Below, in pieces: positions 1-64,000 of a stretch of DNA of 64,000 nucleotides (positions are counted from its first letter, which is position 1; each line of letters starts with the position of its first letter). The stretch is taken from positions 3,717,398 to 3,781,397 of the forward strand of contig NZ_CP100461.1 in NCBI RefSeq assembly GCF_024228675.1, given 5' to 3'. The DNA comes from Salinigranum marinum. GTDB lineage: Archaea; Halobacteriota; Halobacteria; Halobacteriales; Haloferacaceae. The translations under genes were made by a program, and so were the position numbers. The notes beneath the pieces were generated by a model. It was not told the DNA's origin, ran no database searches, and saw only the letters and a list, made by a program, of their open reading frames with translations.

Positions 1-1179
1 GGCGGCGGCCATCGCCACCGCGCGAGCCACCTGCCGCGGCGTCGCGCCCGCGCCGATCGCGTCTTCGAGCGCGCCCACGACGCGGTCCGGGTCGTCCGCG
101 AGAAGCGTCTCGACGAACCCCTCGGGCTCCGTCCACGTCGCCCCCGCGCCGTCGGCCCCCAACTCGTCGAGGCGGTCGAACGCTTCGTCCAGTCGTCCCG
201 CGAGGTCGACTGGCTGTCGCCACGACGACAGCTCCTCGCTCCGCGTCGCGTCCGTGAGGCTCGTCACGAGCGCGGGCAGGACCGCCTCGGCGTGCTCCCA
301 GCCGGCGTGATCGAGCGCCTCGCACGCCTTGTTGATGTAGTCGACCGTGTGCCCGCCGTCGAGGTAGCGGTGGTCGGTCGCCGCGGTCAGCAGGAGACCG
401 GCAAGGGCGTCGTCGTCGGAGCCGGCGGCGATCGCCGTCCGGAGACAGCGCTCGGTGCCGTCGCCGTCCCGGACCTCGACGGTGTCGCGGAGCCACCCCG
501 TGAGCCGGTCGTGGGAGAGCCCGCGCGCTTCGAAGGCGTCCTGGTCGAACCGCGGCGGCTCGCCGGCGCAGTCCGAGGCGACCTCGACGAGCCCTTGGTA
601 GAGCGCCCGCTTTCGGTCCGCGGTTGCGAGCGCGGGCAGGACGTTCGCCATGGCCGTGAGGATCGTCAGTCCCGGCCCCCAGCCGTCGGCGCGGTAGCGC
701 ACGCCGAACCGGACGCCGCTCTCGACCGGCTCCGTGGGGGTGACGCCGGCGTCGACGAGGCCGATGACCGACTTGGCGACGACGAGCCGGAGGTTCCGTT
801 CGAGGCCGTCGTCGAGACGGTCGGCCCACCGCGCTTCGGGTGGCCGGTCGTCCTGCGGCCGGGGATCGACGTAGACGGTTCCGTCGACGACCGAGACGGG
901 ATACGAGGGGACGTCGTCGGCCCAGGGATCGAACGTGTCGCCGCAGGAGAGGGCGAAGCGCGCGTGGTGCCAGTGACACGTCAGCACGCCGTCGTCGACC
1001 GACCCGCGGGCGAGCGGGAACCCCATGTGCGGACAGCGGTTGTCGACGGCGAACACCTCCTCCTCGTGGTGGACGACGAGGATCGCGCGACCGTCGACGC
1101 GGACGACGCGGTGGCCCTCCTCGCGGAGGTCGGCGAGCGGGCCCACTTCGTGTGCGTGAGACGGGGGCGACGTACTCAT
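1..1179 (-). CDS. Rieske [2Fe-2S] domain protein, C-terminus beyond window
   Basis: The N-terminal ~100 residues form a Rieske ferredoxin domain: cluster ligands are C49-P-H51 and C68-H-W-H71, the usual C-x-H ... C-x2-H pattern. Rieske domains carry electrons or feed an oxygenase. The remaining ~290 visible residues are Ala- and Leu-rich and look helical; I recognise no oxygenase iron site there. The gene runs off the window at base 1 after 393 complete codons, so the true length is unknown. The start ATG at 1179 lies just outside the domain. No partner gene is visible here; the next gene upstream is a separate membrane protein. The Rieske call is firm, the overall function unknown. Confidence 0.88.
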   Translation of the reverse strand, partial: MSTSPPSHAHEVGPLADLREEGHRVVRVDGRAILVVHHEEEVFAVDNRCPHMGFPLARGSVDDGVLTCHWHHARFALSCGDTFDPWADDVPSYPVSVVDGTVYVDPRPQDDRPPEARWADRLDDGLERNLRLVVAKSVIGLVDAGVTPTEPVESGVRFGVRYRADGWGPGLTILTAMANVLPALATADRKRALYQGLVEVASDCAGEPPRFDQDAFEARGLSHDRLTGWLRDTVEVRDGDGTERCLRTAIAAGSDDDALAGLLLTAATDHRYLDGGHTVDYINKACEALDHAGWEHAEAVLPALVTSLTDATRSEELSSWRQPVDLAGRLDEAFDRLDELGADGAGATWTEPEGFVETLLADDPDRVVGALEDAIGAGATPRQVARAVAMAAA

Positions 1180-1280
1180 ATCCCTGGTAACACACCCCAC
1201 AGGTAAAACGTTCCCGCGCGGCGGAGAGATGACTGAAGCCACCGGTCTCCGTCGTCGCCTTCGTCCGCCGAACGCGTGGC

Positions 1281-1868
1281 TCAGAGCCGCTCCCGAACCG
1301 TCGGACGACGCTCCGTGCGGAGGCGGCGCGAGGCGACGATCACGACGACCACCCCGGCCGCGCCCGCCGCGTTGACGACGATATCGATGGCCGTGTCGAC
1401 GGCGTAAAACCGGAGCGACCAGCCGTACCAAAAGCCCTTGAACAGGAACTCGTACACCTCGAATCCCGCGCCGACGGCGGCCACGCCGGTGACGAGCCAC
1501 CACGGCGTCGTGCGCGCCGGTGTCCGATCCCGAAGACCGAGGAACAGGACGGCGGCGACGCCGGCCCCGCCCGTCGCGTGCGTCAGGAGGTCCCACCAGA
1601 ACAGCCGGGAGTAGATCCCCCACGCGAGGCCGCCGAAGTGCAACCCCGTCACGAGCGCCGACCAGAGCGCGACCGCCGCCCAGGCGCGAGCCGCCGGCCC
1701 GCGGCGCCGGAGGTCGGCCCGGAGGCGCGTGACGATCGCCCGGGGCCAGGAGCCGACGTCGGACGGGGAACCGGGCGTGGCCCGCGTCGCCAGCGCCGCC
1801 GCCAGCGTGACGACCACCGACCCGACGCCGACGAGGAGTTGCGGCGAGGTGTGAGGGATCGATCCCAT
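1281..1868 (-). CDS. Multi-pass membrane protein with W-D-L-L-T-H motif
   Basis: About 195 residues with roughly five hydrophobic segments. A conserved-looking stretch WDLLTHATGGAG sits in the middle and a charged YEFLFKG segment follows, which resembles the family of small bacterial and archaeal membrane proteins related to YjdF/DUF2238. Biochemical role unknown. An in-frame ATG at 1931 would add 21 residues, but the start at 1868 (MGSIPHTSP) leads directly into the first membrane segment and is preferred. The gene is monocistronic and divergent from the radical SAM gene at 2054. Confidence 0.7.
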   Translation of the reverse strand: MGSIPHTSPQLLVGVGSVVVTLAAALATRATPGSPSDVGSWPRAIVTRLRADLRRRGPAARAWAAVALWSALVTGLHFGGLAWGIYSRLFWWDLLTHATGGAGVAAVLFLGLRDRTPARTTPWWLVTGVAAVGAGFEVYEFLFKGFWYGWSLRFYAVDTAIDIVVNAAGAAGVVVVIVASRRLRTERRPTVRERL

Positions 1869-2021
1869 CGCATCGGGCGTCTCCCACGTCGCAAGTAGTT
1901 CTTCCGACGTGACGGCGGGGCTCGGGGCCACAACCGGAGGTCGCCTCGTTCATCGACAACGGTGAGCGCCCGACCGTGGCAGACGACGCCGTCGCGGTCG
2001 CTCGCGTCACACAGCCGGGGA

Positions 2022-2033
2022 ACAGTTAACTGT
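2022..2033. promoter_or_regulatory. 12-bp perfect palindrome in radical SAM promoter
   Basis: ACAGTTAACTGT is self-complementary and lies 21-32 bases upstream of the ATG at 2054, where a haloarchaeal TATA element would be. It may be the core promoter itself, an operator, or both. Confidence 0.4.
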
Positions 2034-2053
2034 CCGTCGCCGCTGTCAACGCC

Positions 2054-3484
2054 ATGGCAACTTCTGACAGGGAGCTCTCGACGACGACGAGCCTCTGCCC
2101 CACCTGTCTCGCACGCGTCCCCGGCACGTACGAGGCGCGCGACGATGCCGTCTACCTCTCCCGGGACTGTCCCGAACACGGAATCAGTCGCCGCAAAGTG
2201 TGGGACTCGCTCGACCACTGGGAGTGGGCCGGCGAGTTCAGCCCCGACGTCCCCGAGCGTGACCCGCCCGAGCGCGACGACGGGAGCGACCTCGCGGTCG
2301 ACAACGATCACGCCTGTCTCGCCGTCGTCGAGGTGACCCAGGCGTGTAACCTCTCGTGTTCGTACTGTTTCGCCAGTTCGGGCCCGGGCGGGCGCGAACT
2401 CGCCTTCGGCGAGGTCGTCAACCTGCTCGACGTCGTGCTCGACAGCGGCGGCCCTCGTCCGATCCAGTTTTCGGGCGGGGAGCCAACGATCCGCGACGAC
2501 CTGCCCGAGCTCGTCGAGACGGCGGTACGGAAGGGGTTCGACCACGTCGAGGTCAACACGAACGGGATCGTCCTCGCCCGCGAGGACGGCTACGCCGACC
2601 GGCTCGTCGAGGCGGGCGTCACCGCGATATACCTCCAGTTCGACGGGCTCCGGGCGGAGACCTACCGCGAGATCCGCGACGCCGACGTCCTCGAAGACAA
2701 ACACGCGGCGATCGAGGCGTGTCGCCGCGCCGACCTGCCGGTGATCCTCGTGCCGACCGTAGTTCCGGGGGTCAACGACGACGAGATGGGGGCGATCGTC
2801 GAGTTCGCCGTGGCGAACCGCGACGTGGTGCGTTCGGTCAACTTCCAGCCGGTCTCGCACTTCGGTCGCTACGCCGACGTCGACGCCAACGGCCGCTTCT
2901 CGCTCGACACGGCGGCGACGCGCCTGGCCGAACAGCTCGACGCGCTCGAACCGAGAGATCTCCTGCCGGCCCCCTGCTGTTCGGCGTACTGCCAGTCGGG
3001 GACGGCGCTCGTCCCGACGGGGGACGGCGACAGCGACGACGCAGACGACCTGGTCCCGCTGACGCGCTTTCTCGACCAGGGGCTCTGGCGGTCGGTCCTC
3101 GGGGGCGTCGACGAGGCCGACTGGATGGAGTTCCTCGCGAAGACCGACGTCGGCCGCGAGAGCGCCTGCGGTATGAGCGGCTGTTGCGGCCCCGTGAGCC
3201 CCTCGACGGAGGAGACGACAGATCTGTTCGACTCGGTGCTCCCCGTCACGCTCACCGGCTTCATGGACGTCGACGCCGCCGACGTCGAGCGGCTGGGCAA
3301 CTGCTGTCTCTCCGTCCCCACGCCCGGTGGGGAGCTGGTCCCCTTCTGTGGGTACAACATGACGACCGACGACGGCGCGTACGCCCTTCGGTCGAGATAC
3401 GGCTGGGGCGGGCGCGAGCGCGTCGCCCCAGGGTCGGAACTGGAGCCGGAGCCCGAACTCCGGTCGGAGAGCGACGATGACTGA
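2054..3484 (+). CDS. Radical SAM protein of the MJ0619/Tes-like type
   Basis: A 476-residue radical SAM enzyme. The [4Fe-4S]/SAM motif is C98-x3-C102-x2-C105, followed by SGGEPT. An N-terminal Cys-rich segment (C15-x2-C18, C39) precedes the barrel and a Cys-rich C-terminal part (CGMSGCC, then GNCC and PFCGYNM) follows it. This layout is that of the group containing methanogen MJ0619 (a pterin methylase) and tetraether synthase. Such enzymes use a 5'-deoxyadenosyl radical for C-C bond formation or methylation. The substrate here is unknown. A class I methyltransferase gene follows 40 bases downstream and is probably cotranscribed. The start ATG at 2054 sits just downstream of a palindromic promoter element. 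Confidence 0.85.
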   Translation: MATSDRELSTTTSLCPTCLARVPGTYEARDDAVYLSRDCPEHGISRRKVWDSLDHWEWAGEFSPDVPERDPPERDDGSDLAVDNDHACLAVVEVTQACNLSCSYCFASSGPGGRELAFGEVVNLLDVVLDSGGPRPIQFSGGEPTIRDDLPELVETAVRKGFDHVEVNTNGIVLAREDGYADRLVEAGVTAIYLQFDGLRAETYREIRDADVLEDKHAAIEACRRADLPVILVPTVVPGVNDDEMGAIVEFAVANRDVVRSVNFQPVSHFGRYADVDANGRFSLDTAATRLAEQLDALEPRDLLPAPCCSAYCQSGTALVPTGDGDSDDADDLVPLTRFLDQGLWRSVLGGVDEADWMEFLAKTDVGRESACGMSGCCGPVSPSTEETTDLFDSVLPVTLTGFMDVDAADVERLGNCCLSVPTPGGELVPFCGYNMTTDDGAYALRSRYGWGGRERVAPGSELEPEPELRSESDDD

Positions 3485-3523
3485 CTCCAGAGCGCGCGCC
3501 GGTCCTCCCGGGAGGACGCGCCC

Positions 3524-4225
3524 GTGCTGAACGTTCTCGACGCGGCGATGGCCGACCCCTGGGGGGTGCTCAGGACGGTCCTGGGCGACCCGCTCCACCC
3601 GGGCGGGGAGGACGCCACGCGGGCACTGCTCGACCGCGCGGGCGTCACGCGGGGGACGCGACTCCTCGACGTCGGCTGCGGCGCGGGCGGATCGCTCGCG
3701 CTCGCCAACGAACGCGGTGCCAGCGCGGTCGGCCTCGACCACGACCCGCGCGGCTCGGGGACCGTCCGGGGGGAACTGGCGTCTCTGCCGTTCCGCGACG
3801 CGAGTGTCGACGTCGTGCTCGCCGAGTGCGTGCTGTGTCTCGCGGACCTCGATCGGGGGCTCGCGGAAGCCCGCCGCGTCCTCGACGCCGGCGGGCGACT
3901 CGCCCTGTCGGACGTGGTCGTCGCGGGGGATCTGCTCGACCTTCCGTCCGGGCTGACGGAGGCGCTCTGCCTCTCCAGCGCGCGCGAGCGCGAGCGGCTC
4001 CTCGGGCGCGTCGCGGCGGCGAGCTTTTCGGTCGAGAGCGTCGCGGACCACCGCGAGGACCTGCTGGCGATGCGCGACCGTGCTGCGAGTCGGGTGGACT
4101 ACGCCGGGCTCCTCGGGGCGTTCGGCGAGCGCGGTCGACGGCTCCGTACCGGGATCGAGGAGCTGGAGGCGGCGGTCGAGGACGGTCGCGTGGGGTACGT
4201 CTCGGTCGTCGCCACAGCCGAGTGA
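3524..4225 (+). CDS. Class I SAM-dependent methyltransferase
   Basis: A 233-residue protein with the Rossmann methyltransferase motif I VGCGAGG at about residues 49-55, an acidic loop (GLDHD), and the motif II/III region (DVVLAECVL, then GGRLALSDVV). It follows the radical SAM gene by 40 bases on the same strand, so the two probably act together; the target is not evident. The start is GTG at 3524. An ATG at 3548 (MADPWGVL) is an alternative. An ATG overlapping the radical SAM stop leads to a short dead-end frame and is not the start. Confidence 0.8.
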   Translation: MLNVLDAAMADPWGVLRTVLGDPLHPGGEDATRALLDRAGVTRGTRLLDVGCGAGGSLALANERGASAVGLDHDPRGSGTVRGELASLPFRDASVDVVLAECVLCLADLDRGLAEARRVLDAGGRLALSDVVVAGDLLDLPSGLTEALCLSSARERERLLGRVAAASFSVESVADHREDLLAMRDRAASRVDYAGLLGAFGERGRRLRTGIEELEAAVEDGRVGYVSVVATAE

Positions 4226-4371
4226 GCAGTTCCTCGCGAACGACCCGCGGCTCCACGCCACTGGGCGACCGCTCTCGCGGGCCGGTCGGCGTGCCCCCGG
4301 TCGCGGTGCGTTCCCATCGCGTGAGAGTCGTCGAAATAATGAGTATCGTTGCGGTCGAACAGGAGCGTGCA

Positions 4372-4797
4372 ATGACACGTATCCTCGTCGCGATCGACGG
4401 CTCCGACACTGCCCAGGAAGCGTTCTCGTTCGCGCTCGATCGCCACGCTGACGCCGACCTGACCGCCATCGCGGTGGTCGACCCGACGGCGTTCGCCCAG
4501 GGCACAGTGGAGATGGCACAGCCGAACGTCGACGCCTGGCGCGAGAAGGCCGAGGGGGAGATCGGTTCCGTCCTCGACGAGGCCGTGGACCAGGCCGAGG
4601 CGGCCGGTGTCGCGCTGGAGACGGAACTCGTCTACGGCTCGGCCGCCCGGGCGATCGTCAACTACGCCGAGGAGAACGACTTCGATCAGATCATCGTCGG
4701 GAGCCACGGCCGCGACGGCGTCTCCCGCGTCCTCCTCGGGAGCGTCGCCGAGACGGTCGTCCGACGGTCGTCCGTTCCAGTGACCGTCGTCCGGTAA
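4372..4797 (+). CDS. Universal stress protein (UspA family)
   Basis: A 141-residue single Usp domain: N-terminal VAIDGSD, and the C-terminal nucleotide-binding motif GSHGRDGVSRVLLGSVAETVV (G-x2-G-x9-G-S type), consistent with an ATP-binding Usp. Soluble; assembles as dimers in characterised members. The start at 4372 (MTRILVAI) gives the standard N-terminus. An in-frame ATG at 4339 would add 11 residues, but the A/T-rich stretch around 4333-4343 looks like a TATA element for a leaderless transcript starting near 4372. One of four usp genes in this window. Confidence 0.93.
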   Translation: MTRILVAIDGSDTAQEAFSFALDRHADADLTAIAVVDPTAFAQGTVEMAQPNVDAWREKAEGEIGSVLDEAVDQAEAAGVALETELVYGSAARAIVNYAEENDFDQIIVGSHGRDGVSRVLLGSVAETVVRRSSVPVTVVR

Positions 4798-4977
4798 CGT
4801 AACTGGCGACTCCTCCTTCCCGCTCGATTCGCGACGGACGACAGCTGAGCCCTCGTCGGTCCACCGGGTCGACGTCCACGAGAGACGGACAGTCAAGATG
4901 ACGAATGGATAGATATCAGTACAATTACCGTGGCAAAAAGGTATTAAGTGCGATGGCGACTGAACATCGTTCACTGA

Positions 4978-5145
4978 ATGCTCGGATCTGGTAACAAAGA
5001 CGACGCTCGTTCTACGTCTCACTCGCACACGCAGCACATCGAATGCGAACTGTGTGAAGAGGTGCGCCTGTGTACCGAACGCTGCAGTATGGTCACCTGT
5101 CAGGACTGCCAGGCCGACTTTCTGCCGCGGAGACGGTTCCTGTAG
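4978..5145 (+). CDS. 55-aa Cys-rich small zinc-binding-type protein
   Basis: A 55-codon reading frame with seven cysteines crowded into the C-terminal half, in C-E-L-C, C-T-E-R-C and C-Q-D-C spacings, ending in a basic tail. This is the pattern of the small CxxC zinc-finger proteins that are numerous in haloarchaea and mostly uncharacterised. It has an A/T-rich promoter (around 4930-4950, AAAAAGGTATTAAG) correctly placed upstream, and nothing else occupies this interval. The four-cysteine zinc site is inferred. Confidence 0.72.
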   Translation: MLGSGNKDDARSTSHSHTQHIECELCEEVRLCTERCSMVTCQDCQADFLPRRRFL

Positions 5146-5197
5146 CGGGCACCCTCACGGCCACGTCCGCGGCTCCCGATCCGACCGCGGCCCCCGC

Positions 5198-5560
5198 TCA
5201 CACCGGGACGACGAACCGGACGAGCCAGAGCGCGACCAGTCCGACGACGATGGTCGCCGTGACGTCACCCGTGCGCCAGGCGACGATCGTCGCGGCCGCC
5301 CCCGCGAGGAGGCGATCGGCGGTGAGCGTGCCGACGACCGTGGGCTCGACGGAGACGATGCTCGGTACGACGAGCGCGGCGAGCACCGCGGCGGGGACGT
5401 ACCGTAGCGCACGCGTCACGGCCGGTGGCACCGCGTCGATCCGGCCGAACAGGTAGATGAACGAGAGCCGAACGAGGTAGGTCGCCACGCCGACCGCGAC
5501 GATCGCCGTCCAGACGCTCAGCGGGCCGTACGCGGTCGCGACCACGAACGCGTCGGTCAC
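5198..5560 (-). CDS. azlD: AzlD family branched-chain amino-acid export subunit
   Basis: A 120-residue protein with four hydrophobic segments. The signature TYLVRLSFIYLFG near residue 27 and RALRYVPAAVLAALVVP in the centre are typical of AzlD. AzlD pairs with AzlC in the LIV-E family of exporters for branched-chain amino acids and their analogues. Its start overlaps the azlC stop by 4 bases (ATGA), so translation is coupled. Length is normal for the family. Confidence 0.9.
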   Translation of the reverse strand: MTDAFVVATAYGPLSVWTAIVAVGVATYLVRLSFIYLFGRIDAVPPAVTRALRYVPAAVLAALVVPSIVSVEPTVVGTLTADRLLAGAAATIVAWRTGDVTATIVVGLVALWLVRFVVPV

Positions 5561-6318
5561 TGGCCGGCCCCCCGTTCGACCGCGAGCCCGACGCCGACGC
5601 CGACGATCGCGGCGACCGGGAGCCCGAGTTGGTACGGCAGCCCGGTCCCGGCGAGCGCGACGACACCCGCGGCGAGGCCCGCGGCGGTGGTCGGACGGTC
5701 CTCGAGCCGCGGCACGAGGAGTGCGAGAAAGACGAGCGGGACGGCGAAGTCGAGTCCCCAGGCGTCGGGGACGCCCCGCCCGAGGCCGACGCCGACGGCG
5801 GTGGCGACGACCCAGACGACCCAGACGCTCGCCCCGACGCCGAGGTAGAACCAGTCCCGCCCGCCCGCCGGATCGTCGGCGTCCGCCTCTGGCGTCGTCG
5901 ATCCGTCCCGCTCTCGGTCGTGGCCGGCCGCCTCGTCGTCGGGCTCGTCAGCCGTGTACCGCGCGATCGCGACGGCGTACGCCTGGTCCGTGAGGAAGTA
6001 CGCGAGCACGGCCTTCCAGCGCGATCGGTACCGCTGGAAGTACGGGGCGATCGAGGCCGAGTACATGAGCATCCGGAGGTTGATGACGACGCCGGTGAGG
6101 ACGACGACGAAAAGCGGCGTGTCGCTCCGCAGGAGGTCGATGATCGCCAGCTGGGCGGCCCCGGCGAAGACGACGACCGACATCCCGAGTGCCGCGACCG
6201 GCGAGAGCCCCGCGTCGACCGCGGCGACACCCGCGACGAGGCCGAACGGGACGATGCCGACGAGGAGGGGGAGCGACGCGCGCACCCCGGCTCGGACGGG
6301 GGGTGGAAGGCGAGCCAT
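5557..6318 (-). CDS. azlC: AzlC family amino-acid permease
   Basis: A 253-residue permease with the AzlC hallmark near the N-terminus (VGIVPFGLVAGVAAVDAGLS) and the downstream FAGAAQLAIIDLL segment. It forms the large subunit of the AzlCD exporter with the overlapping azlD gene. An acidic loop of about 35 residues (EPDDEAAGHDRERD region, near residue 130) is inserted between membrane segments; this looks like a haloarchaeal surface loop rather than a domain. Substrate direction and specificity are inferred from the family. Confidence 0.9.
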   Translation of the reverse strand: MARLPPPVRAGVRASLPLLVGIVPFGLVAGVAAVDAGLSPVAALGMSVVVFAGAAQLAIIDLLRSDTPLFVVVLTGVVINLRMLMYSASIAPYFQRYRSRWKAVLAYFLTDQAYAVAIARYTADEPDDEAAGHDRERDGSTTPEADADDPAGGRDWFYLGVGASVWVVWVVATAVGVGLGRGVPDAWGLDFAVPLVFLALLVPRLEDRPTTAAGLAAGVVALAGTGLPYQLGLPVAAIVGVGVGLAVERGAGQ

Positions 6319-6432
6319 ATCTCCCGGACGAGACGCGGCCGAAAACCCCTTTCCGTTCGTCGCGCTCGTGGCGTTCGCCCGCCGACGCCGTCACGAGCCG
6401 GCCGGTCGCGACTCCGTGGCTCCGACCGGTGG

Positions 6433-6837
6433 CTACGCGGACGCGTCTCCGCCGTCGATCCCGTCACCGTCCTCTCCTTCGACGCCGATCACGACCGCAC
6501 TCCGGATGTCGAGGGCGCTCTCGAACTCCTCGCGGCGCTCCTGTCGACTCCCGACCCGCCGGAGTTGCTCCTCGTGGGCGCGTCGGACGGCCTCGCGCTC
6601 CCGTCTCGTGAGGTCGAGCCGCCTCCCGACCTCCTCCCAGTGGTCGGGCGGGACGAGAAAGGTCCAGCGGTCGGGGGACTCGTCGACCGCCTCGTACGCG
6701 CGACGATACGTTGCAAGCCGCGGGCCGAGGTCGGCCTGGACGCGGTCGACGAGCGCCGGTAGCTCTCGCGCCGCGACGCTGGCTTTCGCCGCCGTGAGCA
6801 ACAGCACCTGTCCGTCGAGCGGATCGCCCCGGGCCAT
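6433..6837 (-). CDS. Uncharacterised acidic protein downstream of the MoaD pair
   Basis: A 134-residue soluble protein, helical and charged in its central part (RREREAVRRAHEEQLRR), with an acidic Gly/Asp tail. It starts 1 base after the stop of the preceding 84-aa gene, so it is probably the third gene of an operon with the MoaD-like protein. The segment VPPDHWEEVGRRLDLT resembles no domain I can name. It is probably a haloarchaeal conserved protein; the functional link to MoaD rests only on position. Confidence 0.6.
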   Translation of the reverse strand: MARGDPLDGQVLLLTAAKASVAARELPALVDRVQADLGPRLATYRRAYEAVDESPDRWTFLVPPDHWEEVGRRLDLTRREREAVRRAHEEQLRRVGSRQERREEFESALDIRSAVVIGVEGEDGDGIDGGDASA

Positions 6838-6838
6838 C

Positions 6839-7093
6839 TCAACCGCCGGCGCGCATCGCCTTCTGTGCGAACTGTTCGACGAGCGGTTCGAGTACGTCGT
6901 CGTCGCCCTCGAAGACGACGTCGACCTCGTTGAGGCTGAGCGTCGGGCCGACGGTGGCTTTCGACTCCGACAGCGACGCCTGCCAGTCGTCGCCGACGAC
7001 GCGGTCCTCGGCGACCACCTCGCCCCCGAGGTTCGTCAGATAGTGAACCGCCAGCCGCTGTGAGATGCCCCGGAACGACCGTTCGATCCTCAT
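6839..7093 (-). CDS. 84-aa MoaD-associated protein ending in Gly-Gly
   Basis: A small protein whose ATG overlaps the stop codon of the MoaD-like gene (ATGA), so the two are translationally coupled. Sequence features (GISQRLAVHYLTNLGG, ending in MRAGG) recall the archaeal MoaD C-terminal companion domain (MoaD_arch/DUF1952), which is fused to MoaD in some organisms. The ending diglycine is the kind of tail that an E1-like enzyme adenylates. I infer that this is the split-off partner of the upstream ubiquitin-like protein; the assignment is by resemblance and needs a profile search. Confidence 0.6.
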   Translation of the reverse strand: MRIERSFRGISQRLAVHYLTNLGGEVVAEDRVVGDDWQASLSESKATVGPTLSLNEVDVVFEGDDDVLEPLVEQFAQKAMRAGG

Positions 7094-7374
7094 TCGATCC
7101 CCCCGGCCACCGGCGGGAAGACGCTCACCGTGTCGCCGTCGTCGACAGACGTGTCGATCCCGTCTATGTGTAATACCTCTCGTCCGTTCTTCAGCACGTT
7201 GATCTGCGGCTTGAGATCGCCGTCGACGAGGAGTTCGCCGCCGAGCGCCTCGTACTCCGTCTCCAGGCCGCGGAGCACCTCTCCGACGGTCGTCCCGTCG
7301 GCGAACTCGCGCTCGATGGTCTTCGAGCCGACGATCTCCCGGAAGGTAGCGAAGAACTTCAGCGTGATCTGCAT
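7090..7374 (-). CDS. MoaD/ThiS-type ubiquitin-like small modifier protein
   Basis: A 94-residue beta-grasp protein similar to archaeal SAMPs and MoaD: FFATFREIVGSKT at the start, NVLKNGREV in the middle and the FPPVAGG ending. In haloarchaea such proteins act as protein modifiers (sampylation), as sulfur carriers, or as the small subunit of molybdopterin synthase. The unusual point is the terminus: two residues (Ile-Glu) follow the diglycine, and the gene then overlaps the next gene by ATGA. A protein that must be activated at Gly-Gly would need trimming, or the active tail belongs to the coupled 84-aa partner. Confidence 0.85.
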   Translation of the reverse strand: MQITLKFFATFREIVGSKTIEREFADGTTVGEVLRGLETEYEALGGELLVDGDLKPQINVLKNGREVLHIDGIDTSVDDGDTVSVFPPVAGGIE

Positions 7375-7451
7375 GGGTGGAGGGTACGCTGCCACGGATA
7401 AAAACGTACGCCGAGTCGGGCGCGCGGCGCGAACGGCCGCCGAGCCGGGTG

Positions 7452-7850
7452 TCAGTCCCCGCTCTTGCCGAACCGGATGCCGTCCTCGACGAGGCGGTGG
7501 TTGCGCTCGCGGTCGACGTGTCCCGCGAGCCAGTCGTGTTCGTGGAGCTGGAGGATGAGGTCGGCCTGGAGGTTCCGCCAGGCGATGGCGTAGATGGGCG
7601 ACTGCCCCCACGCGCGCAGTTCCGGGACGAACTCGTCGTACCGGTCGAGGTGTTCCTCTAGACGTTCGAGCGCGTCGACGACGTGACTCGCCGCCTCCGA
7701 CTCCGACGCCGCGGCGTCGATGGCCCGGTTCAACTGGGACTCCATCCCGGCGACCGCCCGCTTCATGTCCTGTGCGGCGTCGCCCTCCTCGTCCGGCAGC
7801 GACTCCAGGATCTGTTGGGGGACCCCGAGTTCGACGTGTTCGTCGACCAT
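7452..7850 (-). CDS. Uncharacterised helical protein
   Basis: A 132-residue protein, predicted almost all helical, with a Glu/Ala-rich central coil (GMESQLNRAIDAAASESEAASHVVDALERLEEHL) and a more conserved-looking Trp-containing segment (AIAWRNLQADLILQLHEHDWLAGHV). It has typical haloarchaeal acidity and GC-rich third positions. ATG at 7850 gives a clean start. It is separate from the MoaD operon by 77 bases on the same strand. I do not recognise the family. Confidence 0.6.
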   Translation of the reverse strand: MVDEHVELGVPQQILESLPDEEGDAAQDMKRAVAGMESQLNRAIDAAASESEAASHVVDALERLEEHLDRYDEFVPELRAWGQSPIYAIAWRNLQADLILQLHEHDWLAGHVDRERNHRLVEDGIRFGKSGD

Positions 7851-7947
7851 ACCTCCCAGGAGGGGAGAGGGCGACAAAAAGCTGGTCACACGAGCCGACC
7901 GCCGCCTCGCCGCCGTGGTCGCAGTGGCGCCACTCGCACGGCGTGTG

Positions 7948-8160
7948 TCACTCCTCGCGGCGTGGGTCCTCCCGCGCGGGCGCTCCCGTGTCGGGGGCGT
8001 CTCCGTCGCCGTCGACGAACGCCCGGAGCTCCGTCCCACAAGACCGACACAACAGCTCTCGGATGCGCCCCTCGGCGTCGAGGACGTCGACGACGGCGTA
8101 GACGTCACCGGGTTCGATGGCCGCGCCACAGCGGCGGCAGTGGTGGGTACGACGGACCAC
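7948..8160 (-). CDS. Small zinc-ribbon protein
   Basis: 70 residues. Two CxxC knuckles (C-R-R-C near residue 8 and C-R-S-C near residue 38) about 30 residues apart form a likely zinc ribbon, followed by an acidic disordered tail. The GDVYAVVDVLDAEGR segment between the knuckles is a beta hairpin. The metal site is inferred from spacing. It belongs to the abundant set of tiny haloarchaeal zinc proteins with no assigned role. Confidence 0.7.
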   Translation of the reverse strand: MVRRTHHCRRCGAAIEPGDVYAVVDVLDAEGRIRELLCRSCGTELRAFVDGDGDAPDTGAPAREDPRREE

Positions 8161-8260
8161 GCCGGCGAGAGGCGGCCCAGGGTGAAAAACGGCGGGCCGA
8201 CGCGGATGCCGCGGGAGTCGACGGGGGAAGGATCGTCGGGAGTCGACGGCGGACGGACCG

Positions 8261-10030
8261 TCAGTCGTCGGCCGCCAGCAGCTCGCGGGCGGCGTCGACC
8301 AGGTCGTCGCCGTAGCTCGCTCGCGCCGCGGACTCGGTCACCTTGCCCTGTCTGAGGTCGTCGGCCAGGGCGGCCGGCTCACGCTCTCTCGGGGCTCCGT
8401 ACCCGCCCGCGCCCGGGGTTCGGAGGCTCACCGTCGTCCCCGGCGGCAGGTCGTGCGTCGACTTTCCCGGGATGCGCACGCCGTCGTCCCCGTCGTCCGG
8501 ACCGGCGTCGGCGTCGATCCGGGAGGCCACCCCCGGTTCGCCGTCCGCGCCGCCGGCGAGCCCGTAGGGCGCGTGTCGCTGTCGATCCGCCAGCAGCGAG
8601 AACGTCGCCGTGTGGCCGCGGACCGCGATATCCCGACGGAGGCCGAGGCCGCCGCGGAACCGACCCGCGCCCCCGGAGTCCGGGCGGAGTTCGTACCGCT
8701 CGACGCGGAGCGGGTAGGCGGTTTCGAGCACCTCGACGGGCGTGTTCCGCGTGTTCGACATGTGGACGTGGACGCCGTCCATGCCATCCTTCCCGTCGCG
8801 ACCGCCGAAGCCGCCTCCCTGCGTCTCGTAGAAGGCGTAGGGCGAGCCGACCGTCTCGGCCGCGCCGTCGTCCCCCGCGGCCCTACGGGGGTCCGTGCCG
8901 CCGAAGGTGACGTTGTTCATCGTCCCCTGCGACCCGGCGAGCACCCGCGAGACGTCCGCCTCGGCGAACGCGCCGAGGACGACGTCGGTCACGCGCTGGG
9001 AGGTCTCGAGGTTCCCCCCGACGACGGCGGCGGGCGGCTCCGGGTCGACGAGGCTCCGTTCGGGGGTCTCGACGGTGATGGGGCGGTAACAGCCGTGGTT
9101 CGGTGGGATGGACGGGTCCGTCACGCACCGCACGGCGTAGTAGGTCGCCGACGCCGTCACCGCGAAGACGGCGTTGATCGGGCCCGCGGTCTGCGGTGCG
9201 GTCCCGGCGAAGTCGACGTGGACCTCGTCGTCGTCGACCGTCACGGCCGCGCGGACCGGGAGGTCCTCGTTGCCCTTGCCGTCGTCGTCGAGGACGTCCT
9301 CGAACGTGTACGTCCCGTCCGGGAGCGACTCGATCTCGGCGCGCATCCGCCGCTCGGAGTAGTCTTTGATCTCCGCCAGCGCCGGCGCGAGCGTGTCGCC
9401 GTACTTCTCGGCGAGCGCGGAAAAACGGCGGCGACCGGTCGCGTTGGCGGCCTCCTGCGCGCGGAGGTCGCCGCGGCGCTCGTCGGGCGTGCGGACGTTG
9501 GCGAGGATCATCGACAGGACGTCCTCGTCGACGGTTCCTCTCGACGCGAACTTCACCGGCGGGATGCGCAGGCCCTCCTGGTAGATCTCGGTCGAGTCCG
9601 CGGCGACCGAGCCCGCTCGCGAGCCGCCGATGTCGGCGTGGTGGGCGCGGTTGGCCGCGTAGGCGACCACGTCGCCGTCGACGAACACCGGCGAGACGAG
9701 CGTGAGATCCGGCAGGTGTGCCCCGCCGCGGAACGGGTCGTTGAGCAGGACCGAGTCGCCCGGTTCGAGCTCGGCTGGCGGGAAGCGCTTGACGGCCGCG
9801 GCCACGGAGAAGGGCATCGCACCGAGGTGGACGGGCATGGTCTCGGCCTGGGAGATCATCTCCCCCGCGGCGTCGAACAGCGCACACGAGCAGTCGCGGC
9901 GCTCCTTGATGTTCGGCGAGTAGCCCGTCCGGACGAGGGTGGCGTTCATCTCCTCGGCGACGGCGATGCAGGCGTTCCGGACGACTTCGAGCGTGACGGA
10001 GTCGACGCCCGCGTCCGCGTCCTCGCTCAC
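8261..10030 (-). CDS. hyuB: Hydantoinase/oxoprolinase subunit B
   Basis: A 589-residue HyuB-type protein: N-terminal VTLEVVRNACIAVAEEMNATLVRT, the central ADIGGSRAGS region, and the C-terminal GGGFGGRDGKDGMDGVHVHMSNT and GGYGAP segments typical of the family. With HyuA it forms an ATP-dependent enzyme that opens 5-membered cyclic amides (hydantoins, 5-oxoproline) or carboxylates related substrates; the exact substrate cannot be read from sequence. It overlaps hyuA by 4 bases (ATGA), giving translational coupling. Full length for the family. Confidence 0.93.
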   Translation of the reverse strand: MSEDADAGVDSVTLEVVRNACIAVAEEMNATLVRTGYSPNIKERRDCSCALFDAAGEMISQAETMPVHLGAMPFSVAAAVKRFPPAELEPGDSVLLNDPFRGGAHLPDLTLVSPVFVDGDVVAYAANRAHHADIGGSRAGSVAADSTEIYQEGLRIPPVKFASRGTVDEDVLSMILANVRTPDERRGDLRAQEAANATGRRRFSALAEKYGDTLAPALAEIKDYSERRMRAEIESLPDGTYTFEDVLDDDGKGNEDLPVRAAVTVDDDEVHVDFAGTAPQTAGPINAVFAVTASATYYAVRCVTDPSIPPNHGCYRPITVETPERSLVDPEPPAAVVGGNLETSQRVTDVVLGAFAEADVSRVLAGSQGTMNNVTFGGTDPRRAAGDDGAAETVGSPYAFYETQGGGFGGRDGKDGMDGVHVHMSNTRNTPVEVLETAYPLRVERYELRPDSGGAGRFRGGLGLRRDIAVRGHTATFSLLADRQRHAPYGLAGGADGEPGVASRIDADAGPDDGDDGVRIPGKSTHDLPPGTTVSLRTPGAGGYGAPREREPAALADDLRQGKVTESAARASYGDDLVDAARELLAADD

Positions 10031-12078
10031 GCGTCCACCTCCACGATCAGGTTAGCGTCCCCGTCCACGCGCACCCGCTGGCCGGGGTGGACGACGGTCG
10101 TCGACTCGCGCCCTTCGACGACGGCCGGGCCGCCGAACGTCGACCCCGTCGGCAGGCGCGTCCGGTCGTACACCGGCGTGTCGCACGGCTCGCCGTCGTA
10201 CACCACGGGGCGTCGTTCGAGGCGGGCGTCGTCGACGGAGCCCCGTGACCCTTCGGGGCGGAGCTCCGGCGTCTCGACGACGCCGCGCGCGCGCAGCCTG
10301 AGGGTTACGAGTTCGACCGGCTCCTCGGGGTACGCGTGGCCGTACCGCTTGCGGTGACGTTCGTGGAAGCGCTCGCGGACCGTCGCCAGCGCGGCCTCGT
10401 CCACGTCGGCGGGGGCCGGAACGCGCAGCTCGAACGACTGGCCGACGTACCGGAGATCCATCGACGGCTCGAACCGCATCGCCTCGGGAGCGAGCCCCTC
10501 GGCTTCGAGCTGTCGCCGGCCCCTCGCGACGAACGACGCGAATGTCTCTGTGAGTTCGTCCGCGTCGACCCCGTCCAGGCGACGGACGCGGGAGGCGGAG
10601 TGGTCGTAGAGGATGTCGCTGATGAGGAGCCCGAGTGCCGAGAGGACCCCGGCCGTCCGCGGGACCACGACGCAGGGGATGTCGAGTTCGGCCGCGAGCT
10701 TCGGCGCGTGGAGCGGCCCGGCCCCGCCGAAGGCGACGAGGCCGAACTCACGGGGGTCGTGGCCGCGCTCGATCGAGACCACCCGCAAGGCCCGCTCCAT
10801 GTTCGCGTTCGCGACGTCGAGGATGCCCTGTGCGGCCGTCTCGACGTCGACGCCGAGGTCGTCGGCGACGTGGCGCTCGACCGCGCGCTCGACGTCGGTG
10901 GACGCCGTGTCGAGTCCGTCCGCGAGGAACGACGCGGGGTCGATGCGTCCCAGGACGGCGTGGGCGTCCGTGATCGTGGGGCGGGCTCCACCGCGGCCGT
11001 AACAGACCGGGCCGGGATCGGCCCCCGCCGACTTCGGGCCGACGCGGAGCGCGCCGCCGGCGTCGACCCACGCGATGGAGCCGCCGCCGGCACCCACGGT
11101 GTGGATGTCGACCATCGGCACCGAGACGGGATACTCACCCACCTCGACGTCGGTCGAGACGAGCGGGTCGCCCCCCTCGACCAGGGAGACGTCACAGGAG
11201 GTCCCGCCCATGTCCATCGTGATGACGTCGTCGTACCCCCCGCGGGACGCCACGTAGGTGGCCCCCTGGACGCCCGCCGCGGGCCCCGACAGGAGCGTGT
11301 TCACCGGCCGCTCGCGGGCCGTGTCGGCCGTGATGATGCCGCCGTTCGACTGCATGACCTTCAGCGGCGCGTCGACGCCGATGGCGTCGATTTCGGACTC
11401 GAGGTCGCCGACGTAGCGGTCCATCACCGGTTTGAGCGCGGCGTTCAGCGCCGTCGTCAGCGTGCGTTCGTACTCGCGGATCTCCGGGAGCACGCTCGAC
11501 GACAGCGAGAAGGAGGCGTCGACGCCTTCCTCCCTGAGCAGTTCGCGGACGCGGCGCTCGTGGCTGTCGTCCTCGAAGGGGTACAACAGCGAGACGGCGA
11601 CGCTCTCGACCGCAGACAGGTCGTCCGCCAGCGCGCGAACGGCGGCCTCGTCGAGCGGCTTCACCACTTGCCCGCGCTCGTCGAGGCGTTCCGGCACCTC
11701 GAAGCGCCGGTGGCGTTCGACGACCGGTGTGGGCTTTTCGGCCTGGAAGTCGTAGATGTCCGGGCGGGCCTGCCGGCCGATCTCGAGCACGTCGCGGAAC
11801 CCCTCGGTGGTGACGAGGGCGGTGTCGGCCCACTCGCCCTCGAGCACGGCGTTGGTCGCGACGGTCGTGCCGTGGCCGAGGAACACGACGGCTCCGGGGG
11901 TGACGCCGTCCCGCGCCTCGACGTCCCGGAGGCCGTCGATGACCCCCCGTTCGGGGGCGGCGGGCGTCGACGGCGTCTTCGAGACGCGGACTCGTCCGTC
12001 GCGGATCGTGACGAGGTCGGTGAACGTCCCGCCGACGTCGACGCCGACGCGCACGTCGCTCTCCTCGGCCGTGCTCAT
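10027..12078 (-). CDS. hyuA: Hydantoinase/oxoprolinase subunit A
   Basis: A 683-residue HyuA-type protein. The ASKHA ATPase phosphate-binding loop GVDVGGTFTDLV is at residues 12-23, and further family blocks are DMGGTSCDVSLVEGG, HTVGAGGGSIAWVD and FGGAGPLHAPKLA. It supplies ATP hydrolysis to the HyuAB complex. It is the first gene of a two-gene minus-strand operon; hyuB follows with a 4-base overlap. A leader of about 140 bases upstream contains a small hairpin at 12181-12196. Confidence 0.93.
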   Translation of the reverse strand: MSTAEESDVRVGVDVGGTFTDLVTIRDGRVRVSKTPSTPAAPERGVIDGLRDVEARDGVTPGAVVFLGHGTTVATNAVLEGEWADTALVTTEGFRDVLEIGRQARPDIYDFQAEKPTPVVERHRRFEVPERLDERGQVVKPLDEAAVRALADDLSAVESVAVSLLYPFEDDSHERRVRELLREEGVDASFSLSSSVLPEIREYERTLTTALNAALKPVMDRYVGDLESEIDAIGVDAPLKVMQSNGGIITADTARERPVNTLLSGPAAGVQGATYVASRGGYDDVITMDMGGTSCDVSLVEGGDPLVSTDVEVGEYPVSVPMVDIHTVGAGGGSIAWVDAGGALRVGPKSAGADPGPVCYGRGGARPTITDAHAVLGRIDPASFLADGLDTASTDVERAVERHVADDLGVDVETAAQGILDVANANMERALRVVSIERGHDPREFGLVAFGGAGPLHAPKLAAELDIPCVVVPRTAGVLSALGLLISDILYDHSASRVRRLDGVDADELTETFASFVARGRRQLEAEGLAPEAMRFEPSMDLRYVGQSFELRVPAPADVDEAALATVRERFHERHRKRYGHAYPEEPVELVTLRLRARGVVETPELRPEGSRGSVDDARLERRPVVYDGEPCDTPVYDRTRLPTGSTFGGPAVVEGRESTTVVHPGQRVRVDGDANLIVEVDA

Positions 12079-12180
12079 CGGTCAGCCCCTTGCGCGGTCG
12101 GTGTGTGCGTCCGCGCCCCTCGGGGGACGCCGCCACGTCCCCGGTTCGCTCGCCCGCTGTCCGGTCCCGGAGTGGGTTGC

Positions 12181-12196
12181 TCCACCGCTCGGTGGA
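12181..12196. promoter_or_regulatory. 7-2-7 inverted repeat in hyuA leader
   Basis: TCCACCG-CT-CGGTGGA, a perfect GC-rich hairpin about 100 bases upstream of the hyuA start. It could be a terminator or attenuator-type stem or an operator; nothing in the sequence decides. Confidence 0.3.
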
Positions 12197-12287
12197 CGGC
12201 GACCACCCGCTGGTTCATCATAGAGTGACAACCCCGGTCGGAAGTAAATAGTTCACGCCGCGGGGGGACTGCCGTCCGTTCGGCCGC

Positions 12288-14045
12288 CTACCGTTCTTCG
12301 ACGTGCCGGACCTCGACGGCGATCCCGCGGGTCGACCCCCGCATCTCGGGACCCGACATCTCGGCGCGGCCCACGCCGAACGCCTTCGGCCCCGTGACGA
12401 CGACCTCGTCGCCGACGCGGATCTCCGAGGAGGCATCGACGACGCCCGGCGCGAGCACCGACCCGTGGGGGACGAAGCCGTCGATCTCGACGGTCTTCGT
12501 CGGCGCGTCGCTCTCCAGCCAGCGCCGCGCTCCGGCGAGCGTAAAGGCGAGCACGCCGTACTGCGGGACCATCGTCGCCAGTTGCTCGCCGTCGGTGTCG
12601 CGGACCTGGAGTTTGGGGTGGCGCGCCGTCGTCTGGATCGTCCCCGGCTCGAACACCTCGTCGCCAGCGCCGTCGCCGAACATGTAGTCGGCGATCGCGC
12701 GCACCGTGTTGTGCTCGCGCGTCCGCTTTCGGTACGTCATCTCGCCGTCGAGCGCCTCGGCGAGGTTCGACAGCGACTCCTCGGTCGTGGGGTGGTCGAC
12801 GACCGTGTACTCGAAGTCGAGATCCAGCGCGTCTTCCACGCGCTCGCAGATCTCGCGGTAGCCCTCGCTCGGGACGTGCGCGACGACCTTCGGGTACGAG
12901 TTCCGGTCGAGATACCGTCGCAGCACCTCGACGACGAACCGCTTTTCGTCCTCGCTCCACCGGCCCGTCACCACCGAGTCGTAGTGCTGGGCCGGGTAGG
13001 TGAGTTCGAGTTCCTGGGGGACGACGCCGATGGGGGAGGTCATCGAGACGAGGTGTGCGCGGAAGCCGATCGCGCCGTGGAACTGCCCGTGTGACTGGGA
13101 TTCGCTGTACGGCTTGCGGGCCGAACACGGCACCAGCACGAGCGGCCGGTCGAACCGGTTTCGGTACCGCGTCGTGACGCGCTCGGCGAACCGCTGGATC
13201 TCGACGCGCCGGATCGTGTCCTCGCTCGCCGAGAGGAGTTCGGCGTCGCGGACGACGGGGGTCCGCTGTTCGAGGTACGCGTACTGCCCGTCGAGCGTCC
13301 GGAACGCGGCCGTACACCACGCCTCGTGGCGGGCCTGCCCCTCGACGTAGTCGCGGAGCCGCCCGTCGCGGATCCGCCGTCGGACCCGCGCGAGTTCCGC
13401 CGCGAGCGCGTTGACGTTGTGGGTCGCACAGTCGCCGCGGGTGAAGCTCTCTCGCGGCCCCTGACAGGCCGGACAGGCGCAGGGGAGTTCGTCGAGGTCC
13501 TCGAGGAAGTACTCGCCGTCGGTCGCCAGATACCGGCCCTGTCGGCCCTTCACGCGGGCGCGTTTGCCGTCGACGAGATCCACGCCCGCGAAGACGAGCG
13601 TGGCGACGTTCGCCGGCGTGGCGACGCCGGCGAGATACAGCGCCGTGTCGGCCGGCGTCGACTCACGGACCGCCCGGATCGAGTCGACGAACGCCGAGGC
13701 GTGACCGACGACGCCGGTCGCGTCGCCGAGGACGTACGCGTCCGCGCCGTGGTCGGTCGCCGTCTCAGCCGTGACGACGGCGGCGCTCGGGAAGTCGACG
13801 TCGGGGTACTGGACGGCAAACGACTCCTGGACCTCCGCCCGCGTGCCGGCGGGGAACGCGCGGTGTGGCAGCACCGTGAGCGCCTCGTCGCTCCCCTCGG
13901 GCGCCGTCCGGCCCTCGCTCCAGAGGCTGCCGGCGTCGACGACGACCTCGTCGGCGAGGGCGGGCGTCGTGAGCGGGGTCGAGAGGCGGAGTTCGCCGAT
14001 GCGCGCGGCCCCGTCGCGCGCGTGCACCTCGAAGTAGTCGGTCAT
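12288..14045 (-). CDS. arcS: Archaeosine synthase ArcS (TgtA2)
   Basis: A 585-residue TGT-like protein. It has the archaeosine synthase signature PC-x3-KPY-x2-S-x2-H (PCSARKPYSESQSH, near residue 312), the TGT-type zinc site CACPAC...C...H near residues 187-210, and a C-terminal PUA RNA-binding domain (ending KAFGVGRAEMSG...). ArcS adds lysine to preQ0 at position 15 of archaeal tRNAs on the way to archaeosine. The signature separates it from the transglycosylase TgtA. It stands alone on the minus strand. Confidence 0.93.
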   Translation of the reverse strand: MTDYFEVHARDGAARIGELRLSTPLTTPALADEVVVDAGSLWSEGRTAPEGSDEALTVLPHRAFPAGTRAEVQESFAVQYPDVDFPSAAVVTAETATDHGADAYVLGDATGVVGHASAFVDSIRAVRESTPADTALYLAGVATPANVATLVFAGVDLVDGKRARVKGRQGRYLATDGEYFLEDLDELPCACPACQGPRESFTRGDCATHNVNALAAELARVRRRIRDGRLRDYVEGQARHEAWCTAAFRTLDGQYAYLEQRTPVVRDAELLSASEDTIRRVEIQRFAERVTTRYRNRFDRPLVLVPCSARKPYSESQSHGQFHGAIGFRAHLVSMTSPIGVVPQELELTYPAQHYDSVVTGRWSEDEKRFVVEVLRRYLDRNSYPKVVAHVPSEGYREICERVEDALDLDFEYTVVDHPTTEESLSNLAEALDGEMTYRKRTREHNTVRAIADYMFGDGAGDEVFEPGTIQTTARHPKLQVRDTDGEQLATMVPQYGVLAFTLAGARRWLESDAPTKTVEIDGFVPHGSVLAPGVVDASSEIRVGDEVVVTGPKAFGVGRAEMSGPEMRGSTRGIAVEVRHVEER

Positions 14046-14129
14046 AGTCGCCGTCCGGCGTGGAGGGAGAACTATCTTGCCTTCTGGTCGCTCTCGCTCG
14101 CCGCACGGCGTCGGACCGGGTCGTCGCGG

Positions 14130-14501
14130 TCACGCCGCCTGGCCACGGTTCAACGACACCGCTCTCTCGCCGTCGATCACGACGTCGAGCTGGTTGAACC
14201 ACCGTTCGGGCCGGAACTCCCTCGCCAGCACGGGCTCGCCGTCAAGCCGGACCGTCACCCGGTACGGGACGCCGCTCCCGTCGTCGGGCGGCAGTTCGCC
14301 GAGCCGCTCGAACGCGTCGGACGCGACGTCGACCGTCTCGGTGACGCGGAGCCGCTCCCCGCGGACGACCCACACTGTGGCCGTGTGCGAGACGTCGTCG
14401 CGGTTGACGGCAAGCATCGTGACCGAGTCGCTGCGGCCGCCGACACAGCCCGCGAGCGGGACGGCTCCGAGGGCACAGGCGAGAAAGCCACGTCGGTTCA
14501 C
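14130..14501 (-). CDS. Small Tat-type lipoprotein
   Basis: 123 residues. The N-terminus MNRRGFLACALGAVPLAGC carries a twin-arginine motif and a lipobox with the modified Cys at residue 19, so the product is likely exported folded and anchored to the membrane by lipid. The mature part looks like a beta-rich fold (SHTATVWVVRGERLRVTETVDV). The function is unknown; similar haloarchaeal lipoproteins are numerous. Confidence 0.75.
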   Translation of the reverse strand: MNRRGFLACALGAVPLAGCVGGRSDSVTMLAVNRDDVSHTATVWVVRGERLRVTETVDVASDAFERLGELPPDDGSGVPYRVTVRLDGEPVLAREFRPERWFNQLDVVIDGERAVSLNRGQAA

Positions 14502-14693
14502 GGGCCGAGGTCGTCCGCCTCCGGAGAAAAAGTGTCGCCGGGGGCGCGTTTCGGCACGCGACGCCCCGCCCGCCCGATCGGAGTCGGTGTCCGAGATCGG
14601 TCGTCCCGCGGCGGCCGAGTCTCGTCGCGTTCCACGCGCGGTCGACGGACCAACACGTCGGGTCGCACCACTGGTCGCGTCCGCAGATCACGC

Positions 14694-15053
14694 CTACTCG
14701 GGGCGACATTCCTCGAGCACGCTCGTCCCCGACCCCGATTTCGACTCCCACGCCCACTCCTCGTGGAGCCGGAGCCGCCCGTCGTCGAGGCGTTCGATCC
14801 GGTCGCGGGACCGCCCGGTCGCGGTCTCCCCGTCGGCCGTCACGTGGGCGTAGCGAAACCGGAGTTCGTCCCCGAGGTGGTGGCCGACGAGGTGTCCCAG
14901 CCGGACGTCGCCACCCTCGTACCGGGCGTGGATCAGATCGTCCGTCTGGTCGAACCGGAAGGTCGTCGCGTTCCCGACGTCGCCGTCGCCGTCGTTCCGC
15001 ACCGACTCGAACACCCGCCCGTCGACCGAGGGTGCCCCCGAAGGATCGGTCAT
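14694..15053 (-). CDS. Small beta-rich protein of the so-called N-acetylglutamate-synthase-like type
   Basis: 119 residues, all-beta character, with FRFDQTDDLIHARYEGGDVRLGHLVG and ending LHEEWAWESKSGSGTSVLEE. This pattern matches a widespread family of ~110-residue proteins found in bacteria and archaea that is often labelled N-acetylglutamate synthase without biochemical proof. No acetyltransferase motif is visible. The ATG at 15053 gives the family's usual length. Monocistronic. Confidence 0.65.
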   Translation of the reverse strand: MTDPSGAPSVDGRVFESVRNDGDGDVGNATTFRFDQTDDLIHARYEGGDVRLGHLVGHHLGDELRFRYAHVTADGETATGRSRDRIERLDDGRLRLHEEWAWESKSGSGTSVLEECRPE

Positions 15054-15214
15054 GATCCGTCGGGTCACCCTCGCGACGCATAAACCCCGCCGTCGCCGGT
15101 GTCCGGCCCTGCGACGGGCTCGCATCGACCGTTCGCGTCGGTGGCCGGTGGCTCCACGGCTCGCGCCGGTGGCTCCTTGTGGCTCGGGCGCGTACCCGGC
15201 CGAACAGGACCGTG

Positions 15215-15358
15215 ATGCCACCGCTCCTCCGCCGCTGTCCCGACTGCGGGTTCGTCGGGCTCTCCCGCCGGTTCGCCCGCGCCGACGACCCGCGGTACGT
15301 GGCGTGTCCCGTCTGTGGGTTCCGCTTCGAGCCGGTCGACCAGCCGTGGCTCGCGTGA
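15215..15358 (+). CDS. 47-aa double CPxCG zinc-ribbon protein
   Basis: A very short frame with two zinc knuckles, CPDCGF (residues 8-13) and CPVCGF (31-36), separated by 19 residues (FARADDPRYVA), which together form a zinc ribbon. GTG at 15212 directly precedes the ATG. Its codon choice is normal for the genome. Such CPxCG micro-proteins are known in Haloferax as expressed, mostly uncharacterised proteins. Confidence 0.72.
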   Translation: MPPLLRRCPDCGFVGLSRRFARADDPRYVACPVCGFRFEPVDQPWLA

Positions 15359-15519
15359 CCGCGCCGCCGCCGAACCCGCAGGGCCGGCCGTCGGCGGCGC
15401 GGACGGCCCGCTCTTCCCCGTGCGCCCGGGAGGACCGCTCGCTCCCTCTCCCCGCCGTCGTGTCACACGGTATCGCGCGTCTCCAATGACTTAACCGTCC
15501 GCCCATCGTACGAAGAGTA

Positions 15520-15804
15520 ATGAGTGAAGAACGAGAACAGAAGAACTTGCGAATGCCGAACAGCGACGAGCTGTTCGCGGTAGTCACAGAACACAACGGT
15601 GGAAACCACGTCCGTGTCCGGTGTGAGGACGGCAAGAACCGGATGGGCCGCATCCCCGGCCGGATGAAGTACCGCACCTGGATCAACGAGGGCGACGTCG
15701 TCCTCGTCGAACCGTGGGACTGGCAGGACGAGAAGGCCAACATCGAGTGGCGCTACACGGGCCAGGACGCCGACCAGCTCCGCCGCGAAGGCCACATCGA
15801 CTGA
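15520..15804 (+). CDS. eif1A: Translation initiation factor aIF1A
   Basis: A 94-residue S1-type OB-fold protein. Diagnostic stretches are [42 protein letters not shown] and the acidic N-terminus. aIF1A binds the A-site of the small ribosomal subunit and aids start-site selection. Promoter: the A/T-rich GACTTAAC at about 15488-15495 is about 30 bases upstream of the ATG, consistent with a leaderless mRNA. Normal full length. Confidence 0.96.
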
Positions 15805-15903
15805 TCTAGCGGGACTCCGCAGCGTACCGTTCGATTCACGCCCCGAGCGACGACTGTCGTGTCCGTTCGGAACACCACCCGGAGGACCCGTCGGGGTCCG
15901 AGC

Positions 15904-16248
15904 TTACTCGCCACGCTCGGCTTCGAGCGCCCTGAGCGTCTCGTAGGCGTCGACCGCGTACGTCATCGCGGGTCCACCGCCCATGACGACGGCGATCTTC
16001 AGTGTGTCGACCACCTCCTCGTGGCTCGCGCCGGCCTCGAGCGCGGCGTCGGTGTGCCAGAGGATGCAGTGTTCACACCGGACGGCGACCGCGATGGCGA
16101 GCGACATCAGTTCTTTCGTCTTGTTGTCGATGACGTCTGTCGACTCCGCGGAGTGGATGAAGCCCGCGAACTGTTCTAACTCCGGCGCCTCTTCGATCAG
16201 CTCTCCCATCGTCCGTTTGAACTCCGAGAGGTTCTCTGTGTAGGACAT
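15904..16248 (-). CDS. Carboxymuconolactone decarboxylase (AhpD-like) family protein
   Basis: A 114-residue all-helical protein with the redox motif C58-E-H-C61 and His65 (CEHCILWH), as in AhpD-type peroxidase partners; true carboxymuconolactone decarboxylases lack the CxxC pair. It probably acts as a thiol-dependent peroxidase or disulfide reductase. Segment DNKTKELMSLAIAVAVRC is the family core. Single gene. Confidence 0.88.
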   Translation of the reverse strand: MSYTENLSEFKRTMGELIEEAPELEQFAGFIHSAESTDVIDNKTKELMSLAIAVAVRCEHCILWHTDAALEAGASHEEVVDTLKIAVVMGGGPAMTYAVDAYETLRALEAERGE

Positions 16249-16414
16249 CGGTCAACGGTTCGATGGCCGACGAAAAGAACGGGCACGCTCGTCCCCAGCT
16301 TTCGGGAACGACCCCGCGCCGGATCCGACACGGCTCCGTGGCTCGGCGGGCAGAGCCGGCCGACGGCCCGCTCCCGCCTGTGCCCGTCGGCGGCTCGCCC
16401 CGCCCGTCGCGGCG

Positions 16415-16996
16415 CTACGCGTCCTCGACCCCGTGAGGGGCGGGGAACGCACGTTCGCCCGCCTCGATACGGACGTCGAGCCAGTTCTCCGTCGGCACGA
16501 GCGGACACTCGTACGCCGGGTTGTACGCACACGTCGGGTTGTACGCCCGGTTGAAGTCGACGACCCACGTGTCCTCGGCGGTGCGGTGGTGGTCGGGTTC
16601 GAGGTCGAGGTACCGGCCGGCGCCGTACGTCTCCTCGCCGCTGGTCTCGTCGCGGAACGGGACCCACAGCCGGTCGCTCCCGTCCGCGGGCCGGTACGCG
16701 TGCAGCGTCACGGACTCGCCGCCGACCGTCAGGTGGAACTCGCCGTACCGCCGGTAGCGCTGCTCGCCTTCGGCGGTCGTTCCGACCGTCACCTCCTCGG
16801 GGTCGTCGTACGCGTGCAGTTCGAGTTCGTAACGGTACGCGGGGTCGGGATCGTAGTAGTCGAGCCCGGGGAACGCCTCGCCGCGGCGGTCCGGTGGCAA
16901 CGGCGACTGAGGGCCGTCCCGGAAGAAGCGTGCTTTCTTCTCGCGTTCCCGTTCGACCGCCGCCTCCCAGCCGTCCGGCGCGTCTGTCGTGGTCAT
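16415..16996 (-). CDS. DUF1684 family protein
   Basis: 193 residues. The order of motifs matches DUF1684: N-terminal WEAAVEREREKKARFFRDGPQSPLP, then LWVPFRDETSGEETYGAGRYLDLE, and the C-terminal DFNRAYNPTCAYNPAYECPLVPTENWL. The family is widespread and has no established biochemistry; the invariant NPxCAYNPxxxCPLxPxEN block suggests a metal or flavin-like small-ligand site. The ATG at 16996 is the first in frame downstream of a likely promoter at 17073-17095. Confidence 0.85.
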   Translation of the reverse strand: MTTTDAPDGWEAAVEREREKKARFFRDGPQSPLPPDRRGEAFPGLDYYDPDPAYRYELELHAYDDPEEVTVGTTAEGEQRYRRYGEFHLTVGGESVTLHAYRPADGSDRLWVPFRDETSGEETYGAGRYLDLEPDHHRTAEDTWVVDFNRAYNPTCAYNPAYECPLVPTENWLDVRIEAGERAFPAPHGVEDA

Positions 16997-17327
16997 CGTG
17001 ATGAGTGGTGTGTCGGTGAGTCGGATTCGATCGCCCGATGCGTCGTTCGACGGTGTCCCGTCGCCGCTGTAGTATTGTCCGTCTGGCACACAATAAACCC
17101 TTCCGTCGGGCGTGCGTGACCACGTTTTAGAGGCTGCCGCACACACTGGGGAGCATGATAGTCGGCCGTCGGCCCGCGGCCCCGAGTGTGCCGCCCGATA
17201 CCTCGCAGGCGACGCCCGGCGCAGGCGAGAGCGTCGCGAGCGTCCCCCCAGTCGCTCTCGTCCCTCCCCGACCTGACCGGCGCGTTCGGTGGACGGCGGC
17301 CGCCGACCGTCCGATCCCGGCGTGGCG
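16997..17327. other. Divergent intergenic region
   Basis: 331 bases between the DUF1684 gene (minus) and the VIT1-like gene (plus). It contains an A/T-rich core with an inverted repeat at 17073-17095 that overlaps the minus-strand TATA position. No convincing gene is present on either strand. Confidence 0.5.
17073..17095. promoter_or_regulatory. TATTGT-N11-ACAATA inverted repeat
   Basis: A perfect 6-base inverted repeat with an 11-base spacer in the promoter region of the DUF1684 gene. The right arm abuts AAACCC and, read on the minus strand, provides the TTTATTGTG TATA-like box. Possible repressor site. Confidence 0.3.
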
Positions 17328-17909
17328 ATGAGTTCCGTCCGTCGGCAGCTGGCCCGACTGCTCGGGAACGAGGAGGTCCGCTCGATCGCCCGCCGGTACT
17401 TCGTCTCGAACGGCTTCGACGGGACGCTCACGGGCATCGGTGTCGTCGTCGGCGCGGTCCTCTCGGGTGTCCCCGACGGCCTCACGGTAATCAAGATCGG
17501 TCTCGGTGCCGCGGTCGGGCTGGGCACGTCGGCCGTCTGGAGCGTCTGGGAGATCGAACGGGCCGAGACCAGGGCCGCCATCGACCGGCTCGAACGGGCG
17601 ATGCTCACCGACCTCGACGACACCCGCGTCGAGCGCGAACGGTCGAGCGCCCGGCTCTTCCACGCGACGATGAGCGGGCTCGGCCCACTCATCGGCATCC
17701 TCGTCCCGCTCGTCCCGTTTCTCCTCGTCGGCGGGGTGTTCACGCTGGTCGAAGCGGCGGTCGTCGCCGTCGGCATCGGGATCGGCATCCTCGGCGTCTT
17801 CGGCGCGTACATGGGCTCGATCTCGGGCCAGCGGTGGTACGTCGCGGCGGTCCGCATGGCGCTTGCGGGACTGGTCGTCGCGCTGATCAACGTCGCCCTG
17901 CCGGGGTGA
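17328..17909 (+). CDS. VIT1/CCC1-like membrane transporter
   Basis: 193 residues. It has a short N-terminal cytoplasmic segment, then membrane helices beginning FDGTLTGIGVVVGAVLSG, a charged amphipathic middle (WEIERAETRAAIDRLERAMLTDL) and three more hydrophobic segments. The FDGTLTGIG start resembles the VIT1/CCC1 family of iron/manganese transporters. The glutamates of the canonical metal-binding domain are not obvious, so transport specificity is uncertain. ATG at 17328 preferred over an upstream GTG. Confidence 0.7.
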   Translation: MSSVRRQLARLLGNEEVRSIARRYFVSNGFDGTLTGIGVVVGAVLSGVPDGLTVIKIGLGAAVGLGTSAVWSVWEIERAETRAAIDRLERAMLTDLDDTRVERERSSARLFHATMSGLGPLIGILVPLVPFLLVGGVFTLVEAAVVAVGIGIGILGVFGAYMGSISGQRWYVAAVRMALAGLVVALINVALPG

Positions 17910-17931
17910 ACGAGCCGGTCGCCGCCTCGCG

Positions 17932-18786
17932 TCACGATGGGCCGCTGCCGAGCGTTCCGTCGAGCGCCGACACGACGGCGTCGAGGCCCTCGACGTCGGC
18001 GCGGTCGGAGCGCAGTTTCGGGCGCCACCACGCGGTCGGCACCAACACGAGCGCGTCGTCGGTCACCGAGTAGCCCTCGAACGCGTCCCACGGCAGGAGA
18101 CGACGGTGAAGCGGCCGCTCGACGACGACGCCCGCGTCGGTCACGCGAAACGTCCGCGGCGTCGCCGCGCTCGCGAGCGGCGTCCAGAGGAACGCGATCA
18201 GGTAGGCGGAGTCCGCCCAGCCGGCCCGAGAGACGACCTGCGCGACGACGGCGACGAGCGCGCTCGCAAGGCCGAGGAGCATCGCACCGACCGCGAGTCG
18301 ACGCCACCGCGGCGGCCAGCGCGCCTCCCACCGTGCGAACTCGGTCGCGCCTGCCGAGGCATCGTCGGCGTGTCTGGTCCGACTCATCACCACGAACGGG
18401 AGTCCGAAGAGGACGCCCGTGATCATCGTCACCATCGCCAGCGGCACGACCGTCCGCGGGACCCGCTCGCCGAACCCCAGTGTCACGAACGCGCCGCCGA
18501 ACACGACGAACGGAACCACGACGAAGAGCCAGGACGCGTCGCTGCGCCCGAGACGGACGGCGAACCCGCGGGTCCGCGAGATACCCCATCCCGCGAGAAC
18601 AGTCACCGCGGCCCAGACGCCGAGAAACCCGACGTAGAGGGCAGCGGCGTTCTGAACCACGATCGAAGCGACGAGGATCGCGGCCGGCGTGAGGAGCGCA
18701 GCGAGGTAGAGACCGCCGACGAACGCGTACTGGGGGTCGGGACGCGCGACGGTCGGGGATCCCGACACGGCCTCGGGTCGCGTCAT
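17932..18786 (-). CDS. Membrane protein with a cytoplasmic PH-like tail
   Basis: 284 residues with about six hydrophobic segments followed by a soluble C-terminal ~70 residues (TFRVTDAGVVVERPLHRRLLPWDAFEGYSVTDDALVLV), which reads like a bacterial PH/DUF-type beta domain seen in other membrane proteins. No catalytic motif. The ATG at 18786 starts immediately before the first membrane stretch. Function unknown; convergent with the VIT1-like gene. Confidence 0.65.
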   Translation of the reverse strand: MTRPEAVSGSPTVARPDPQYAFVGGLYLAALLTPAAILVASIVVQNAAALYVGFLGVWAAVTVLAGWGISRTRGFAVRLGRSDASWLFVVVPFVVFGGAFVTLGFGERVPRTVVPLAMVTMITGVLFGLPFVVMSRTRHADDASAGATEFARWEARWPPRWRRLAVGAMLLGLASALVAVVAQVVSRAGWADSAYLIAFLWTPLASAATPRTFRVTDAGVVVERPLHRRLLPWDAFEGYSVTDDALVLVPTAWWRPKLRSDRADVEGLDAVVSALDGTLGSGPS

Positions 18787-18881
18787 CACACCAGCCGTCT
18801 CCCGTGACGAGCAAAACGCTACCGACCGGGCCCCCTGCGAGTCGGGTCGGACGCGATCGTTCCCCACGACGACCGGGACGC

Positions 18882-18932
18882 CCCCACCGTCGGCACGCCG
18901 TCCGGGACGCACCCCACCGTCGGCACGCCGTC
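18882..18932. repeat. Two direct repeats, 30-base period
   Basis: A 21-base segment beginning CCCCACCGTCGGCACGCCGT occurs at 18882-18902 and again at 18912-18932, in the intergenic space between the membrane protein gene and the flavoenzyme gene. Too short to be a CRISPR; probably slippage duplication. Confidence 0.7.
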
Positions 18933-18963
18933 TGGGGGTCGGCCGAAGCACGTTCGACCCGAC

Positions 18964-20310
18964 TCACCCGAGTTTCCCGTCGAGCACCTTCGCCGCGGTC
19001 AACACCGGGTCCCACACCGGACTGAACGGCGGTGCGTACGCGAGGTCGTAGTACGACAGCTCCTCGGCGGTCGCGCCCTCGTGGAGGGCGACGGCGACCG
19101 TGTCGATGCGTTTGGCGACACCCTCGCGGCCGACCATCGTCGCCCCAAGCACGCGGCCCGACACCCGATCGCCGAGCATCGTGATGGTGAGCTCCTCGGC
19201 CCCGGGGTAGTAGTGGGCCCGCGACGAGGCCGTGATCGTGACGGAGACGGGGTCGAAGCCCGCCCCTCGCGCCTGCTCCTCGTCGATCACGCCTGTTCGT
19301 GCCGCCGTGAGGTCGAACGCCTTCACGACGGCCGTGCCGGCGATCTCCCCCACGGGGGTCTCGTCGCCGGCCATCGTCTGCCCGATGGCTCGCCCCGCAC
19401 GGTTCGCCGTCAGCGCGAGCGGGACGTGGTCCGGCTCGCCCGTGACGGCGTGTCGCGCCTCGGCGACGTCGCCCGCGGCGAACACGCCCGACCGGGAGGT
19501 CCGGCCGTACTCGTCGGTCGCGACCGCGCCCGTCTCGCCCAGTTCGATCCCCGCCGACGCCGCGAGGTCGGTGTTCGGGGCGACGCCGACGCCGACGAGC
19601 GCCAACTCCACGTCGTACACCGCGCCGCCCACGTCGATCCCCGTCACGCTGTCGTCGCCGACGAACCGCTCGACTGCGGTGTCGAGGTGGAGGTGGACGC
19701 CCTGCCGGCGCAACTCCTCCTCGACGGCCTCGGCGACGGTCTCGCCGAACGGGGCCATAACGTGCGGGAGCATCTCGAAGACGTGCACTTCGACGTCGTG
19801 CTCGCGGAAGGCCTCGGCCATCTCGATCCCGATGTAGCCGCCCCCGACGACCCCCACCGTCTCGGGCTCCTCGAACGCGAGGTAGTCGCGGACCGCGTCG
19901 GCCTCGGGCAACGAGTGCATCGTGAACACGCCGTCGAGGTCCATCCCCTCGAACGGGGGGACGACCGCGTGCGCGCCGGTCGCGACCAGGAGCTGGTCGT
20001 ACGGCTGGGTGAGCCGTCCCTCGGGCCCTTCCACGACGACTTCGTGCTTGTCGGGACGGAGTTCGACCACCTCGTGGTGGAGGCGCAGGTCGATGCCACG
20101 CTCCTCGACGAACGCCTCGGGCGTGACCGTCACGAGGTCGTCGAGCGAGTCGACCGCGCCCTTCACGTAGTACGGCATACCACAGGCGGCGTACGAGACG
20201 TACTCGCCCCTCTCGAAGACGACGACCTCGCGCTCCGGCCGCTCGCGCTTGAACTTGCTGGCCGCGCTCATCCCGGCCGCGTCGCCGCCGACGATGACGA
20301 TCGGATCCAT
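18964..20310 (-). CDS. CoA-disulfide reductase-like FAD/NAD(P) oxidoreductase
   Basis: A 448-residue flavoenzyme of the pyridine nucleotide-disulfide family with one redox cysteine, C43 (YAACGMPYY), as in CoA-disulfide reductases and NADH oxidases rather than the CxxxxC of glutathione reductase. FAD motif VIVGGDAAGM (residues 4-13), NAD(P) motif VGVVGGGYIGIEMAEAF, and the second FAD motif GVFAAGDVAE. Likely keeps CoA or a similar thiol reduced. Start at 20310; a strong TATA (CAAATATATTG, 20335-20345) lies 25-35 bases upstream, fitting a leaderless mRNA. Confidence 0.88.
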   Translation of the reverse strand: MDPIVIVGGDAAGMSAASKFKRERPEREVVVFERGEYVSYAACGMPYYVKGAVDSLDDLVTVTPEAFVEERGIDLRLHHEVVELRPDKHEVVVEGPEGRLTQPYDQLLVATGAHAVVPPFEGMDLDGVFTMHSLPEADAVRDYLAFEEPETVGVVGGGYIGIEMAEAFREHDVEVHVFEMLPHVMAPFGETVAEAVEEELRRQGVHLHLDTAVERFVGDDSVTGIDVGGAVYDVELALVGVGVAPNTDLAASAGIELGETGAVATDEYGRTSRSGVFAAGDVAEARHAVTGEPDHVPLALTANRAGRAIGQTMAGDETPVGEIAGTAVVKAFDLTAARTGVIDEEQARGAGFDPVSVTITASSRAHYYPGAEELTITMLGDRVSGRVLGATMVGREGVAKRIDTVAVALHEGATAEELSYYDLAYAPPFSPVWDPVLTAAKVLDGKLG

Positions 20311-20334
20311 ACGTACCCGTACTCGCCCCGTCGT

Positions 20335-20345
20335 CAAATATATTG
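20335..20345 (-). promoter_or_regulatory. TATA element of the flavoenzyme gene
   Basis: CAAATATATTG on the plus strand (CAATATATTTG on the coding strand), 25-35 bases from the ATG at 20310; the nearest A/T-only run and correctly placed for leaderless transcription. Confidence 0.6.
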
Positions 20346-20437
20346 CGCGAATTTTACAATACAGAGAACGAGGATCTCGGTCGCGGACGACCCGTGACTC
20401 GCCCGACCTCACGCCGCCCCCGTCGCGCGTCGGACGC

Positions 20438-20782
20438 TCAGTCCGACAGCGACGCGACGACCGATTCGAGCGCGGCCTGTCCCTGCACGCCGACGACCCG
20501 TTTCTTGGGGTCTCCGTCGCGGAAGAAGACGAGGTTCGGTACGCCCTGAACGCCGAACGTGGCCGCCAGTTCTTGGTGGGCGTCGACGTCGACCTTCACG
20601 ACGGTCGCGTCGGTCTCGGCCGCGATCGACGCCAGCGTGGGCTCGAGCATCTTGCACGGTCCACACCAGTCGGCGTAGAAGTCGGCGATGACGACGCCGT
20701 CCCGTCCCGTGAACTCCTCGAACTGTTCGGCCGACTCTACGTGGACCGGTTCGTCGCTGACCTGCGGTGCCGCGTCTGACAT
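20438..20782 (-). CDS. trx: Thioredoxin
   Basis: 114 residues with the active site W39-C40-G-P-C43 and the cis-Pro region FGVQGVPNLVFF; standard thioredoxin fold with a short acidic N-terminal extension. It acts as a cytosolic disulfide reductant, working with a reductase; the flavoenzyme gene downstream is of a related type but lacks the CxxC pattern of thioredoxin reductase. ATG at 20782. A perfect inverted repeat (20816-20841) lies 34-59 bases upstream. Confidence 0.95.
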   Translation of the reverse strand: MSDAAPQVSDEPVHVESAEQFEEFTGRDGVVIADFYADWCGPCKMLEPTLASIAAETDATVVKVDVDAHQELAATFGVQGVPNLVFFRDGDPKKRVVGVQGQAALESVVASLSD

Positions 20783-20815
20783 ACACGCCGAGTTGGTCGT
20801 CAGAGGGATTAAGAG

Positions 20816-20841
20816 TTGTGTATGAATTGTGCTATACACAA
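20816..20841. promoter_or_regulatory. 8-10-8 inverted repeat upstream of thioredoxin gene
   Basis: TTGTGTAT-N10-ATACACAA, perfect on both arms, between the thioredoxin start (20782) and the upstream gene's stop (20844). The likely TATA (CTCTTAATCC on the minus strand) is immediately downstream, so the repeat covers the BRE/activator position. Confidence 0.5.
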
Positions 20842-20843
20842 AC

Positions 20844-21572
20844 TCAGCTACGGACGTCGAGGTGCGAGCGCGTCCGCCGAGCGAACGCGAGGAAGTTGTC
20901 GAACACGCGCGTCGCGTCCGCCGTCTCGGCGTGACGCGCCGGCGTGATCGTGTCGAGGATCGCGTCGACCGCCGCGTCGGTGAGCTGGCCGCGTTTGTTC
21001 TCCGTGACCCACCGGGCGGTGCCGAGGTCGTACTCGGGGTGGAACTGGACGCCCCAGGCGTTCCGGATCCGGAACGCCTGTAACGCGCGGTCGTTCTCGG
21101 CGAGCACCGACGCCGCGGCCGGGAGCCGCGTCACCTCGTCGGAGTGCGTCTCGAACGCGACGAACGACGCGTCGAACCCGTCGAACAGCGGATCGTCGTC
21201 GATCAGATCGACGGCCGCGTAGCCGAGTTCGTGGCTCCCCATCGGATCGACGTCGCCGCCGAGCGCCTGTGCGAGGAGCTGGTGGCCCCAGCAGACGCCG
21301 AGGACGGGCAGGCCCGACTCGACCGCCTCGCGGACCCACGCTTCGGTCTCCGCGATCCACGACTCGTCGTCGTACACCGATGTCTGTGAGCCCGAGATCA
21401 CGGCGGCGTCGAACGGGAACTCCGCTCCAACCGCGGGTGGGGACTCCCCGTCGCTCAGTTTGAAGACGGTCACCGCGCCGTCGAGTTCACGCCGGAGGTT
21501 CCGTTCGGCCGGGGTGTCGCCGAGCGACGCGTCGAGGAGCGCGATGTCGACCTCCTCGTTCGAATTGTCCAT
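20844..21572 (-). CDS. Class I glutamine amidotransferase
   Basis: A 242-residue GATase with the complete catalytic triad: nucleophile C94 (GVCWGHQ) and H178/E180 (VQFHPEY). No synthase domain is attached, so it is of the free-standing GMP-synthase-amidotransferase-like type that can release ammonia for an unknown partner or act as a gamma-glutamyl peptidase. The start at 21572 (MDNSNEEVD) sits inside a perfect inverted repeat; an in-frame ATG at 21590 would add six residues. Confidence 0.88.
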   Translation of the reverse strand: MDNSNEEVDIALLDASLGDTPAERNLRRELDGAVTVFKLSDGESPPAVGAEFPFDAAVISGSQTSVYDDESWIAETEAWVREAVESGLPVLGVCWGHQLLAQALGGDVDPMGSHELGYAAVDLIDDDPLFDGFDASFVAFETHSDEVTRLPAAASVLAENDRALQAFRIRNAWGVQFHPEYDLGTARWVTENKRGQLTDAAVDAILDTITPARHAETADATRVFDNFLAFARRTRSHLDVRS

Positions 21573-21582
21573 ATTGGACAAT
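21564..21582. promoter_or_regulatory. 7-5-7 inverted repeat spanning the amidotransferase start
   Basis: ATTGTCC-ATATT-GGACAAT, a perfect palindrome that contains the start codon of the amidotransferase gene (ATG at 21572-21570). A protein bound here would block either leaderless transcription or translation. Confidence 0.4.
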
Positions 21583-21752
21583 ACTCGCACATAAACATGA
21601 ATCCAGCGACGGTGTGTCTGCCGCGCCCGACCGTTCGCTCCGCGTGGTCCGGTGTCCGCGCGGAACGCAGGTGACGTCGGCCTGGGGCCTCAGCGTCGGT
21701 GCTCAGCACCGACACTCGGCGTGCGGCGTCCCCGGTGCTCGCCGGTCCGGGG

Positions 21753-22175
21753 TCAGTGGACGTCCAGACCGACGTCGACGGCGGTCCCGTTCTCGACGTT
21801 GTCGGTGACCGGACACCGGTCTTCGACGGCCGCGAGCCACGTTCGAAGCTCCGACTCGTCGGCGTCGGCGTCGACCGACACGGTCACCTCGACACGCTGG
21901 AGTCCGGCCCGGTCGTCCGTCGGTTCGCCCTTGTACTTCGCGTAGTTCACTGCTCCCTCGACCGTCAGTTCTAACTCGTCGATCTCGATCCCCATATCCC
22001 GAGCGACGACCGTCCCGGTCGAGTTGAGACAGCCGACGACCGACCCCAGGAAGTACTCGATGGGGTTGACGCTCGCACCGATCTCGAAGGTCGTCTCGCC
22101 GGTGTCCACTTCCATCCGTTGCGGGCTGATCCGTCGTCCGGTGAGTTCGTACGTCGACAGTGCTGACTCGCTCAT
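21753..22175 (-). CDS. OsmC/Ohr family peroxiredoxin-like protein
   Basis: 140 residues with the two conserved cysteines C49 (GSVVGCLN) and C121 (EDRCPVTDN). The family reduces organic hydroperoxides through these thiols. The start at 22175 (MSESALSTYE) gives the usual length. It is the upstream-most gene of the minus-strand redox group (OsmC, amidotransferase, thioredoxin, flavoenzyme) and is divergent from mcm. Confidence 0.9.
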   Translation of the reverse strand: MSESALSTYELTGRRISPQRMEVDTGETTFEIGASVNPIEYFLGSVVGCLNSTGTVVARDMGIEIDELELTVEGAVNYAKYKGEPTDDRAGLQRVEVTVSVDADADESELRTWLAAVEDRCPVTDNVENGTAVDVGLDVH

Positions 22176-22314
22176 GCGGGTCGTGCTTCGTGCCCCCGGT
22201 TCAAAACGTTCGGCCCCCTGTGGTCGTGACCGTGACGCGACCGTGAGAACGGGATCGTCCACTTCCGCCCCGGTAGCCAAGACTCTTTAGTCGAGTACGC
22301 ACAATGAGTCCTCG

Positions 22315-24423
22315 ATGGCGCAGGCCCCGCAGAACCAGGAACTCACGGAGCGGTTCATCCAGTTCTACCGCAACTACTATCGCGACGAGATCGGGAGACT
22401 CGCCCAGCGGTACCCCAACGAGCAGCGCTCGCTGTACGTCGACTACGACGACCTGTACACGTTCGACCCCGACCTCGCCGAAGACTACCTCGCCAAGCCG
22501 GACCAACTCCAGCGGTACGCCCAGGAAGCCCTCCGCCTCTACGACCTCCCGGCCGACGTCAGCCTCGGTCAGGCGCACGTCCGCCTCCGGACCATCCCCG
22601 ACTCGATCGACATCCGCAACATCCGGGTCCACGACGACCACATCGGGAAACTCGTCTCCGTGCAGGGTATCGTCCGCAAGGCTACGGACGTCCGCCCGAA
22701 GATCACGGAGGCCGCCTTCGAGTGCCAGCGCTGTGGGACGATGACGTACATCCCCCAGCAGGACAGTGGCTTCCAGGAACCGCACGAGTGCCAGGGCTGT
22801 GAGCGACAGGGGCCATTCAGAGTGAACTTCGATCAGAGCGAGTTCGTCGACTCCCAGAAGATCCGGGTCCAGGAGTCGCCGGAGGACTTGCGAGGTGGAG
22901 AGACGCCACAGAGCATCGACATCAACATCGAGGACGACATCACGGGGAAGGTCACGGCGGGCGACCACGTCACGCTCAACGGGGTGCTCCACATCGAACA
23001 GCAGACGTCGAACAACGAGAAGACGCCCATCTTCGACCTCTACATGGACGGCGTCTCGATCACCATCGAGGACGAGGAGTTCGAGGACATGGAGATCACC
23101 GACGAGGACAAACAGGAGATCGTCGAACTCTCCTCGCACCCGGACATCTACGACGAGATGATCGCCTCCGTCGCCCCCTCGATCTACGGGTACGACCAGG
23201 AGAAGCTCGCGATGATCCTCCAGCTGTTCTCGGGCGTGACGAAACGCCTCCCCGACGGATCGCGGATCCGTGGCGACCTCCACATGCTTCTCATCGGTGA
23301 TCCTGGTACCGGAAAGAGTCAGCTCCTCTCGTACATCCGACATATCGCACCACGGTCGGTCTACACCTCCGGGAAAGGTTCGAGTGCGGCCGGGCTCACC
23401 GCTGCGGCCGTCCGCGACGACTTCGGTGACGGCCAGCAGTGGACGCTGGAGGCCGGTGCGCTCGTCCTCGCGGACAAGGGTATCGCGGCCGTCGACGAAC
23501 TCGACAAGATGAGATCGGAGGACCGGTCGGCCATGCACGAAGCGCTCGAACAGCAGTCGATCAGTATCAGCAAGGCCGGCATTAACGCCACGCTCAAATC
23601 GCGCTGTTCGCTTTTGGGCGCGGCGAACCCGAAGTACGGCCGGTTCGACCAGTACGAACCCATCGGCGAACAGATCGACCTCGAACCCGCGCTCATCTCG
23701 CGGTTCGACCTCATCTTCACGGTCACGGATCAGCCAGACCCCGAGAAAGACGGCGACCTCGCCGACCACATCCTCCAGACGAACTACGCGGGCGAACTGA
23801 ACACCCAGCGGACGCGGATGACGAACTCGAACTTCTCACAAGCGGAGGTCGACGCGGCCACCGAGGAGGTCGAACCGGCGATCGAACCCGACCTCCTCCG
23901 GAAGTACATCGCCCACGCCAAGCGTAACTGCTACCCGACGATGACCGACGAGGCACGGCGGGCGATCCGTGAGTTCTACGTCGACCTCCGGGCGAGAGGG
24001 GCCGACGAGGACGCGCCCGTCCCCGTGACGGCCCGGAAGCTAGAGGCGCTCGTCCGGCTCGCGGAGGCCTCGGCGCGAGTGCGGCTCTCCGACACCGTCG
24101 AGGCCGAGGACGCAGAACGCGTCATCGCGATCGTCCGCTCCTGTCTGGAGGCGATCGGCGTCGACCCCGAGACCGGGGAGTTCGACGCCGACGTCATCGA
24201 GACGGGCACCACGAAGACCCAGCGCGACCGCATCAAGAACCTCAAACACCTGATCTCGACGCTCGAAGACGAGTTCGAGGAGGGCGCGCCCGTCGACGAG
24301 GTGCTCGACCGCGCCGAGACCGAGTTGGGACTCGACCGCACGAAGGCGGAGGACGAGATCGAGAAACTCCGACGGAAGGGCGAGGTGTACGAGCCCCGGC
24401 AGGATCACCTCCGGACGACCTGA
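22315..24423 (+). CDS. mcm: Replicative DNA helicase MCM
   Basis: A 702-residue MCM. N-terminal domain with a zinc finger (CQRCGT ... ECQGCE, residues ~138-165) and the central AAA+ domain: Walker A GDPGTGKSQ, Walker B AAVDELDKM, sensor/arginine finger LISRFDLIF, then a C-terminal winged helix. It unwinds DNA at the replication fork as a hexamer. No intein is present, unlike some haloarchaeal mcm genes. The TATA-like GACTCTTTAG (about 22281-22290) is about 30 bases from the ATG. Confidence 0.97.
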   Translation: MAQAPQNQELTERFIQFYRNYYRDEIGRLAQRYPNEQRSLYVDYDDLYTFDPDLAEDYLAKPDQLQRYAQEALRLYDLPADVSLGQAHVRLRTIPDSIDIRNIRVHDDHIGKLVSVQGIVRKATDVRPKITEAAFECQRCGTMTYIPQQDSGFQEPHECQGCERQGPFRVNFDQSEFVDSQKIRVQESPEDLRGGETPQSIDINIEDDITGKVTAGDHVTLNGVLHIEQQTSNNEKTPIFDLYMDGVSITIEDEEFEDMEITDEDKQEIVELSSHPDIYDEMIASVAPSIYGYDQEKLAMILQLFSGVTKRLPDGSRIRGDLHMLLIGDPGTGKSQLLSYIRHIAPRSVYTSGKGSSAAGLTAAAVRDDFGDGQQWTLEAGALVLADKGIAAVDELDKMRSEDRSAMHEALEQQSISISKAGINATLKSRCSLLGAANPKYGRFDQYEPIGEQIDLEPALISRFDLIFTVTDQPDPEKDGDLADHILQTNYAGELNTQRTRMTNSNFSQAEVDAATEEVEPAIEPDLLRKYIAHAKRNCYPTMTDEARRAIREFYVDLRARGADEDAPVPVTARKLEALVRLAEASARVRLSDTVEAEDAERVIAIVRSCLEAIGVDPETGEFDADVIETGTTKTQRDRIKNLKHLISTLEDEFEEGAPVDEVLDRAETELGLDRTKAEDEIEKLRRKGEVYEPRQDHLRTT

Positions 24424-24572
24424 CTCCCCGACCCGCATCCGCCGCCTCGTGACCGCTCGGCGACGCACGCTGCCGGTCCGTCGTGACGCTCGACGGTCGA
24501 CCGTTCGGTATTCGATCGATGCGCAGACGTGTCACGTCATCGTTATCTCCTCGGCAGTCCTGCTAAAGGAGG

Positions 24573-24782
24573 ATGAGTCTCAGTGCGCGAAACAGACTGT
24601 CCGGAACCGTCCAGCGCGTCGAAACAAGCGGGCTGATCGCCGAGGTTGTCGTCGAACTCGACGACGGGGAGACGGTCACGGCGGTCATCACCAGCGGCTC
24701 GGCCGAACGTCTCGGCCTCGAAGCCGGCAGCGAGGTCGACGCCGTCGTGAAGGCGACGGAAGTGATGATCGAGACCCGGTAG
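24573..24782 (+). CDS. TOBE-domain (molbindin-like) protein
   Basis: 69 residues forming one complete TOBE/Mop domain: MSLSARNRLSGTVQRVETSG, AEVVVELDDGETVTAVIT, and SGSAERLGLEAGSEVDAVVKATEVMI. Molbindins bind molybdate or tungstate as oligomers; some haloarchaeal copies are regulators. A Shine-Dalgarno-like GGAGG ends right at the ATG. Single gene between mcm and an opposing small gene. Confidence 0.88.
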   Translation: MSLSARNRLSGTVQRVETSGLIAEVVVELDDGETVTAVITSGSAERLGLEAGSEVDAVVKATEVMIETR

Positions 24783-24874
24783 CCGCACCGCTCCGATTCG
24801 TTTCGAAAACGGCTCGAGGAGCCAGCGGTCCACCGGCGGCGGGCCGGCCGTTCGGGTGTCGCCGATCGCCGTCC

Positions 24875-25060
24875 TCACCGCCGGACGGTCATCGGATCGC
24901 CCGCGCGCATCACCAGCCGCCCATCGTCGTCGTAGAGGACGACCGCGCCGTCCGCGTCCCGTTCGGCGTGAAACGTCGGGGCCGGTGGAACCCCGTAGTC
25001 GGCGGGGTCGCGGAACCGGGCCGCGATGGCCCACTGCCGGGCGCGCATGCGACTAGTCAT
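24875..25060 (-). CDS. 61-aa uncharacterised protein
   Basis: A short acidic-ended protein (MTSRMRARQWAIAARF...GAVVLYDDDGRLVMRAGDPMTVRR). The second half has a clean beta-hairpin pattern seen in other tiny haloarchaeal proteins; GC-rich third positions support coding. No domain recognised. Confidence 0.5.
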   Translation of the reverse strand: MTSRMRARQWAIAARFRDPADYGVPPAPTFHAERDADGAVVLYDDDGRLVMRAGDPMTVRR

Positions 25061-25344
25061 GGACACTGGCGGCCCGCCGGGCGGCCGACGCGACGCTCTC
25101 GCGAGATCTATGTGTCGATCGACAGGTTCGCGTCGTGGTCGTGTCGTCCATCGGTTCTCGTGCGTTGATCCCCGTTCGTGTATCGATGGCCGCCACGGCA
25201 CCGTCTCGTGCCTACGGTCGTGTGCCGCGACGGCCGTGCTGCGGTCCGACTCGGCTCTGATCGGCCGCGGTCAGCCGAGCGGGGACCGACCCGCCCGAAT
25301 CCGCGGTGATCGGCCGTCGGTCGCTCCGCGGAGCCGCGGGGTGG

Positions 25345-25898
25345 TCACGCCGTAACCGTCACCGTTCCCGCGCGCTCGGCCGCTTCGGTGAGCGCGCGTT
25401 CGGTGTACACTCCGAGGAGCTGACCGCGGAACTCCGCCGACGCCTGGAGGTCGTCCATCACCATCCAGTCGTCGAGGTCGTCGCCCGCGCGGGCGGCGGC
25501 CGCCTCGATCGTCTCGCAGTCGAGCCGTTCGCCGACGATGGTCTCTTCGACCGGTCCGAGGCGGACGCCGTGGTCGATGACGCCGCTCGCCCCGACGCGT
25601 GCCTCGTCGACGACGCCGCCGTCGATGGCAAGCGAGACGGCGACGCCCACCATCGCGTACCCCGACGAGGGGCTCGGCTTCTTCGCGTAGGTACCCACAG
25701 CGTCCGGTTGCGCCGGGAGTTCGACCCGCGTGAGCAGTTCGTCCTCGGCGAGCGTCGTCGCGTACATCCCCTCGAAGAAGTCGTCGACGCCGGTGTGTCG
25801 GGGGCCGTCCGGGCCGTGTGCGACGAACGTCGCGTCCGCGGCTCGACGCTCAGTTCGTGTTCCGTGCCGTTCATCGTGAGTGTGATGTCGTGCGTCAT
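25345..25898 (-). pseudogene. coxS/coxM fusion remnant (carbon monoxide dehydrogenase)
   Basis: From the ATG at 25898 the frame reads like the start of a CoxS [2Fe-2S] subunit (MTHDITLTMNGTEHELSVEP). At about 25840 homology jumps, in another frame, to the middle of a CoxM FAD-binding subunit (ADATFVAHGPDGPR...FFEGMYATTLAEDELLTRVELPA) and continues through its C-terminal domain to the stop at 25345. The rest of coxS, including all iron-sulfur cysteines, and the FAD-binding N-terminal half of CoxM are missing. A deletion of roughly 1 kb that joined two genes out of frame explains this. An ATG at 25767 could still make a 140-aa C-terminal piece of unknown use. Confidence 0.8.
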
Positions 25899-25953
25899 TC
25901 GGTCGTTCTTCGTCCGTGTCGTTCGGTGGGCTGTTGGTCTCTCCCGCGGTCGC

Positions 25954-26539
25954 TCAGAGGAGGTTCCGGACCCGGTCACGCAGGCCCGACGACGACTCCG
26001 CGCTGACCTCGGTCAACTGGCCCTGGATCTGTTTGAAAAAGCGGTTCACTACCCGGTTCGCCACCGGGTTGACGACGCGCTGGCCCATCTGGGCGACGCG
26101 ACCGAACACGTCCGCCTCGGTCCACCACTCCACGTCGACGCCCTCGTCAGTCTCCGTGAGATGCATCCCCGAGTTCATCTCGAACGAGGAGTTGCTCGCC
26201 CGAGGCGTCCATCTCCGGGAACTCCCGGTGTTCGATCGTCACGATCGTCTCGAACCGCGGCTTGACGCTCCCGACCCCCACCTCCATCAGCGCGGCGTAC
26301 CGTCCCCCCTCGACGAACGCCCGGTCGGCCACCGTCTCGAGGCCGGCCTCGGGGAGCGTCGGGGGGTCCTCGTCGGTCGCCGAGGCTTCGAGCTCGTCGA
26401 AGTCGACGTCGCCTTCGTCGACCCTGACAAGGAACTGACAGCCGGGGAGGGCCTCCTTGATCATTATCGGATCCGAAAGCGCGAGCCACACCTCCTCGGT
26501 CGATACGTCTTCGAGCGTGAACGTGCCGTTGAACTCCAT
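25954..26539 (-). pseudogene. coxG (CO dehydrogenase subunit G, SRPBCC) with a frameshift
   Basis: From 26539 the first frame encodes the START/SRPBCC beginning of CoxG (EFNGTFTLEDVSTEEVWLALSDP...GCQFLVRV) up to FPEMDASGE. The C-terminal half (SNSSFEMNSGMHLTETDEGVDVEWWTEADVFGRVAQMGQRVVN) lies in another frame and ends at 25954. The shift falls near 26195, by one base. CoxG recruits or anchors CO dehydrogenase to the membrane. With coxS/coxM beside it also broken, this looks like real decay rather than a sequencing slip, although that cannot be excluded for a single base. Confidence 0.72.
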
Positions 26540-26819
26540 CGCTCAGTTCACCGCCGGAGCCGTGACCGTCGTCGTGCTCATCGTTATGTCCTCACGGCAT
26601 TACGGTATTTTGTCACGTAATAACTCTTTAGCGCCTAAAAGTAACTACTCAAAGTTATCCCTGCGTGCGGGGGAGTCGGGAGCGTTCCCGTTCGGTTCGC
26701 GAACGTTCCGTCTCGATAGCACTCCCGTTCGACTGGACCGCGTCGCCGGACGCCGACAGCCCCGACACGGAGACTGCCGAATCTGAGTTGTTTTGATCGT
26801 CCGCCACGACGGGGGCGTC

Positions 26820-27110
26820 ATGGACCGCATCTCCGCCCTTCGGAACATCGAGGACGCGCTCAGGACGTTCGAGCAGGGCGAGGCCGACCTCGCGACGACG
26901 GAGCGACAGGTGGTGGCCGTGCTCAGGACGTACGCCACCGACTTCGAGGGTGAAACAGAACTGGCTGCCTACCGCGGCGGCGGCGACGACCGCGCCGAGG
27001 GACTGGTCGTCGTCGCCTCCTCGCCCGCCGAAGCCGAAGCGCGGGTCCGTGACCTCCTGGAGGTCGAGGACCCGACGGCGCTCGACGTCGTCGTCGACCG
27101 CATCGAGTGA
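26820..27110 (+). CDS. 96-aa uncharacterised haloarchaeal protein
   Basis: ATG at 26820. A soluble acidic protein: helical N-terminal half (RISALRNIEDALRTFEQGEADLATTERQVVAVLRTYATDF), then EGLVVVASSPAEAEARVRDLLEVEDPTALDVVVDRIE. It is the first gene of a plus-strand run leading into the MinD-like cassette (27217 onwards), 106 bases upstream of it. Function unknown. Confidence 0.68.
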   Translation: MDRISALRNIEDALRTFEQGEADLATTERQVVAVLRTYATDFEGETELAAYRGGGDDRAEGLVVVASSPAEAEARVRDLLEVEDPTALDVVVDRIE

Positions 27111-27216
27111 GGGCCAGGTGAGGGCCGGCTGAGTGTCGGACTAAGGATCGGTCTGAGTATCGACTGCGATACTCGGGCCGGGAGAGTTTTGATTCCCTCC
27201 GTCCATCCGCCGTGTA

Positions 27217-27555
27217 GTGTTGCTCGTGGTGACGTACTCGCGTGCGGCCCGCACGTCGCTCCGGAACGCCTGCCGAACCCACGACGAGACCGTCGTCAGG
27301 CGGTTCGGGCGCGCGGCCCTGCTCGACGACACCCACCACGGTGCATTCCTCGCGCTCCGTCTCGTGGAGAAACACGGGACGGACGTCCACGTCGAACTGA
27401 CCCGGCCGCTCAACGAGTTCGTCGACGTCCCGGACGCGGTCCGCGAGGCGGCCCGTGCGTACGAGACCCGCGAGTCGCCGAGCACGCCGTACCACGCGTT
27501 CGTCCGGGGGACGGATCACCCGTCACCGTCGACGCTCCGGGAGCGCGAGCTGTGA
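27217..27555 (+). CDS. 112-aa uncharacterised protein, first gene of MinD cassette
   Basis: GTG start at 27217 (MLLVVTYSRAARTSLRNACRTHDETVVRRFGRAALLD). Mixed alpha/beta character with the conserved-looking FLALRLVEKHGTDVHVELTRPLNEFVDVP. Its stop overlaps the start of the next gene by 4 bases (GTGA), giving translational coupling. The promoter region A/T stretch is GAGAGTTTTGATT at about 27182-27194. No domain recognised. Confidence 0.62.
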   Translation: MLLVVTYSRAARTSLRNACRTHDETVVRRFGRAALLDDTHHGAFLALRLVEKHGTDVHVELTRPLNEFVDVPDAVREAARAYETRESPSTPYHAFVRGTDHPSPSTLREREL

Positions 27556-28460
27556 GCTTCGTTCCGACGCGCGTCCCCGCGCCCGCACGCCGTCTCGGTA
27601 CGGTCGCCGTCACGATCGACGGCGTGTGTCGCCGGGGTCGTGCGCTCGATCTCCGCGGGGAAGGGCTCTCGCCCGAGACCGTCGTCGCCGCCGTCCGCGA
27701 GGCGTCGACGCCCGGCGCGACCGTCTCCCCGAGACCGCCCGTTCACGTCGACTGCGAGACGGCTGGCGTGGTCCACGCACACGTCTGCCGCATCCCACCG
27801 GAGACGTTCGATCTCCACGACGCGCTCGTCGCCGCGGCCCGGTCACACGACGTGGTCGCTCCCACTGTGCATCGGCTCGAACGCGCCCGTGCCGAACTCC
27901 AGGAGGTGGCGTACGAGCCGACCGACGTCGACCCGTCGCGGGCCAAACGGCGCGTCGCCGACGCGGAGCGGACGGAACGCCGCCTCAACGAGCGGGTGGC
28001 GGCCCTCCGCGGACGGCTGGACGCGCTCCGGGAGGTCGGTGCCGACGCGGACGGCGTCGAGGCCGAACTCGCCGAGGCCGTCGGCACGCTCACCGAGGTC
28101 GAGACCGACCGGATCGCCGCCGAGCAGCGCCTCGTCCAGCTCGAACGGGTCGCCCGGGTGGCGCGCGACAGACGACAGCGACGGCTCCGGCTCGCCGACC
28201 ACGTCGACAACTGCCGGCGACAGGTCCGCCGTGAACTCGTCGCGAGCGTCTACGACGACTTCGCCGCCGCCGTCGATGCGCTCCCCGGTGACGCCGATCC
28301 CGGCACGGAGCCGTCCGAGTACGCCGGTGACCGGACGACGGCGTCGCTCGCGGTCGCCTGTCTCGCCCGGCTTGACGCGCCGGTCGTCCTCGCCACCGAC
28401 CGTTTCGGTTCCCCCGCGGAGGCCGCGACCCGGCTCGACGCGCCGGTGCTTCGGCTCTGA
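27552..28460 (+). CDS. Uncharacterised coiled-coil protein of MinD cassette
   Basis: 302 residues from the GTG at 27552, which overlaps the preceding stop. An N-terminal globular ~110 residues is followed by a long charged coiled coil (about residues 105-205: RAKRRVADAERTERRLNERVAALRGRLDALREV...) and a C-terminal alpha/beta part (SLAVACLARLDAPVVLATDRF). The coil-with-caps design resembles scaffold or partition-type proteins, but no family is recognised. Cotranslated with its upstream neighbour. Confidence 0.65.
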   Translation: MSFVPTRVPAPARRLGTVAVTIDGVCRRGRALDLRGEGLSPETVVAAVREASTPGATVSPRPPVHVDCETAGVVHAHVCRIPPETFDLHDALVAAARSHDVVAPTVHRLERARAELQEVAYEPTDVDPSRAKRRVADAERTERRLNERVAALRGRLDALREVGADADGVEAELAEAVGTLTEVETDRIAAEQRLVQLERVARVARDRRQRRLRLADHVDNCRRQVRRELVASVYDDFAAAVDALPGDADPGTEPSEYAGDRTTASLAVACLARLDAPVVLATDRFGSPAEAATRLDAPVLRL

Positions 28461-28497
28461 CCGCCCGCCAGTTCATATACGGAGAGGCGGCCAGGGC

Positions 28498-29397
28498 GTG
28501 TATGCCCACGCCGCGACACCGGACGGAGCGTGTGATCGACCGACGGATCGAACGGGGGACCACGACCGCGACTGCGCCCACGACCACGACCGCGACCGTG
28601 GCTCGATCGGTTCTGGCGCGCTCGTGGTCGACTGGCACGTCTCCCGCGTGAACGAGACGACGCTCGTCACGGTTCGCGTGGAGAACACGCGCACGCACCC
28701 TCGGCGGGTCCGGATCGACAACCTGCTCGACGGGCCGGTCTCGCCCCCACGACGACGCGGGGTCGCCGAACGCGGCTGGGACGACGACGGGCTGACGTGC
28801 TCTCTCGCTGGCGGCGAGCGCATGTCGGTCGGCTACGCCTGCCGTGCCCCGCCGGCGCGGCCACCGATCTCCGTCCGAGACGACCCGGCGAACGAGGAGA
28901 CGACACCACCCGCCGTCGAACGCGCCCTCCGTTCGCTCGGCGACCACGCACCGCCGCGCGCCGCACTTCCCGACGACTCCGAGCGACGACCCGACCCCGA
29001 CCGACGCGACGGGCCCGTGCCCGCCGACACGGCCGACGGGGCCGACGCCGTCGAGTCGGCCGCCGACGAGCCCGGATCGAGTCCCGCCGCGAACGCCGGG
29101 ATCGACGAGGTGGAGTCCGCGGCGCACGGTGACCGCTCGCCGCCGTCCGTTCCGACGACGGTCGCCGCGTGGTTCGCTGCGGTCGAGGCCCGGCTCGAAA
29201 CCGCGGACCGGCTCGCCGGGGATCTCCGGGAGGCGACGCCGGTCGTCGCGTCGCTCGGTGGGCGGGCGGGCGTCGAGACGCTCGCAGCGACGCTCGACGA
29301 CGACTCGGCGGCGCTCCGTCGCGTCGCCGTACGCGCGACCGCGCTCGCCGACCGGGTCGACGAGACCGACGTCCCCGACGTGGGAGGGAACCAGTGA
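28498..29397 (+). CDS. Uncharacterised protein with beta-domain and disordered middle
   Basis: From the GTG at 28498, 299 residues; another in-frame GTG at 28624 (VDWHVSRVNETT) is equally possible and would remove a His/Asp-rich opening. An immunoglobulin-like beta segment (NETTLVTVRVENTRTHPRRVRIDNLLDGPV SPPRRRGV) is followed by a long Pro/Asp/Glu-rich disordered middle and a helical C-terminus (TVAAWFAAVEARLETADRLAGDL). Overlaps the MinD-like gene by 4 bases (GTGA). Confidence 0.6.
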   Translation: MYAHAATPDGACDRPTDRTGDHDRDCAHDHDRDRGSIGSGALVVDWHVSRVNETTLVTVRVENTRTHPRRVRIDNLLDGPVSPPRRRGVAERGWDDDGLTCSLAGGERMSVGYACRAPPARPPISVRDDPANEETTPPAVERALRSLGDHAPPRAALPDDSERRPDPDRRDGPVPADTADGADAVESAADEPGSSPAANAGIDEVESAAHGDRSPPSVPTTVAAWFAAVEARLETADRLAGDLREATPVVASLGGRAGVETLAATLDDDSAALRRVAVRATALADRVDETDVPDVGGNQ

Positions 29398-30101
29398 TCC
29401 TCGCCGTCGTGGGCGGGAAGGGCGGGGTCGGCAAGTCGACGCTCGCGTACAACGTCGGCGCGGCGCTGGATTCGCGCGAGTGGCGTCGCTCGGCAGCGTC
29501 CGCTTCCGGCGGGGCCGTCGTCGTCGACGCTGACCTCGGGATGGCGGACCTGCCGTTCGCGCGCGGACCGGACCTCCACGACGTGCTGGCCGGCCGCGCG
29601 TGTCCCGTCGAAGCGGTCCGCGAGGGACCGGTCCGTGTCCTCCCGTGCGGGCGCTCGCTCGCCGGCGCACGGGCGGCCGACCTCGGCCGTCTCGACGATG
29701 CCATCCGTGCCGTCGAACGGGAGTTCGGCGACGTCGTCGTCGACTGTCCGGCCGGGATGCGCGCCGACGCGGGCGTCCCGCTCGCCGTCGCCGACGCCTG
29801 CCTCCTCGTCGCTTCGCCGGCACCGTTCGCCGTGGCCGACGCGGTCCGGACGCGGGAACTCACCCGCGAACTCGACTGCGGGCTCGTCGGCGTCGCACTC
29901 AACCGCGCCGACGACGCCGACGCGAAGGCGGCCGAGACGTTCGAACGAATCCTCGGTGCCCCGGTCACGCGTGTTCCGACCGACGCGGCCCTCGGCCGAT
30001 CAGTCGAGACCGGGCAGCCAGTCGCCGTCGACTCCGACGGGGCTGTTGTCGACGCGCTCGATCGACTGGGCGACGCCGTCCGGGCCGCAAAACGAGTCTG
30101 A
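29394..30101 (+). CDS. MinD/ParA-like P-loop ATPase
   Basis: 235 residues with the deviant Walker A motif GGKGGVGKST at residues 7-16, both lysines present, then DADLGMADL and the DVVVDCPAG Walker B region. Such ATPases cycle on membranes or DNA to position cell machinery or cargo; a C-terminal MinD membrane helix is not obvious. It is the last gene of a cassette coupled by overlap to the coiled-coil and beta-domain genes, so those are its likely partners. GTG start overlaps the previous stop. Confidence 0.88.
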   Translation: MILAVVGGKGGVGKSTLAYNVGAALDSREWRRSAASASGGAVVVDADLGMADLPFARGPDLHDVLAGRACPVEAVREGPVRVLPCGRSLAGARAADLGRLDDAIRAVEREFGDVVVDCPAGMRADAGVPLAVADACLLVASPAPFAVADAVRTRELTRELDCGLVGVALNRADDADAKAAETFERILGAPVTRVPTDAALGRSVETGQPVAVDSDGAVVDALDRLGDAVRAAKRV

Positions 30102-30203
30102 GCTCCGCCGTCTTCTCTCTCACTTCCGGGTCGAGGCCCGTCGGTGGCGACGAGTCGCCTCCCGCGAGTCGACGCGGTGTCCGTCCGACCGCACGAACCG
30201 TGG

Positions 30204-31067
30204 TTACTCCTCGGACCGCAGGTCGGTGTAGGTGTTCCGAACGGTCACCGGCGTCACGTCGGCGACGTCGGCGGCGGTCGCCTGGGTGACGTCGCCACCG
30301 AGGTCGCACGAGGCGGTGTACAGGCAGGCGGCGGCGACGCCGCTCGGGTTCCGCCCCGACGCGACCCCCGTCTCGGTACAGCTGACGGCGTACTCGCGGG
30401 CTCGGCGCTCGGTCTCCGCGTCGACACCGAGCCGCGTGGCGTACCGCGGGATGTACTCGGCCGGATCGATCGGGCCGGTTGGGAGCCCGAGCTCGCGGTT
30501 CAGCGCGTCGTAGGCGGCCCGGAGTTCGCCCCGGTCCGCACGCGCCTCGGCGACGACTTCCTCAATGGTCCGCGAGACACCCTGGACGCGGCAGGCGGCG
30601 TACACCGCGGCGGCGAACCCCTCCAACGACCGTCTGCGGACGATGTCGGCGGACTGGGCGGATCTAAAGAGCGTCGACGCCATCTCGCAGATGTGCGTCG
30701 GGAGCGACAGCCCGGCCGTGACGCTCCGGATCTCGGTGAAGACGTACACCTGGTTCCGCTCGCGCTTGGTCGAGATCTGTGCCCGGTTGTGCTGGACGCG
30801 CATCCGTGCGAGCTGCCGACGCTTGCGCCCCTTGACCCGCGTCGACCGGCCGATCTCGGTCGAGAGCCCCCGGTCGTGGCGCGACCGCGTCAGCGGCGCG
30901 CCGGTCCGTTCGCGGGAGGGTCCGTCGGGGAACGACCGCCACTCTGGGCCGTGGTCGATGTGGTCCGCGGACACGACGAGACCGCACTCCGCACACACCG
31001 TCTCGCTCGCGTCCGTGTTCAGTCGTCCGTCGCATTCGGGACAGCCGGTCTGGGTCACCGTGCTCAT
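30204..31067 (-). CDS. tfb: Transcription initiation factor TFB
   Basis: 287 residues: N-terminal zinc ribbon (C9-x2-C12, C25-x2-C28), a B-finger/linker region and two cyclin folds (HICEMASTLFRSAQSADIVRRRSLEGFAAAVYAACR and the C-terminal repeat SGRNPSGVAAACLYTASCDLGGDVTQATAADVADVTPVTVRNTYTDL). TFB recruits RNA polymerase to TBP-bound promoters; haloarchaea carry several paralogs with different target sets. It sits between the MinD cassette and a divergent HTH-like gene. Slightly shorter than typical TFBs (~300-320). Confidence 0.92.
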   Translation of the reverse strand: MSTVTQTGCPECDGRLNTDASETVCAECGLVVSADHIDHGPEWRSFPDGPSRERTGAPLTRSRHDRGLSTEIGRSTRVKGRKRRQLARMRVQHNRAQISTKRERNQVYVFTEIRSVTAGLSLPTHICEMASTLFRSAQSADIVRRRSLEGFAAAVYAACRVQGVSRTIEEVVAEARADRGELRAAYDALNRELGLPTGPIDPAEYIPRYATRLGVDAETERRAREYAVSCTETGVASGRNPSGVAAACLYTASCDLGGDVTQATAADVADVTPVTVRNTYTDLRSEE

Positions 31068-31191
31068 ACTCGAAACTCGGTCCCGATCGGATACTTAAAC
31101 ACGTGAGGAACACGGCGCTGATGCCCTCTGCGCGCCGATCGAACGTACCGGTAACCGATACGTACCGCATTCGAAGACTGTCCCTCGCACG

Positions 31192-31203
31192 ACTATTTAT
31201 TAG
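31192..31203 (+). promoter_or_regulatory. TATA element of the gene at 31226
   Basis: ACTATTTATTAG, 23-34 bases upstream of the ATG at 31226, in a 158-base divergent region with tfb. Placement fits a leaderless transcript. Confidence 0.6.
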
Positions 31204-31225
31204 CCGGGCCGTCGGACAAACTCAC

Positions 31226-31741
31226 ATGGCTCTGTCGGACATCGCGGCCGGCATCGAGGTCACCACAGCGCAACGCGACCGTGGTGTCCCGACCGTCGAC
31301 GGGACGGACACCGACCTCGAAGACCGGCTCGCGGCCCACGCGGAGCGGCTTCCGTGCTCGCCGTCGGCCGCGGCAACCGTCCTCGAAACGTACACGCGCG
31401 GGGTGCGCGTCGGCGCGGCCGCCCGCCGTGCTGACGTCGCCCCGATGACCGCCGCGAAGACGCTTCACCTCTGCGGCGAGTCGGGTCTCTCACCTCTCGG
31501 CCCGACGGCCCGACGGATCGTCCGCGACTGGCTCGCGGGCGAGCTCTCCCGCGCCGACGCCGTCGCGCTCACGGGTGCCGACGCGACCGAGTTCGCACTC
31601 GCGGCCTACCTGGAATCGCACGATCCCGTTCCCACCCTCGTCGAGGCCGCCGAGGCGGCCCTCACCCCCCAGCGGAACGCGAGCGTCACGAAACGCGAAA
31701 CGCTCGCCGAGACGATGACCGACGCGGCCGACTTCGTCTGA
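31226..31741 (+). CDS. Uncharacterised helical, HTH-like protein
   Basis: 171 residues. The central region (SPSAAATVLETYTRGVRVGAAARRADVAPMTAAKTLHLCGE) reads as tandem short helices with helix-turn-helix-like spacing. No metal or catalytic motif. Divergent from tfb with its own TATA box. Possibly a DNA-binding partner of this block; that is inference. Confidence 0.6.
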   Translation: MALSDIAAGIEVTTAQRDRGVPTVDGTDTDLEDRLAAHAERLPCSPSAAATVLETYTRGVRVGAAARRADVAPMTAAKTLHLCGESGLSPLGPTARRIVRDWLAGELSRADAVALTGADATEFALAAYLESHDPVPTLVEAAEAALTPQRNASVTKRETLAETMTDAADFV

Positions 31742-31795
31742 ACCGGTCGGCGTCGGCCCCTCCGCCGGGGAGCAACGCGGCTCGGTGGCGGCTCG

Positions 31796-32533
31796 TTACT
31801 GCCGACGGAACACCTCGCCGACGCCACCGAGGAGTCCGTTCGATTCGCCCACGGCGGCCACGTCACGCTCGACGAGTTCGGCGACGAGCCTCTCGATCGC
31901 GCGCCCGTACCGCTCGTCCGTGAGACAGCCCGGGACGGTCGTCTCCGTCTCCGGAAGCACCACGTCGGCGGCTCCCGACTCGTCGGTGCCGCCCGTCGCC
32001 ACGAGGAGGTCCGCCGCCGTCCCGAGATCCGCCAGTCGCTCGCGGAGGCGAGCCGTCGCGTCCACCCCGCGGTCGCCGACCGGCGCGACCGCCCCGACCC
32101 GCTCGCAGGTCGTGGCCGCGGCCACCGCCTGGTTCGCCGCGATCGGCGGCACGTCGACGAGCACGTGGTCGAACGTCGCGGTGGCCTCTTCGATCCGTCC
32201 CTCGAAGCGACGGGCGGCCTCGACGCGTTTCGCCCGGGCCAGTCGCTCGAAGGGTGCGTCGACGGGACAGCACGTGACCCGTCCGTCGGTTCCCGCGTCG
32301 AGGTCGGCCAGTCCGGTCGAGAGCGACTCCTCGGCACGGTCCGTCACGAGAGCCGTGAGATCCGGGTCGATCCGCCCCGGGAGGTAGTCCCCGAGCCCCT
32401 GCGTCGCGTACGCGGCGTCGAGAACCGCCACGTCGGCCCCGTCGGCCGCGAGCGCGACGGCGACTTCGAGGGTTGTTCTGGTGGTTCCCACGCCGCCGGC
32501 CACGCCGACGAGTGCCGCCGTCGTGTACGTCAT
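31796..32533 (-). CDS. MinD-like ATPase homolog lacking the Walker A lysine
   Basis: 245 residues with clear MinD/ParA architecture: N-terminal LVGVAGGVGTTRTTLEVAVALAA, then VLDAAYATQGLGDYLPGR (switch region) and FDHVLVDVPPIAAN. In the P-loop the catalytic lysine position of GGxGKT is occupied by threonine (GGVGTTRTT), so ordinary ATP hydrolysis is doubtful. Similar variants occur in other haloarchaeal proteins to my knowledge. Located convergent with the HTH-like gene; start ATG at 32533. Confidence 0.8.
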   Translation of the reverse strand: MTYTTAALVGVAGGVGTTRTTLEVAVALAADGADVAVLDAAYATQGLGDYLPGRIDPDLTALVTDRAEESLSTGLADLDAGTDGRVTCCPVDAPFERLARAKRVEAARRFEGRIEEATATFDHVLVDVPPIAANQAVAAATTCERVGAVAPVGDRGVDATARLRERLADLGTAADLLVATGGTDESGAADVVLPETETTVPGCLTDERYGRAIERLVAELVERDVAAVGESNGLLGGVGEVFRRQ

Positions 32534-32710
32534 ACCCGACGTGTCGCACCACTGGCCAAAAACGCTCGGGCGTGGCTCTCGGGGTTGATACTCACGGCTG
32601 ACGCGTCGCTTCGCTCCCGCCCCCGCCGAATGGTGCCCTCCCGGTTCGCGTCGTCCGAGCCGTGACCCGGGTACGGCGTGGTTCGGGGGATGGAGACCGA
32701 CCAAATACGA

Positions 32711-32726
32711 TTATAACTAATTACTC
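32711..32726. promoter_or_regulatory. Shared 16-base A/T-rich motif, copy 1
   Basis: TTATAACTAATTACTC, identical to 41205-41220. After one mismatch the next four bases (AATA) also match. It looks like a promoter core; no gene of normal size follows here. Confidence 0.5.
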
Positions 32727-33111
32727 GAATAATTCTCCGTCAAATGGGGGCGTCGTCCCGGACCGTCCCTCCGCGTACCCCCGAGAGCAGATCGAGGCCT
32801 GCTCATCGCTCATAACGGCCGATGAATCGGTCTAGAGCCGCTGACTGTCCGGATAGGGACATCAACCGGCCGATCGTTCGTCGGCGGTGGAGACACGCCC
32901 GCTGACTCGCACCGCCGACCGAAGAGGCGCGCATCACGCTGGAGCCTCTCCGGACGATTGGCGGCCCCTAAGGCCCGCAAGCAGCGGTATCGCTGGCGAA
33001 GTCGACGGCCACGGCGACGACAGACACCGGTTCGACACGGACGGCGACTGTCGATCCGGAGTGGAGGTCGAACCGAGGACCACGATTCGGCCTTCCACAA
33101 ACTTATGAGTA

Positions 33112-33127
33112 TTTGATTCTAATCAAA
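33112..33127. promoter_or_regulatory. 7-2-7 palindrome in A/T-rich stretch
   Basis: TTTGATT-CT-AATCAAA, perfect, about 180 bases downstream of the halocyanin gene stop. Operator, terminator or unused promoter cannot be distinguished. Confidence 0.35.
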
Positions 33128-33306
33128 ATCGCGTTCACACCGGGGACCGACTCGCCGCAGACACACGCGACACGCAGACTCACTGATCGAGTCACGGCCG
33201 CTGGACCGGCGCGTCCGGACGACGCCGAGGGTGCCTGTCCGAACGTGTGTGCGCTCCGTCATCGGTCGGCCTCCACCGGTCGGTCCTCGTTGTTCGCGGC
33301 CACGAC

Positions 33307-33999
33307 TCACTCGGCCTCGTAATCACCGCCGTACTTCAGGAAGAAGTACGAGAGGAAACTCACGGAGAGCAGCGCGATCGCGGAGGCGAGCGCGATCACC
33401 ATCGCGGCGTCCGGCACGGTCGGGACGGAGGGCCCACCGTCACCGCCCTGTTGCTCCGTCGTGACCGTGAGGGACGCGACCATGCCGACCGCCTCGTGCG
33501 GCACGCAGAAGTAGCCGTACTCGCCTTCGACGTCGAACGTGTGTTCGTACGACTCGCCGCCGGCGACGTCCCCCTGCTGTGGGTACGACTGGCGAGCGGC
33601 CTGTTCGTTCTCGAGGTCTCCCGACGAGAAGAACTCGGCTTCTCCGGGGATCTCGTCCTCGTACGCGGTCACCGAGTGCCCGACCTGTCCGACGTTCTCC
33701 CAGACGACCGTCGTCCCCGGCGCGACCGTCGTCTCGTCCGGGTCGAACACGAGTTCGTCGGTCATGTCGATCGTCACGGTACCCCCACCACCCCCGTCAC
33801 CGGCTTCGGTCCCACCCCCAGTTTCGGTCCCGCCACCCGTCTCGGCCCCGCCCCCCGTTTCGGTTCCACCACCGGTTTCGGTTCCACCACCGTCGTCCTG
33901 TGCCGCCGCTCCCCCCGCGACGCCCGCGACGCCCGCGGTGATCGCCGAGGCGCGGAGGAACTCACGCCGCGAGACGGCCGTCTCCGACTCAGAACCCAT
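33307..33999 (-). CDS. Halocyanin-type blue copper protein, Tat-exported
   Basis: 230 residues: Tat signal with SRREFLRASAITAG, a low-complexity Gly/Glu/Thr spacer with five GGGTE/GGGAE units (residues ~37-68), a cupredoxin domain with the complete type 1 copper ligands H108, C165, H168 and M173, and a C-terminal transmembrane helix (residues ~197-221). Halocyanins shuttle electrons at the cell surface; this one is tethered by its tail rather than by an N-terminal lipid. Single gene. Start at 33999. Confidence 0.93.
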   Translation of the reverse strand: MGSESETAVSRREFLRASAITAGVAGVAGGAAAQDDGGGTETGGGTETGGGAETGGGTETGGGTEAGDGGGGGTVTIDMTDELVFDPDETTVAPGTTVVWENVGQVGHSVTAYEDEIPGEAEFFSSGDLENEQAARQSYPQQGDVAGGESYEHTFDVEGEYGYFCVPHEAVGMVASLTVTTEQQGGDGGPSVPTVPDAAMVIALASAIALLSVSFLSYFFLKYGGDYEAE

Positions 34000-34235
34000 A
34001 CACTCAGACCGTGACGAAGCCGCAAAACGTTTTCTTCGGAGCGACCGACCGGTCGCGATCCGTGACGGTCGAGGACGCCGTGCGCGCCGGACTGACCCGG
34101 TCGGGTCTCGAACGCTCGCCGGTTCGATCGCGTGCGGGTCGCGCGCGGTGTGCGCGGGGCTCGCTCCCGTCGGGGAGGGTGCCGCGTCTCCGGCCCTGGC
34201 GCAGGATTAAGCCGCTGGCCGTGCTGGTAACGCAC

Positions 34236-34370
34236 ATGACCGAGCGAGCGGAGCGCGCCGACGAACTGCCGTACGAGTGCGACCTCTGCGACGAGCGGTT
34301 CGCGACGCGGGCGGAACTGAAAGACCACGTGTGGGAGTACCACGAGCTGGACGGCGATATCACGCCGTAA
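34236..34370 (+). CDS. 44-aa single C2H2 zinc-finger protein
   Basis: MTERAERADELPYECDLCDERFATRAELKDHVWEYHELD: one C-x2-C ... H-x4-H finger, the length of a minimal zinc finger. Acidic ends are typical of haloarchaeal micro-proteins. A close relative (52 aa) lies at 35988-36146, flanking the CBS gene. Its role is unknown. Confidence 0.78.
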   Translation: MTERAERADELPYECDLCDERFATRAELKDHVWEYHELDGDITP

Positions 34371-34491
34371 CGCGGTCCCGACGAGGGTCGCGGAGGTCGG
34401 GAACGCCGGCGACAACCGGGGACGAGAGCACCGGGAGCCGCCACTGGCGGCCGTCGACAAGATTGAAGCGACACTCGGTCGTACGTCGGGT

Positions 34492-35724
34492 ATGGACATC
34501 GAGCCACTCGTCTCGACGGCGTTCGAGACCGTCGACGCCGACACACGCGTCTCGAAACTCGCGGGCACGTTCGAGGAGTCGCGGACGCGGGCGGTCGTCG
34601 TCCTCGACGGCGACTCGTACCTCGGCGTGGTCACCGTCCGGCAGTTAGGCGACAGCCACCGGGCACCCGACGCGAAAGTACGGGGGATCGTCTGGCATCC
34701 GGCGACCGTCGGACGCGACGCCGACGTCAGGGCGGTCGCCCGAGCGATGGTCGCCAGCCGGAGCGAGATCATCCCGGTGATGGAAGACGAGGAACTGTTC
34801 GGCATCGTCACCGCCGACGACCTGCTGGCGGCAGTCGAGGAGTTCCTCGGCGTGTTGACGGTCGCGGACGTCTACACGCCGGACGTCGTGACCGTCTCGT
34901 CGGGGACGACGTTCGGCGAGGCGCTGCACGCCTGCCGCCAACACCGGGTCACTCACCTCCCGGTCGTCGACGGCGACGAGGCCGTCGGCGTCGTCAGCCT
35001 GTACGATCTGCTCGCGTTCACCACGCGCTCCGTCGAGCGCGGCACCGGCGGCGCGGCCGAGGGGTTCGACGCCCACGGCGGCGAGGCCTCGCAGCCCGGC
35101 TACCGGTCGCACGGCGGCTTCGGCGAGCGGGCGGGCGACCTCGACAGACTGCTCGACCTCCCGGTCGCCGACGTGATGAGCGCGCCCGCGGTGACGACCG
35201 TCCGCGCGACGCCGCTCGACGAGGCCGTCCGGGAGATGCTCGATGCGGGCATCTCGTCGCTCGTCGTGCTGGACGAGGACGTGCCGGCCGGCATCGTCAC
35301 CAAGACGGACGTGCTCGAATCACTGACCTGGACCGGTGAGAGCCGCCCGCCGGTGCAGATCACCAACGTCGATCTCCTCGACGACATCACGCGGGCGGAG
35401 GTCGTCGACCTCGTCGAGGGCGTCACCCGGAAGTACGGCGACCTGGGGCTGCTGGAGGCGCGCGTCTCCCTCCACGAACACGACGAGACGCTCCGGGGCA
35501 CGCCGCTCATCATGGCACGCATCCGGCTCTTCACCGACAGGGGCCACTTCGTCGGGACCGGCGAGGGGTACGGCGCAAGCCACGCGCTCCACCTCGCACG
35601 GAACGTGGTCGAACGCCAGTTGCTCGACGGCAAGTCCCACGACGAGACGAAGAAACACCCGGACGAGGAGTACTGGTCGAAGGTGTTCGGCTGGTGGCTC
35701 ACCGCCCCGCCGCGCCGGCGCTGA
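34492..35724 (+). CDS. Four-CBS-domain protein with a ribosome-hibernation-like C-terminus
   Basis: 410 residues. Two pairs of CBS domains (residues ~5-115 and ~125-285, with motifs AVVVLDGDSYLGVVT, HLPVVDGDEAVGVVS and SLVVLDEDVPAGIVTKTDVLE) sense adenine nucleotides in other proteins. The last ~120 residues (PPVQITNVDLLDDITRAEV...GDLGLLEARVSLHEH...ARIRLFTDRGHFVGTGEGYGASHALHLARNVVERQLL) have the pattern of the HPF/RaiA fold that binds ribosomes. A nucleotide-sensing ribosome-binding regulator is an inference from this fusion. Flanked by small zinc-finger genes. Confidence 0.85.
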   Translation: MDIEPLVSTAFETVDADTRVSKLAGTFEESRTRAVVVLDGDSYLGVVTVRQLGDSHRAPDAKVRGIVWHPATVGRDADVRAVARAMVASRSEIIPVMEDEELFGIVTADDLLAAVEEFLGVLTVADVYTPDVVTVSSGTTFGEALHACRQHRVTHLPVVDGDEAVGVVSLYDLLAFTTRSVERGTGGAAEGFDAHGGEASQPGYRSHGGFGERAGDLDRLLDLPVADVMSAPAVTTVRATPLDEAVREMLDAGISSLVVLDEDVPAGIVTKTDVLESLTWTGESRPPVQITNVDLLDDITRAEVVDLVEGVTRKYGDLGLLEARVSLHEHDETLRGTPLIMARIRLFTDRGHFVGTGEGYGASHALHLARNVVERQLLDGKSHDETKKHPDEEYWSKVFGWWLTAPPRRR

Positions 35725-35987
35725 CTCGACTGTCCGGACCGCGTCCGCGCTTCCGGCCGCCGACTCCCCGCTCCCCTCGGACCGTCCGTGCACTCACTCC
35801 CTCTCGACAGATAGTGTAACACAAAAAACACATTACGCAAGTACTGATGTAATTTCTTCCGGTACTGTTGGTTCGTTTACAATCGTCACCTCTCTGCCGG
35901 CAAGAACGATCGAAGGGCTGTCGGCTGGTCCCGACGTTCGTGCCGCGGAGAGAAACAGCCTTGCGGCTTGGCCGTTTACTGCCACGT

Positions 35988-36146
35988 ATGCCATCGAACC
36001 GCCACCACCGCTGTAACCTCTGTGGACGGGACTTCGAGACGGGCGACGAACTGAACGACCACGTCGGGCGACGCCACCCGAAGGCCGACGTTCACTGGTG
36101 GGTCGTCGCCGAAGACCCGGCGAAGGAACTGCAGTTCACCCGCTGA
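35988..36146 (+). CDS. 52-aa single C2H2 zinc-finger protein
   Basis: MPSNRHHRCNLCGRDFETGDELNDHVGRRHPKAD carries one C-x2-C ... H-x4-H finger; the tail WWVVAEDPAKELQFTR is Trp-rich. Paralogous in design to the gene at 34236. The 263-base gap upstream holds an A/T-rich block (35815-35880) with the imperfect repeats around GTGTAACAC; it may contain the promoter, but the distance to the ATG is unusually long. Confidence 0.75.
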   Translation: MPSNRHHRCNLCGRDFETGDELNDHVGRRHPKADVHWWVVAEDPAKELQFTR

Positions 36147-36292
36147 TGGGCCGTCTTCGATCTCGACACCGTCGGACCGGCACGTCGCTCGGCGACGAGC
36201 GGACACTCCTCGATCCGGACCCGTCTCGAAGCCGACGGGTACCACTACAGTTATAACGACGCCCTCCGGTACGATATTTATGGTGATCAAAC

Positions 36293-36715
36293 ATGACAAT
36301 CCGTGACGTCGCACGGCCGGACGTCGTAACGATCCACCGAACACAGACCGCCGGCAACGTCGCCACGGTCATGAAAGACCAGAACGTCGGGAGCGTCGTC
36401 GTCGAGGACGAGGGTGCGCCGGTCGGTATCGTGACCGACCGCGACCTGGCGATGGAGGTCCTCGAACCACGGGCGGATCCCGCGGAACTGACCGCGGGCG
36501 ACATCATGACCGAGCACCCGACGACAGTGCACATGGACCATGGGGTGTTCGAGGTGACGCGGATGCTGAGCGATGCGAAGGTCCGCCGGCTCCCGGTGGT
36601 CGACGACGAGGGCTCGATCGCGGGCATCGTCACGTTGGACGACCTCCTGGTCCTCCTCACGGACGAGATGAACGGTCTCGCGACGGTCGTCGAGGCGGAG
36701 TCGCCGCCGTACTGA
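36293..36715 (+). CDS. CBS-pair protein
   Basis: 140 residues made of two CBS domains and nothing else: TAGNVATVMKDQNVGSVVVEDEGAPVGIVTDRDLAMEVL and GVFEVTRMLSDAKVRRLPVVDDEGSIAGIVTLDDLLVLL, with the DIMTEHPTTVH motif between. These stand-alone pairs bind AMP/ATP-type ligands and regulate partner proteins. TATA-like GATATTTATGG is 10-20 bases upstream of the ATG. A usp gene follows, suggesting a stress-signalling role. Confidence 0.9.
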   Translation: MTIRDVARPDVVTIHRTQTAGNVATVMKDQNVGSVVVEDEGAPVGIVTDRDLAMEVLEPRADPAELTAGDIMTEHPTTVHMDHGVFEVTRMLSDAKVRRLPVVDDEGSIAGIVTLDDLLVLLTDEMNGLATVVEAESPPY

Positions 36716-36869
36716 CCGCGCGTTCGCCCGGCCTGGGGCCGACTCGTGCTCCGACGACGGGCTCGCGACACGGTCGATCCGGGGGACCGCGACGGAGCTG
36801 TCGCCTCGGACCCACACCGGCCCGCGGGCGAAGACTGATTACACCGCCGACCCCTCTGTGGGACGCCCG

Positions 36870-37328
36870 ATGTACCAGAGCGTCCTCTTTCCCACCGACG
36901 GCAGCGAGCAGTCGCGGCGGGCCCGCGACGCCGCGTTCGACCTGGCCGAGACGTACGACGCGACGCTCCACGTCCTCTACGTCGTCGACACGGACGCGCT
37001 CCCGCTCGACGCGCACGCGCGGGCAGTCTTCGCTCGCCTCGACCGGGAGGCCCGGCGCGCCGTCGCCGAGGTCGTCACGCGCGCCGAACGCCGGGGGATC
37101 GACCCCGTCGTCGGGACCGTCACCGAGGGACGACCGCACGAGACGATCCTGGCGTACGTCGCCGACCACGACGTCGACATCGTGGTCATGGGGACACACG
37201 GTCGGCGGGGGTTCTCACGCGCGCTCCTCGGGAGCGTCACCGAGCGAGTGGTCCGACTGGCCGACGTACCGGTGCTCACCGTCCGATCGACCGAGGCCGA
37301 CGCGAGCGCGGGCACCGCCGAGGAGTGA
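36870..37328 (+). CDS. Universal stress protein (UspA family)
   Basis: 152 residues: MYQSVLFPTDGSEQSRRARDAAFDLAETYDATLHVLYVVD and the C-terminal GTHGRRGFSRALLGSVTERVVRLADVPVLTV, the ATP-binding G-x2-G-x9-G-S pattern. ATG at 36870 preferred; GTG 36858 would add four residues. TATA-like TGATTACA at 36835-36842. Next to the CBS-pair gene. Confidence 0.93.
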   Translation: MYQSVLFPTDGSEQSRRARDAAFDLAETYDATLHVLYVVDTDALPLDAHARAVFARLDREARRAVAEVVTRAERRGIDPVVGTVTEGRPHETILAYVADHDVDIVVMGTHGRRGFSRALLGSVTERVVRLADVPVLTVRSTEADASAGTAEE

Positions 37329-37416
37329 GCACTCGACGCCTGGTTCGGTCGGTCTCGGAAGCCCGTCGGTGCCACCGGTGCCGTTAACAGTCGGGTCGTG
37401 GTACTGTGGCACACTC

Positions 37417-38574
37417 ATGACAGCGCACGTTGCGAGCGTCGGGAGCACCGCGTACGGCCGACAGCCGGAGCGCTCCTCACGGGAACTGTTCGCCGAGGCG
37501 GTCGCCGCGGCGTTCGACGACACCGACCTCACGCCCACGGATCTCGACGCCGTCTCCGTCGGGAACTTCATGGGCGAACTCATCGAGGATCAGGGACACA
37601 TGGGACCACTACTCGCCGAGCACGTCGGTGCCCGAGAGGCGGCGTCGGTCCGCCTCGAAAGCGCCTGCGCGTCGGGCGGCGCGACGGTCCGGCAGGCGGT
37701 GTCCGCCGTCGAATCGGGGGCGGCCGACGCGGTCCTCGCCGGTGGCGTCGAACAGATGTCCGCCGCGGACCTCGAACACGTGACCGACGCCCTCGCCAAC
37801 GCGGCCGACGACGTGTACGAGAACGGCCAGGGGCTGACGTTCCCCGGGATCTACGCGCTCATGTCCCGCCGGTACGCCCACGAGTTCGACGTGACGCGCG
37901 AGCAGTTGGCGGCGGTCTCGGTCAAGAACCACGCAAACGCCGTCGACAACCCACTCGCCCAGTTACCGAAGGAACTCACGGTCGAGGAGGTGCTCGATTC
38001 GAAGCCCATCGCGACGCCGCTCACCCGCTACGACGCCTGCCCGATCTCGGACGGTGCCAGCGTCGCCGTCGTGGTCAGCGACGGCTTCGCGGCGGCCAAC
38101 GACCTCGACGTCTCGGCGACGATTCGTGGGACGGGCCAGTCTAGCGACGCTGTCGCCTTACAGGATCGCCCGTCGCTCAGCCGGACACCGGCGGCCGAAC
38201 GAGCCGCGCGGGCGGCGTACGCGGACGCGGAGATCGGGCCCGACGACGTCGACGTGGCGGAGGTCCACGACTGCTTCACGATCGCGGAGGTGCTGGCGCT
38301 CGAATCGCTCGGCTTCTACGACCGTGGGGAGGGTGCCCGCGGCGCGGTCGAGGGCGAGACGGCCGTCGACGGCCGTCTCCCAGTCAACACGTCGGGCGGC
38401 CTCCTCGGGAAGGGTCACCCGGTCGGCGCGACCGGCGTCGGCCAGCTCGTCGAACTGACGAAGCAACTCGACGGGCGGCACCCGAACCAGGTCGCGGACC
38501 CGTCGATCGCCCTCGCGCACAACGTCGGCGGGAGCGGTGCGAGCACGACGGTCACCGTCCTGGGAGGTGTGTGA
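37417..38574 (+). CDS. Thiolase (acetyl-CoA C-acyltransferase family)
   Basis: 385 residues. Nucleophile C84 (LESACASGGATVRQAV), the His-containing GGLLGKGHPVGATG and the catalytic-Cys/His region EVHDCFTIAE. Thiolases cleave or condense acyl-CoA chains. The second gene encodes a DUF35 protein overlapping it by 4 bases (GTGA); in archaea this pair forms the thiolase/HMG-CoA-synthase type complexes that channel acetoacetyl-CoA. No HMG-CoA synthase gene is in the window, so the pathway (mevalonate or degradation) is open. Confidence 0.9.
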   Translation: MTAHVASVGSTAYGRQPERSSRELFAEAVAAAFDDTDLTPTDLDAVSVGNFMGELIEDQGHMGPLLAEHVGAREAASVRLESACASGGATVRQAVSAVESGAADAVLAGGVEQMSAADLEHVTDALANAADDVYENGQGLTFPGIYALMSRRYAHEFDVTREQLAAVSVKNHANAVDNPLAQLPKELTVEEVLDSKPIATPLTRYDACPISDGASVAVVVSDGFAAANDLDVSATIRGTGQSSDAVALQDRPSLSRTPAAERAARAAYADAEIGPDDVDVAEVHDCFTIAEVLALESLGFYDRGEGARGAVEGETAVDGRLPVNTSGGLLGKGHPVGATGVGQLVELTKQLDGRHPNQVADPSIALAHNVGGSGASTTVTVLGGV

Positions 38575-38957
38575 CCGTGCCGGCGTGGTTCGAGCGGTTC
38601 ACCGACGCGATCGCCGCGGGCGACCAGCGGGCGCTCGGCTGTGAGGCGTGCGGCGAGACGACGCTCCCGCCCCGACAGTTCTGTCCCGCCTGCGGGTCGA
38701 CCGCGCTGACCCCGCGGCCGTTCGGCGACCGGGGGACCGTGCTGTCGTTCACCGAGATCTCGGTCACGATCCCCCGGTTCCACGGCGAGACGCCCTACAC
38801 CGTCGTCGTCGCCGAACTCGACGGCGGTGTCGTCCTCACGGGACAGCTCCGGGACGCGACGGCCGACGACGTCGCCATCGGCGACCCCGTCGCCCTCGGC
38901 GTCGAGGCGCGCGACGACGGGCCGGCGCTCGTCACGTTCCAGCCCGCCGAGGAGTGA
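38571..38957 (+). CDS. DUF35 OB-fold/zinc-ribbon acyl-CoA-binding protein
   Basis: 128 residues. Rubredoxin-like zinc site C24-x2-C27 ... C38-x2-C41 (GCEACG, FCPACGS) then an OB-fold ending in beta strands. DUF35 proteins bind CoA thioesters and bridge thiolase to a partner synthase in archaea. GTG start 38571 overlaps the thiolase stop, so the two are co-translated. Length is normal. Confidence 0.9.
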   Translation: MTVPAWFERFTDAIAAGDQRALGCEACGETTLPPRQFCPACGSTALTPRPFGDRGTVLSFTEISVTIPRFHGETPYTVVVAELDGGVVLTGQLRDATADDVAIGDPVALGVEARDDGPALVTFQPAEE

Positions 38958-38966
38958 CGGCTGGGT

Positions 38967-39167
38967 TCAGTGATCGCGTCCTCCGGACGCGGCCGTATCC
39001 AGCAGGGCACGTGCCCGCTCGATCCACTCGCGGGCCATGTGTGTGCTGGTCCGGGCGGCCTCCGCGACCCGCGCCTCCTCGACGACGTCGACCGACGCGG
39101 CGTCCGCGAGGCGGTCGTTTCGAGCGTCCGCCGCTGGATCGTACGTAGTGCCTCGAACCGGTTCCAC
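38967..39167 (-). CDS. 66-aa uncharacterised helical protein
   Basis: ATG at 39167. The second two-thirds (LADAASVDVVEEARVAEAARTSTHMAREWIERARALL) is a clean amphipathic helix with GC-rich third positions typical of coding DNA here. It opposes the thiolase genes and overlaps none. No family recognised; a modest call. Confidence 0.45.
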   Translation of the reverse strand: MEPVRGTTYDPAADARNDRLADAASVDVVEEARVAEAARTSTHMAREWIERARALLDTAASGGRDH

Positions 39168-39345
39168 CCTCGATGGGATCCATCAGCGGTCATGGCATCG
39201 CCTTCTCCCGGCCGCGACGCGAACGTTTGCCCGCTCTCGGGGGCGGTCCGCGTGCACGTCACGAACGCGGTTGGCGCCTTCGCCACCGCGACGGCTCTCC
39301 GTGGCCGACACCAGTACTAATATGGCTCAGGGACGTTCACACCGT

Positions 39346-39774
39346 ATGGACTTCGACGAGTTCACCGGCACGGTCCAGCATCGACTCGAACTACCGGGGA
39401 CCGGCGAGACCGTGCGTGCGATCCGGGCGACGCTGATGACGTTGGGGTCGCGGATCCCGGCCGGTGCCGCCGAGGACCTCGCCGCCTCGCTCCCGATGGA
39501 GATCGACTGGTATCTCACCGGCGCGGCCGACGAGCACGGTCAGCGGTTCGACTGGCGGGAGTTCGTCGCCCGCGTCGGCGAGATCGAGCGGACCGATCCA
39601 CCCAAGGCGGCCTACCACGCCCAGGTCGTCGTGGATCTCGTGGGGTCGCTCGTTCCGCCGTCGGACCTCCAGCAGCTCCGCGACCAGCTCCCCGAGAGCG
39701 AATCAGACGAGAACTGGGGGAAGCTCTTCGGCGTGATCGACGCCGGCGGCTGGGAGGAGCACGAGCGCTCGTAG
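39346..39774 (+). CDS. DUF2267 family protein
   Basis: 142 residues, helical: MDFDEFTGTVQHRLELPGTGETVRAIRATLMTLGSRIPAGAAEDLAASLPMEIDWYL then FDWREFVARVGEIER and PKAAYHAQVVVDLVGSLVPP. Two DUF2267-type repeats are typical. The family often sits in stress or usp contexts; function unknown. The in-frame ATG at 39322 (MAQGRSHRM) is a possible longer start. Confidence 0.82.
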   Translation: MDFDEFTGTVQHRLELPGTGETVRAIRATLMTLGSRIPAGAAEDLAASLPMEIDWYLTGAADEHGQRFDWREFVARVGEIERTDPPKAAYHAQVVVDLVGSLVPPSDLQQLRDQLPESESDENWGKLFGVIDAGGWEEHERS

Positions 39775-39942
39775 GCCGAGCGACCGCCGGAACGAGAAAC
39801 GCCCGCGTCCGGACGTCGCGCTCGAGACTACTCGATCCGACGCCACGTACGACCGCCACCGAAAAACCGTGTAGGTCGGCCCCCACGACGGTCTGTGTCG
39901 CCCAGGAGAACGTTGACAACCCCCGCCGTCGTCGGCGTCGAC

Positions 39943-40583
39943 ATGGACGACCGAACCGAGAGCCGGGTGACGGTACCGATCGACGGCGTCCGACTCGACG
40001 GCGAGCTGCTCGTTCCGGCGGGGGGACCGGACTCGTGGTCTTCGCACACGGGAGTGGGAGCAGCCGGAAGAGCCCGCGGAACACCGCCGTCGCCGAAGTG
40101 CTCCGCACGCACGGGCTGGGGACGCTGTTGTTCGACCTGCTCACCGAACGGGAGGACGCGACGTACGAGACGCGGTTCGACATCGACCTGCTCACGGAAC
40201 GGTTGCTCGCGGCGACCGACTGGCTCGACGAGCGTGCGGGCACGCGCGACCTGGCCGTCGGCTACTTCGGGTCGAGCACCGGGGCGGCGGCCGCGCTCCG
40301 TGCCGCGGCCGATCGGGGGGACGAGGTCGGTGCCGTCGTCTCCCGGGGCGGGCGTGTCGACCTCGCCGCCGAACACCTCGACGGGGTCACGGCCGCGACG
40401 CTGTTCGTCGTCGGCGGCGCGGACACGCAGGTCCTCGAACTCAACCGGAGGGCGTTCGAGCGACTCGCCGGACAGAAGGAGTTCCGGGTCGTCGAAGGCG
40501 CGGGGCATCTCTTCGAGGGGCCCGGCGAACTCGAAACGGTGGCGGAGCTCGCGGCCGACTGGTTCGAGACGCATCTGGGGTGA
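39943..40583 (+). pseudogene. Alpha/beta hydrolase with a single-base frameshift
   Basis: The first frame (from ATG 39943: MDDRTESRVTVPIDGVRLDGELLVPAGG) is the start of a dienelactone-hydrolase-like protein; immediately after a run of six G (about 40017-40025) the homology continues in another frame as GLVVFAHGSGSSRKSPRNTAVAEVL through LAVGYFGSSTGAAAAL (nucleophile Ser of the G-x-S-x-G-like GYFGSSTG) and the C-terminal VVEGAGHLFEGPGELE (His) to the stop at 40583. One missing or extra G explains it. Either a true frameshift, a phase-variable homopolymer, or a sequencing error. Confidence 0.75.
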
Positions 40584-40691
40584 GTTCCGGACGGGCCGCT
40601 GCGACGCGTGCCATGCCGTCGTGGAACGACTAGCCCAGGGTGGTAAGACGGTGGGCAGAACACTTTAGTCGCTCGGTGGTATCCACCGTGT

Positions 40692-41111
40692 ATGGGATCC
40701 GTGCTGTTAGCGACGGATGGAAGCGAGTACGCACGCCGGGCCGCCGAGCGCGCAATCGAACTCGTCGAGGAGCGGTCGGCACCGCTGTACGTCATCTGTG
40801 TGGTGGACCGGCAACGGTTCGGGGAGTCGGCGCTCAGCTCCGCGGAGTTGGCGACGATCTACGCCGAGGACCACGCCGCGGCGTGCGTCGCGGAGGTCGA
40901 ACGGATGACCGAAGGGCGCGATATCTCGGTCGAAGGAGACACCCGACACGGGGTCCCCCACGAGGTCATCATGGAGTACGCCGACGAGGTGGACGCGGAC
41001 GTCATCGTCGTCGGGGAACACGGCGACCACAGGGAGCATTTCGCCGGCGTCGGCCGGAAGGTCACCGAACGGGCCGACCGTGAGGTGATCGTTGTCGAAG
41101 CCGTCCCGTGA
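40692..41111 (+). CDS. Universal stress protein (UspA family)
   Basis: 139 residues. VLLATDGSEYARRAAERAIELVEE then a C-terminal VVGEHGDHREHFAGVGRKVTERADREVIVVE. In the C-terminal ATP motif the usual G-S pair is replaced by GVGRKV, so nucleotide binding may be lost; a diverged member of the family. TATA-like ACTTTAGTC at 40661-40669 is 27 bases from the ATG. Confidence 0.85.
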   Translation: MGSVLLATDGSEYARRAAERAIELVEERSAPLYVICVVDRQRFGESALSSAELATIYAEDHAAACVAEVERMTEGRDISVEGDTRHGVPHEVIMEYADEVDADVIVVGEHGDHREHFAGVGRKVTERADREVIVVEAVP

Positions 41112-41781
41112 CGCCCCCGGGATCGTTCGACTCCGTCTGCCGGTCCGTCCGGACGCTCACCGCACGGCGTCGGCGAGCCCGAGGGCCGACGACTCGGTAA
41201 AGATTTATAACTAATTACTCAAATATGTCGACCAAACGCACGGGACACGACGACCCCGCCGTGACGGGCCCGTTCACGGCGCAAATCCGACTTCGGTGCG
41301 CAGTCCGGTCCGTCCGCAGTCATCCAGTTCGAGCCGCAAACTGCCCGCCAGCACACCGACACCGACCCTCTCTTTTCCCCCGCAAACAGCGACCCCGCAC
41401 GGATCAACTCGCCTCCGGGTACCGGGACACTCGATCGAAACTGACCCGTCGTATCCGTGGACCCGATCGAACGGCCGAAAAGCCCGAGGACCCATAATTC
41501 GACGGTTTCGGGCGTTCGATTCGACCGGCGTTCGGTCGACATTCCCTTTCGATGTCACGACGAACGCGGCGATCTTTGAGCCACCGTGGTCGCCCTCTGA
41601 CCGTCCCTCTTTTAGTAGTAATCGAGTATTGACTTTTAATCTTTGGGCCACTCCGGTCGTGAGGCGGGGGCAGAAACGGTGAAGTACACGACGCGATCCC
41701 CACCGGTTCGGGGCTCGTCGATCCCGATCCGGCCCCCGTTCGCGAGCGAAAGTTAATGTGACGACATGTCCATTGCTACGC
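41112..41781. other. Gene-poor stretch
   Basis: 670 bases between two usp genes. It holds the second copy of the 16-base motif (41205-41220), a GC-rich inverted repeat at 41521-41539 (TCGACCG-N5-CGGTCGA), and the TATA-like AAAGTTAATG (41748-41757) of the downstream usp gene. A 90-codon frame starting ATG at 41225 directly after the 16-base motif is not convincing; it lacks haloarchaeal composition after ~18 codons. Confidence 0.5.
41205..41220. promoter_or_regulatory. Shared 16-base A/T-rich motif, copy 2
   Basis: Identical to 32711-32726 (TTATAACTAATTACTC); here followed by AAATATG, so an ATG sits 5 bases after the motif. Confidence 0.5.
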
Positions 41782-42228
41782 ATGTACGATCGGATCCTCG
41801 TTCCGACCGACGGGAGCCCGTCAGCGGAGGCGGCGATGGATCACGCGCTCGCCCTCGCCGAGGCGTTCGACGCCGAACTCCGCCTCCTGTACGTCATCAA
41901 CACGCGACGGTACGACACCTCGATCGAGAGCGCCGTCGACCCGCTCGAACGGGAGGGCGAGCGGTGTCTCGACCGGCTCGTCGCGGCGGCCGGCGAGACC
42001 GACACCCCCATTACGACCGACATCGAGCTGGGTCGCCCCGCGCGCACGCTCCTATCGTCCGTCGACGCGCACGACGTCGACCTCGTCGTCATGGGGACGC
42101 GCGGCGAAGGAGGACTCCCGCGCCGACTGCTCGGGAGCGTGACGGAGTACGTCGTCACGCACGCCGACGTCCCCATCCACGTCGTCCCGTCGGTCGACCA
42201 CGCCGACGACACCCACGAGGGGCCCTGA
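41782..42228 (+). CDS. Universal stress protein (UspA family)
   Basis: 148 residues: MYDRILVPTDGSPSAEAAMDHALALAEAFDAELRLLYVIN and GTRGEGGLPRRLLGSVTEYVVTHADVPIHVV, complete ATP-binding motif. ATG at 41782; TATA-like AAAGTTAATG about 28 bases upstream, leaderless. Fourth usp gene of the window. Confidence 0.93.
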   Translation: MYDRILVPTDGSPSAEAAMDHALALAEAFDAELRLLYVINTRRYDTSIESAVDPLEREGERCLDRLVAAAGETDTPITTDIELGRPARTLLSSVDAHDVDLVVMGTRGEGGLPRRLLGSVTEYVVTHADVPIHVVPSVDHADDTHEGP

Positions 42229-42249
42229 TCGACCCGCCGGTCCCGGGCC

Positions 42250-42738
42250 TCACTCGGCTCCGTCGCCGCCCGCCGGCTCGAACTCGGGCGGGAGCCCCAG
42301 GTGTTTGATGCCGATCTGCTCGTCGACGTCGAACCGGTAGAGTCCGGTCTCCTCCGTCGCGCTCGCCCGCTCGAACACGTCCGGTCGCCAGGCACCGGTG
42401 AGGGTCTCGGTCGCGGCGGCCCGCTCGGCCTCGGGGACCTCGGCGACGCTCCCCGACAGGAGGACGCTCCGCCAGTTGAACGGTGTCTCGGCGCTGTACA
42501 CGAGGAATCGAGCGGCGTCAGCCCGACTGCTCAGCTCCGCCTTCCGGCTCTCTGCACCGAGGAGATAGAGGAAGTACAGCCGCGACTCCCCGTCGTAGCC
42601 GAACGACAGCGGCCGCATGCTGGGTGCGTCCGCCGCCGGGAGGCCGAGTACGCCGACGCTTTGACTCGCGAGGTACCCCCGGATCTCGTCGTCGGTCATC
42701 CGGACCATCCCGTACGTTTCGAGTTCGTCGAGTGTCAT
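42250..42738 (-). CDS. Pyridoxamine-5'-phosphate-oxidase-like flavin-binding protein
   Basis: 162 residues with the split-beta-barrel pattern of the PPOX family: SVGVLGLPAADAPSMRPLSFGYDGESRLYFLYLLGAESRKAELSSRADAARFLVYS, then SVLLSGSVAEVPEAER. Haloarchaeal members are usually assigned as FMN or F420 binders of unknown substrate. Start ATG at 42738. Confidence 0.85.
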   Translation of the reverse strand: MTLDELETYGMVRMTDDEIRGYLASQSVGVLGLPAADAPSMRPLSFGYDGESRLYFLYLLGAESRKAELSSRADAARFLVYSAETPFNWRSVLLSGSVAEVPEAERAAATETLTGAWRPDVFERASATEETGLYRFDVDEQIGIKHLGLPPEFEPAGGDGAE

Positions 42739-42857
42739 GTTTGGTCGGACGGCGCGGCGTCGAATAAATAGATCGACAGTTGTCACGGCGGGAGAACGCG
42801 CCCGCTTGCGCCCACTTCCGCCCGTTCCCGCCCGCTCCGGCGCACGCGGCGGGTGAG

Positions 42858-43280
42858 CTACTCGGTCGCGCCGCGGATGTCGGCCGCGATCGCGTCCAGT
42901 TCCGCGTCCGACAGCGACGGCCGCGTGGAAAACAGTCGGTGGATCGGGCCGTTCCCGTCGCCGTCGAACCGTGGGACGACGTGGACGTGCGTGTGCGGGA
43001 CCTCCTGGCCCGCCGCCTCGCCGTTGTTCACCGCGACGGTGGTCCCGTCGGCGTCGATCGCCCGCTCGATGCGGGGCGTGACGGCGCTCACCGTCTCGAA
43101 GAGAGCACCGGCGGTCTCCGGGGGGAGCTCGCCGACCGTCTCGTAGTGCTCGCTGGGGACGACGAGCGTGTGGCCCGCGGCGAGCGGGTTGGCGTCGAGG
43201 AACGCGACGGCGTCGTCGGTCTCGTACACCGTTCGACTCGGTAGGTCGCCGTCGACGATGCGGCAGAAGATACAGCTCAT
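42858..43280 (-). CDS. HIT family nucleotide hydrolase
   Basis: 140 residues with the histidine triad H96-T-H98-V-H100 (HTHVHVV), N-terminal CIFCRIVDGDLPS with a CxxC pair, and VPSEHYETV. HIT proteins hydrolyse nucleoside phosphoramidates or diadenosine polyphosphates. ATG at 43280 (MSCIFC) gives the normal start; the upstream ATG at 43304 would add 8 residues. Confidence 0.92.
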   Translation of the reverse strand: MSCIFCRIVDGDLPSRTVYETDDAVAFLDANPLAAGHTLVVPSEHYETVGELPPETAGALFETVSAVTPRIERAIDADGTTVAVNNGEAAGQEVPHTHVHVVPRFDGDGNGPIHRLFSTRPSLSDAELDAIAADIRGATE

Positions 43281-43377
43281 GTTCGGTTCGAAGGCCGTGG
43301 GCATGGCCGAAAAATCTCCCGCCGGCCGAGGCGTCCGATCGCCAGATGTCGCGGCGGCCGGGGCCCGACTGACGTCC

Positions 43378-43653
43378 TCAGGGACGCGTCGTGTCGGCGC
43401 GCGCGGTCAGGCTCTCGGTCGTCTCCGTCCACCACTGGTCGAGCGCGTCCTTCAGACGGCTGGAACGCGTGCCGCTGAACGGGTCGGGGCTCTCCGTTGT
43501 CGTGTCCGCTCCCGTGTCGGCAGTCTCGCCCTCCGCGTCAGCGCTCGTGCGGGGGGCCTCCCGTTCGGAGACGGCGACGACGTGGTCGGACCGGTCGGCA
43601 GACGGTTCGGCGGCGGGTTCTGGGTCGAGTCGTCCGCTCCCATCGTGGGGCAT
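43378..43653 (-). CDS. Uncharacterised protein sharing an upstream 27-base element
   Basis: 91 residues: an acidic disordered N-terminal two-thirds (EGETADTGADTTTESPDPF) and a helical tail (RSSRLKDALDQWWTETTESL). No known domain. Its ATG (43653) lies 25 bases downstream of the 27-base repeat (43679-43705, minus orientation), the same spacing as in the gene at 44571; the two are probably co-regulated. Confidence 0.6.
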   Translation of the reverse strand: MPHDGSGRLDPEPAAEPSADRSDHVVAVSEREAPRTSADAEGETADTGADTTTESPDPFSGTRSSRLKDALDQWWTETTESLTARADTTRP

Positions 43654-43678
43654 ACTTGTGAGGAGCGACTGTCCGACC

Positions 43679-43705
43679 AAAGGGTCTCTCACAAACGCGT
43701 CCAAA
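43679..43705 (-). repeat. 27-base promoter-proximal repeat, copy 1
   Basis: Exact 27-base match to 44596-44622; starts AAAGGGTCTCTCACAAACGC on the plus strand. In each case it ends 24-25 bases upstream of the minus-strand start codon of a small gene, so it occupies the core promoter position. Confidence 0.85.
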
Positions 43706-43714
43706 GGGTGGTGT

Positions 43715-43729
43715 CCGACCGTCGGTCGG
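43715..43729. promoter_or_regulatory. CCGACCG-T-CGGTCGG palindrome
   Basis: A perfect 7-1-7 palindrome 10 bases upstream (minus orientation) of repeat copy 1. Absent near copy 2. Could be an operator. Confidence 0.35.
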
Positions 43730-43884
43730 CGACGCGACTGGGACCGACGGGTGAGGCGCGTGGGAGCGACGCCCGACGGTGGAGCGGAGAACGACCGGCG
43801 GTGGAGGGGAACCGACGGTCGAGGGGGTGGACTGGCCCGCGCCCGGCACGGGATCGGGGCGTTCTCGTCCGGGACGTCAGGCGG

Positions 43885-44571
43885 TTACGCCTGGCCGCCC
43901 GGATCGACGGCTTCGACGTGTCCGGGGGCAACGCTACTGGCGAGACGGACGTCGTCACCGGCCGGAAGCGGTTGCAGCGAGTACTCCGCCCGCGTCAAAT
44001 CACGCACACGGGCGAGTCGCCGATCGATCGGAAGTTCCTCGCCGCCGGTCGGCAACGCCGTGACGAACCGTAATCGACGGAACAACCCACACTCGCTCGT
44101 ACCCTGGAGAGCCAGACCGGGGCGACTGTCGACGTGCAGAACCACCGGGCTGTTCCCCGCGGTCAGTGTGAGATCGACGACGTAGCAGATCCCGGTGGTT
44201 GGCGCGGCGCGCGTCGCCGCCTCGACCACCCTTCCCCAGTTGGGTATCCGGCGGTCGACTAGCGGCGCGCCCGTGTCGGGGTGAGCCGTCAGTTCCCGAC
44301 CGGACCGCGGGTGACAGGCTCCCAGCGCGGTGCCATCTGCGACGGCGAGTCGGACGCCGACCGCGCCGCGGTGGAAACTGACTGATCCGCCGGACGACTC
44401 CGTCGGGAGCCGTACCAGCGCTACGATCGGATACCCGCGGTAGACGACGACCCGAACGTCAGCGATGCCGTCGCCGTGGGACGCGCTCGGGAACGCCGCC
44501 AGCGTCGAGGTACCGTCGCGACCCCGTTCGGCCGTGGAGTGTCCATCGTCCGTGGGTTCGTCCCGATCCAT
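43885..44571 (-). CDS. C-terminal half of an ATP-grasp (sugar-transfer-associated type) protein
   Basis: 228 residues. After a unique ~37-residue N-terminus, residues ~38-180 match the C-terminal lobe of the ATP-grasp proteins annotated as alpha-L-glutamate ligase-like (VRVVVYRGYPIVALVRLP, RGAVGVRLAV, THPDTGA-like AHPDTGAPL, IPNWGRV, LHVDSRPGLALQ). The N-terminal ATP-grasp lobe is missing, and the metal-binding E and N of the usual LEVNxRPG motif are replaced (LHVDSRPG). It is therefore probably not an active ligase. Start ATG at 44571, 24 bases from the 27-base repeat. Possibly a remnant or a regulator derived from the ligase. Confidence 0.78.
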   Translation of the reverse strand: MDRDEPTDDGHSTAERGRDGTSTLAAFPSASHGDGIADVRVVVYRGYPIVALVRLPTESSGGSVSFHRGAVGVRLAVADGTALGACHPRSGRELTAHPDTGAPLVDRRIPNWGRVVEAATRAAPTTGICYVVDLTLTAGNSPVVLHVDSRPGLALQGTSECGLFRRLRFVTALPTGGEELPIDRRLARVRDLTRAEYSLQPLPAGDDVRLASSVAPGHVEAVDPGGQA

Positions 44572-44595
44572 ACCGACCACTGCGGACGAGTCACA

Positions 44596-44622
44596 AAAGG
44601 GTCTCTCACAAACGCGTCCAAA
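44596..44622 (-). repeat. 27-base promoter-proximal repeat, copy 2
   Basis: Exact copy of 43679-43705, placed 24 bases upstream of the ATG at 44571. Confidence 0.85.
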
Positions 44623-44743
44623 CCTCGTCTCCCCTCGCCGGTCGCGCGCTGCAGGCCGATTTGACCAAGCGCGAACGGGACGTCGGTGCCGTTCACCGAT
44701 CGCGAGAGCGACTCCTGGCCCACCTGGACTGTCCTGTTCGTCG

Positions 44744-44757
44744 GAATATATTTGATA
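44744..44757 (+). promoter_or_regulatory. TATA element of the surface-anchored HTH gene
   Basis: GAATATATTTGATA, about 33-46 bases upstream of the ATG at 44790. Confidence 0.55.
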
Positions 44758-44789
44758 CACCCAGCGAAACTGTGCGGTACCGAACAGCG

Positions 44790-46253
44790 ATGCGAACAAT
44801 ACCCGTCATCTCCCTCCTCGTCGTCAGTCTCGTCCTCGCGCCGGGCGTCGTCGTCGGTGCGCCGGACGGGACGAGCGTCGCGGCCAGTGGTGGCGACGTC
44901 ACCTTCGAGGTGGAGGAGGACAGTGACGGCGACGCCGGGTCGACTGCCGACTCGGAATCGGATTCCAACGGCGACTCGACTGCCGATTCAGACACCGACT
45001 CGACTGCCGATTCAGACACCGACTCGACTGCCGATTCAGACACCGACTCGACTGCCGATTCAGACACCGACTCGACTGCCGATTCCGACGCCGATACCAC
45101 TGACTCGGCCGAATCGACCTCCGACGCGGGCTCCGACACCGACGCGTCCGAATCGGACTCGACCGACACGACAGCGGGCGACGAGTCGGCATCCGAGAGC
45201 GACACCGAGGACGGAACCGATACGGAAGTGACCAACGAGACCGAGACCGCGACGCCGACCGAAGCCCCGAGTGCGGGGTTCGCGGCGACTCGCAGCGGTG
45301 TCCCGACGGGCGTCGCCACAGACGGCGACGGTCGGGCCGCAGGCGAGGCCGTGCTCACGGAATCCGACGTCGGGCAGAACACGACGACTCCAGCACCCAC
45401 GACGGAAACGACGGCCCCGGAGAACGCGAGTGCGGCCGGCGGGGCTGGAGACGCCGACAGCGGGGCCGGCTCGGGGTCATCGACCGGGTTCGGGCCGTCG
45501 TCGGCCGGGGCGGGAGCGGCGGTCGGCGTCGGGCTCGTCGCCGCCGGCGCGATCGCTCGACGCGTCCTCCTCACGGGGCCGGGCGGGAGTGCGAACACGG
45601 TGACGTCCACCCTCGCGACGGCGAGGACTGCGCCTCGCGGGACGTTTCGGACGGCCCTCTCGCTGGCCTCGGAGTCCGCCCAGCGGGTCCACGCCACGCT
45701 GTCGGACTGGGTGGGCCGCGTGCTCGGCGCGGCGGGCTACACGAAGTGGGCCGGCGACGAGCCGTTGGAACACGACACCCGGGCGGAGCTGTACGACCAC
45801 CTCCAGGCCGATCCCGGGACGTACCTCTCGGCGTTCGTCGAGGCGTCTACGCTCGACGCCTCGCTCGGCACGATCAGATACCACCTGCAGATCCTCGAAC
45901 GCGAGGGGCTCGTCACGTCCGCGAAGGTGGGGGGGAAGCGCCGGTACTACCCGATCGGGACGTCGCCCGACGCGCTGGACATCGCGCTGGAGTCGGCGTC
46001 GACGAGGACGATCCTGGAGGAACTCACCGCGTCGTCCGACACCGTCTCGGGGCTCGCCGACCGGATCGACCGCGACCCGAGCACGGTCTCACACCACCTC
46101 TCCCGGTTGAACGACGACGGTCTCGTCGAGCGGGAACGCGACGGGCAAGCGGTGATCAATCGGCTCACGCCGGGCGTCGAGACCGTGCTCACACAGGGGC
46201 CGTTCGCCGAGGCCGGTGCGGCCACCGCGGATCAGCCGACGACCGGCGATTGA
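44790..46253 (+). CDS. Membrane-tethered protein with Ser/Asp repeat ectodomain and two winged-helix domains
   Basis: 487 residues. Signal peptide (residues 1-~23, MRTIPVISLLVVSLVLAPGVVVG), an acidic Ser/Asp/Thr-rich ectodomain that includes five tandem DSTADSDT units (residues 62-101), Thr/Pro-rich stalk, transmembrane helix (~residues 236-258), then two winged-helix DNA-binding domains: residues ~328-390 (RAELYDHLQADPGTYLSAFVEASTLDASLGTIRYHLQILEREGLV) and ~404-462 (SDTVSGLADRIDRDPSTVSHHLSRLNDDGLVERE). Reads as a surface sensor carrying its own repressor-type DNA-binding part, or one released by proteolysis. Ends at 46253; the galT-like gene follows 117 bases downstream. Confidence 0.85.
   Translation: MRTIPVISLLVVSLVLAPGVVVGAPDGTSVAASGGDVTFEVEEDSDGDAGSTADSESDSNGDSTADSDTDSTADSDTDSTADSDTDSTADSDTDSTADSDADTTDSAESTSDAGSDTDASESDSTDTTAGDESASESDTEDGTDTEVTNETETATPTEAPSAGFAATRSGVPTGVATDGDGRAAGEAVLTESDVGQNTTTPAPTTETTAPENASAAGGAGDADSGAGSGSSTGFGPSSAGAGAAVGVGLVAAGAIARRVLLTGPGGSANTVTSTLATARTAPRGTFRTALSLASESAQRVHATLSDWVGRVLGAAGYTKWAGDEPLEHDTRAELYDHLQADPGTYLSAFVEASTLDASLGTIRYHLQILEREGLVTSAKVGGKRRYYPIGTSPDALDIALESASTRTILEELTASSDTVSGLADRIDRDPSTVSHHLSRLNDDGLVERERDGQAVINRLTPGVETVLTQGPFAEAGAATADQPTTGD
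44973..45092. repeat. Five tandem 24-base repeats in the ectodomain
   Basis: Unit GACTCGACTGCCGATTCAGA... encoding DSTADSDT, five units with the last slightly changed (ends DA). Near-identical DNA including synonymous sites, so length can vary by slippage. Confidence 0.88.
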
Positions 46254-46370
46254 AGCCCTGACGATAGACGGCTGTCGACGTCGTTCAATCCGGCCGGGGT
46301 CGTCGATCGGATCCACCCGCTCGTCGCCGGCGGGGCTACGCTTTTCACTCGACCCGCCGAACCCTCGATC

Positions 46371-47381
46371 ATGTCAATCGACTTCGAACGCGAGGTTCAG
46401 GAAACGACGTTCTACAGCCCTTTGGAGGAGTTCGAGGAGACAACTGTCGAGACCGAGGTGCGGGTCGACCCGCTCACCGGCCGGACGGCGCGGGTCGTCA
46501 CGGACAACTTCCTCGTGTCCGAGTCGCCGGAGATCTCCGAGGAAGTTCTCGACGACGAGGGCTGTTTCTTCTGTCCCGGAACGGTCGAGGAGGCGACGCC
46601 CCAGTACCCCGACTGGGTCGGGACCGACCGCGGCAAGAGCGGCGAGGCGACGTCCTTCCCGAACCTCAACCCGTACGGCGCGTACTCGAACGTTGTCGCG
46701 CTCACCGAAGAACACTACGTCCCAATCGACGAGTTCACGACCCAGCAGTTCGCCGACGGGCTCTGTGCGGCGTTACAGTACGTCCGGGACGTCTTCGACC
46801 ACGACCCCGACGCGCGGTTCGCCTCCGTGAACATGAACTTCCTCCCGTCGGCGGGGTCGAGCCTGATCCACCCGCACATGCAGACGCTCGTCGATGGTCG
46901 CGGGACGAACGAACAGCGCCGCGTCGCCGAGGCCGCCCGCGCGTTCTACGACGAGAACGACGAGGTGTACTGGTCGGAACTCGCCCTGCAGGAGCGCGGC
47001 GGCGACCGCTACGTCGCCGAGATCGGTAACGTCCACTGGCTGGCCCCCTTCGCACCGACGCACCATCGTCACCTCGTCGGCGTCGCGGCGCAGATCCACT
47101 CCGGCGTTCCCGAACCGCGAGGCGACGTCGCCCACGACTTCGCCGAAGGGCTCGTGAACGTCCTCTCGTACTACGCCTCGCTCGGGCTGAACAGCTTCAA
47201 CGTCGCCATGTTCCTCGAACGCGACGACCCCGCGCTTCCGCCCCTGCTGAACGTCACCGCCCGGTCGGTGTTCGACGAGCACTACTGGAGCGATGCGACG
47301 TTCTTCACCGCGCTGCACGACGAGGGCGTCGTCGACGTCGCGCCCGAGGAGTACGGCGACGCGGCCCACGACTTCTTCTGA
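46371..47381 (+). CDS. galT: Galactose-1-phosphate uridylyltransferase-like protein
   Basis: 336 residues of the HIT/GalT superfamily. It has the catalytic HPHMQ (H167-P-H169-M-Q171) and the zinc-type C65-x2-C68 (CFFCPG). GalT moves UMP between UDP-glucose and hexose-1-phosphate; haloarchaeal copies are diverged, so specificity for galactose is inferred. No galactokinase is nearby. The context (surface-anchored regulator upstream) may indicate a nucleotide-sugar role. Start ATG 46371. Confidence 0.87.
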   Translation: MSIDFEREVQETTFYSPLEEFEETTVETEVRVDPLTGRTARVVTDNFLVSESPEISEEVLDDEGCFFCPGTVEEATPQYPDWVGTDRGKSGEATSFPNLNPYGAYSNVVALTEEHYVPIDEFTTQQFADGLCAALQYVRDVFDHDPDARFASVNMNFLPSAGSSLIHPHMQTLVDGRGTNEQRRVAEAARAFYDENDEVYWSELALQERGGDRYVAEIGNVHWLAPFAPTHHRHLVGVAAQIHSGVPEPRGDVAHDFAEGLVNVLSYYASLGLNSFNVAMFLERDDPALPPLLNVTARSVFDEHYWSDATFFTALHDEGVVDVAPEEYGDAAHDFF

Positions 47382-47474
47382 GGCACGTGGGACGGCGGGC
47401 GGCCGCCGCTCCCGAGCCACGGTCGGAGATACGCGGGGACGACCCGACCGGTCGCCCGGGCGCCAGGTCCACCG

Positions 47475-48107
47475 TCAGCCATCGACGAGCGACGCGAGCG
47501 TCGTGCTGATCTCGTCCTCGTACTCCTCGGGGGTGTACCCCTGCCGCGCGATCCACACGTCCTGGTAGGAGGGATGAAAGACCGGCAGGAGGGATACGCC
47601 GAGCGACGGGAGCCGTTCGGGCGTGAGGACGCGCGCGACGAACCCACCCAGGTCGCGCCCCTCGAACGCCAGCATCGTCGCCGTGGCGTGTTTTCCCGTG
47701 GGGACGACCACGTCGGGATCGACCCCGTCGACTTCCCGTTCGAGGTGTGCCCGGCAGTTCGCTCGCTCTCGGGCCGTCGGTTCACGGTTCGACCCCTCGC
47801 CGTCGCCGGGAAAACACTTGACCGCGTTCGTGTAGTACGGGTCGTAGCCCAGGCGGGCGAACAGCCCTCTGATCCGACGGCCCGAGTGGCGGGTCGTGTA
47901 CGCCATCCCCGTGTGGTTGCCGCCCCGCCACCGCTCCGCGGTTCGGTCGCCCGCCCCGGGGGCCTCGCCGACGACCATCACGGCCGCGTCCGCGGGACCG
48001 GTGCCCCACGAGATCTCGGTTCGACAGGCCGCGAGCGCCGGACACCGGCGGCAGTCGGGTTCGACGACGGCTCGTGTCTCGGGGTCGGGAAACAGCGAAT
48101 CCGGCAC
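47475..48107 (-). CDS. udg: Uracil-DNA glycosylase (family 4/5 type)
   Basis: 210 residues with the GEAPGAGD motif (residues ~47-54), CFPGDGEGSNREPTARE, and the HPS-type VFHPSYQDV. Cysteines C19, C22 and C28 plus C98 are placed as in iron-sulfur uracil-DNA glycosylases of families 4 and 5. It removes uracil from DNA to start base-excision repair. A small membrane-protein gene precedes it by 3 bases on the same strand, so they are probably cotranscribed. Confidence 0.92.
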   Translation of the reverse strand: MPDSLFPDPETRAVVEPDCRRCPALAACRTEISWGTGPADAAVMVVGEAPGAGDRTAERWRGGNHTGMAYTTRHSGRRIRGLFARLGYDPYYTNAVKCFPGDGEGSNREPTARERANCRAHLEREVDGVDPDVVVPTGKHATATMLAFEGRDLGGFVARVLTPERLPSLGVSLLPVFHPSYQDVWIARQGYTPEEYEDEISTTLASLVDG

Positions 48108-48110
48108 CGT

Positions 48111-48341
48111 CTACTCGGTCAGCGGAAGCGCGACGCCGAAGACGAACGGCACGACGAGCACGAGCACGATCCCGACGGCCTCCATGTCGAAAAAGAGGGT
48201 GTGCTCCCACGCCGGGAGGGGGCCGAAGAGCGCCGCCCCGACGACTTCGCCCAGCAGTCCGAGTATGAACAGTGTCGCCCCGGCGAGCACGCCGAGTTTC
48301 GTCACGCGCGGGTAGTCGATGTCTCCGTATCGTCCGGACAT
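48111..48341 (-). CDS. Small two-helix membrane protein
   Basis: 76 residues with two hydrophobic segments (VTKLGVLAGATLFILGLLGEVVG and VGIVLVLVVPFVFGVALPL). ATG at 48341. It directly precedes the uracil-DNA glycosylase gene. No motif. Unknown role. Confidence 0.65.
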   Translation of the reverse strand: MSGRYGDIDYPRVTKLGVLAGATLFILGLLGEVVGAALFGPLPAWEHTLFFDMEAVGIVLVLVVPFVFGVALPLTE

Positions 48342-48432
48342 GGGCGCACGTCGCCGGACGCGAGTATAGTTGTTTTGCTCCGTCGACCCACGGCCGCACC
48401 GCTCCGGTGGTGAGTTCGTCGAAGAGAGTGGA

Positions 48433-48512
48433 AAGCGGTCGCCGAAAATGCGACCGCTTGCCGCCCTGAATTGGTCCCCGCTGACGCTTCGGCCCTCCAA
48501 AGCGAAGCGTCA
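48433..48512. other. Two adjacent 10-bp-stem hairpins (structured RNA or element end)
   Basis: Hairpin 1: AAGCGGTCGC (48433-48442), 7-base loop, GCGACCGCTT (48450-48459). Hairpin 2: TGACGCTTCG (48482-48491), 11-base loop, CGAAGCGTCA (48503-48512). Both stems are perfect and 22 bases apart. Strand of any transcript unknown; no poly-T run follows on the plus strand. Confidence 0.5.
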
Positions 48513-48543
48513 CGTGGACAATACCGCCGTGACAACTTAAACA

Positions 48544-48557
48544 TGCCGTCGACGGCA
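48544..48557. promoter_or_regulatory. 14-base palindrome TGCCGTCGACGGCA
   Basis: Self-complementary 14-mer, 32 bases after the second hairpin, with A/T-rich TGACAACTTAAAC just upstream. Confidence 0.35.
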
Positions 48558-48731
48558 CGCCTCCCGGTGTTTCCGATCGCTTATACTGGTCGTGCGCCCA
48601 TCCGTCCGGAGCGTCCCCGGGACGGCGGCCGGCTCGATCGGGGGCACGGTCGCGGGCCGCCGGCGTCACGGACGGCCCGGTGAACCCGCTCGGACAACGG
48701 GCTTTTGTTCGCCGGACTGCTTCCGTGAGAC

Positions 48732-49220
48732 ATGAGTGAGCTACCGGGTCGTGTCCGGCGCGCGTTCGCCGATCACGACGGGTTCGAGGCGGTCGCGGCG
48801 GACGAGTACGCGTCGACGGCGTCGCCGTTCGACGCACGGGTGACGGTCGACGGCGTGGATAACGGCCACGTATCGTTTGCCGTCGAGACGCGGGTTCCCA
48901 CGCTGTCGGCGGTCGTCGAGGACGAGGTCGCCGACGTCGTCGAGGAGGGGTGGTACGAGACGTTCGAGCTCCGTGCGAGCGACGCGGCTGGCGTGACCCG
49001 TGGCGACCACGCGCTCGAACCCGCCGTCCGGCGGGCGGGCGAGGAGGTCGTCGTGGTGGTCGAGTACACCGACATCGACGAACGCCGCGGCGTCGACGAC
49101 GCCGCCGCGCTCGTCACCTTCGTCGAGGGGACGTTCGTCCAGGGCGTCATCCCGGGGTACGACTACACCGAGCCGGTGACGTCGCTCATGTCGAGCGCAC
49201 GGGACGCGGGCGGGTTCTGA
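48732..49220 (+). CDS. DUF5813 family haloarchaeal protein
   Basis: 162 residues matching the haloarchaeal DUF5813 pattern (LPGRVRRAFADHDGFEAVAADEYASTASPFDARVTVD..., EYTDIDERRGVDDAAALVTFVEGTFVQGVIPGYDYTEPV). The family is restricted to halophilic archaea and has no assigned function. ATG at 48732. Confidence 0.85.
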   Translation: MSELPGRVRRAFADHDGFEAVAADEYASTASPFDARVTVDGVDNGHVSFAVETRVPTLSAVVEDEVADVVEEGWYETFELRASDAAGVTRGDHALEPAVRRAGEEVVVVVEYTDIDERRGVDDAAALVTFVEGTFVQGVIPGYDYTEPVTSLMSSARDAGGF

Positions 49221-49269
49221 GAACGGCACGGAACGGCACGACCCGGGGTCGGCGACGGCCGCGTGCGAG

Positions 49270-49500
49270 TCAGTCCATCGCGATGTACGTCTGGGTGTCC
49301 TCGATCCCGCCGATGGCCTGGATGGCAGAGGCGACGTCCTTGACGTCGACGGGCGTCTCGACGGCCACCTTCACGACGAAGTCGACGTCGCCGGCGACGA
49401 TGTTGGCGTCGACGACCCCCGCTCCCAGGTCGAGGATCTCGGCTTTGAGCCGGTCGGCCTCGCCGGTGTTCGCCTTGACCATGATGTAGGCGGTCACCAC
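49270..49500 (-). CDS. Stand-alone RAM (Lrp/AsnC ligand-binding) domain protein
   Basis: 76 residues: VTAYIMVKANTGEADRLKAEILDLGAGVVDANIVAGDVDFVVKVAVETPVDVKDVASAIQAIGGIEDTQTYIAMD. This is the ligand-sensing alpha/beta fold of Lrp regulators without a DNA-binding part. The stop of the TrkA gene (49503) lies just before its start (ATG 49500), so the two are co-transcribed. A second such protein is divergent at 50272. Confidence 0.85.
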   Translation of the reverse strand: MVTAYIMVKANTGEADRLKAEILDLGAGVVDANIVAGDVDFVVKVAVETPVDVKDVASAIQAIGGIEDTQTYIAMD

Positions 49501-49502
49501 GC

Positions 49503-50186
49503 TCAGTCACCCCCGGCCGCGTAGGCGACGGTGTCGCCGACCAGGAGCTGGCGCACTTCACCCAGGACGGAGAAGTCCGCGAGGACGGCGACGCGGTCGC
49601 CGAGTTCGAGCGAGTCGTCCGGGAGGGGGATGCCCATCGGCTCGTCCTCCTTGCCGAAGGCGAGCAGGTGCGACTGACCGGGGAGCGCAACCTCCGAGAG
49701 CGTGTAGCCGCGCATCGGCGACGACTTCCCCACGGTGAGGAGGACGACCTGGAGGTTCTGGGCGACGTCGGCGATGGCACGGATCGACCCGCCCAGGAGG
49801 GCGTTCTTGGCGAGGACCGCGCCGAGCCGCTCGGGGTAGACGATCTCGTCGACCTCCTCGGCGTACTTCTGGTAGATCTCCTCGCGGTACTCCTCGTCGA
49901 TGCGCATCACGGTGCGGCAGCCGTGGTGTTTCCCGATCATACAGGCCGCGAAGTTGACGTTGAGGTCGCTCGTGAGCGCTCCGAGCGCGTCGGCCTCGTC
50001 GACGCCCGCACGGAGGAGGACGTCCTCGTGTGAGCCGTCTCCGGCGACGACCTCGAACCCCGACGACCGACAGCGCTCGATACGGTCCTCGTCGAGCTCG
50101 ACGATGGTCACGTCGTGGCCCTCTTCGCGGAGGACGCGCGCGGCGCGGGACCCGACACGACCGCCACCAATGATAACGAAGCGCAT
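49503..50186 (-). CDS. trkA: TrkA-type NAD-binding regulatory protein
   Basis: 227 residues: Rossmann motif IIGGGRVGS (residues 5-13) with acidic E in VTIVELDEDR, then a C-terminal TrkA-C (RCK-C) region (MRGYTLSEVALPGQSHLLAFGKEDEPMGIPLPDDSLELGDRVAVLAD). TrkA/KtrA proteins gate potassium channels in response to NAD(H) or ATP. The RAM gene downstream and a divergent RAM gene make a compact K+-linked unit. Confidence 0.88.
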   Translation of the reverse strand: MRFVIIGGGRVGSRAARVLREEGHDVTIVELDEDRIERCRSSGFEVVAGDGSHEDVLLRAGVDEADALGALTSDLNVNFAACMIGKHHGCRTVMRIDEEYREEIYQKYAEEVDEIVYPERLGAVLAKNALLGGSIRAIADVAQNLQVVLLTVGKSSPMRGYTLSEVALPGQSHLLAFGKEDEPMGIPLPDDSLELGDRVAVLADFSVLGEVRQLLVGDTVAYAAGGD

Positions 50187-50193
50187 GGAGGAG

Positions 50194-50264
50194 GATACAC
50201 TGCACGGCGTCAATAAGTTTGTCCCCCACGGAGGCGAACGCTTTTTGCCCTGTTGTAGTGTATC
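50194..50264. promoter_or_regulatory. 8-base inverted repeat across the divergent RAM/TrkA promoter
   Basis: GATACACT (50194-50201) and AGTGTATC (50257-50264) are exact reverse complements, each 7-8 bases upstream of the start codon of the gene on its side (50186 minus, 50272 plus). Symmetric about 50229. Confidence 0.45.
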
Positions 50265-50271
50265 ACGCCGC

Positions 50272-50505
50272 ATGGTTCACGCGTTCATCATGGTGAAAAC
50301 GGGCGCCGGGGAGTCAGAGCAGCTGTTGGAGCCCGTTCGTGGGCTCGACTTGGTCACCGAGGCGCACATCGTCGCGGGCGCGTACGACATCATCGCGGAG
50401 GTGGACGCCGCCGAGGTGTACGACGTGCTGAAGGTCGCATCGAGCGGGATTCAGGGGCTGCAGGGCGTGAGGGACACCAAGACGTACATCGCGATGGACG
50501 ACTGA
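50272..50505 (+). CDS. Stand-alone RAM domain protein, divergent to TrkA
   Basis: 77 residues, MVHAFIMVKTGAGESEQLLEPVRGLDLVTEAHIVAGAYDIIAEVDAAEVYDVLKVASSGIQGLQGVRDTKTYIAMDD. Same fold and ending as the gene at 49270. Located head-to-head with trkA across an 85-base intergenic region. A paralogous pair, one on each side of trkA. Confidence 0.85.
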   Translation: MVHAFIMVKTGAGESEQLLEPVRGLDLVTEAHIVAGAYDIIAEVDAAEVYDVLKVASSGIQGLQGVRDTKTYIAMDD

Positions 50506-50513
50506 CCGCCGGG

Positions 50514-51545
50514 TCAGTGGCTGCCGTCCGGGGGATGTCGTGCGGCCGCCTCGCGCTGGGCGTCGAGGGCTTGCGTCGGCGCGCCGTAGACGTGTTCGAA
50601 CAGTTCGTCGCGGTCGGCGGACGGTTCGTCCTCGGCGGTCGCGACCGCCGCCGCGAGCTCCTCGTCGGCGCGCTCGCGGGTCGCCGCGACGAACTCGTCG
50701 TCGACGACGCCCGCCTCCCGGAGGAACGTCTCGTAGCGATCGAGTGGGTCGCGCCGCCGCCACTCGGGCAGGTCGGGATCCGCCGGACGGTAGCGGTCGG
50801 GATCGTCGGCGGTGGTGTGTGCGCCCTGTCGGTAGGTGAGCGCCTCCACGAGTACCGGGTCGCCGTCGCGGGCCGACGCGAGCGCGTCCGTGACGACCTC
50901 GCGGACGGCCAGTGGGTCGTTGCCGTCGACCTGTACGCCCTCGAACCCGTACGCCCGTGCCTTCTCCGCGATGGTCGCTGAGGCGGTCTGCCGGTCGCGA
51001 GGGTGGGAGATGGCCCAGCCGTTGTTCTCGCAGAAGAACACGGTGGGCGCGTCGAAGACGCCGGCGAAGTTCATCGCCTCGTGAGTGTCACCCTCGCTGG
51101 TCGCGCCGTCGCCGAAGCAGACGAGTGCCGCCTCGTCGTTGCCGCGGTAGTTCCGCGCCATCCCCAGCCCCACCGCGTGCGGGAGCTGGGTGGCGATCGG
51201 AACCGCCTGCGGGAGCACGCGGTAGTCGTGGTTCGAGTGGAACTCGGGGTGGCCTCTCCGAAAGAGCAACAGGTCGCTCATCGGGACGCCGAGCGCGAGC
51301 TGGAGGGCGTTCGAGCGGTACGTCGGGACGAGCCAGTCGTCGTCGCGCATGGCGTGGGCCGCGCCCACCTGTGCGGCTTCCTGTCCCCGGAACGGCGGGT
51401 AGCCGCTCATCCATCCGCGACGCTGGAGCGCGAGCGCGCGGTCGTCGAAGCGGCGCGCCCGGACCATGTCGCGGTACGCCGCCCGCGCGTCGTCGACGCC
51501 GAGCCACGAGTCGTCGAGCGAACGGTCGGCGATGAGCCGGTGCAT
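50514..51545 (-). CDS. 2-oxoacid dehydrogenase E1 component, alpha subunit
   Basis: 343 residues: the ThDP-binding GDGATSEGDTHEAMNFAGVFDAPTVFFCENN motif, and QAVPIATQLPHAVG. The enzyme decarboxylates pyruvate or branched 2-oxoacids with thiamine diphosphate. No E1-beta or E2 gene is adjacent; the neighbours are a RAM gene and a small membrane protein. A second E1-alpha begins at 63559. Start ATG at 51545. Confidence 0.88.
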   Translation of the reverse strand: MHRLIADRSLDDSWLGVDDARAAYRDMVRARRFDDRALALQRRGWMSGYPPFRGQEAAQVGAAHAMRDDDWLVPTYRSNALQLALGVPMSDLLLFRRGHPEFHSNHDYRVLPQAVPIATQLPHAVGLGMARNYRGNDEAALVCFGDGATSEGDTHEAMNFAGVFDAPTVFFCENNGWAISHPRDRQTASATIAEKARAYGFEGVQVDGNDPLAVREVVTDALASARDGDPVLVEALTYRQGAHTTADDPDRYRPADPDLPEWRRRDPLDRYETFLREAGVVDDEFVAATRERADEELAAAVATAEDEPSADRDELFEHVYGAPTQALDAQREAAARHPPDGSH

Positions 51546-51658
51546 GGTCGGCGTTCTGCCTCCGGTGAAATAAATCCAGCCGAGGCGGAATCCACCCGTC
51601 CGCCGCCCGCGGTGACCGACTCCGACAGGTCAAAGACTGCTCCCGCCGTATCGCTGGT

Positions 51659-51967
51659 ATGGTCTCGGTCCTGAACCTCGCACTCCTGGGTGTCGTTCTC
51701 GTGGTCAACACCCTCATCGCCGCGGTGATGACGCGGTTCTTCCGGATCCGGCTGAAGACGCGCACCGGGGCGGTGATCTACGCGCTGTTGCTCATTCCGG
51801 TCGTCCTCTTCGTCACCACGATGGTGTTCGGCTCGATCATCCCCGGGAACCTCGGGGTGTCGGTGCTCCTCGGCCTCTGGATCGGCATGCCGCTCGTGCT
51901 CGGCTTCACCATCGACGTGCTGTACGTCCCCCCGCCGGAGGAGATCGAACTCCCCGACACGACCTGA
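51659..51967 (+). CDS. Small membrane protein
   Basis: 102 residues with three hydrophobic stretches (VLNLALLGVVLVVNTLIAAVMTRFF, VIYALLLIPVVLFVTTMVFGSII, LGVSVLLGLWIGMPLVLGFTIDV) and an acidic C-terminus. No functional motif. ATG at 51659; divergent from the E1-alpha gene. Confidence 0.7.
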   Translation: MVSVLNLALLGVVLVVNTLIAAVMTRFFRIRLKTRTGAVIYALLLIPVVLFVTTMVFGSIIPGNLGVSVLLGLWIGMPLVLGFTIDVLYVPPPEEIELPDTT

Positions 51968-52203
51968 ACCGTTCGTCTCGGACCCGCATCGGCGTCGTTC
52001 TCGACTTCGATCGGGGTTCGGTCGAGACGATGTCGCTGGGGTGAACGAAGCGGTCGTGCGCAACCGCCGCGTCCCGGGTACTACCTCGTCTCCAGGCTTC
52101 ACTGTCTCTCGACAGGCTACACCGTAGATTCCGGGGACGCATGCGGTCCCGACCCGACTACGCCACTGCGGCCGTCACCCGTTCGCTTCCCGTCTCCACT
52201 CCA

Positions 52204-52797
52204 TCACCCACCGAGAATACCGCCAACCACCTCGATCACGTCTGCGAGCACTTCGTCCTCCGAGCGAGACGCGTCGATCCGGACGAACCGATCGGGGTCG
52301 TCGTCGATCAGTCGCTCGTAGTTCTCGGCGACCCGGCGCAGATACGCCACCCGTTCGAGTTTGTTCGTCTTCCCCGCGCGCTCGGCGGCGGTCTCGGGGC
52401 CGACGGCGAGGTAAACCGTCAGGTCGGGCGTGCGTGAGAACGGCTCGTGTACGCCGCGAACGTACTCGAGTGGGTCGTCGACCGCGAGGGAGTCGTACGC
52501 GGCGAGCGTCGCGGCCTGGTAGGCGTACCGGGAGTCGGAGAACCGGTCGGAGACGACCGACTCGCCGTCGGCGAGGGCGGGCCGGACGACGCGGGCGAGG
52601 TGGTCTGCGTGGTCGGCGGTGAAGAGGAACAGTTCGGCGAGCGGGTCGGCGTCGTCGTCGCGGATCGACCGCAGGACGGCGTCGCCGTACCACGAGTCGG
52701 TCGGCTCGCGGGTGAACACGGCCTCGAACTCGTCTCGGAGCGACTCCCACGCCGTCGTCTTGCCGCTCCCGTCGAGACCTTCGAGCGTGACGAGCAT
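52204..52797 (-). CDS. tmk: Thymidylate kinase
   Basis: 197 residues with the P-loop [11 protein letters not shown] (residues 5-15), and the [11 protein letters not shown], and the LID-type region. It phosphorylates dTMP to dTDP. The start is ATG at 52797. The arrangement (single gene, convergent with a SDR-type gene) is not informative. Confidence 0.94.
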
Positions 52798-52964
52798 GGC
52801 CTGAGGCGGGGTCGGCCGGCGAATAACACTGTCGAAGCCGGCCGCGTCTCGGGCGCTCGCCGCGACGGTGTCGGTCCTGACCGCTCCGTCGACTCGCTCG
52901 AAACCGGGACACGGGACCGGAACTGTCGCGACAGCTTTACGTTTACTCCGCCGCAGGCGGACGT

Positions 52965-53849
52965 ATGAAAATCCTTGTCGTCGGCGGGAGCGGCTTCGTC
53001 GGCAGTCACCTGTGCCGTGAACTCAAGACGCGCGGCCACAGCGTCACCGCGTTGTCACGGAGTCCGGGCAACGACGACCTCCCGAAAGGCATCTCGAAGG
53101 CGATGGGCAACGTCACCGCGTACGACTCGATGCACGAGGCGTTCGACGGGATGGACGTCGTGGTCAACCTGGTCGCGCTGTCGCCGCTGTTCAAACCCAG
53201 CGGCGGCGACGAGATGCACGACCGCGTCCACCGGCAGGGAACCGAGAACGTCGTCCGCGCCTGCGAGGAACACGGGGTGTCGCGGCTGGTGCAGATGAGT
53301 GCGCTCGGTGCCGACCCGAACGGCGACACCGCGTACATCCGCTCGAAGGGGCAGGCCGAGGAGATAGTAAAAAGCTCGTCGCTCGACTGGGTGATCTTCC
53401 GTCCCTCGGTCGTGTTCGGCGAGGGGGGCGAGTTCGTCTCCTTCACCAAGAAGCTCGCACCGCCGTACTTCACGCCGCTTCCCGGCGGCGGGAAGACGCG
53501 CTTCCAGCCGATCTGGGTCCAGGACCTGGTCCCGATGCTCGCCGACGCCTGCGAGGATGACGACCACGTGGGCGAGACGTACGAGATCGGCGGCCCGGAG
53601 CAACTGACGCTCGCGGAGGTCGCCGAGACCATCCACGGGGCCGCGGGGCGGTCGGTCACGGTCGTCCCGGTTCCGATGGCGCTGGCGGGCGTCGGCCTCA
53701 GCGTCGCGGGGAAAGTCCCCGGCTTCCCGATGGGTGCCGACCAGTACCGGTCGCTGAAGTTCGACAACACGACCGCGGACAACGCGATCGGCGCGTTCGG
53801 GGTGAGCGAGGCCGATCTAACGACGCTCGGGTCGTACCTCGCCGGCTGA
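52965..53849 (+). CDS. NAD(P)-binding epimerase/NDUFA9-like protein
   Basis: 294 residues. Extended SDR of the complex-I-NDUFA9/epimerase type: [10 protein letters not shown] (residues 6-15), VVNLVALSP, and the [12 protein letters not shown] active-site region (Y-x3-K at YIRSK) followed by [13 protein letters not shown]. The exact reaction is unknown; haloarchaeal members may act on nucleotide sugars or quinone-pathway intermediates. ATG at 52965. Confidence 0.85.
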
Positions 53850-53967
53850 GGCGGCCCGTCGGATCGGTCGGGCGTGACCCCGCGGCGGGGCCGGCAACCG
53901 GTGCGCCCGCGCGCTCGGCGTTCTCAGGTGCGAGCGCCGCCGATTCTCCTCCGTGAGAACGAGGGGG

Positions 53968-53998
53968 TGTCAGACGCACGTCATACAGCGGTCTGACA
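53968..53998. promoter_or_regulatory. 8-15-8 inverted repeat upstream of cetZ
   Basis: TGTCAGAC (53968-53975) and GTCTGACA (53991-53998), perfect arms, 118 bases upstream of the cetZ ATG and 119 bases after the preceding gene's stop. Could be a terminator hairpin or operator. Confidence 0.4.
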
Positions 53999-54064
53999 TT
54001 TCCGTTTACCGGCCGTGTCCTGCGGTTGTCTCAGTACGTATAAGCATTCAGATAGTCACAAGGC

Positions 54065-54070
54065 TTATAG
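54065..54070 (+). promoter_or_regulatory. Candidate TATA box of cetZ
   Basis: TTATAG in AAGGCTTATAGGC; another candidate is GTATAAGC at 54038-54045. Distance to the ATG at 54116 is about 46 and 71 bases, so the mRNA likely has a short leader. Confidence 0.4.
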
Positions 54071-54115
54071 GCTGTTTCGTGTTGGTTTCTACCCAATGAC
54101 GAGGGGACTGTACAA

Positions 54116-55303
54116 ATGAAACTCGCAATGGTCGGCTTCGGGCAGGCGGGCGGCAAAGTCGTCGACAAGTTCCTGGAGTACGACCGGAACAACAACTCGA
54201 ACATCGTCCGCGCCGCGGTCGCGGTGAACACGGCGAAGGCGGATCTGCTGGGGCTCGAGAACATCCCACAGGATCAGCGGGTACTCATCGGCCAGTCGCG
54301 CGTCAAGGGCCACGGCGTCGGCGCTGACAACGAACTCGGCGCGGAGATCGCCGAGGAGGACATCGACGAGGTCCAGGGTGCCATCGACGCCATCCCGGTC
54401 CACGAGGTCGACGCTTTCCTCGTAGTGGCGGGGCTCGGCGGCGGCACCGGCAGCGGCGGCGCGCCGGTCCTCGCAAAGCATCTCAAGCGCATCTACACCG
54501 AGCCGGTCTATGGATTAGGAGTCCTCCCCGGGAGCGACGAGGGGGGGATCTACACGCTCAACGCCGCGCGGTCGTTCCAGACGTTCGTCCGCGAGGTGGA
54601 CAACCTGCTCGTCTTCGACAACGACGCCTGGCGCAAGACCGGCGAGTCGGTCCAAGGTGGGTACGACGAGATCAACAAGGAGATCGTCACCCGCTTCGGC
54701 GTGCTGTTCGGGGCGGGCGAGGTCGAGTCTGGCCAGGAGGTCGCGGAGTCGGTCGTCGACTCCTCGGAGATCATCAACACGCTCGCGTCGGGCGGCGTCT
54801 CGACCGTGGGCTACGCCTCCGAGGAGGTCGAACCCCAGAAGAAGTCCGGCGGACTGCTCTCGCGGCTCACCGGCGGCGGCGACGACGGCGACAGCGGCCT
54901 CGACAGCGCACACACCACGAACCGGATCACGTCGCTCGTGCGGAAGGCCGCGCTCGGTCGCCTCACTCTTCCCTGCGAGGTTGAGGGAACCGAACGCGCG
55001 CTGCTCGTGCTCGCGGGGCCGCCGGAGCACCTCAACCGCAAAGGTATCGAGCGCGGGCGCAAGTGGATCGAGGAGCAGACTGGCTCGATGGAGGTCCGCG
55101 GCGGCGACTACCCCATTCGGAACTCCCGGCAGGTCGCGTCGGTGATCCTCCTCTCGGGCGTGACGAACGTCCCGCGGATCAAGGAGCTCCAGCAGGTCGC
55201 GATCGAGGCACAAGACAATCTTGCCGAGATCCGAGAGGAGAGTGATGAGAAGCTCGAAGGGCTGGTCAACGATGACGAAGACGAACTGGAGTCGCTTTTC
55301 TAG
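54116..55303 (+). CDS. cetZ1: Tubulin-like cell-shape protein CetZ
   Basis: 395 residues with the GTPase T4-type loop GGGTGSG (residues 108-114), N-terminal MVGFGQAGGKVV, and a C-terminal acidic tail. CetZ proteins form dynamic filaments that control cell shape and rod formation in haloarchaea and are separate from FtsZ division proteins. The length and the cofC/cofG neighbourhood match CetZ1. The next gene's start lies 31 bases before this gene's stop. Confidence 0.9.
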   Translation: MKLAMVGFGQAGGKVVDKFLEYDRNNNSNIVRAAVAVNTAKADLLGLENIPQDQRVLIGQSRVKGHGVGADNELGAEIAEEDIDEVQGAIDAIPVHEVDAFLVVAGLGGGTGSGGAPVLAKHLKRIYTEPVYGLGVLPGSDEGGIYTLNAARSFQTFVREVDNLLVFDNDAWRKTGESVQGGYDEINKEIVTRFGVLFGAGEVESGQEVAESVVDSSEIINTLASGGVSTVGYASEEVEPQKKSGGLLSRLTGGGDDGDSGLDSAHTTNRITSLVRKAALGRLTLPCEVEGTERALLVLAGPPEHLNRKGIERGRKWIEEQTGSMEVRGGDYPIRNSRQVASVILLSGVTNVPRIKELQQVAIEAQDNLAEIREESDEKLEGLVNDDEDELESLF

Positions 55304-56069
55304 CCTCCTCCTCGCCCTGTTGGTCCTGGGTTCGGTCGCCGCGCCGGTCGCGGCGGTTTCGGTCGGTGATACGACGGTTCCCGACGAGGGCGAAGTGGGT
55401 ACGCAGGTCGAAGCGACGGTGACGCTGACGGAGCTGTACCAGAACCCGACGCTGCAGCAGTGGCAGCTCGAAGGCGAGACCGAACTCCGCGACGTGACGT
55501 GGTCGCTCAGCTACATCGACCAGACCGGGGCGACCGTGGCCCGCGAGGAGTTCGACGGGCAGAACTTCACCTCCTCGCCGGTCGCCGCCGCGGACGGCAC
55601 CGCCGAGGTCCGCGTGCGGGTCACGGGGACGGTCCCACCGGTCGAGTCGTACTCGTACGACCCCGAGCAGACGTTCGTCTTCGTCTCGCTGACGCAGGCT
55701 CGCGAGGGCGGCAACGCCAACGCCATCGACACGTGGGAGAGCCACTCCTTCACCGCCGACAGCGACCAGGCACGGACCGCGCTCGACGACGCCCAGCGCG
55801 CGATCAGCGCGGCGAACGCCGGCGGGGCGAACGTCGACGAGGCGCAGAACACCTTCGACCAGGCGGTCAACGCCTACGAGTCGGAGAACTTCGATCTCGC
55901 CGTCGAACTCGCGAACGAGGCGCAGTCGCAGGCCGACTCCGCGCAGCAGTCGCGACAGACCCTCCAGCTGGCGCTCTACGCCGTCGGCGGGCTCGTCGTG
56001 GTCGGACTGCTGGTCGGTGGCTTCCTCTACTGGCGCTCCCAGCAGGACACCCACGACCCCCTCGGCTGA
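55272..56069 (+). CDS. Secreted/membrane-anchored protein of the cetZ cluster
   Basis: 265 residues: signal-peptide-like N-terminus (MTKTNWSRFSSLLLALLVLGSVAAPVAAVS), a beta-rich extracellular region (SVGDTTVPDEGEVGTQVEATVTLTELY...), a Gln/Ala-rich coiled region (QARTALDDAQRAISAANAGGANVDEAQNTFDQAVNAY) and a single C-terminal transmembrane helix (QLALYAVGGLVVVGLLVGGFLYWR) facing the cytoplasm by its last residues. Its start overlaps the cetZ gene by 32 bases, a sign of coupled expression. Unknown function; surface exposure plausible. Confidence 0.75.
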   Translation: MTKTNWSRFSSLLLALLVLGSVAAPVAAVSVGDTTVPDEGEVGTQVEATVTLTELYQNPTLQQWQLEGETELRDVTWSLSYIDQTGATVAREEFDGQNFTSSPVAAADGTAEVRVRVTGTVPPVESYSYDPEQTFVFVSLTQAREGGNANAIDTWESHSFTADSDQARTALDDAQRAISAANAGGANVDEAQNTFDQAVNAYESENFDLAVELANEAQSQADSAQQSRQTLQLALYAVGGLVVVGLLVGGFLYWRSQQDTHDPLG

Positions 56070-56699
56070 ATGCGCGTCGTCGTCCCCTTCGACGCGACGG
56101 CCCCGAAGACGCGACTCGCGCCCGTTCTCGACCCGACGGAGCGACGCGCGTTCGCCGAGTGTATGCTGCGTGACGTGGTCGACGCCGTTGGTGCGGCCGG
56201 CGGCGTCCCCCAGGTCGTCGCGACGGAGCCGCTCGACGACGACCCTCCGACCGTCCGCGTCGACGACCGCCCCCTCTCGGCGGTCGTCAACGAGGCTATC
56301 GACCGCACCGTCGGGGGTGGCGGCGCCCCCCTCGCGGTCGTCGTCGCGGACCTCGCGCTGGCGACGCCCACCGCCCTCTCGCGGCTGTTCGAGGCCGAGG
56401 GCGACGTCGTCGTCGCGCCGGGCCGTGGTGCCGGGACGAACGCGCTCGTCGTGCGCACCCCCGACTTCCACGTCGACTACCACGGGACGTCCTTCCTCGA
56501 CCACCTCGACATCGCTCGTGCGGCGGGCGTCGAACCGACCGTCGTCGACTCACTCAGGCTCGCGACGGACGTCGACGAACCCGCGGACCTGGTCGAGGTA
56601 CTGGTCCACGGCACGGGTCGGGCCCACGAGTGGCTCGACGCGCGGTTTGAACTCGTGGTCGACGACAACGAGGGGCGCGTGGGTCTCGGACGGCGCTGA
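56070..56699 (+). CDS. cofC: 2-phospho-L-lactate guanylyltransferase (CofC)
   Basis: 209 residues: N-terminal MRVVVPFDATAPKTRLAPVLDPTERRAFAECML and GGAPLAVVVADLALATPTALSRLFEAEGDVVVAPGRGAGTNALVV. It activates 2-phospho-L-lactate (or phosphoenolpyruvate) with GTP for coenzyme F420 synthesis. Its start directly abuts the preceding stop (56070). cofG follows 66 bases downstream. Confidence 0.92.
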   Translation: MRVVVPFDATAPKTRLAPVLDPTERRAFAECMLRDVVDAVGAAGGVPQVVATEPLDDDPPTVRVDDRPLSAVVNEAIDRTVGGGGAPLAVVVADLALATPTALSRLFEAEGDVVVAPGRGAGTNALVVRTPDFHVDYHGTSFLDHLDIARAAGVEPTVVDSLRLATDVDEPADLVEVLVHGTGRAHEWLDARFELVVDDNEGRVGLGRR

Positions 56700-56765
56700 G
56701 CCCGACGGGCGCGTAAATTCGGTCGCGACCCGTCGATTTTTGTGCCTCCCCATCCGAGTGCAGCT

Positions 56766-57875
56766 ATGTTTCCCGGTGCGGACGAGTACGACCTCTCGCT
56801 CGACGTCGACGACGCGGCGGTCGAGCGCCTGCTCGCCGTGACGCCCGCCGACGTCGACCCCGCGCCCGCGCTCAGCTTCGCACGGAACGTCTTCCTCCCG
56901 CTCACCACGGCGTGTCGCTACACCTGTACGTACTGCACGTACTACGACGTGCCCGGGCAGGCGTCGCTCATGTCGCCCACGGAGATCGAAGAGACGCTAC
57001 GGATAGGTGCGGACGCCGGCTGTACGGAGGCGCTGTTCACCTTCGGCGACAAGCCCGACGCCCGGTACGAGGCGATCCACTCGCAACTGACGGAGTGGGG
57101 CCACGACTCGATCCTCGACTACCTCTACGAGGCCTGTGAGATCGCCCTCGACTCCGGACTCCTGCCGCACTCGAACCCCGGCGACCTCCGCGAAGGCGAG
57201 TTCGAGCGCCTCCGGGAGGTGAACGCCTCGATGGGCGTCATGCTGGAGACGACGGCCGACGTGGCGGCGCACTCGGGTGGGCGGAAGAAGACGCCCGGCC
57301 AGCGGCTCAACACGATCCGCGCCGCCGGCGAGGCCGGCGTCCCGTTCACGACGGGACTCCTGGTCGGGATCGGGGAGACGTGGCGCGACCGCGCGGAGTC
57401 GTTGCTCGCGATCCGCGCGCTTCACGAGCGCTACGGTCACGTCCAGGAGGTGATCGTCCAGAACGTCGTGCCGAACGAACGGTCGTCGTTCGACAAACCG
57501 TCGGTCGAGACGATGCGCCGCGTCGTGGCGATGGCGCGCGTCGCCCTGCCCGAGGAGGTGTCGGTGCAGGTGCCGCCGAACCTCTCGCCCACCGATCACC
57601 TCTTGGACTGCGGTGTCGACGACCTCGGCGGCGTCTCCCCTGTGACGGACGACTACATCAACCCCGACTACGCGTGGCCGGCCCTCCGGGAACTGGAGAA
57701 GATCGCGGACCAGGGGGATGTCCCGCTCCGCGAACGCTTGCCGGTGTACGAGCGGTATCTCCGCGACGACCGCGACTGGCTCTCCGACCGGATCCGGGGG
57801 GCGATCGAGGCCGAGAGTGACGCCGGCCGCCGGTACCGCGCGTGTCTCTCCGGCGGACTGCCCGGCTCGGCGTGA
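56766..57875 (+). CDS. cofG: FO synthase subunit CofG
   Basis: 369 residues with the radical SAM motif C50-x3-C54-x2-C57 (CRYTCTYCTYYDVPG) and the radical SAM barrel. Together with CofH it makes FO from tyrosine and a pyrimidine, the chromophore of coenzyme F420. The start ATG at 56766 is preferred over a GTG at 56742. cofH is not in the window. Confidence 0.94.
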   Translation: MFPGADEYDLSLDVDDAAVERLLAVTPADVDPAPALSFARNVFLPLTTACRYTCTYCTYYDVPGQASLMSPTEIEETLRIGADAGCTEALFTFGDKPDARYEAIHSQLTEWGHDSILDYLYEACEIALDSGLLPHSNPGDLREGEFERLREVNASMGVMLETTADVAAHSGGRKKTPGQRLNTIRAAGEAGVPFTTGLLVGIGETWRDRAESLLAIRALHERYGHVQEVIVQNVVPNERSSFDKPSVETMRRVVAMARVALPEEVSVQVPPNLSPTDHLLDCGVDDLGGVSPVTDDYINPDYAWPALRELEKIADQGDVPLRERLPVYERYLRDDRDWLSDRIRGAIEAESDAGRRYRACLSGGLPGSA

Positions 57876-57985
57876 CGACGCGGGCGACCCCGGGCCGGCG
57901 TGACCGCGTGGGTACCTGAATACGGACACGAGGTTCCCGACGCGCTCCTGCAAGACTTAAATGGGTCTACTCGCCAGTGAGTGTC

Positions 57986-59326
57986 ATGCAGGGTGATCAA
58001 GAAAGCGGACGGTCGACGAGGCGGACAGTTCTGAGAGGGCTCGGCGCGGCCGGCATCGCCGGCCTGGCCGGCTGTGCCGGCGGCGGTGGCGGTGACGGCG
58101 GCTCCGGGGGCGACGAGAGCAGCGGCAGCGGCGACGGTGGCTCCGGCGACGGTGGGAGCGGCGACACCACGGGGACGGCGACGTCGAGCGGCACGACGTC
58201 GTTCTCGGTCGGCGTGACGACGTCGCTGTCGGGGCCCTTCGCGGTGTTCGGCGAGGCCGAACTCGCGGGCGCGGAGCTGGCAAAGGAGGACCTCGAATCC
58301 GAACTCGACGTCTCGATCGAGATCCTCGAAGGCGACACGGAGGTCAACCCGAGCACGGGGCTCGACCGGATGAAGCGGCTCGTCACGGAGGACGGCATCG
58401 ACTTCGCGATGGGCGGCGTCTCGTCGTCGGTCGCGCTCAATATCGGCTCGTGGGCCTCCCAGAACGGCGTGGTCTACATGCCGACGGGCGCACACTCCGA
58501 CGCCATCACCGGCGGGCAGTGTGCAGAGTACATGTTCCGGCCGACGTGCTCGAACTCGATGCTGGCGGAGGCGATCGGCTCGGAGATGGCCGAGGCGGCC
58601 GACTCGTGGTATCTACTCTACTCGGATTACACCTGGGGGCAGACGGCCCAGCAGGCGGTCACGGAACTGCTCGAAGGCCAGGGCAACACCGTCGTCGGCC
58701 GGAGCGCCGTCCCGTTCCCGCACGACGACTACTCGCCGTACGTCAACGAGGCGCGCGCAAGCGACGCCGACGGCATCGGCGTCCTCATCGCGGGGCTCGA
58801 CATGCGCAAGGCGCTCAACTCCATCATCGACCGCGGCGTCGACGACCGCACGCTCGCCATGCACCAACACGAGGACATCGTCTACTGGGGGCTCCCCAAA
58901 GACACCGCGGGCGCGCTCGACCTCGCCGGCCAGGTGTGGGGCCCGGCCTCGCCGGGCGGCGACGAGTTCAAACAGCGCGTCGCGGACAACTACGACACGG
59001 ATCCGTACGTCCGGCACTTCCTGGGCTACCTCTCGCTCGACCAGATGGTGCGTGCGGCCGTCCGCGCCGGCTCGTCGGACGCCGACGCGATGCGCGACGC
59101 GCTCGAAGGTCACGAGGTGACCTCCCCGGCGAAGGAGATCAAAGGCGGCGGCGAGATGTACTGGCGGGCGTGTGACCACCAGCTCGTCCAGCCCGCCTAC
59201 AGCGTCGCGGCGCGTCCGGTCGAGGAGATGACCGACTCGCCGTACAAGCAGTGGTTCGACGTCGAGAACGAGTTCGCCGGCGACGACGTCGTCCGATCTT
59301 GCGACGCGACCGGCTGCCAGCTGTGA
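57986..59326 (+). CDS. livJ: Branched-chain amino-acid-type ABC transporter, substrate-binding lipoprotein
   Basis: 446 residues. Tat lipoprotein signal: RRTVLRGLG followed by GLAGC (Cys ~residue 33), then a Gly/Ser/Asp-rich spacer and a two-lobed periplasmic-binding-protein-like domain (FSVGVTTSLSGPFAVFGEAELAGAELAKEDLE...). Delivers substrate to the LivHMGF permease. The ligand cannot be read from sequence (branched-chain amino acids, amides or urea are the usual choices). Overlaps livH by 4 bases (GTGA). Start 57986, GTG at 57977 is alternative. Confidence 0.9.
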   Translation: MQGDQESGRSTRRTVLRGLGAAGIAGLAGCAGGGGGDGGSGGDESSGSGDGGSGDGGSGDTTGTATSSGTTSFSVGVTTSLSGPFAVFGEAELAGAELAKEDLESELDVSIEILEGDTEVNPSTGLDRMKRLVTEDGIDFAMGGVSSSVALNIGSWASQNGVVYMPTGAHSDAITGGQCAEYMFRPTCSNSMLAEAIGSEMAEAADSWYLLYSDYTWGQTAQQAVTELLEGQGNTVVGRSAVPFPHDDYSPYVNEARASDADGIGVLIAGLDMRKALNSIIDRGVDDRTLAMHQHEDIVYWGLPKDTAGALDLAGQVWGPASPGGDEFKQRVADNYDTDPYVRHFLGYLSLDQMVRAAVRAGSSDADAMRDALEGHEVTSPAKEIKGGGEMYWRACDHQLVQPAYSVAARPVEEMTDSPYKQWFDVENEFAGDDVVRSCDATGCQL

Positions 59327-60348
59327 GCGTCGGTACCTCCCGCCTCGCGGCGACGCTCACGGACGCCTCGCCCGCGAGCCTCGCGGGCGGCGTCGCCGCG
59401 CTCGCGCTGTTGTCGCTGGCGGCGGTCACGCAGCCGGGGCTGTTCGTCGACAACGCCATCGGCGGGCTCGTCTACGGCATGCAGCTGGTGATGGTCGCGC
59501 TCGGGCTGGCGCTCATCCTCGGGTTGATGGGCGTCGTCAACTTCGCTCACGGCGCGTTGTTCATGCTCGGGGCGTACTTCTCGTACCAGGTCGTCGGGGC
59601 CTGGGGACTGCCCTTCTGGGTGGCGCTCGTGGTCGTCCCGCTCGCGGTCGGCGTCGTCGGCGTCGTCATGGAGATGACGGTGCTCCGCCCGCTGTACGGC
59701 CAACAGCCCGTCATCGGGCTACTCGCCACGTTCGGGCTGACGCTGATGGCCGAGGAGGCCACGCGCTCGGTGTGGGGGGCCGCGCCGCTGTCCTTTTCGG
59801 TGCCACCCGCCCTGGCGACGAGCACCGATCTCGGCGTGACGCAGGTGGGGACGTTCCGGCTGTTCGCCGTCGCCGTGAGCGCCCTGGCGGTGCTCGCGGT
59901 GTACCTGCTCATCACGCGCTCGGAGTTCGGGCTCACGGTCCGTGCTGGGGTGCAGGACGGCGAGATGACCGAGTTCCTCGGTGCGAACCTCCCGATCCGC
60001 TTCACTGCGATGTTCTTCCTCGGGGCGGCTATCGCCGGCCTCGGCGGCGTTCTGCGGGGTGCGGAGTTCGGCATGGGGCTCAGCATGGCCCAGCAGTTCG
60101 TCATCCTCGCGTTCGTCGTCGTCGTCGTCGGCGGGGTCGGCTCGCTGTTCGGGAGCGTCATCGCCGGCGTGCTCATCGCCGAGGCCCAGTTCCTCACCCC
60201 CACCGTGTTGAGCTCGCTGGCGATGGTGACGGGGGTCGAGGCGATCGCCGTCCCCGGCGTCCGGGGGATCGTCCCGTACGTCGTCATGATCGTCGTGTTG
60301 CTGGTGCGCCCGCGGGGGCTGTTCGGCGAGGAGGGCTTTCTCGAATGA
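59323..60348 (+). CDS. livH: ABC transporter permease (LivH type)
   Basis: 341 residues with about 8 transmembrane segments and the EAA-like loop between later helices. LivH family stretch GLVYGMQLVMVALGLALILGLMGVVNFAHGALFMLGAYFSY near residue 45-85. Forms the membrane pore with LivM. GTG start overlaps the binding-protein stop; overlaps livM by 4 bases (ATGA). Confidence 0.93.
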   Translation: MSVGTSRLAATLTDASPASLAGGVAALALLSLAAVTQPGLFVDNAIGGLVYGMQLVMVALGLALILGLMGVVNFAHGALFMLGAYFSYQVVGAWGLPFWVALVVVPLAVGVVGVVMEMTVLRPLYGQQPVIGLLATFGLTLMAEEATRSVWGAAPLSFSVPPALATSTDLGVTQVGTFRLFAVAVSALAVLAVYLLITRSEFGLTVRAGVQDGEMTEFLGANLPIRFTAMFFLGAAIAGLGGVLRGAEFGMGLSMAQQFVILAFVVVVVGGVGSLFGSVIAGVLIAEAQFLTPTVLSSLAMVTGVEAIAVPGVRGIVPYVVMIVVLLVRPRGLFGEEGFLE

Positions 60349-61532
60349 CCGCGAGCGACGCCGACGGGAGCGTCGACGCCGCACGCACCGTCGAACGGCC
60401 CGACGGCGGGACGGTCGAGAGCGACGAAGAGACGGAGGCCGTCGTGGAGACGCCGCTCGGCCCCCTCGTGGCCCGGCTGTGGCCCTACCGGGTACCGATC
60501 GGCCTGTTCGCGCTCGTCGTCTTCCTCAGACCGGTCGTCGCCCACCCGTGGTTCCTCGGCTTCGAGCAGATCGCCACGACGATGCTCGTCTGGATGCTGT
60601 TCGTCGCGGCGTGGAACCTCCTGTTCGGTTTCACAGGCTTGCTGTCGTTCGGCCACGCGATGTTCTTCGGCTTCGGGATGTACGGCGTCGCCATCGCGAT
60701 GAGCCGGCTCGACCTGCCGTTTCTCGTCGGCGCGGTCGGCGGGGTCGTCCTCGCCGCCGTCGTCGGCACCCTGCTCGGCCGGCTCATCGTCGAGAAGGGC
60801 GAGATCTACTTCGCCATGCTGACGCTCGCCGTCGGGCAGGCGGTCTACTTCATGGTCAACCGCGACCCGTACGGGTTGACCGGCGGCTCGAACGGCCTCA
60901 CGGGGACCACGCTCCCGCCGTGGATCGAGACGTTCCGAGGGGAGAAGACGCTCACCTTGCTCCCGGAGTTCGCGAACGACTTCTACTACCTGGTCGCGGC
61001 GGTGTTCCTCCTGTGCATGCTGGCACTGTGGCAACTCCTCCGATCGCCGTTCGGCCAGACGCTGATCGCCATCCGCGAGAACGAGCCGCTGGCGCGCGCC
61101 ATGGGCGTCGACACCACCCGGTACAAGATCGCCGCGTTCACCGCGAGCAGCGCGCTCGCGGCCGTCGCGGGCGTCCTCCTCGAACTCAACGACGGAGCCG
61201 CCTCGCTGGCGACGTTCGACGTCCTCACCAGCGGCGACGCGGTGTTGATGGCGATCCTCGGCGGGGTCAACTACTTCTTCGGCCCGATCACGGGCGTGTT
61301 CGTCTGGTTCGGTGCCGAGGACTACCTCACCGACTTCACGCTCCTCCAGCTCCCCCTGGCCGAGTACCCGCTCGTGACGCTGGACGTCTCCGGTATCCTG
61401 CAGTTCTGGCGGTTCGGCCTGGGTGCCATCTTCGTGCTCGTCGTGCTGTTGTCGCCGAAGGACGGCGTCTACGGCCTCCTGCGGACCGGAATCACACGCG
61501 CGTACCACCGTGCACGGGGGGCCGACGAATGA
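60345..61532 (+). CDS. livM: ABC transporter permease (LivM type)
   Basis: 395 residues with a ~40-residue acidic N-terminal extension (DADGSVDAARTVERPDGGTVESDEETEAV) before the membrane helices; LivM family core NLLFGFTGLLSFGHAMFFGFGMYGVAIAM. Pairs with LivH. ATGA overlap with livG. The soluble N-terminal extension is typical of haloarchaea. Confidence 0.93.
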   Translation: MTASDADGSVDAARTVERPDGGTVESDEETEAVVETPLGPLVARLWPYRVPIGLFALVVFLRPVVAHPWFLGFEQIATTMLVWMLFVAAWNLLFGFTGLLSFGHAMFFGFGMYGVAIAMSRLDLPFLVGAVGGVVLAAVVGTLLGRLIVEKGEIYFAMLTLAVGQAVYFMVNRDPYGLTGGSNGLTGTTLPPWIETFRGEKTLTLLPEFANDFYYLVAAVFLLCMLALWQLLRSPFGQTLIAIRENEPLARAMGVDTTRYKIAAFTASSALAAVAGVLLELNDGAASLATFDVLTSGDAVLMAILGGVNYFFGPITGVFVWFGAEDYLTDFTLLQLPLAEYPLVTLDVSGILQFWRFGLGAIFVLVVLLSPKDGVYGLLRTGITRAYHRARGADE

Positions 61533-62347
61533 GCGACGCGCGAGCGGGAGCGCCCCCCGAGGAGGGCGAACCGGCCATCGACGCCCGCGAGGCCGCGCTG
61601 GCGACCGAACAGTTGAGAAAGTCGTTCGGCGAGGTGACCGCCGTCGACGGCGTGTCGCTCCGCGTCCCGGCGGGGGAACTCCGGGCGATCATCGGCCCGA
61701 ACGGGGCCGGCAAGACCACGCTGTTCAACGTCGTGACCGGCGCGCTCACCCCGTCGGGCGGCCAGGTGTGGCTCGACGGGACGGAGGTGACGGACGCGCC
61801 ACAGCACGCGCGTCCCCACCGCGGGCTGGCCCGCTCGTTCCAGGCCAACGAACTATTCACCGACCGGACCGTACTGGAGAACGTCCGCGTGATCGCCCAG
61901 ACGGCCGAACGCGGGGCGTTCAGTCTCGACCTGTTCCGCGACGCCCGGTCGGTCGCCCGCGAGCGGGCGCTCGGACTCATCGATCGCGTCGGCTTCGACG
62001 CCGACGTCGACACGCTCGCTCGGAACCTCTCGCACGGCGATCAGCGCCGCCTGGGGATCGCGATGGCGCTCGCGACCGACCCCGAGGTGTTGCTGTTGGA
62101 CGAACCGACCTCGGGGATGAGCCCAGCCGCCACCGAGGAGACCGCCACGCTCGTCGAGGAGATCCAGGCGGCGATGGGGCTGACGGTGCTGCTCATCGAA
62201 CACGACATGGACGTCGTGCTCTCGATCAGCGACCGGATCTCCGTGCTCGATCGCGGGTCGGTCATCACCACCGGCCCGCCCGACGCGGTCCGCGAGAACA
62301 CCGACGTCCAGGACGCGTACCTCGGCGGGATGCGGGAGGCACTATGA
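61529..62347 (+). CDS. livG: ABC transporter ATP-binding subunit (LivG)
   Basis: 272 residues: Walker A GPNGAGKTT, Walker B (LLLDEPTSGMSP) and an ABC signature variant LSHGDQRRLGIA. Drives the importer with LivF. Short N-terminal acidic extension. ATGA overlaps with livM and livF. Confidence 0.95.
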   Translation: MSDARAGAPPEEGEPAIDAREAALATEQLRKSFGEVTAVDGVSLRVPAGELRAIIGPNGAGKTTLFNVVTGALTPSGGQVWLDGTEVTDAPQHARPHRGLARSFQANELFTDRTVLENVRVIAQTAERGAFSLDLFRDARSVARERALGLIDRVGFDADVDTLARNLSHGDQRRLGIAMALATDPEVLLLDEPTSGMSPAATEETATLVEEIQAAMGLTVLLIEHDMDVVLSISDRISVLDRGSVITTGPPDAVRENTDVQDAYLGGMREAL

Positions 62348-63111
62348 GCGACGGCTCCGCGTCCGACGCCGCGCCCGTCCCCGAAGGGACGCCCGACCCG
62401 CCCGCCGACCCGTTGCTCTCGGTCGAGGGGCTCGAGGCGGGCTACGAGACCGGCCAGGTGCTGTTCGGCGTCGACCTCGCGGTCGGCGACGACGAACTCG
62501 TCTCGCTCCTGGGGCGCAACGGCGCGGGCAAGACGACCACCCTGCGGGCCGTCGCGGGTGCGGAGGTCCCGCGCGTGCTCGGCGGCGACATCCGCCTCGA
62601 CGGGGAGTCGCTCCTCGGCCGACCCGCCTACGAGATCGCGGGCGAGGGCGTCGCGTTCGTCCCCGAGGACCGCCGGTGTTTCCCCCGGTTGAGCATCGCC
62701 GAGAACGTCCGCGTGGCGATCAACCACGCCCGCGATCCGCTCGGACTGGCGGAGGTGTTCGAGTTCTTCCCCGAACTGGCGGAGATGCGCGCGAAGGAGG
62801 CCCGCAACACCAGCGGCGGCGAACAGCAGATGCTCGCCATCGCTCGCGCGGTCGCCGCCAACCCCCGCGTGATGTTGCTCGACGAACCGTTCGAGGGGCT
62901 GGCTCCCTACATCGTCCGCCGGATCGAGGACATCATCGCCGAGATCAACGCCGCCGGGACGGCCGTCCTGATGGTCGAACAGAACGTCGCCGCCGCGATG
63001 GCCGTCGCCGATCGCCACTACGTCCTCGACGAGGGACGCATCGTCGCGCAGGTCTCCACCGAGCAGTTGCGGGCGGACGCCGACCTCCGGCGGGCGTATC
63101 TCGGCGTCTGA
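62344..63111 (+). CDS. livF: ABC transporter ATP-binding subunit (LivF)
   Basis: 255 residues: Walker A LGRNGAGKTTTL, signature NTSGGEQQMLAIAR, Walker B VMLLDEPFEGLAP. Second ATPase of the importer, last gene of the operon. Downstream 176 bases hold no gene. Confidence 0.95.
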   Translation: MSDGSASDAAPVPEGTPDPPADPLLSVEGLEAGYETGQVLFGVDLAVGDDELVSLLGRNGAGKTTTLRAVAGAEVPRVLGGDIRLDGESLLGRPAYEIAGEGVAFVPEDRRCFPRLSIAENVRVAINHARDPLGLAEVFEFFPELAEMRAKEARNTSGGEQQMLAIARAVAANPRVMLLDEPFEGLAPYIVRRIEDIIAEINAAGTAVLMVEQNVAAAMAVADRHYVLDEGRIVAQVSTEQLRADADLRRAYLGV

Positions 63112-63287
63112 TCGCCGTTTCGCTCCCGTCGGTCGGTGTACACGATCGCACAACGTCGTATTTTTTACTCCATCGACGAACGTACACGGGGAGAGATCGC
63201 GGAAGGAGGCGTGAACGTCCACGATCTCGATCGGGTGCTAGCGTTTCTCACAGAATAGCTAAGTGTAAACCTTCACAATCGTTAACT

Positions 63288-63470
63288 ATGGACTCCGCCA
63301 GTCCGCGCCGTTCCGGCATCGGCAGTCCGACCGTCCCCGCACGCGGCGGGACCGGGTTCGACCCGTCGGCCACACCGGCAGGGACACTGGCGGAGACACC
63401 CACCCGTTCGCTCCACTCCTCGCGCTCGCTCGCGGGTACCGACGACGGGGACGCCGATGGCGTCCCGTGA
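63288..63470 (+). CDS. 60-aa uncharacterised protein
   Basis: MDSASPRRSGIGSPTVPARGGTGFDPSATPAGTLAETPTRSLHSSRSLAGTDDGDADG: a low-complexity Ser/Thr/Gly-rich small protein. A/T-rich upstream block (63255-63287, AATAGCTAAGTGTAAACC) supplies a plausible promoter. Moderate call; no family. Confidence 0.45.
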   Translation: MDSASPRRSGIGSPTVPARGGTGFDPSATPAGTLAETPTRSLHSSRSLAGTDDGDADGVP

Positions 63471-63558
63471 TCGCCCCGCTGTAGCGATGCCCGTTCGCAC
63501 CCGCGTCCGCGACCCCGCGGTCCGCACCGACACGCAGCCACGCCACCCACACTCTCCC

Positions 63559-64000
63559 ATGAGTACCACCAGAGACCACCCCGAGTACCGACTCCCGGAC
63601 CCCAACTTCCACCGCGTCCAGTTGCTCGACGTGGACGGGGGGGTACGGCCCGACGTCGATCTCCCGGCGATCCCCGACGAGCGACTGCTCGCCATCTACG
63701 AGGACATGCGCCTCGCCCGCCGCTTCGACGAGCGCGCAGTCAGCCTCCAGCGCCAGGGACGCATCTCGACGTACGCACCGATCCGCGGTCACGAGGCCGC
63801 ACAGGTCGCCAGCGCCCACGCTCTCGCTGACGACGACTGGTGTTACCCGACCTACCGTGACCACGCCGCCAAGTACGTCCGCGGGATGGACCTCGCAACG
63901 ATGTTGAAAGCGATGGCCGGCCACGGCGACGGCTACCGTATCGACGAGGACGTCCGCGTCATGCCCGAGTTCATCCCGATCGCCACGCAGATCCCACAGG
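63559..64000 (+). CDS. 2-oxoacid dehydrogenase E1 component, alpha subunit (N-terminal part)
   Basis: 147 codons visible, cut by the window end: MSTTRDHPEYRLPDPNFHRVQLLDVDGGVRPDVDLPAIPDERLLAIYEDMRLARRFDERAVSLQRQGRISTYAPIRGHEAAQVASAHALADDDW. Same family as the gene at 50514-51545; in this case it is at the start of a likely E1/E2 operon that continues past base 64000. Confidence 0.9.
   Translation, partial: MSTTRDHPEYRLPDPNFHRVQLLDVDGGVRPDVDLPAIPDERLLAIYEDMRLARRFDERAVSLQRQGRISTYAPIRGHEAAQVASAHALADDDWCYPTYRDHAAKYVRGMDLATMLKAMAGHGDGYRIDEDVRVMPEFIPIATQIPQ

Follow-up and report, generated by a model that had tools for sequence, protein, structure and literature searches.

Layout of the MinD–TFB block

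The window that we analyzed, a 64,000-nucleotide stretch of the Salinigranum marinum genome, contains a MinD–TFB block that is an ancestral neighborhood of haloarchaea, adjoining mcm. The mcm gene, which encodes the replicative helicase and was located from the ORF list (22,315–24,423, plus strand), anchors the neighborhood, and in most of the 80 named loci that our synteny comparison covered, MCM lies 5' of the block. A preliminary description of this DNA had listed eight ORFs, and all of them are there with clean translations; seven match a Pfam family above cut-off, the exception being the ORF at 31,796 (ATP2). The plus strand carries genes for a DUF7854 protein (26,820–27,110; 96 aa; PF25252, E 4.6e-38), a DUF7855 protein (27,217–27,555; 112 aa; PF25253), a coiled-coil DUF7856 protein (27,552–28,460; 302 aa; PF25254), a DUF7857 protein (28,498–29,397; 299 aa; PF25256), and a MinD-like ATPase with a CbiA/ParA-type Pfam match (29,394–30,101). 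Beyond these lie a TFB paralogue on the minus strand (30,204–31,067), a DUF7858 HTH-like protein on the plus strand (31,226–31,741; 171 aa; PF25257), and, on the minus strand, ATP2 (31,796–32,533), a weak MinD/MipZ/BcsQ relative without the Walker A lysine (GVAGGVGTTR). The first four genes had been called uncharacterized; their ORFs are real, but they are not unnamed, belonging to named DUFs that are kept throughout Halobacteria.

Conservation of gene order across haloarchaea had been proposed as a check, and the order is indeed kept. The 4-base overlaps reported earlier are real and conserved as well, with a start codon at −4 in 57 of 58 DUF7857/MinD loci and 48 of 60 DUF7855/DUF7856 loci. 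These genes do not form a single transcription unit, because DUF7854 through MinD are read on the plus strand, TFB on the minus strand toward MinD, DUF7858 on the plus strand divergently from TFB, and ATP2 on the minus strand. Genes for HIT, UDG, and PRPP synthase downstream of the block are conserved neighbors too.

Sequence searches of DUF7854, DUF7855, DUF7857, and DUF7858 against solved structures returned nothing meaningful, and DUF7856 returned coiled-coil matches only. An AlphaFold2 model of DUF7855 (mean pLDDT 77) suggests a ferredoxin-like order of elements, with no significant match in Foldseek. DUF7856 was modeled with a mean pLDDT of 93 and has long helices (129–162 and 167–243) between small N- and C-terminal parts. 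We considered whether it could be a relative of SMC/RecN heads, but the Foldseek matches (E 0.02–0.08, low TM-scores) were unconvincing, since a coiled coil alone could yield them. Outside class Halobacteria, DUF7856 gave a single match, below cut-off, in a sample of the phylum.

Two inheritance groups and a widespread TFB

We compared gene presence across 145 genomes by pairwise phi; these genomes are related, so the genome counts given here are not independent. The genes fell into two groups. DUF7854, DUF7855, DUF7856, DUF7858, and ATP2 form a core (phi 0.90–0.99), and DUF7857 and MinD form a pair (phi 0.92) found together in 101 genomes. At the level of gene content, this shows that the core genes are kept or lost jointly and that DUF7857 and MinD are a separate pair, whose overlapping reading frames indicate translational coupling. 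MinD occurs in some 20 genomes that lack the core, the loci of Actinarchaeum and Halocatena marina have the core without MinD, and MCM–DUF7857–MinD–TFB persists without the core in two genomes (G057 and G087). The tie between MinD and its upstream neighbor, inferred in the preliminary description, is therefore borne out by both the conserved overlap and the co-inheritance of the pair. Its coupling of the coiled-coil protein to the MinD-type ATPase stands only in part: DUF7856 does belong to a co-inherited core, but MinD is inherited with DUF7857 and not with DUF7856. A different cluster contains the DUF7857–MinD pair as well, alongside TrkA-like membrane proteins and GLUG/CARDB surface proteins.

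TFB is spread much more widely than the core. It is present in 134 of the 145 genomes, and 46 genomes keep it without DUF7858. The TFB had been proposed as the dedicated transcription factor of the block, a role that we discard because TFB is far commoner than the block. The protein itself is a TFB/TFIIB family member, with a zinc ribbon (PF08271) and two TFIIB-repeat stretches (PF00382) above cut-off, and it is the probable orthologue of H. volcanii HVO_0226. Haloarchaea have many TFB paralogues, and the S. marinum genome contains two dozen TFIIB-repeat matches. Like the multiple haloarchaeal TFBs that act as alternative initiation factors, this one is a divergent paralogue with zinc ribbon and repeats intact, one of several in its genome; unlike them, it has a candidate co-inherited regulator and operator, a dedication to one tfb that we did not find described.

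A palindrome between tfb and DUF7858

The intergenic region between TFB and DUF7858 contains a 23-bp palindrome, AACGTACCGGTAACCGATACGTA (31,142–31,164, no strand assigned), which the preliminary description had passed over and which we consider a putative operator. Its distance upstream from the TFB TATA box TTTAAGTA (31,092–31,099, minus strand) is 42 bp, about four helical turns. On its other side is a probable TATA box for DUF7858, TATTTATTA (31,194–31,202, plus strand), whose spacing from the palindrome is less strictly conserved. Among the 77 named loci, the palindrome was found in 76 with three or fewer mismatches to a 12-position core and in 71 with at most one; in the shuffle control, two or fewer mismatches were reached in only 15 of 1540 shuffles. 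At exactly 42 from the palindrome, TTTAAATA is perfect in 35/77 loci and has two or fewer mismatches in 61/77. The best palindrome site of the genome was at tfb in 11 of 11 core-bearing genomes scanned, with one good site per genome. A strong-scoring palindrome away from tfb in G029 lies within a methionine-synthase-like coding gene, and we took it to be a chance match.

In further genomes with both TFB and DUF7858, the site was present in 14 of 14, with scores of 15.6–38.8 against a shuffle maximum of 2.3. Where TFB was kept without DUF7858, 45 of 46 genomes scored at background, and the other (G137) holds a relic scoring 10.4. One genome (G018) is an exception, with a divergent DUF7858 (180 bits) and no site, in a lineage that looks degraded. 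In four genomes, DUF7858 is distant and the site is still at tfb: G129 (27.8) and G037 (26.0), both with the TATA box at 42, G142 (30.1), and G049 (14.2, a weak site). In G129, G037, and G049, no palindrome was found beside the distant DUF7858 gene. These comparisons show that the putative operator, a single one per genome, is present where DUF7858 exists and has disappeared or degenerated in genomes that retain TFB but have lost DUF7858, and that it remains at tfb when DUF7858 is located elsewhere in the genome. Because palindrome and DUF7858 are adjacent in most genomes, some co-losses may be single deletions; only the four genomes above separate the two, and of these the DUF7858 of G142 has an internal stop. 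Since all core genes co-vary, the profile alone does not single out DUF7858 as the binder of the palindrome.

These data are best read as regulation of this tfb in trans, probably activation, by DUF7858. Members of the DUF7858 family show HTH matches, all below Pfam cut-offs (HTH_28 in 7 of 20 members, best E 0.0044; further LacI, HTH_7, and HTH_23), consistent with an HTH protein that would bind the palindrome as a dimer and act in trans. DUF7858 had no match in the plasmid collection that we searched. The site is upstream of the BRE/TATA at a fixed helical phase, which makes activation of tfb, and often of the divergent DUF7858 gene itself, probable. In the arrangement proposed earlier, TFB serves the block; the detectable link runs toward tfb, via DUF7858 and the palindrome. 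What is new here is the palindrome together with its strong apparent link to the presence of DUF7858; we found no mention of the palindrome core in the archaeal papers searched, nor of the DUF7857 pairing, the core, or the operator in the open-access main texts searched.

The MinD-type proteins and the proposed tfb switch

MinD at 29,394 is very probably the orthologue of H. volcanii MinD1 (HVO_0225). Both have the MinD fold and a deviant Walker A, and they share a neighborhood by locus-tag order (MCM HVO_0220, MinD1 HVO_0225, TFB HVO_0226); the difference is that published work gives no partner or phenotype for MinD1, an orphan that gains in DUF7857 a strictly co-inherited candidate partner. 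The protein has the motifs, lysines, switch I, and Walker B aspartates of the MinD/ParA deviant Walker-A ATPases. KGGVGK[ST] is present in 18 of 19 aligned sequences and VVVDADL and VVVDCPAG in nearly all 19, leaving deviant Walker A, switch I, and Walker B complete. Its profile matched the archaeal MinD structure 1hyq (E 3e-37), archaeal MinDs scoring best among solved structures, although by score it is not a member of the best-matching NCBIfam subfamily, minD_arch (123 bits versus a cut-off of 201.75). In ATP2, the lack of the Walker A lysine already noted for this protein extends to 19 of 19 aligned relatives, which read GGxGxTR; matches to solved structures in sequence searches were weak and general. 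ATP2 is a fold relative of the MinD/ParA ATPases and probably not an active ATPase. P-loops are altered in TadZ/CpaE-type MinD-like proteins, and the similarly degenerate P-loop of ATP2 is a lead in that direction, but pilus genes are absent beside it.

We think it likely that the block comprises two co-inherited protein units and a TFB gene regulated via DUF7858 and the palindrome, and we weighed this against other accounts of the same genes. That they are independent genes gathered near mcm by chance and lost jointly through block deletions is improbable; losses in G100, G056, and G125 do resemble local deletions and the HIT, UDG, and PRPP-synthase genes that follow the block are likewise conserved neighbors, but core genes are still co-present where unlinked (g2, g33, and f10 genomes; ATP2 in g25), and G012 lost the core yet keeps the neighboring HIT. 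A partition system of the ParABS or SegAB kind, with ATP2 as ParA relative, DUF7858 as centromere binder, and the palindrome as a parS-like site, is hardly credible. A ParA/MinD-fold protein, an HTH-like protein, and a palindrome with one good site per genome do co-occur, but ATP2 is without the catalytic lysine throughout its aligned relatives, and the palindrome keeps a fixed phase relative to the tfb TATA box and, where these genes have come apart, accompanies tfb rather than DUF7858 or ATP2; an active ParA with a DNA-binding partner and a co-travelling centromere is thus not what these three provide.

A positioning system, in which the MinD1–DUF7857 ATPase–adaptor pair places a cargo, perhaps via coiled-coil DUF7856, with the TFB link secondary, is a doubtful possibility that we do not favor. 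The intact ATPase motifs, the strictly paired, co-translated DUF7857, and the clustering of the pair with membrane and surface proteins are in keeping with it, as are the effects of H. volcanii MinD2 and MinD4 on motility and its machinery (PMC11588486, PMC11621097). Against it, the published H. volcanii strain lacking all four minD genes divides and grows without a phenotype, and its motility is no worse than with minD2/minD4 deleted alone, so that MinD1 adds no motility defect (PMC11588486, PMC11621097). The MinD C-termini stop a few residues past the fold with no amphipathic, membrane-targeting extension obvious by eye, the Actinarchaeum and Halocatena marina loci bear the core without MinD, and no result of our analysis identified a cargo. 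Nor does the core follow the archaellum: PF04659 is found in many core-minus genomes (G109, G012, G067, G066, G068, G075, G124, G002, G028, G043, G116, G050, and G140) and is absent in core-plus G070. FlhG and FleN are MinD-family ATPases governing a flagellar transcription activator, and MinD1 with DUF7857 or ATP2 could by analogy be an ATP-dependent anti- or co-activator of DUF7858 or TFB, linking cell state to TFB-directed transcription. We regard this as unlikely. FlhG and FleN structures outscore E. coli MinD against the MinD1 profile (E about 2e-17 and 2e-16 versus 5e-11), the MinD1 and TFB genes are adjoining and convergent in most loci, and MCM–DUF7857–MinD–TFB remains in the core-less G057 and G087; however, MinD1 is closer to other archaeal MinDs than to FlhG, and the adjacency may be ancestral order. 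A family scan found no FlhF/FleQ-type flagellar regulator in the block, and the transcription factor here is a TFB.

Returning to regulation of tfb via DUF7858, the other core proteins, including DUF7856 and ATP2, would, judging by co-inheritance, most likely gate or sense for the switch, and on the same basis MinD1–DUF7857 may be an accessory ATPase–partner pair feeding the same pathway. What the switch would set is the amount of one TFB paralogue and, through it, use of the promoters which that TFB prefers. The fuller proposal, that a MinD-type ATPase pair and a degenerate-site MinD relative gate a dedicated DNA-binding protein activating one TFB gene, is speculative and rather unlikely; if true, it would be a relay, analogous but not homologous to FlhG–FleQ, that connects cell organization with transcription and has a general initiation factor as its output. 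We found no description of such a circuit as a whole, its genes being known individually. One tfb has a single phase-locked putative operator that tracks one HTH-like protein class-wide, which makes control of tfb directly testable in H. volcanii, where HVO_0226 is reported among the genes up in csmR and cirA deletions (PMC13286277).

Genes and layout of the block

All eight genes of the preliminary description were confirmed where it had placed them, and Pfam assigns them to DUF7854 (26820, +), DUF7855 (27217, +), DUF7856 (27552, +), DUF7857 (28498, +), a CbiA/ParA-fold ATPase (MinD; 29394, +), TFIIB (TFB; 30204-31067, −), DUF7858 (31226-31741, +), and a weak MinD-like protein (ATP2; 31796-32533, −). 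The 29394 product scored 123 bits against the NCBIfam archaeal MinD model, under its cut-off of 201.75. Both proposed 4-base overlaps are genuine (DUF7855/DUF7856 and DUF7857/MinD); a −4 start was available in 48/60 loci for DUF7856 and 57/58 for MinD, which are upper bounds because the −4 start was preferred where several were possible. ATP2 does lack the Walker A lysine, and the lysine-less P-loop is kept in 19/19 aligned relatives. Because TFB is convergent with MinD and divergent from DUF7858, and ATP2 is opposed to DUF7858, the block contains at least four transcription units by strand alone.

The order of the genes is conserved. Among 80 named loci, retrieved through DUF7858, the common order was MCM-DUF7854-7855-7856-7857-MinD-TFB(−)-DUF7858-ATP2(−), spanning Haloferax to Haladaptatus, Halorussus, Halobellus, and Haloarchaeobius, and the divergent TFB-DUF7858 pair was present in 79. 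Halorubrum, Halopenitus, Halostella, and Halovenus loci have TFB-DUF7858 separated from DUF7854-MinD. Haloarcula-type loci have no ATP2 at the site; genomes of genus g25 carry it elsewhere, beside HIT. HIT- and uracil-DNA-glycosylase-like genes directly neighbor ATP2 in most Haloferacaceae; their counterparts in the window (42861-43406, − and 47478-48110, −) lie 10-15 kb off, indicating rearrangement downstream of ATP2. In many lineages other than the window, a KaiC-like gene sits between DUF7854 and DUF7855, inside the mcm block (e.g., L071:5720-6406 and L081:5583-6278), and in Haloarcula/Halomicroarcula (L102, L112, L113, L119) glutamate-cysteine-ligase-like and PHA-synthase-like genes adjoin DUF7858.

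A palindrome at the tfb promoter

The TFB-DUF7858 intergenic region bears a 23-bp palindrome, AACSTACCGGTNACCGGTASGTT, at 31142-31164; nothing else in the 64-kb window matches with one mismatch. Across 77 loci, its 12-position core had no mismatch in 44, one in 27, two in 3, three in 2, and four in 1, compared with two or fewer in 15/1540 shuffled controls. When 31 genomes were scanned, the best site was the tfb promoter in 11/11 core-bearing genomes (core: DUF7854, DUF7855, DUF7856, DUF7858, and ATP2), and additional sites reached the 3-mismatch level, as the reversed control also does. The palindrome stands 42 bp from the tfb TATA box; at exactly this distance, TTTAAATA was mismatch-free in 35/77 loci and had at most two mismatches in 61/77. 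Spacing on the DUF7858 side is looser. In all loci compared, the interval from the TATA box to the start of tfb holds a further conserved segment (∼31068-31090 in the window; consensus TCGGGnCCnA, then TTTCAA and TGATGA), which may be an initiator or the site of another regulator.

Within 1 kb around the tfb start, site scores were 15.6-38.8 in all 14 genomes with both TFB and DUF7858, which are not all independent, some (at least G053 and G117) belonging to species already represented among the training loci, and ≤−2.5 in 45 of 46 genomes with TFB and no DUF7858 (shuffle maximum, 2.3). The lone exception, G137, scored 10.4 at the proper position with a TATA-like box at 42; this site is a relic, in a genome that keeps MCM-DUF7855-DUF7857-MinD-TFB. 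In genomes where DUF7858 and tfb are separated, the site accompanies tfb rather than DUF7858. G129 (27.8) and G037 (26.0) are clean separation cases; in G142 (30.1) the distance is only ∼5 kb and DUF7858 contains an internal stop, and the G049 site is weak (14.2). G018, with a divergent DUF7858, has no recognizable site.

DUF7858 has recurrent, sub-threshold HTH matches, which no other core protein is known here to have. The simplest account of these sequence patterns would be a DUF7858 dimer binding the palindrome in trans. Since the site lies four helical turns upstream of BRE/TATA, we infer that an activator fits better than a repressor at tfb. DUF7856, whose structure model is a confident coiled coil, and the lysine-less ATP2 could act as sensors or gates.

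Inheritance of the core and of TFB

Phyletic profiles were compared for all genes in one set of 145 Halobacteria genomes. DUF7854, DUF7858, and ATP2 were each present in 90, DUF7856 in 89, DUF7855 in 93, MinD1 in 102, DUF7857 in 105, and TFB in 134. Pairwise phi values, which are inflated by relatedness of the genomes, were 0.90-0.99 within the core, 0.92 for MinD-DUF7857, 0.55-0.66 between these two groups, and only 0.15-0.31 between core and TFB. The proposal that TFB is the block's dedicated factor is thus not supported; more probably the block, or at least DUF7858, serves tfb, rather than TFB serving the block. The families involved were already known but uncharacterized; the regulatory association around them is real and conserved, and appears to be undescribed.

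The core is missing from family f4 (probably Natrialbaceae) and several scattered genera. Losses in genera g5, g10, g22, and g47 were separate events, as all four also include core-bearing species. Partial remnants persist in G100, G056, G125, G012, G054, and G124. At the G100 locus (L138), a natural deletion has removed DUF7857, MinD, and TFB and left the first half of DUF7856 running in one open frame into the final part of DUF7858; ATP2 is retained.

The MinD1-DUF7857 pair

In Haloferax volcanii, MCM is HVO_0220 (PMC3972481), MinD1 is HVO_0225 (PMC11621097, PMC11588486), and HVO_0226 is a TFB (PMC7714728, PMC13286277). This order agrees with the fetched Haloferax loci, and all five DUFs are present in H. 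volcanii, our control genome; the block is thereby putatively orthologous to these genes, by order rather than from an annotated H. volcanii record. HVO_0221, 0222, 0223, 0224, 0227, and 0228 are not mentioned in the main texts searched.

The preliminary description read the block as a MinD positioning or partition system. A positioning role for MinD1 is possible; the cited MinD studies assign it neither a partner nor a function (PMC11621097, PMC11588486), and the MinD1-DUF7857 pair is separable from the core. Actinarchaeum, Halobacteriales YIM A00013, and Halocatena marina keep the order without MinD and DUF7857, and Halocatena pleomorpha (L094, 8331-8981) has lost DUF7857 and keeps a MinD whose P-loop is destroyed (GRPSWERS). 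The pair recurs in a second cluster (L135, L137, L147, L148, and L149, from G005, G116, G077, G050, and G141:C2), which at several loci comprises TFB, a ∼435-aa MinD-KaiC fusion, two TrkA-like membrane proteins, a short DUF7857, MinD, and a large GLUG/CARDB surface protein; in L137 a PilC-like gene is near the TFB. The link of the pair to TFB genes may thus be wider than this block.
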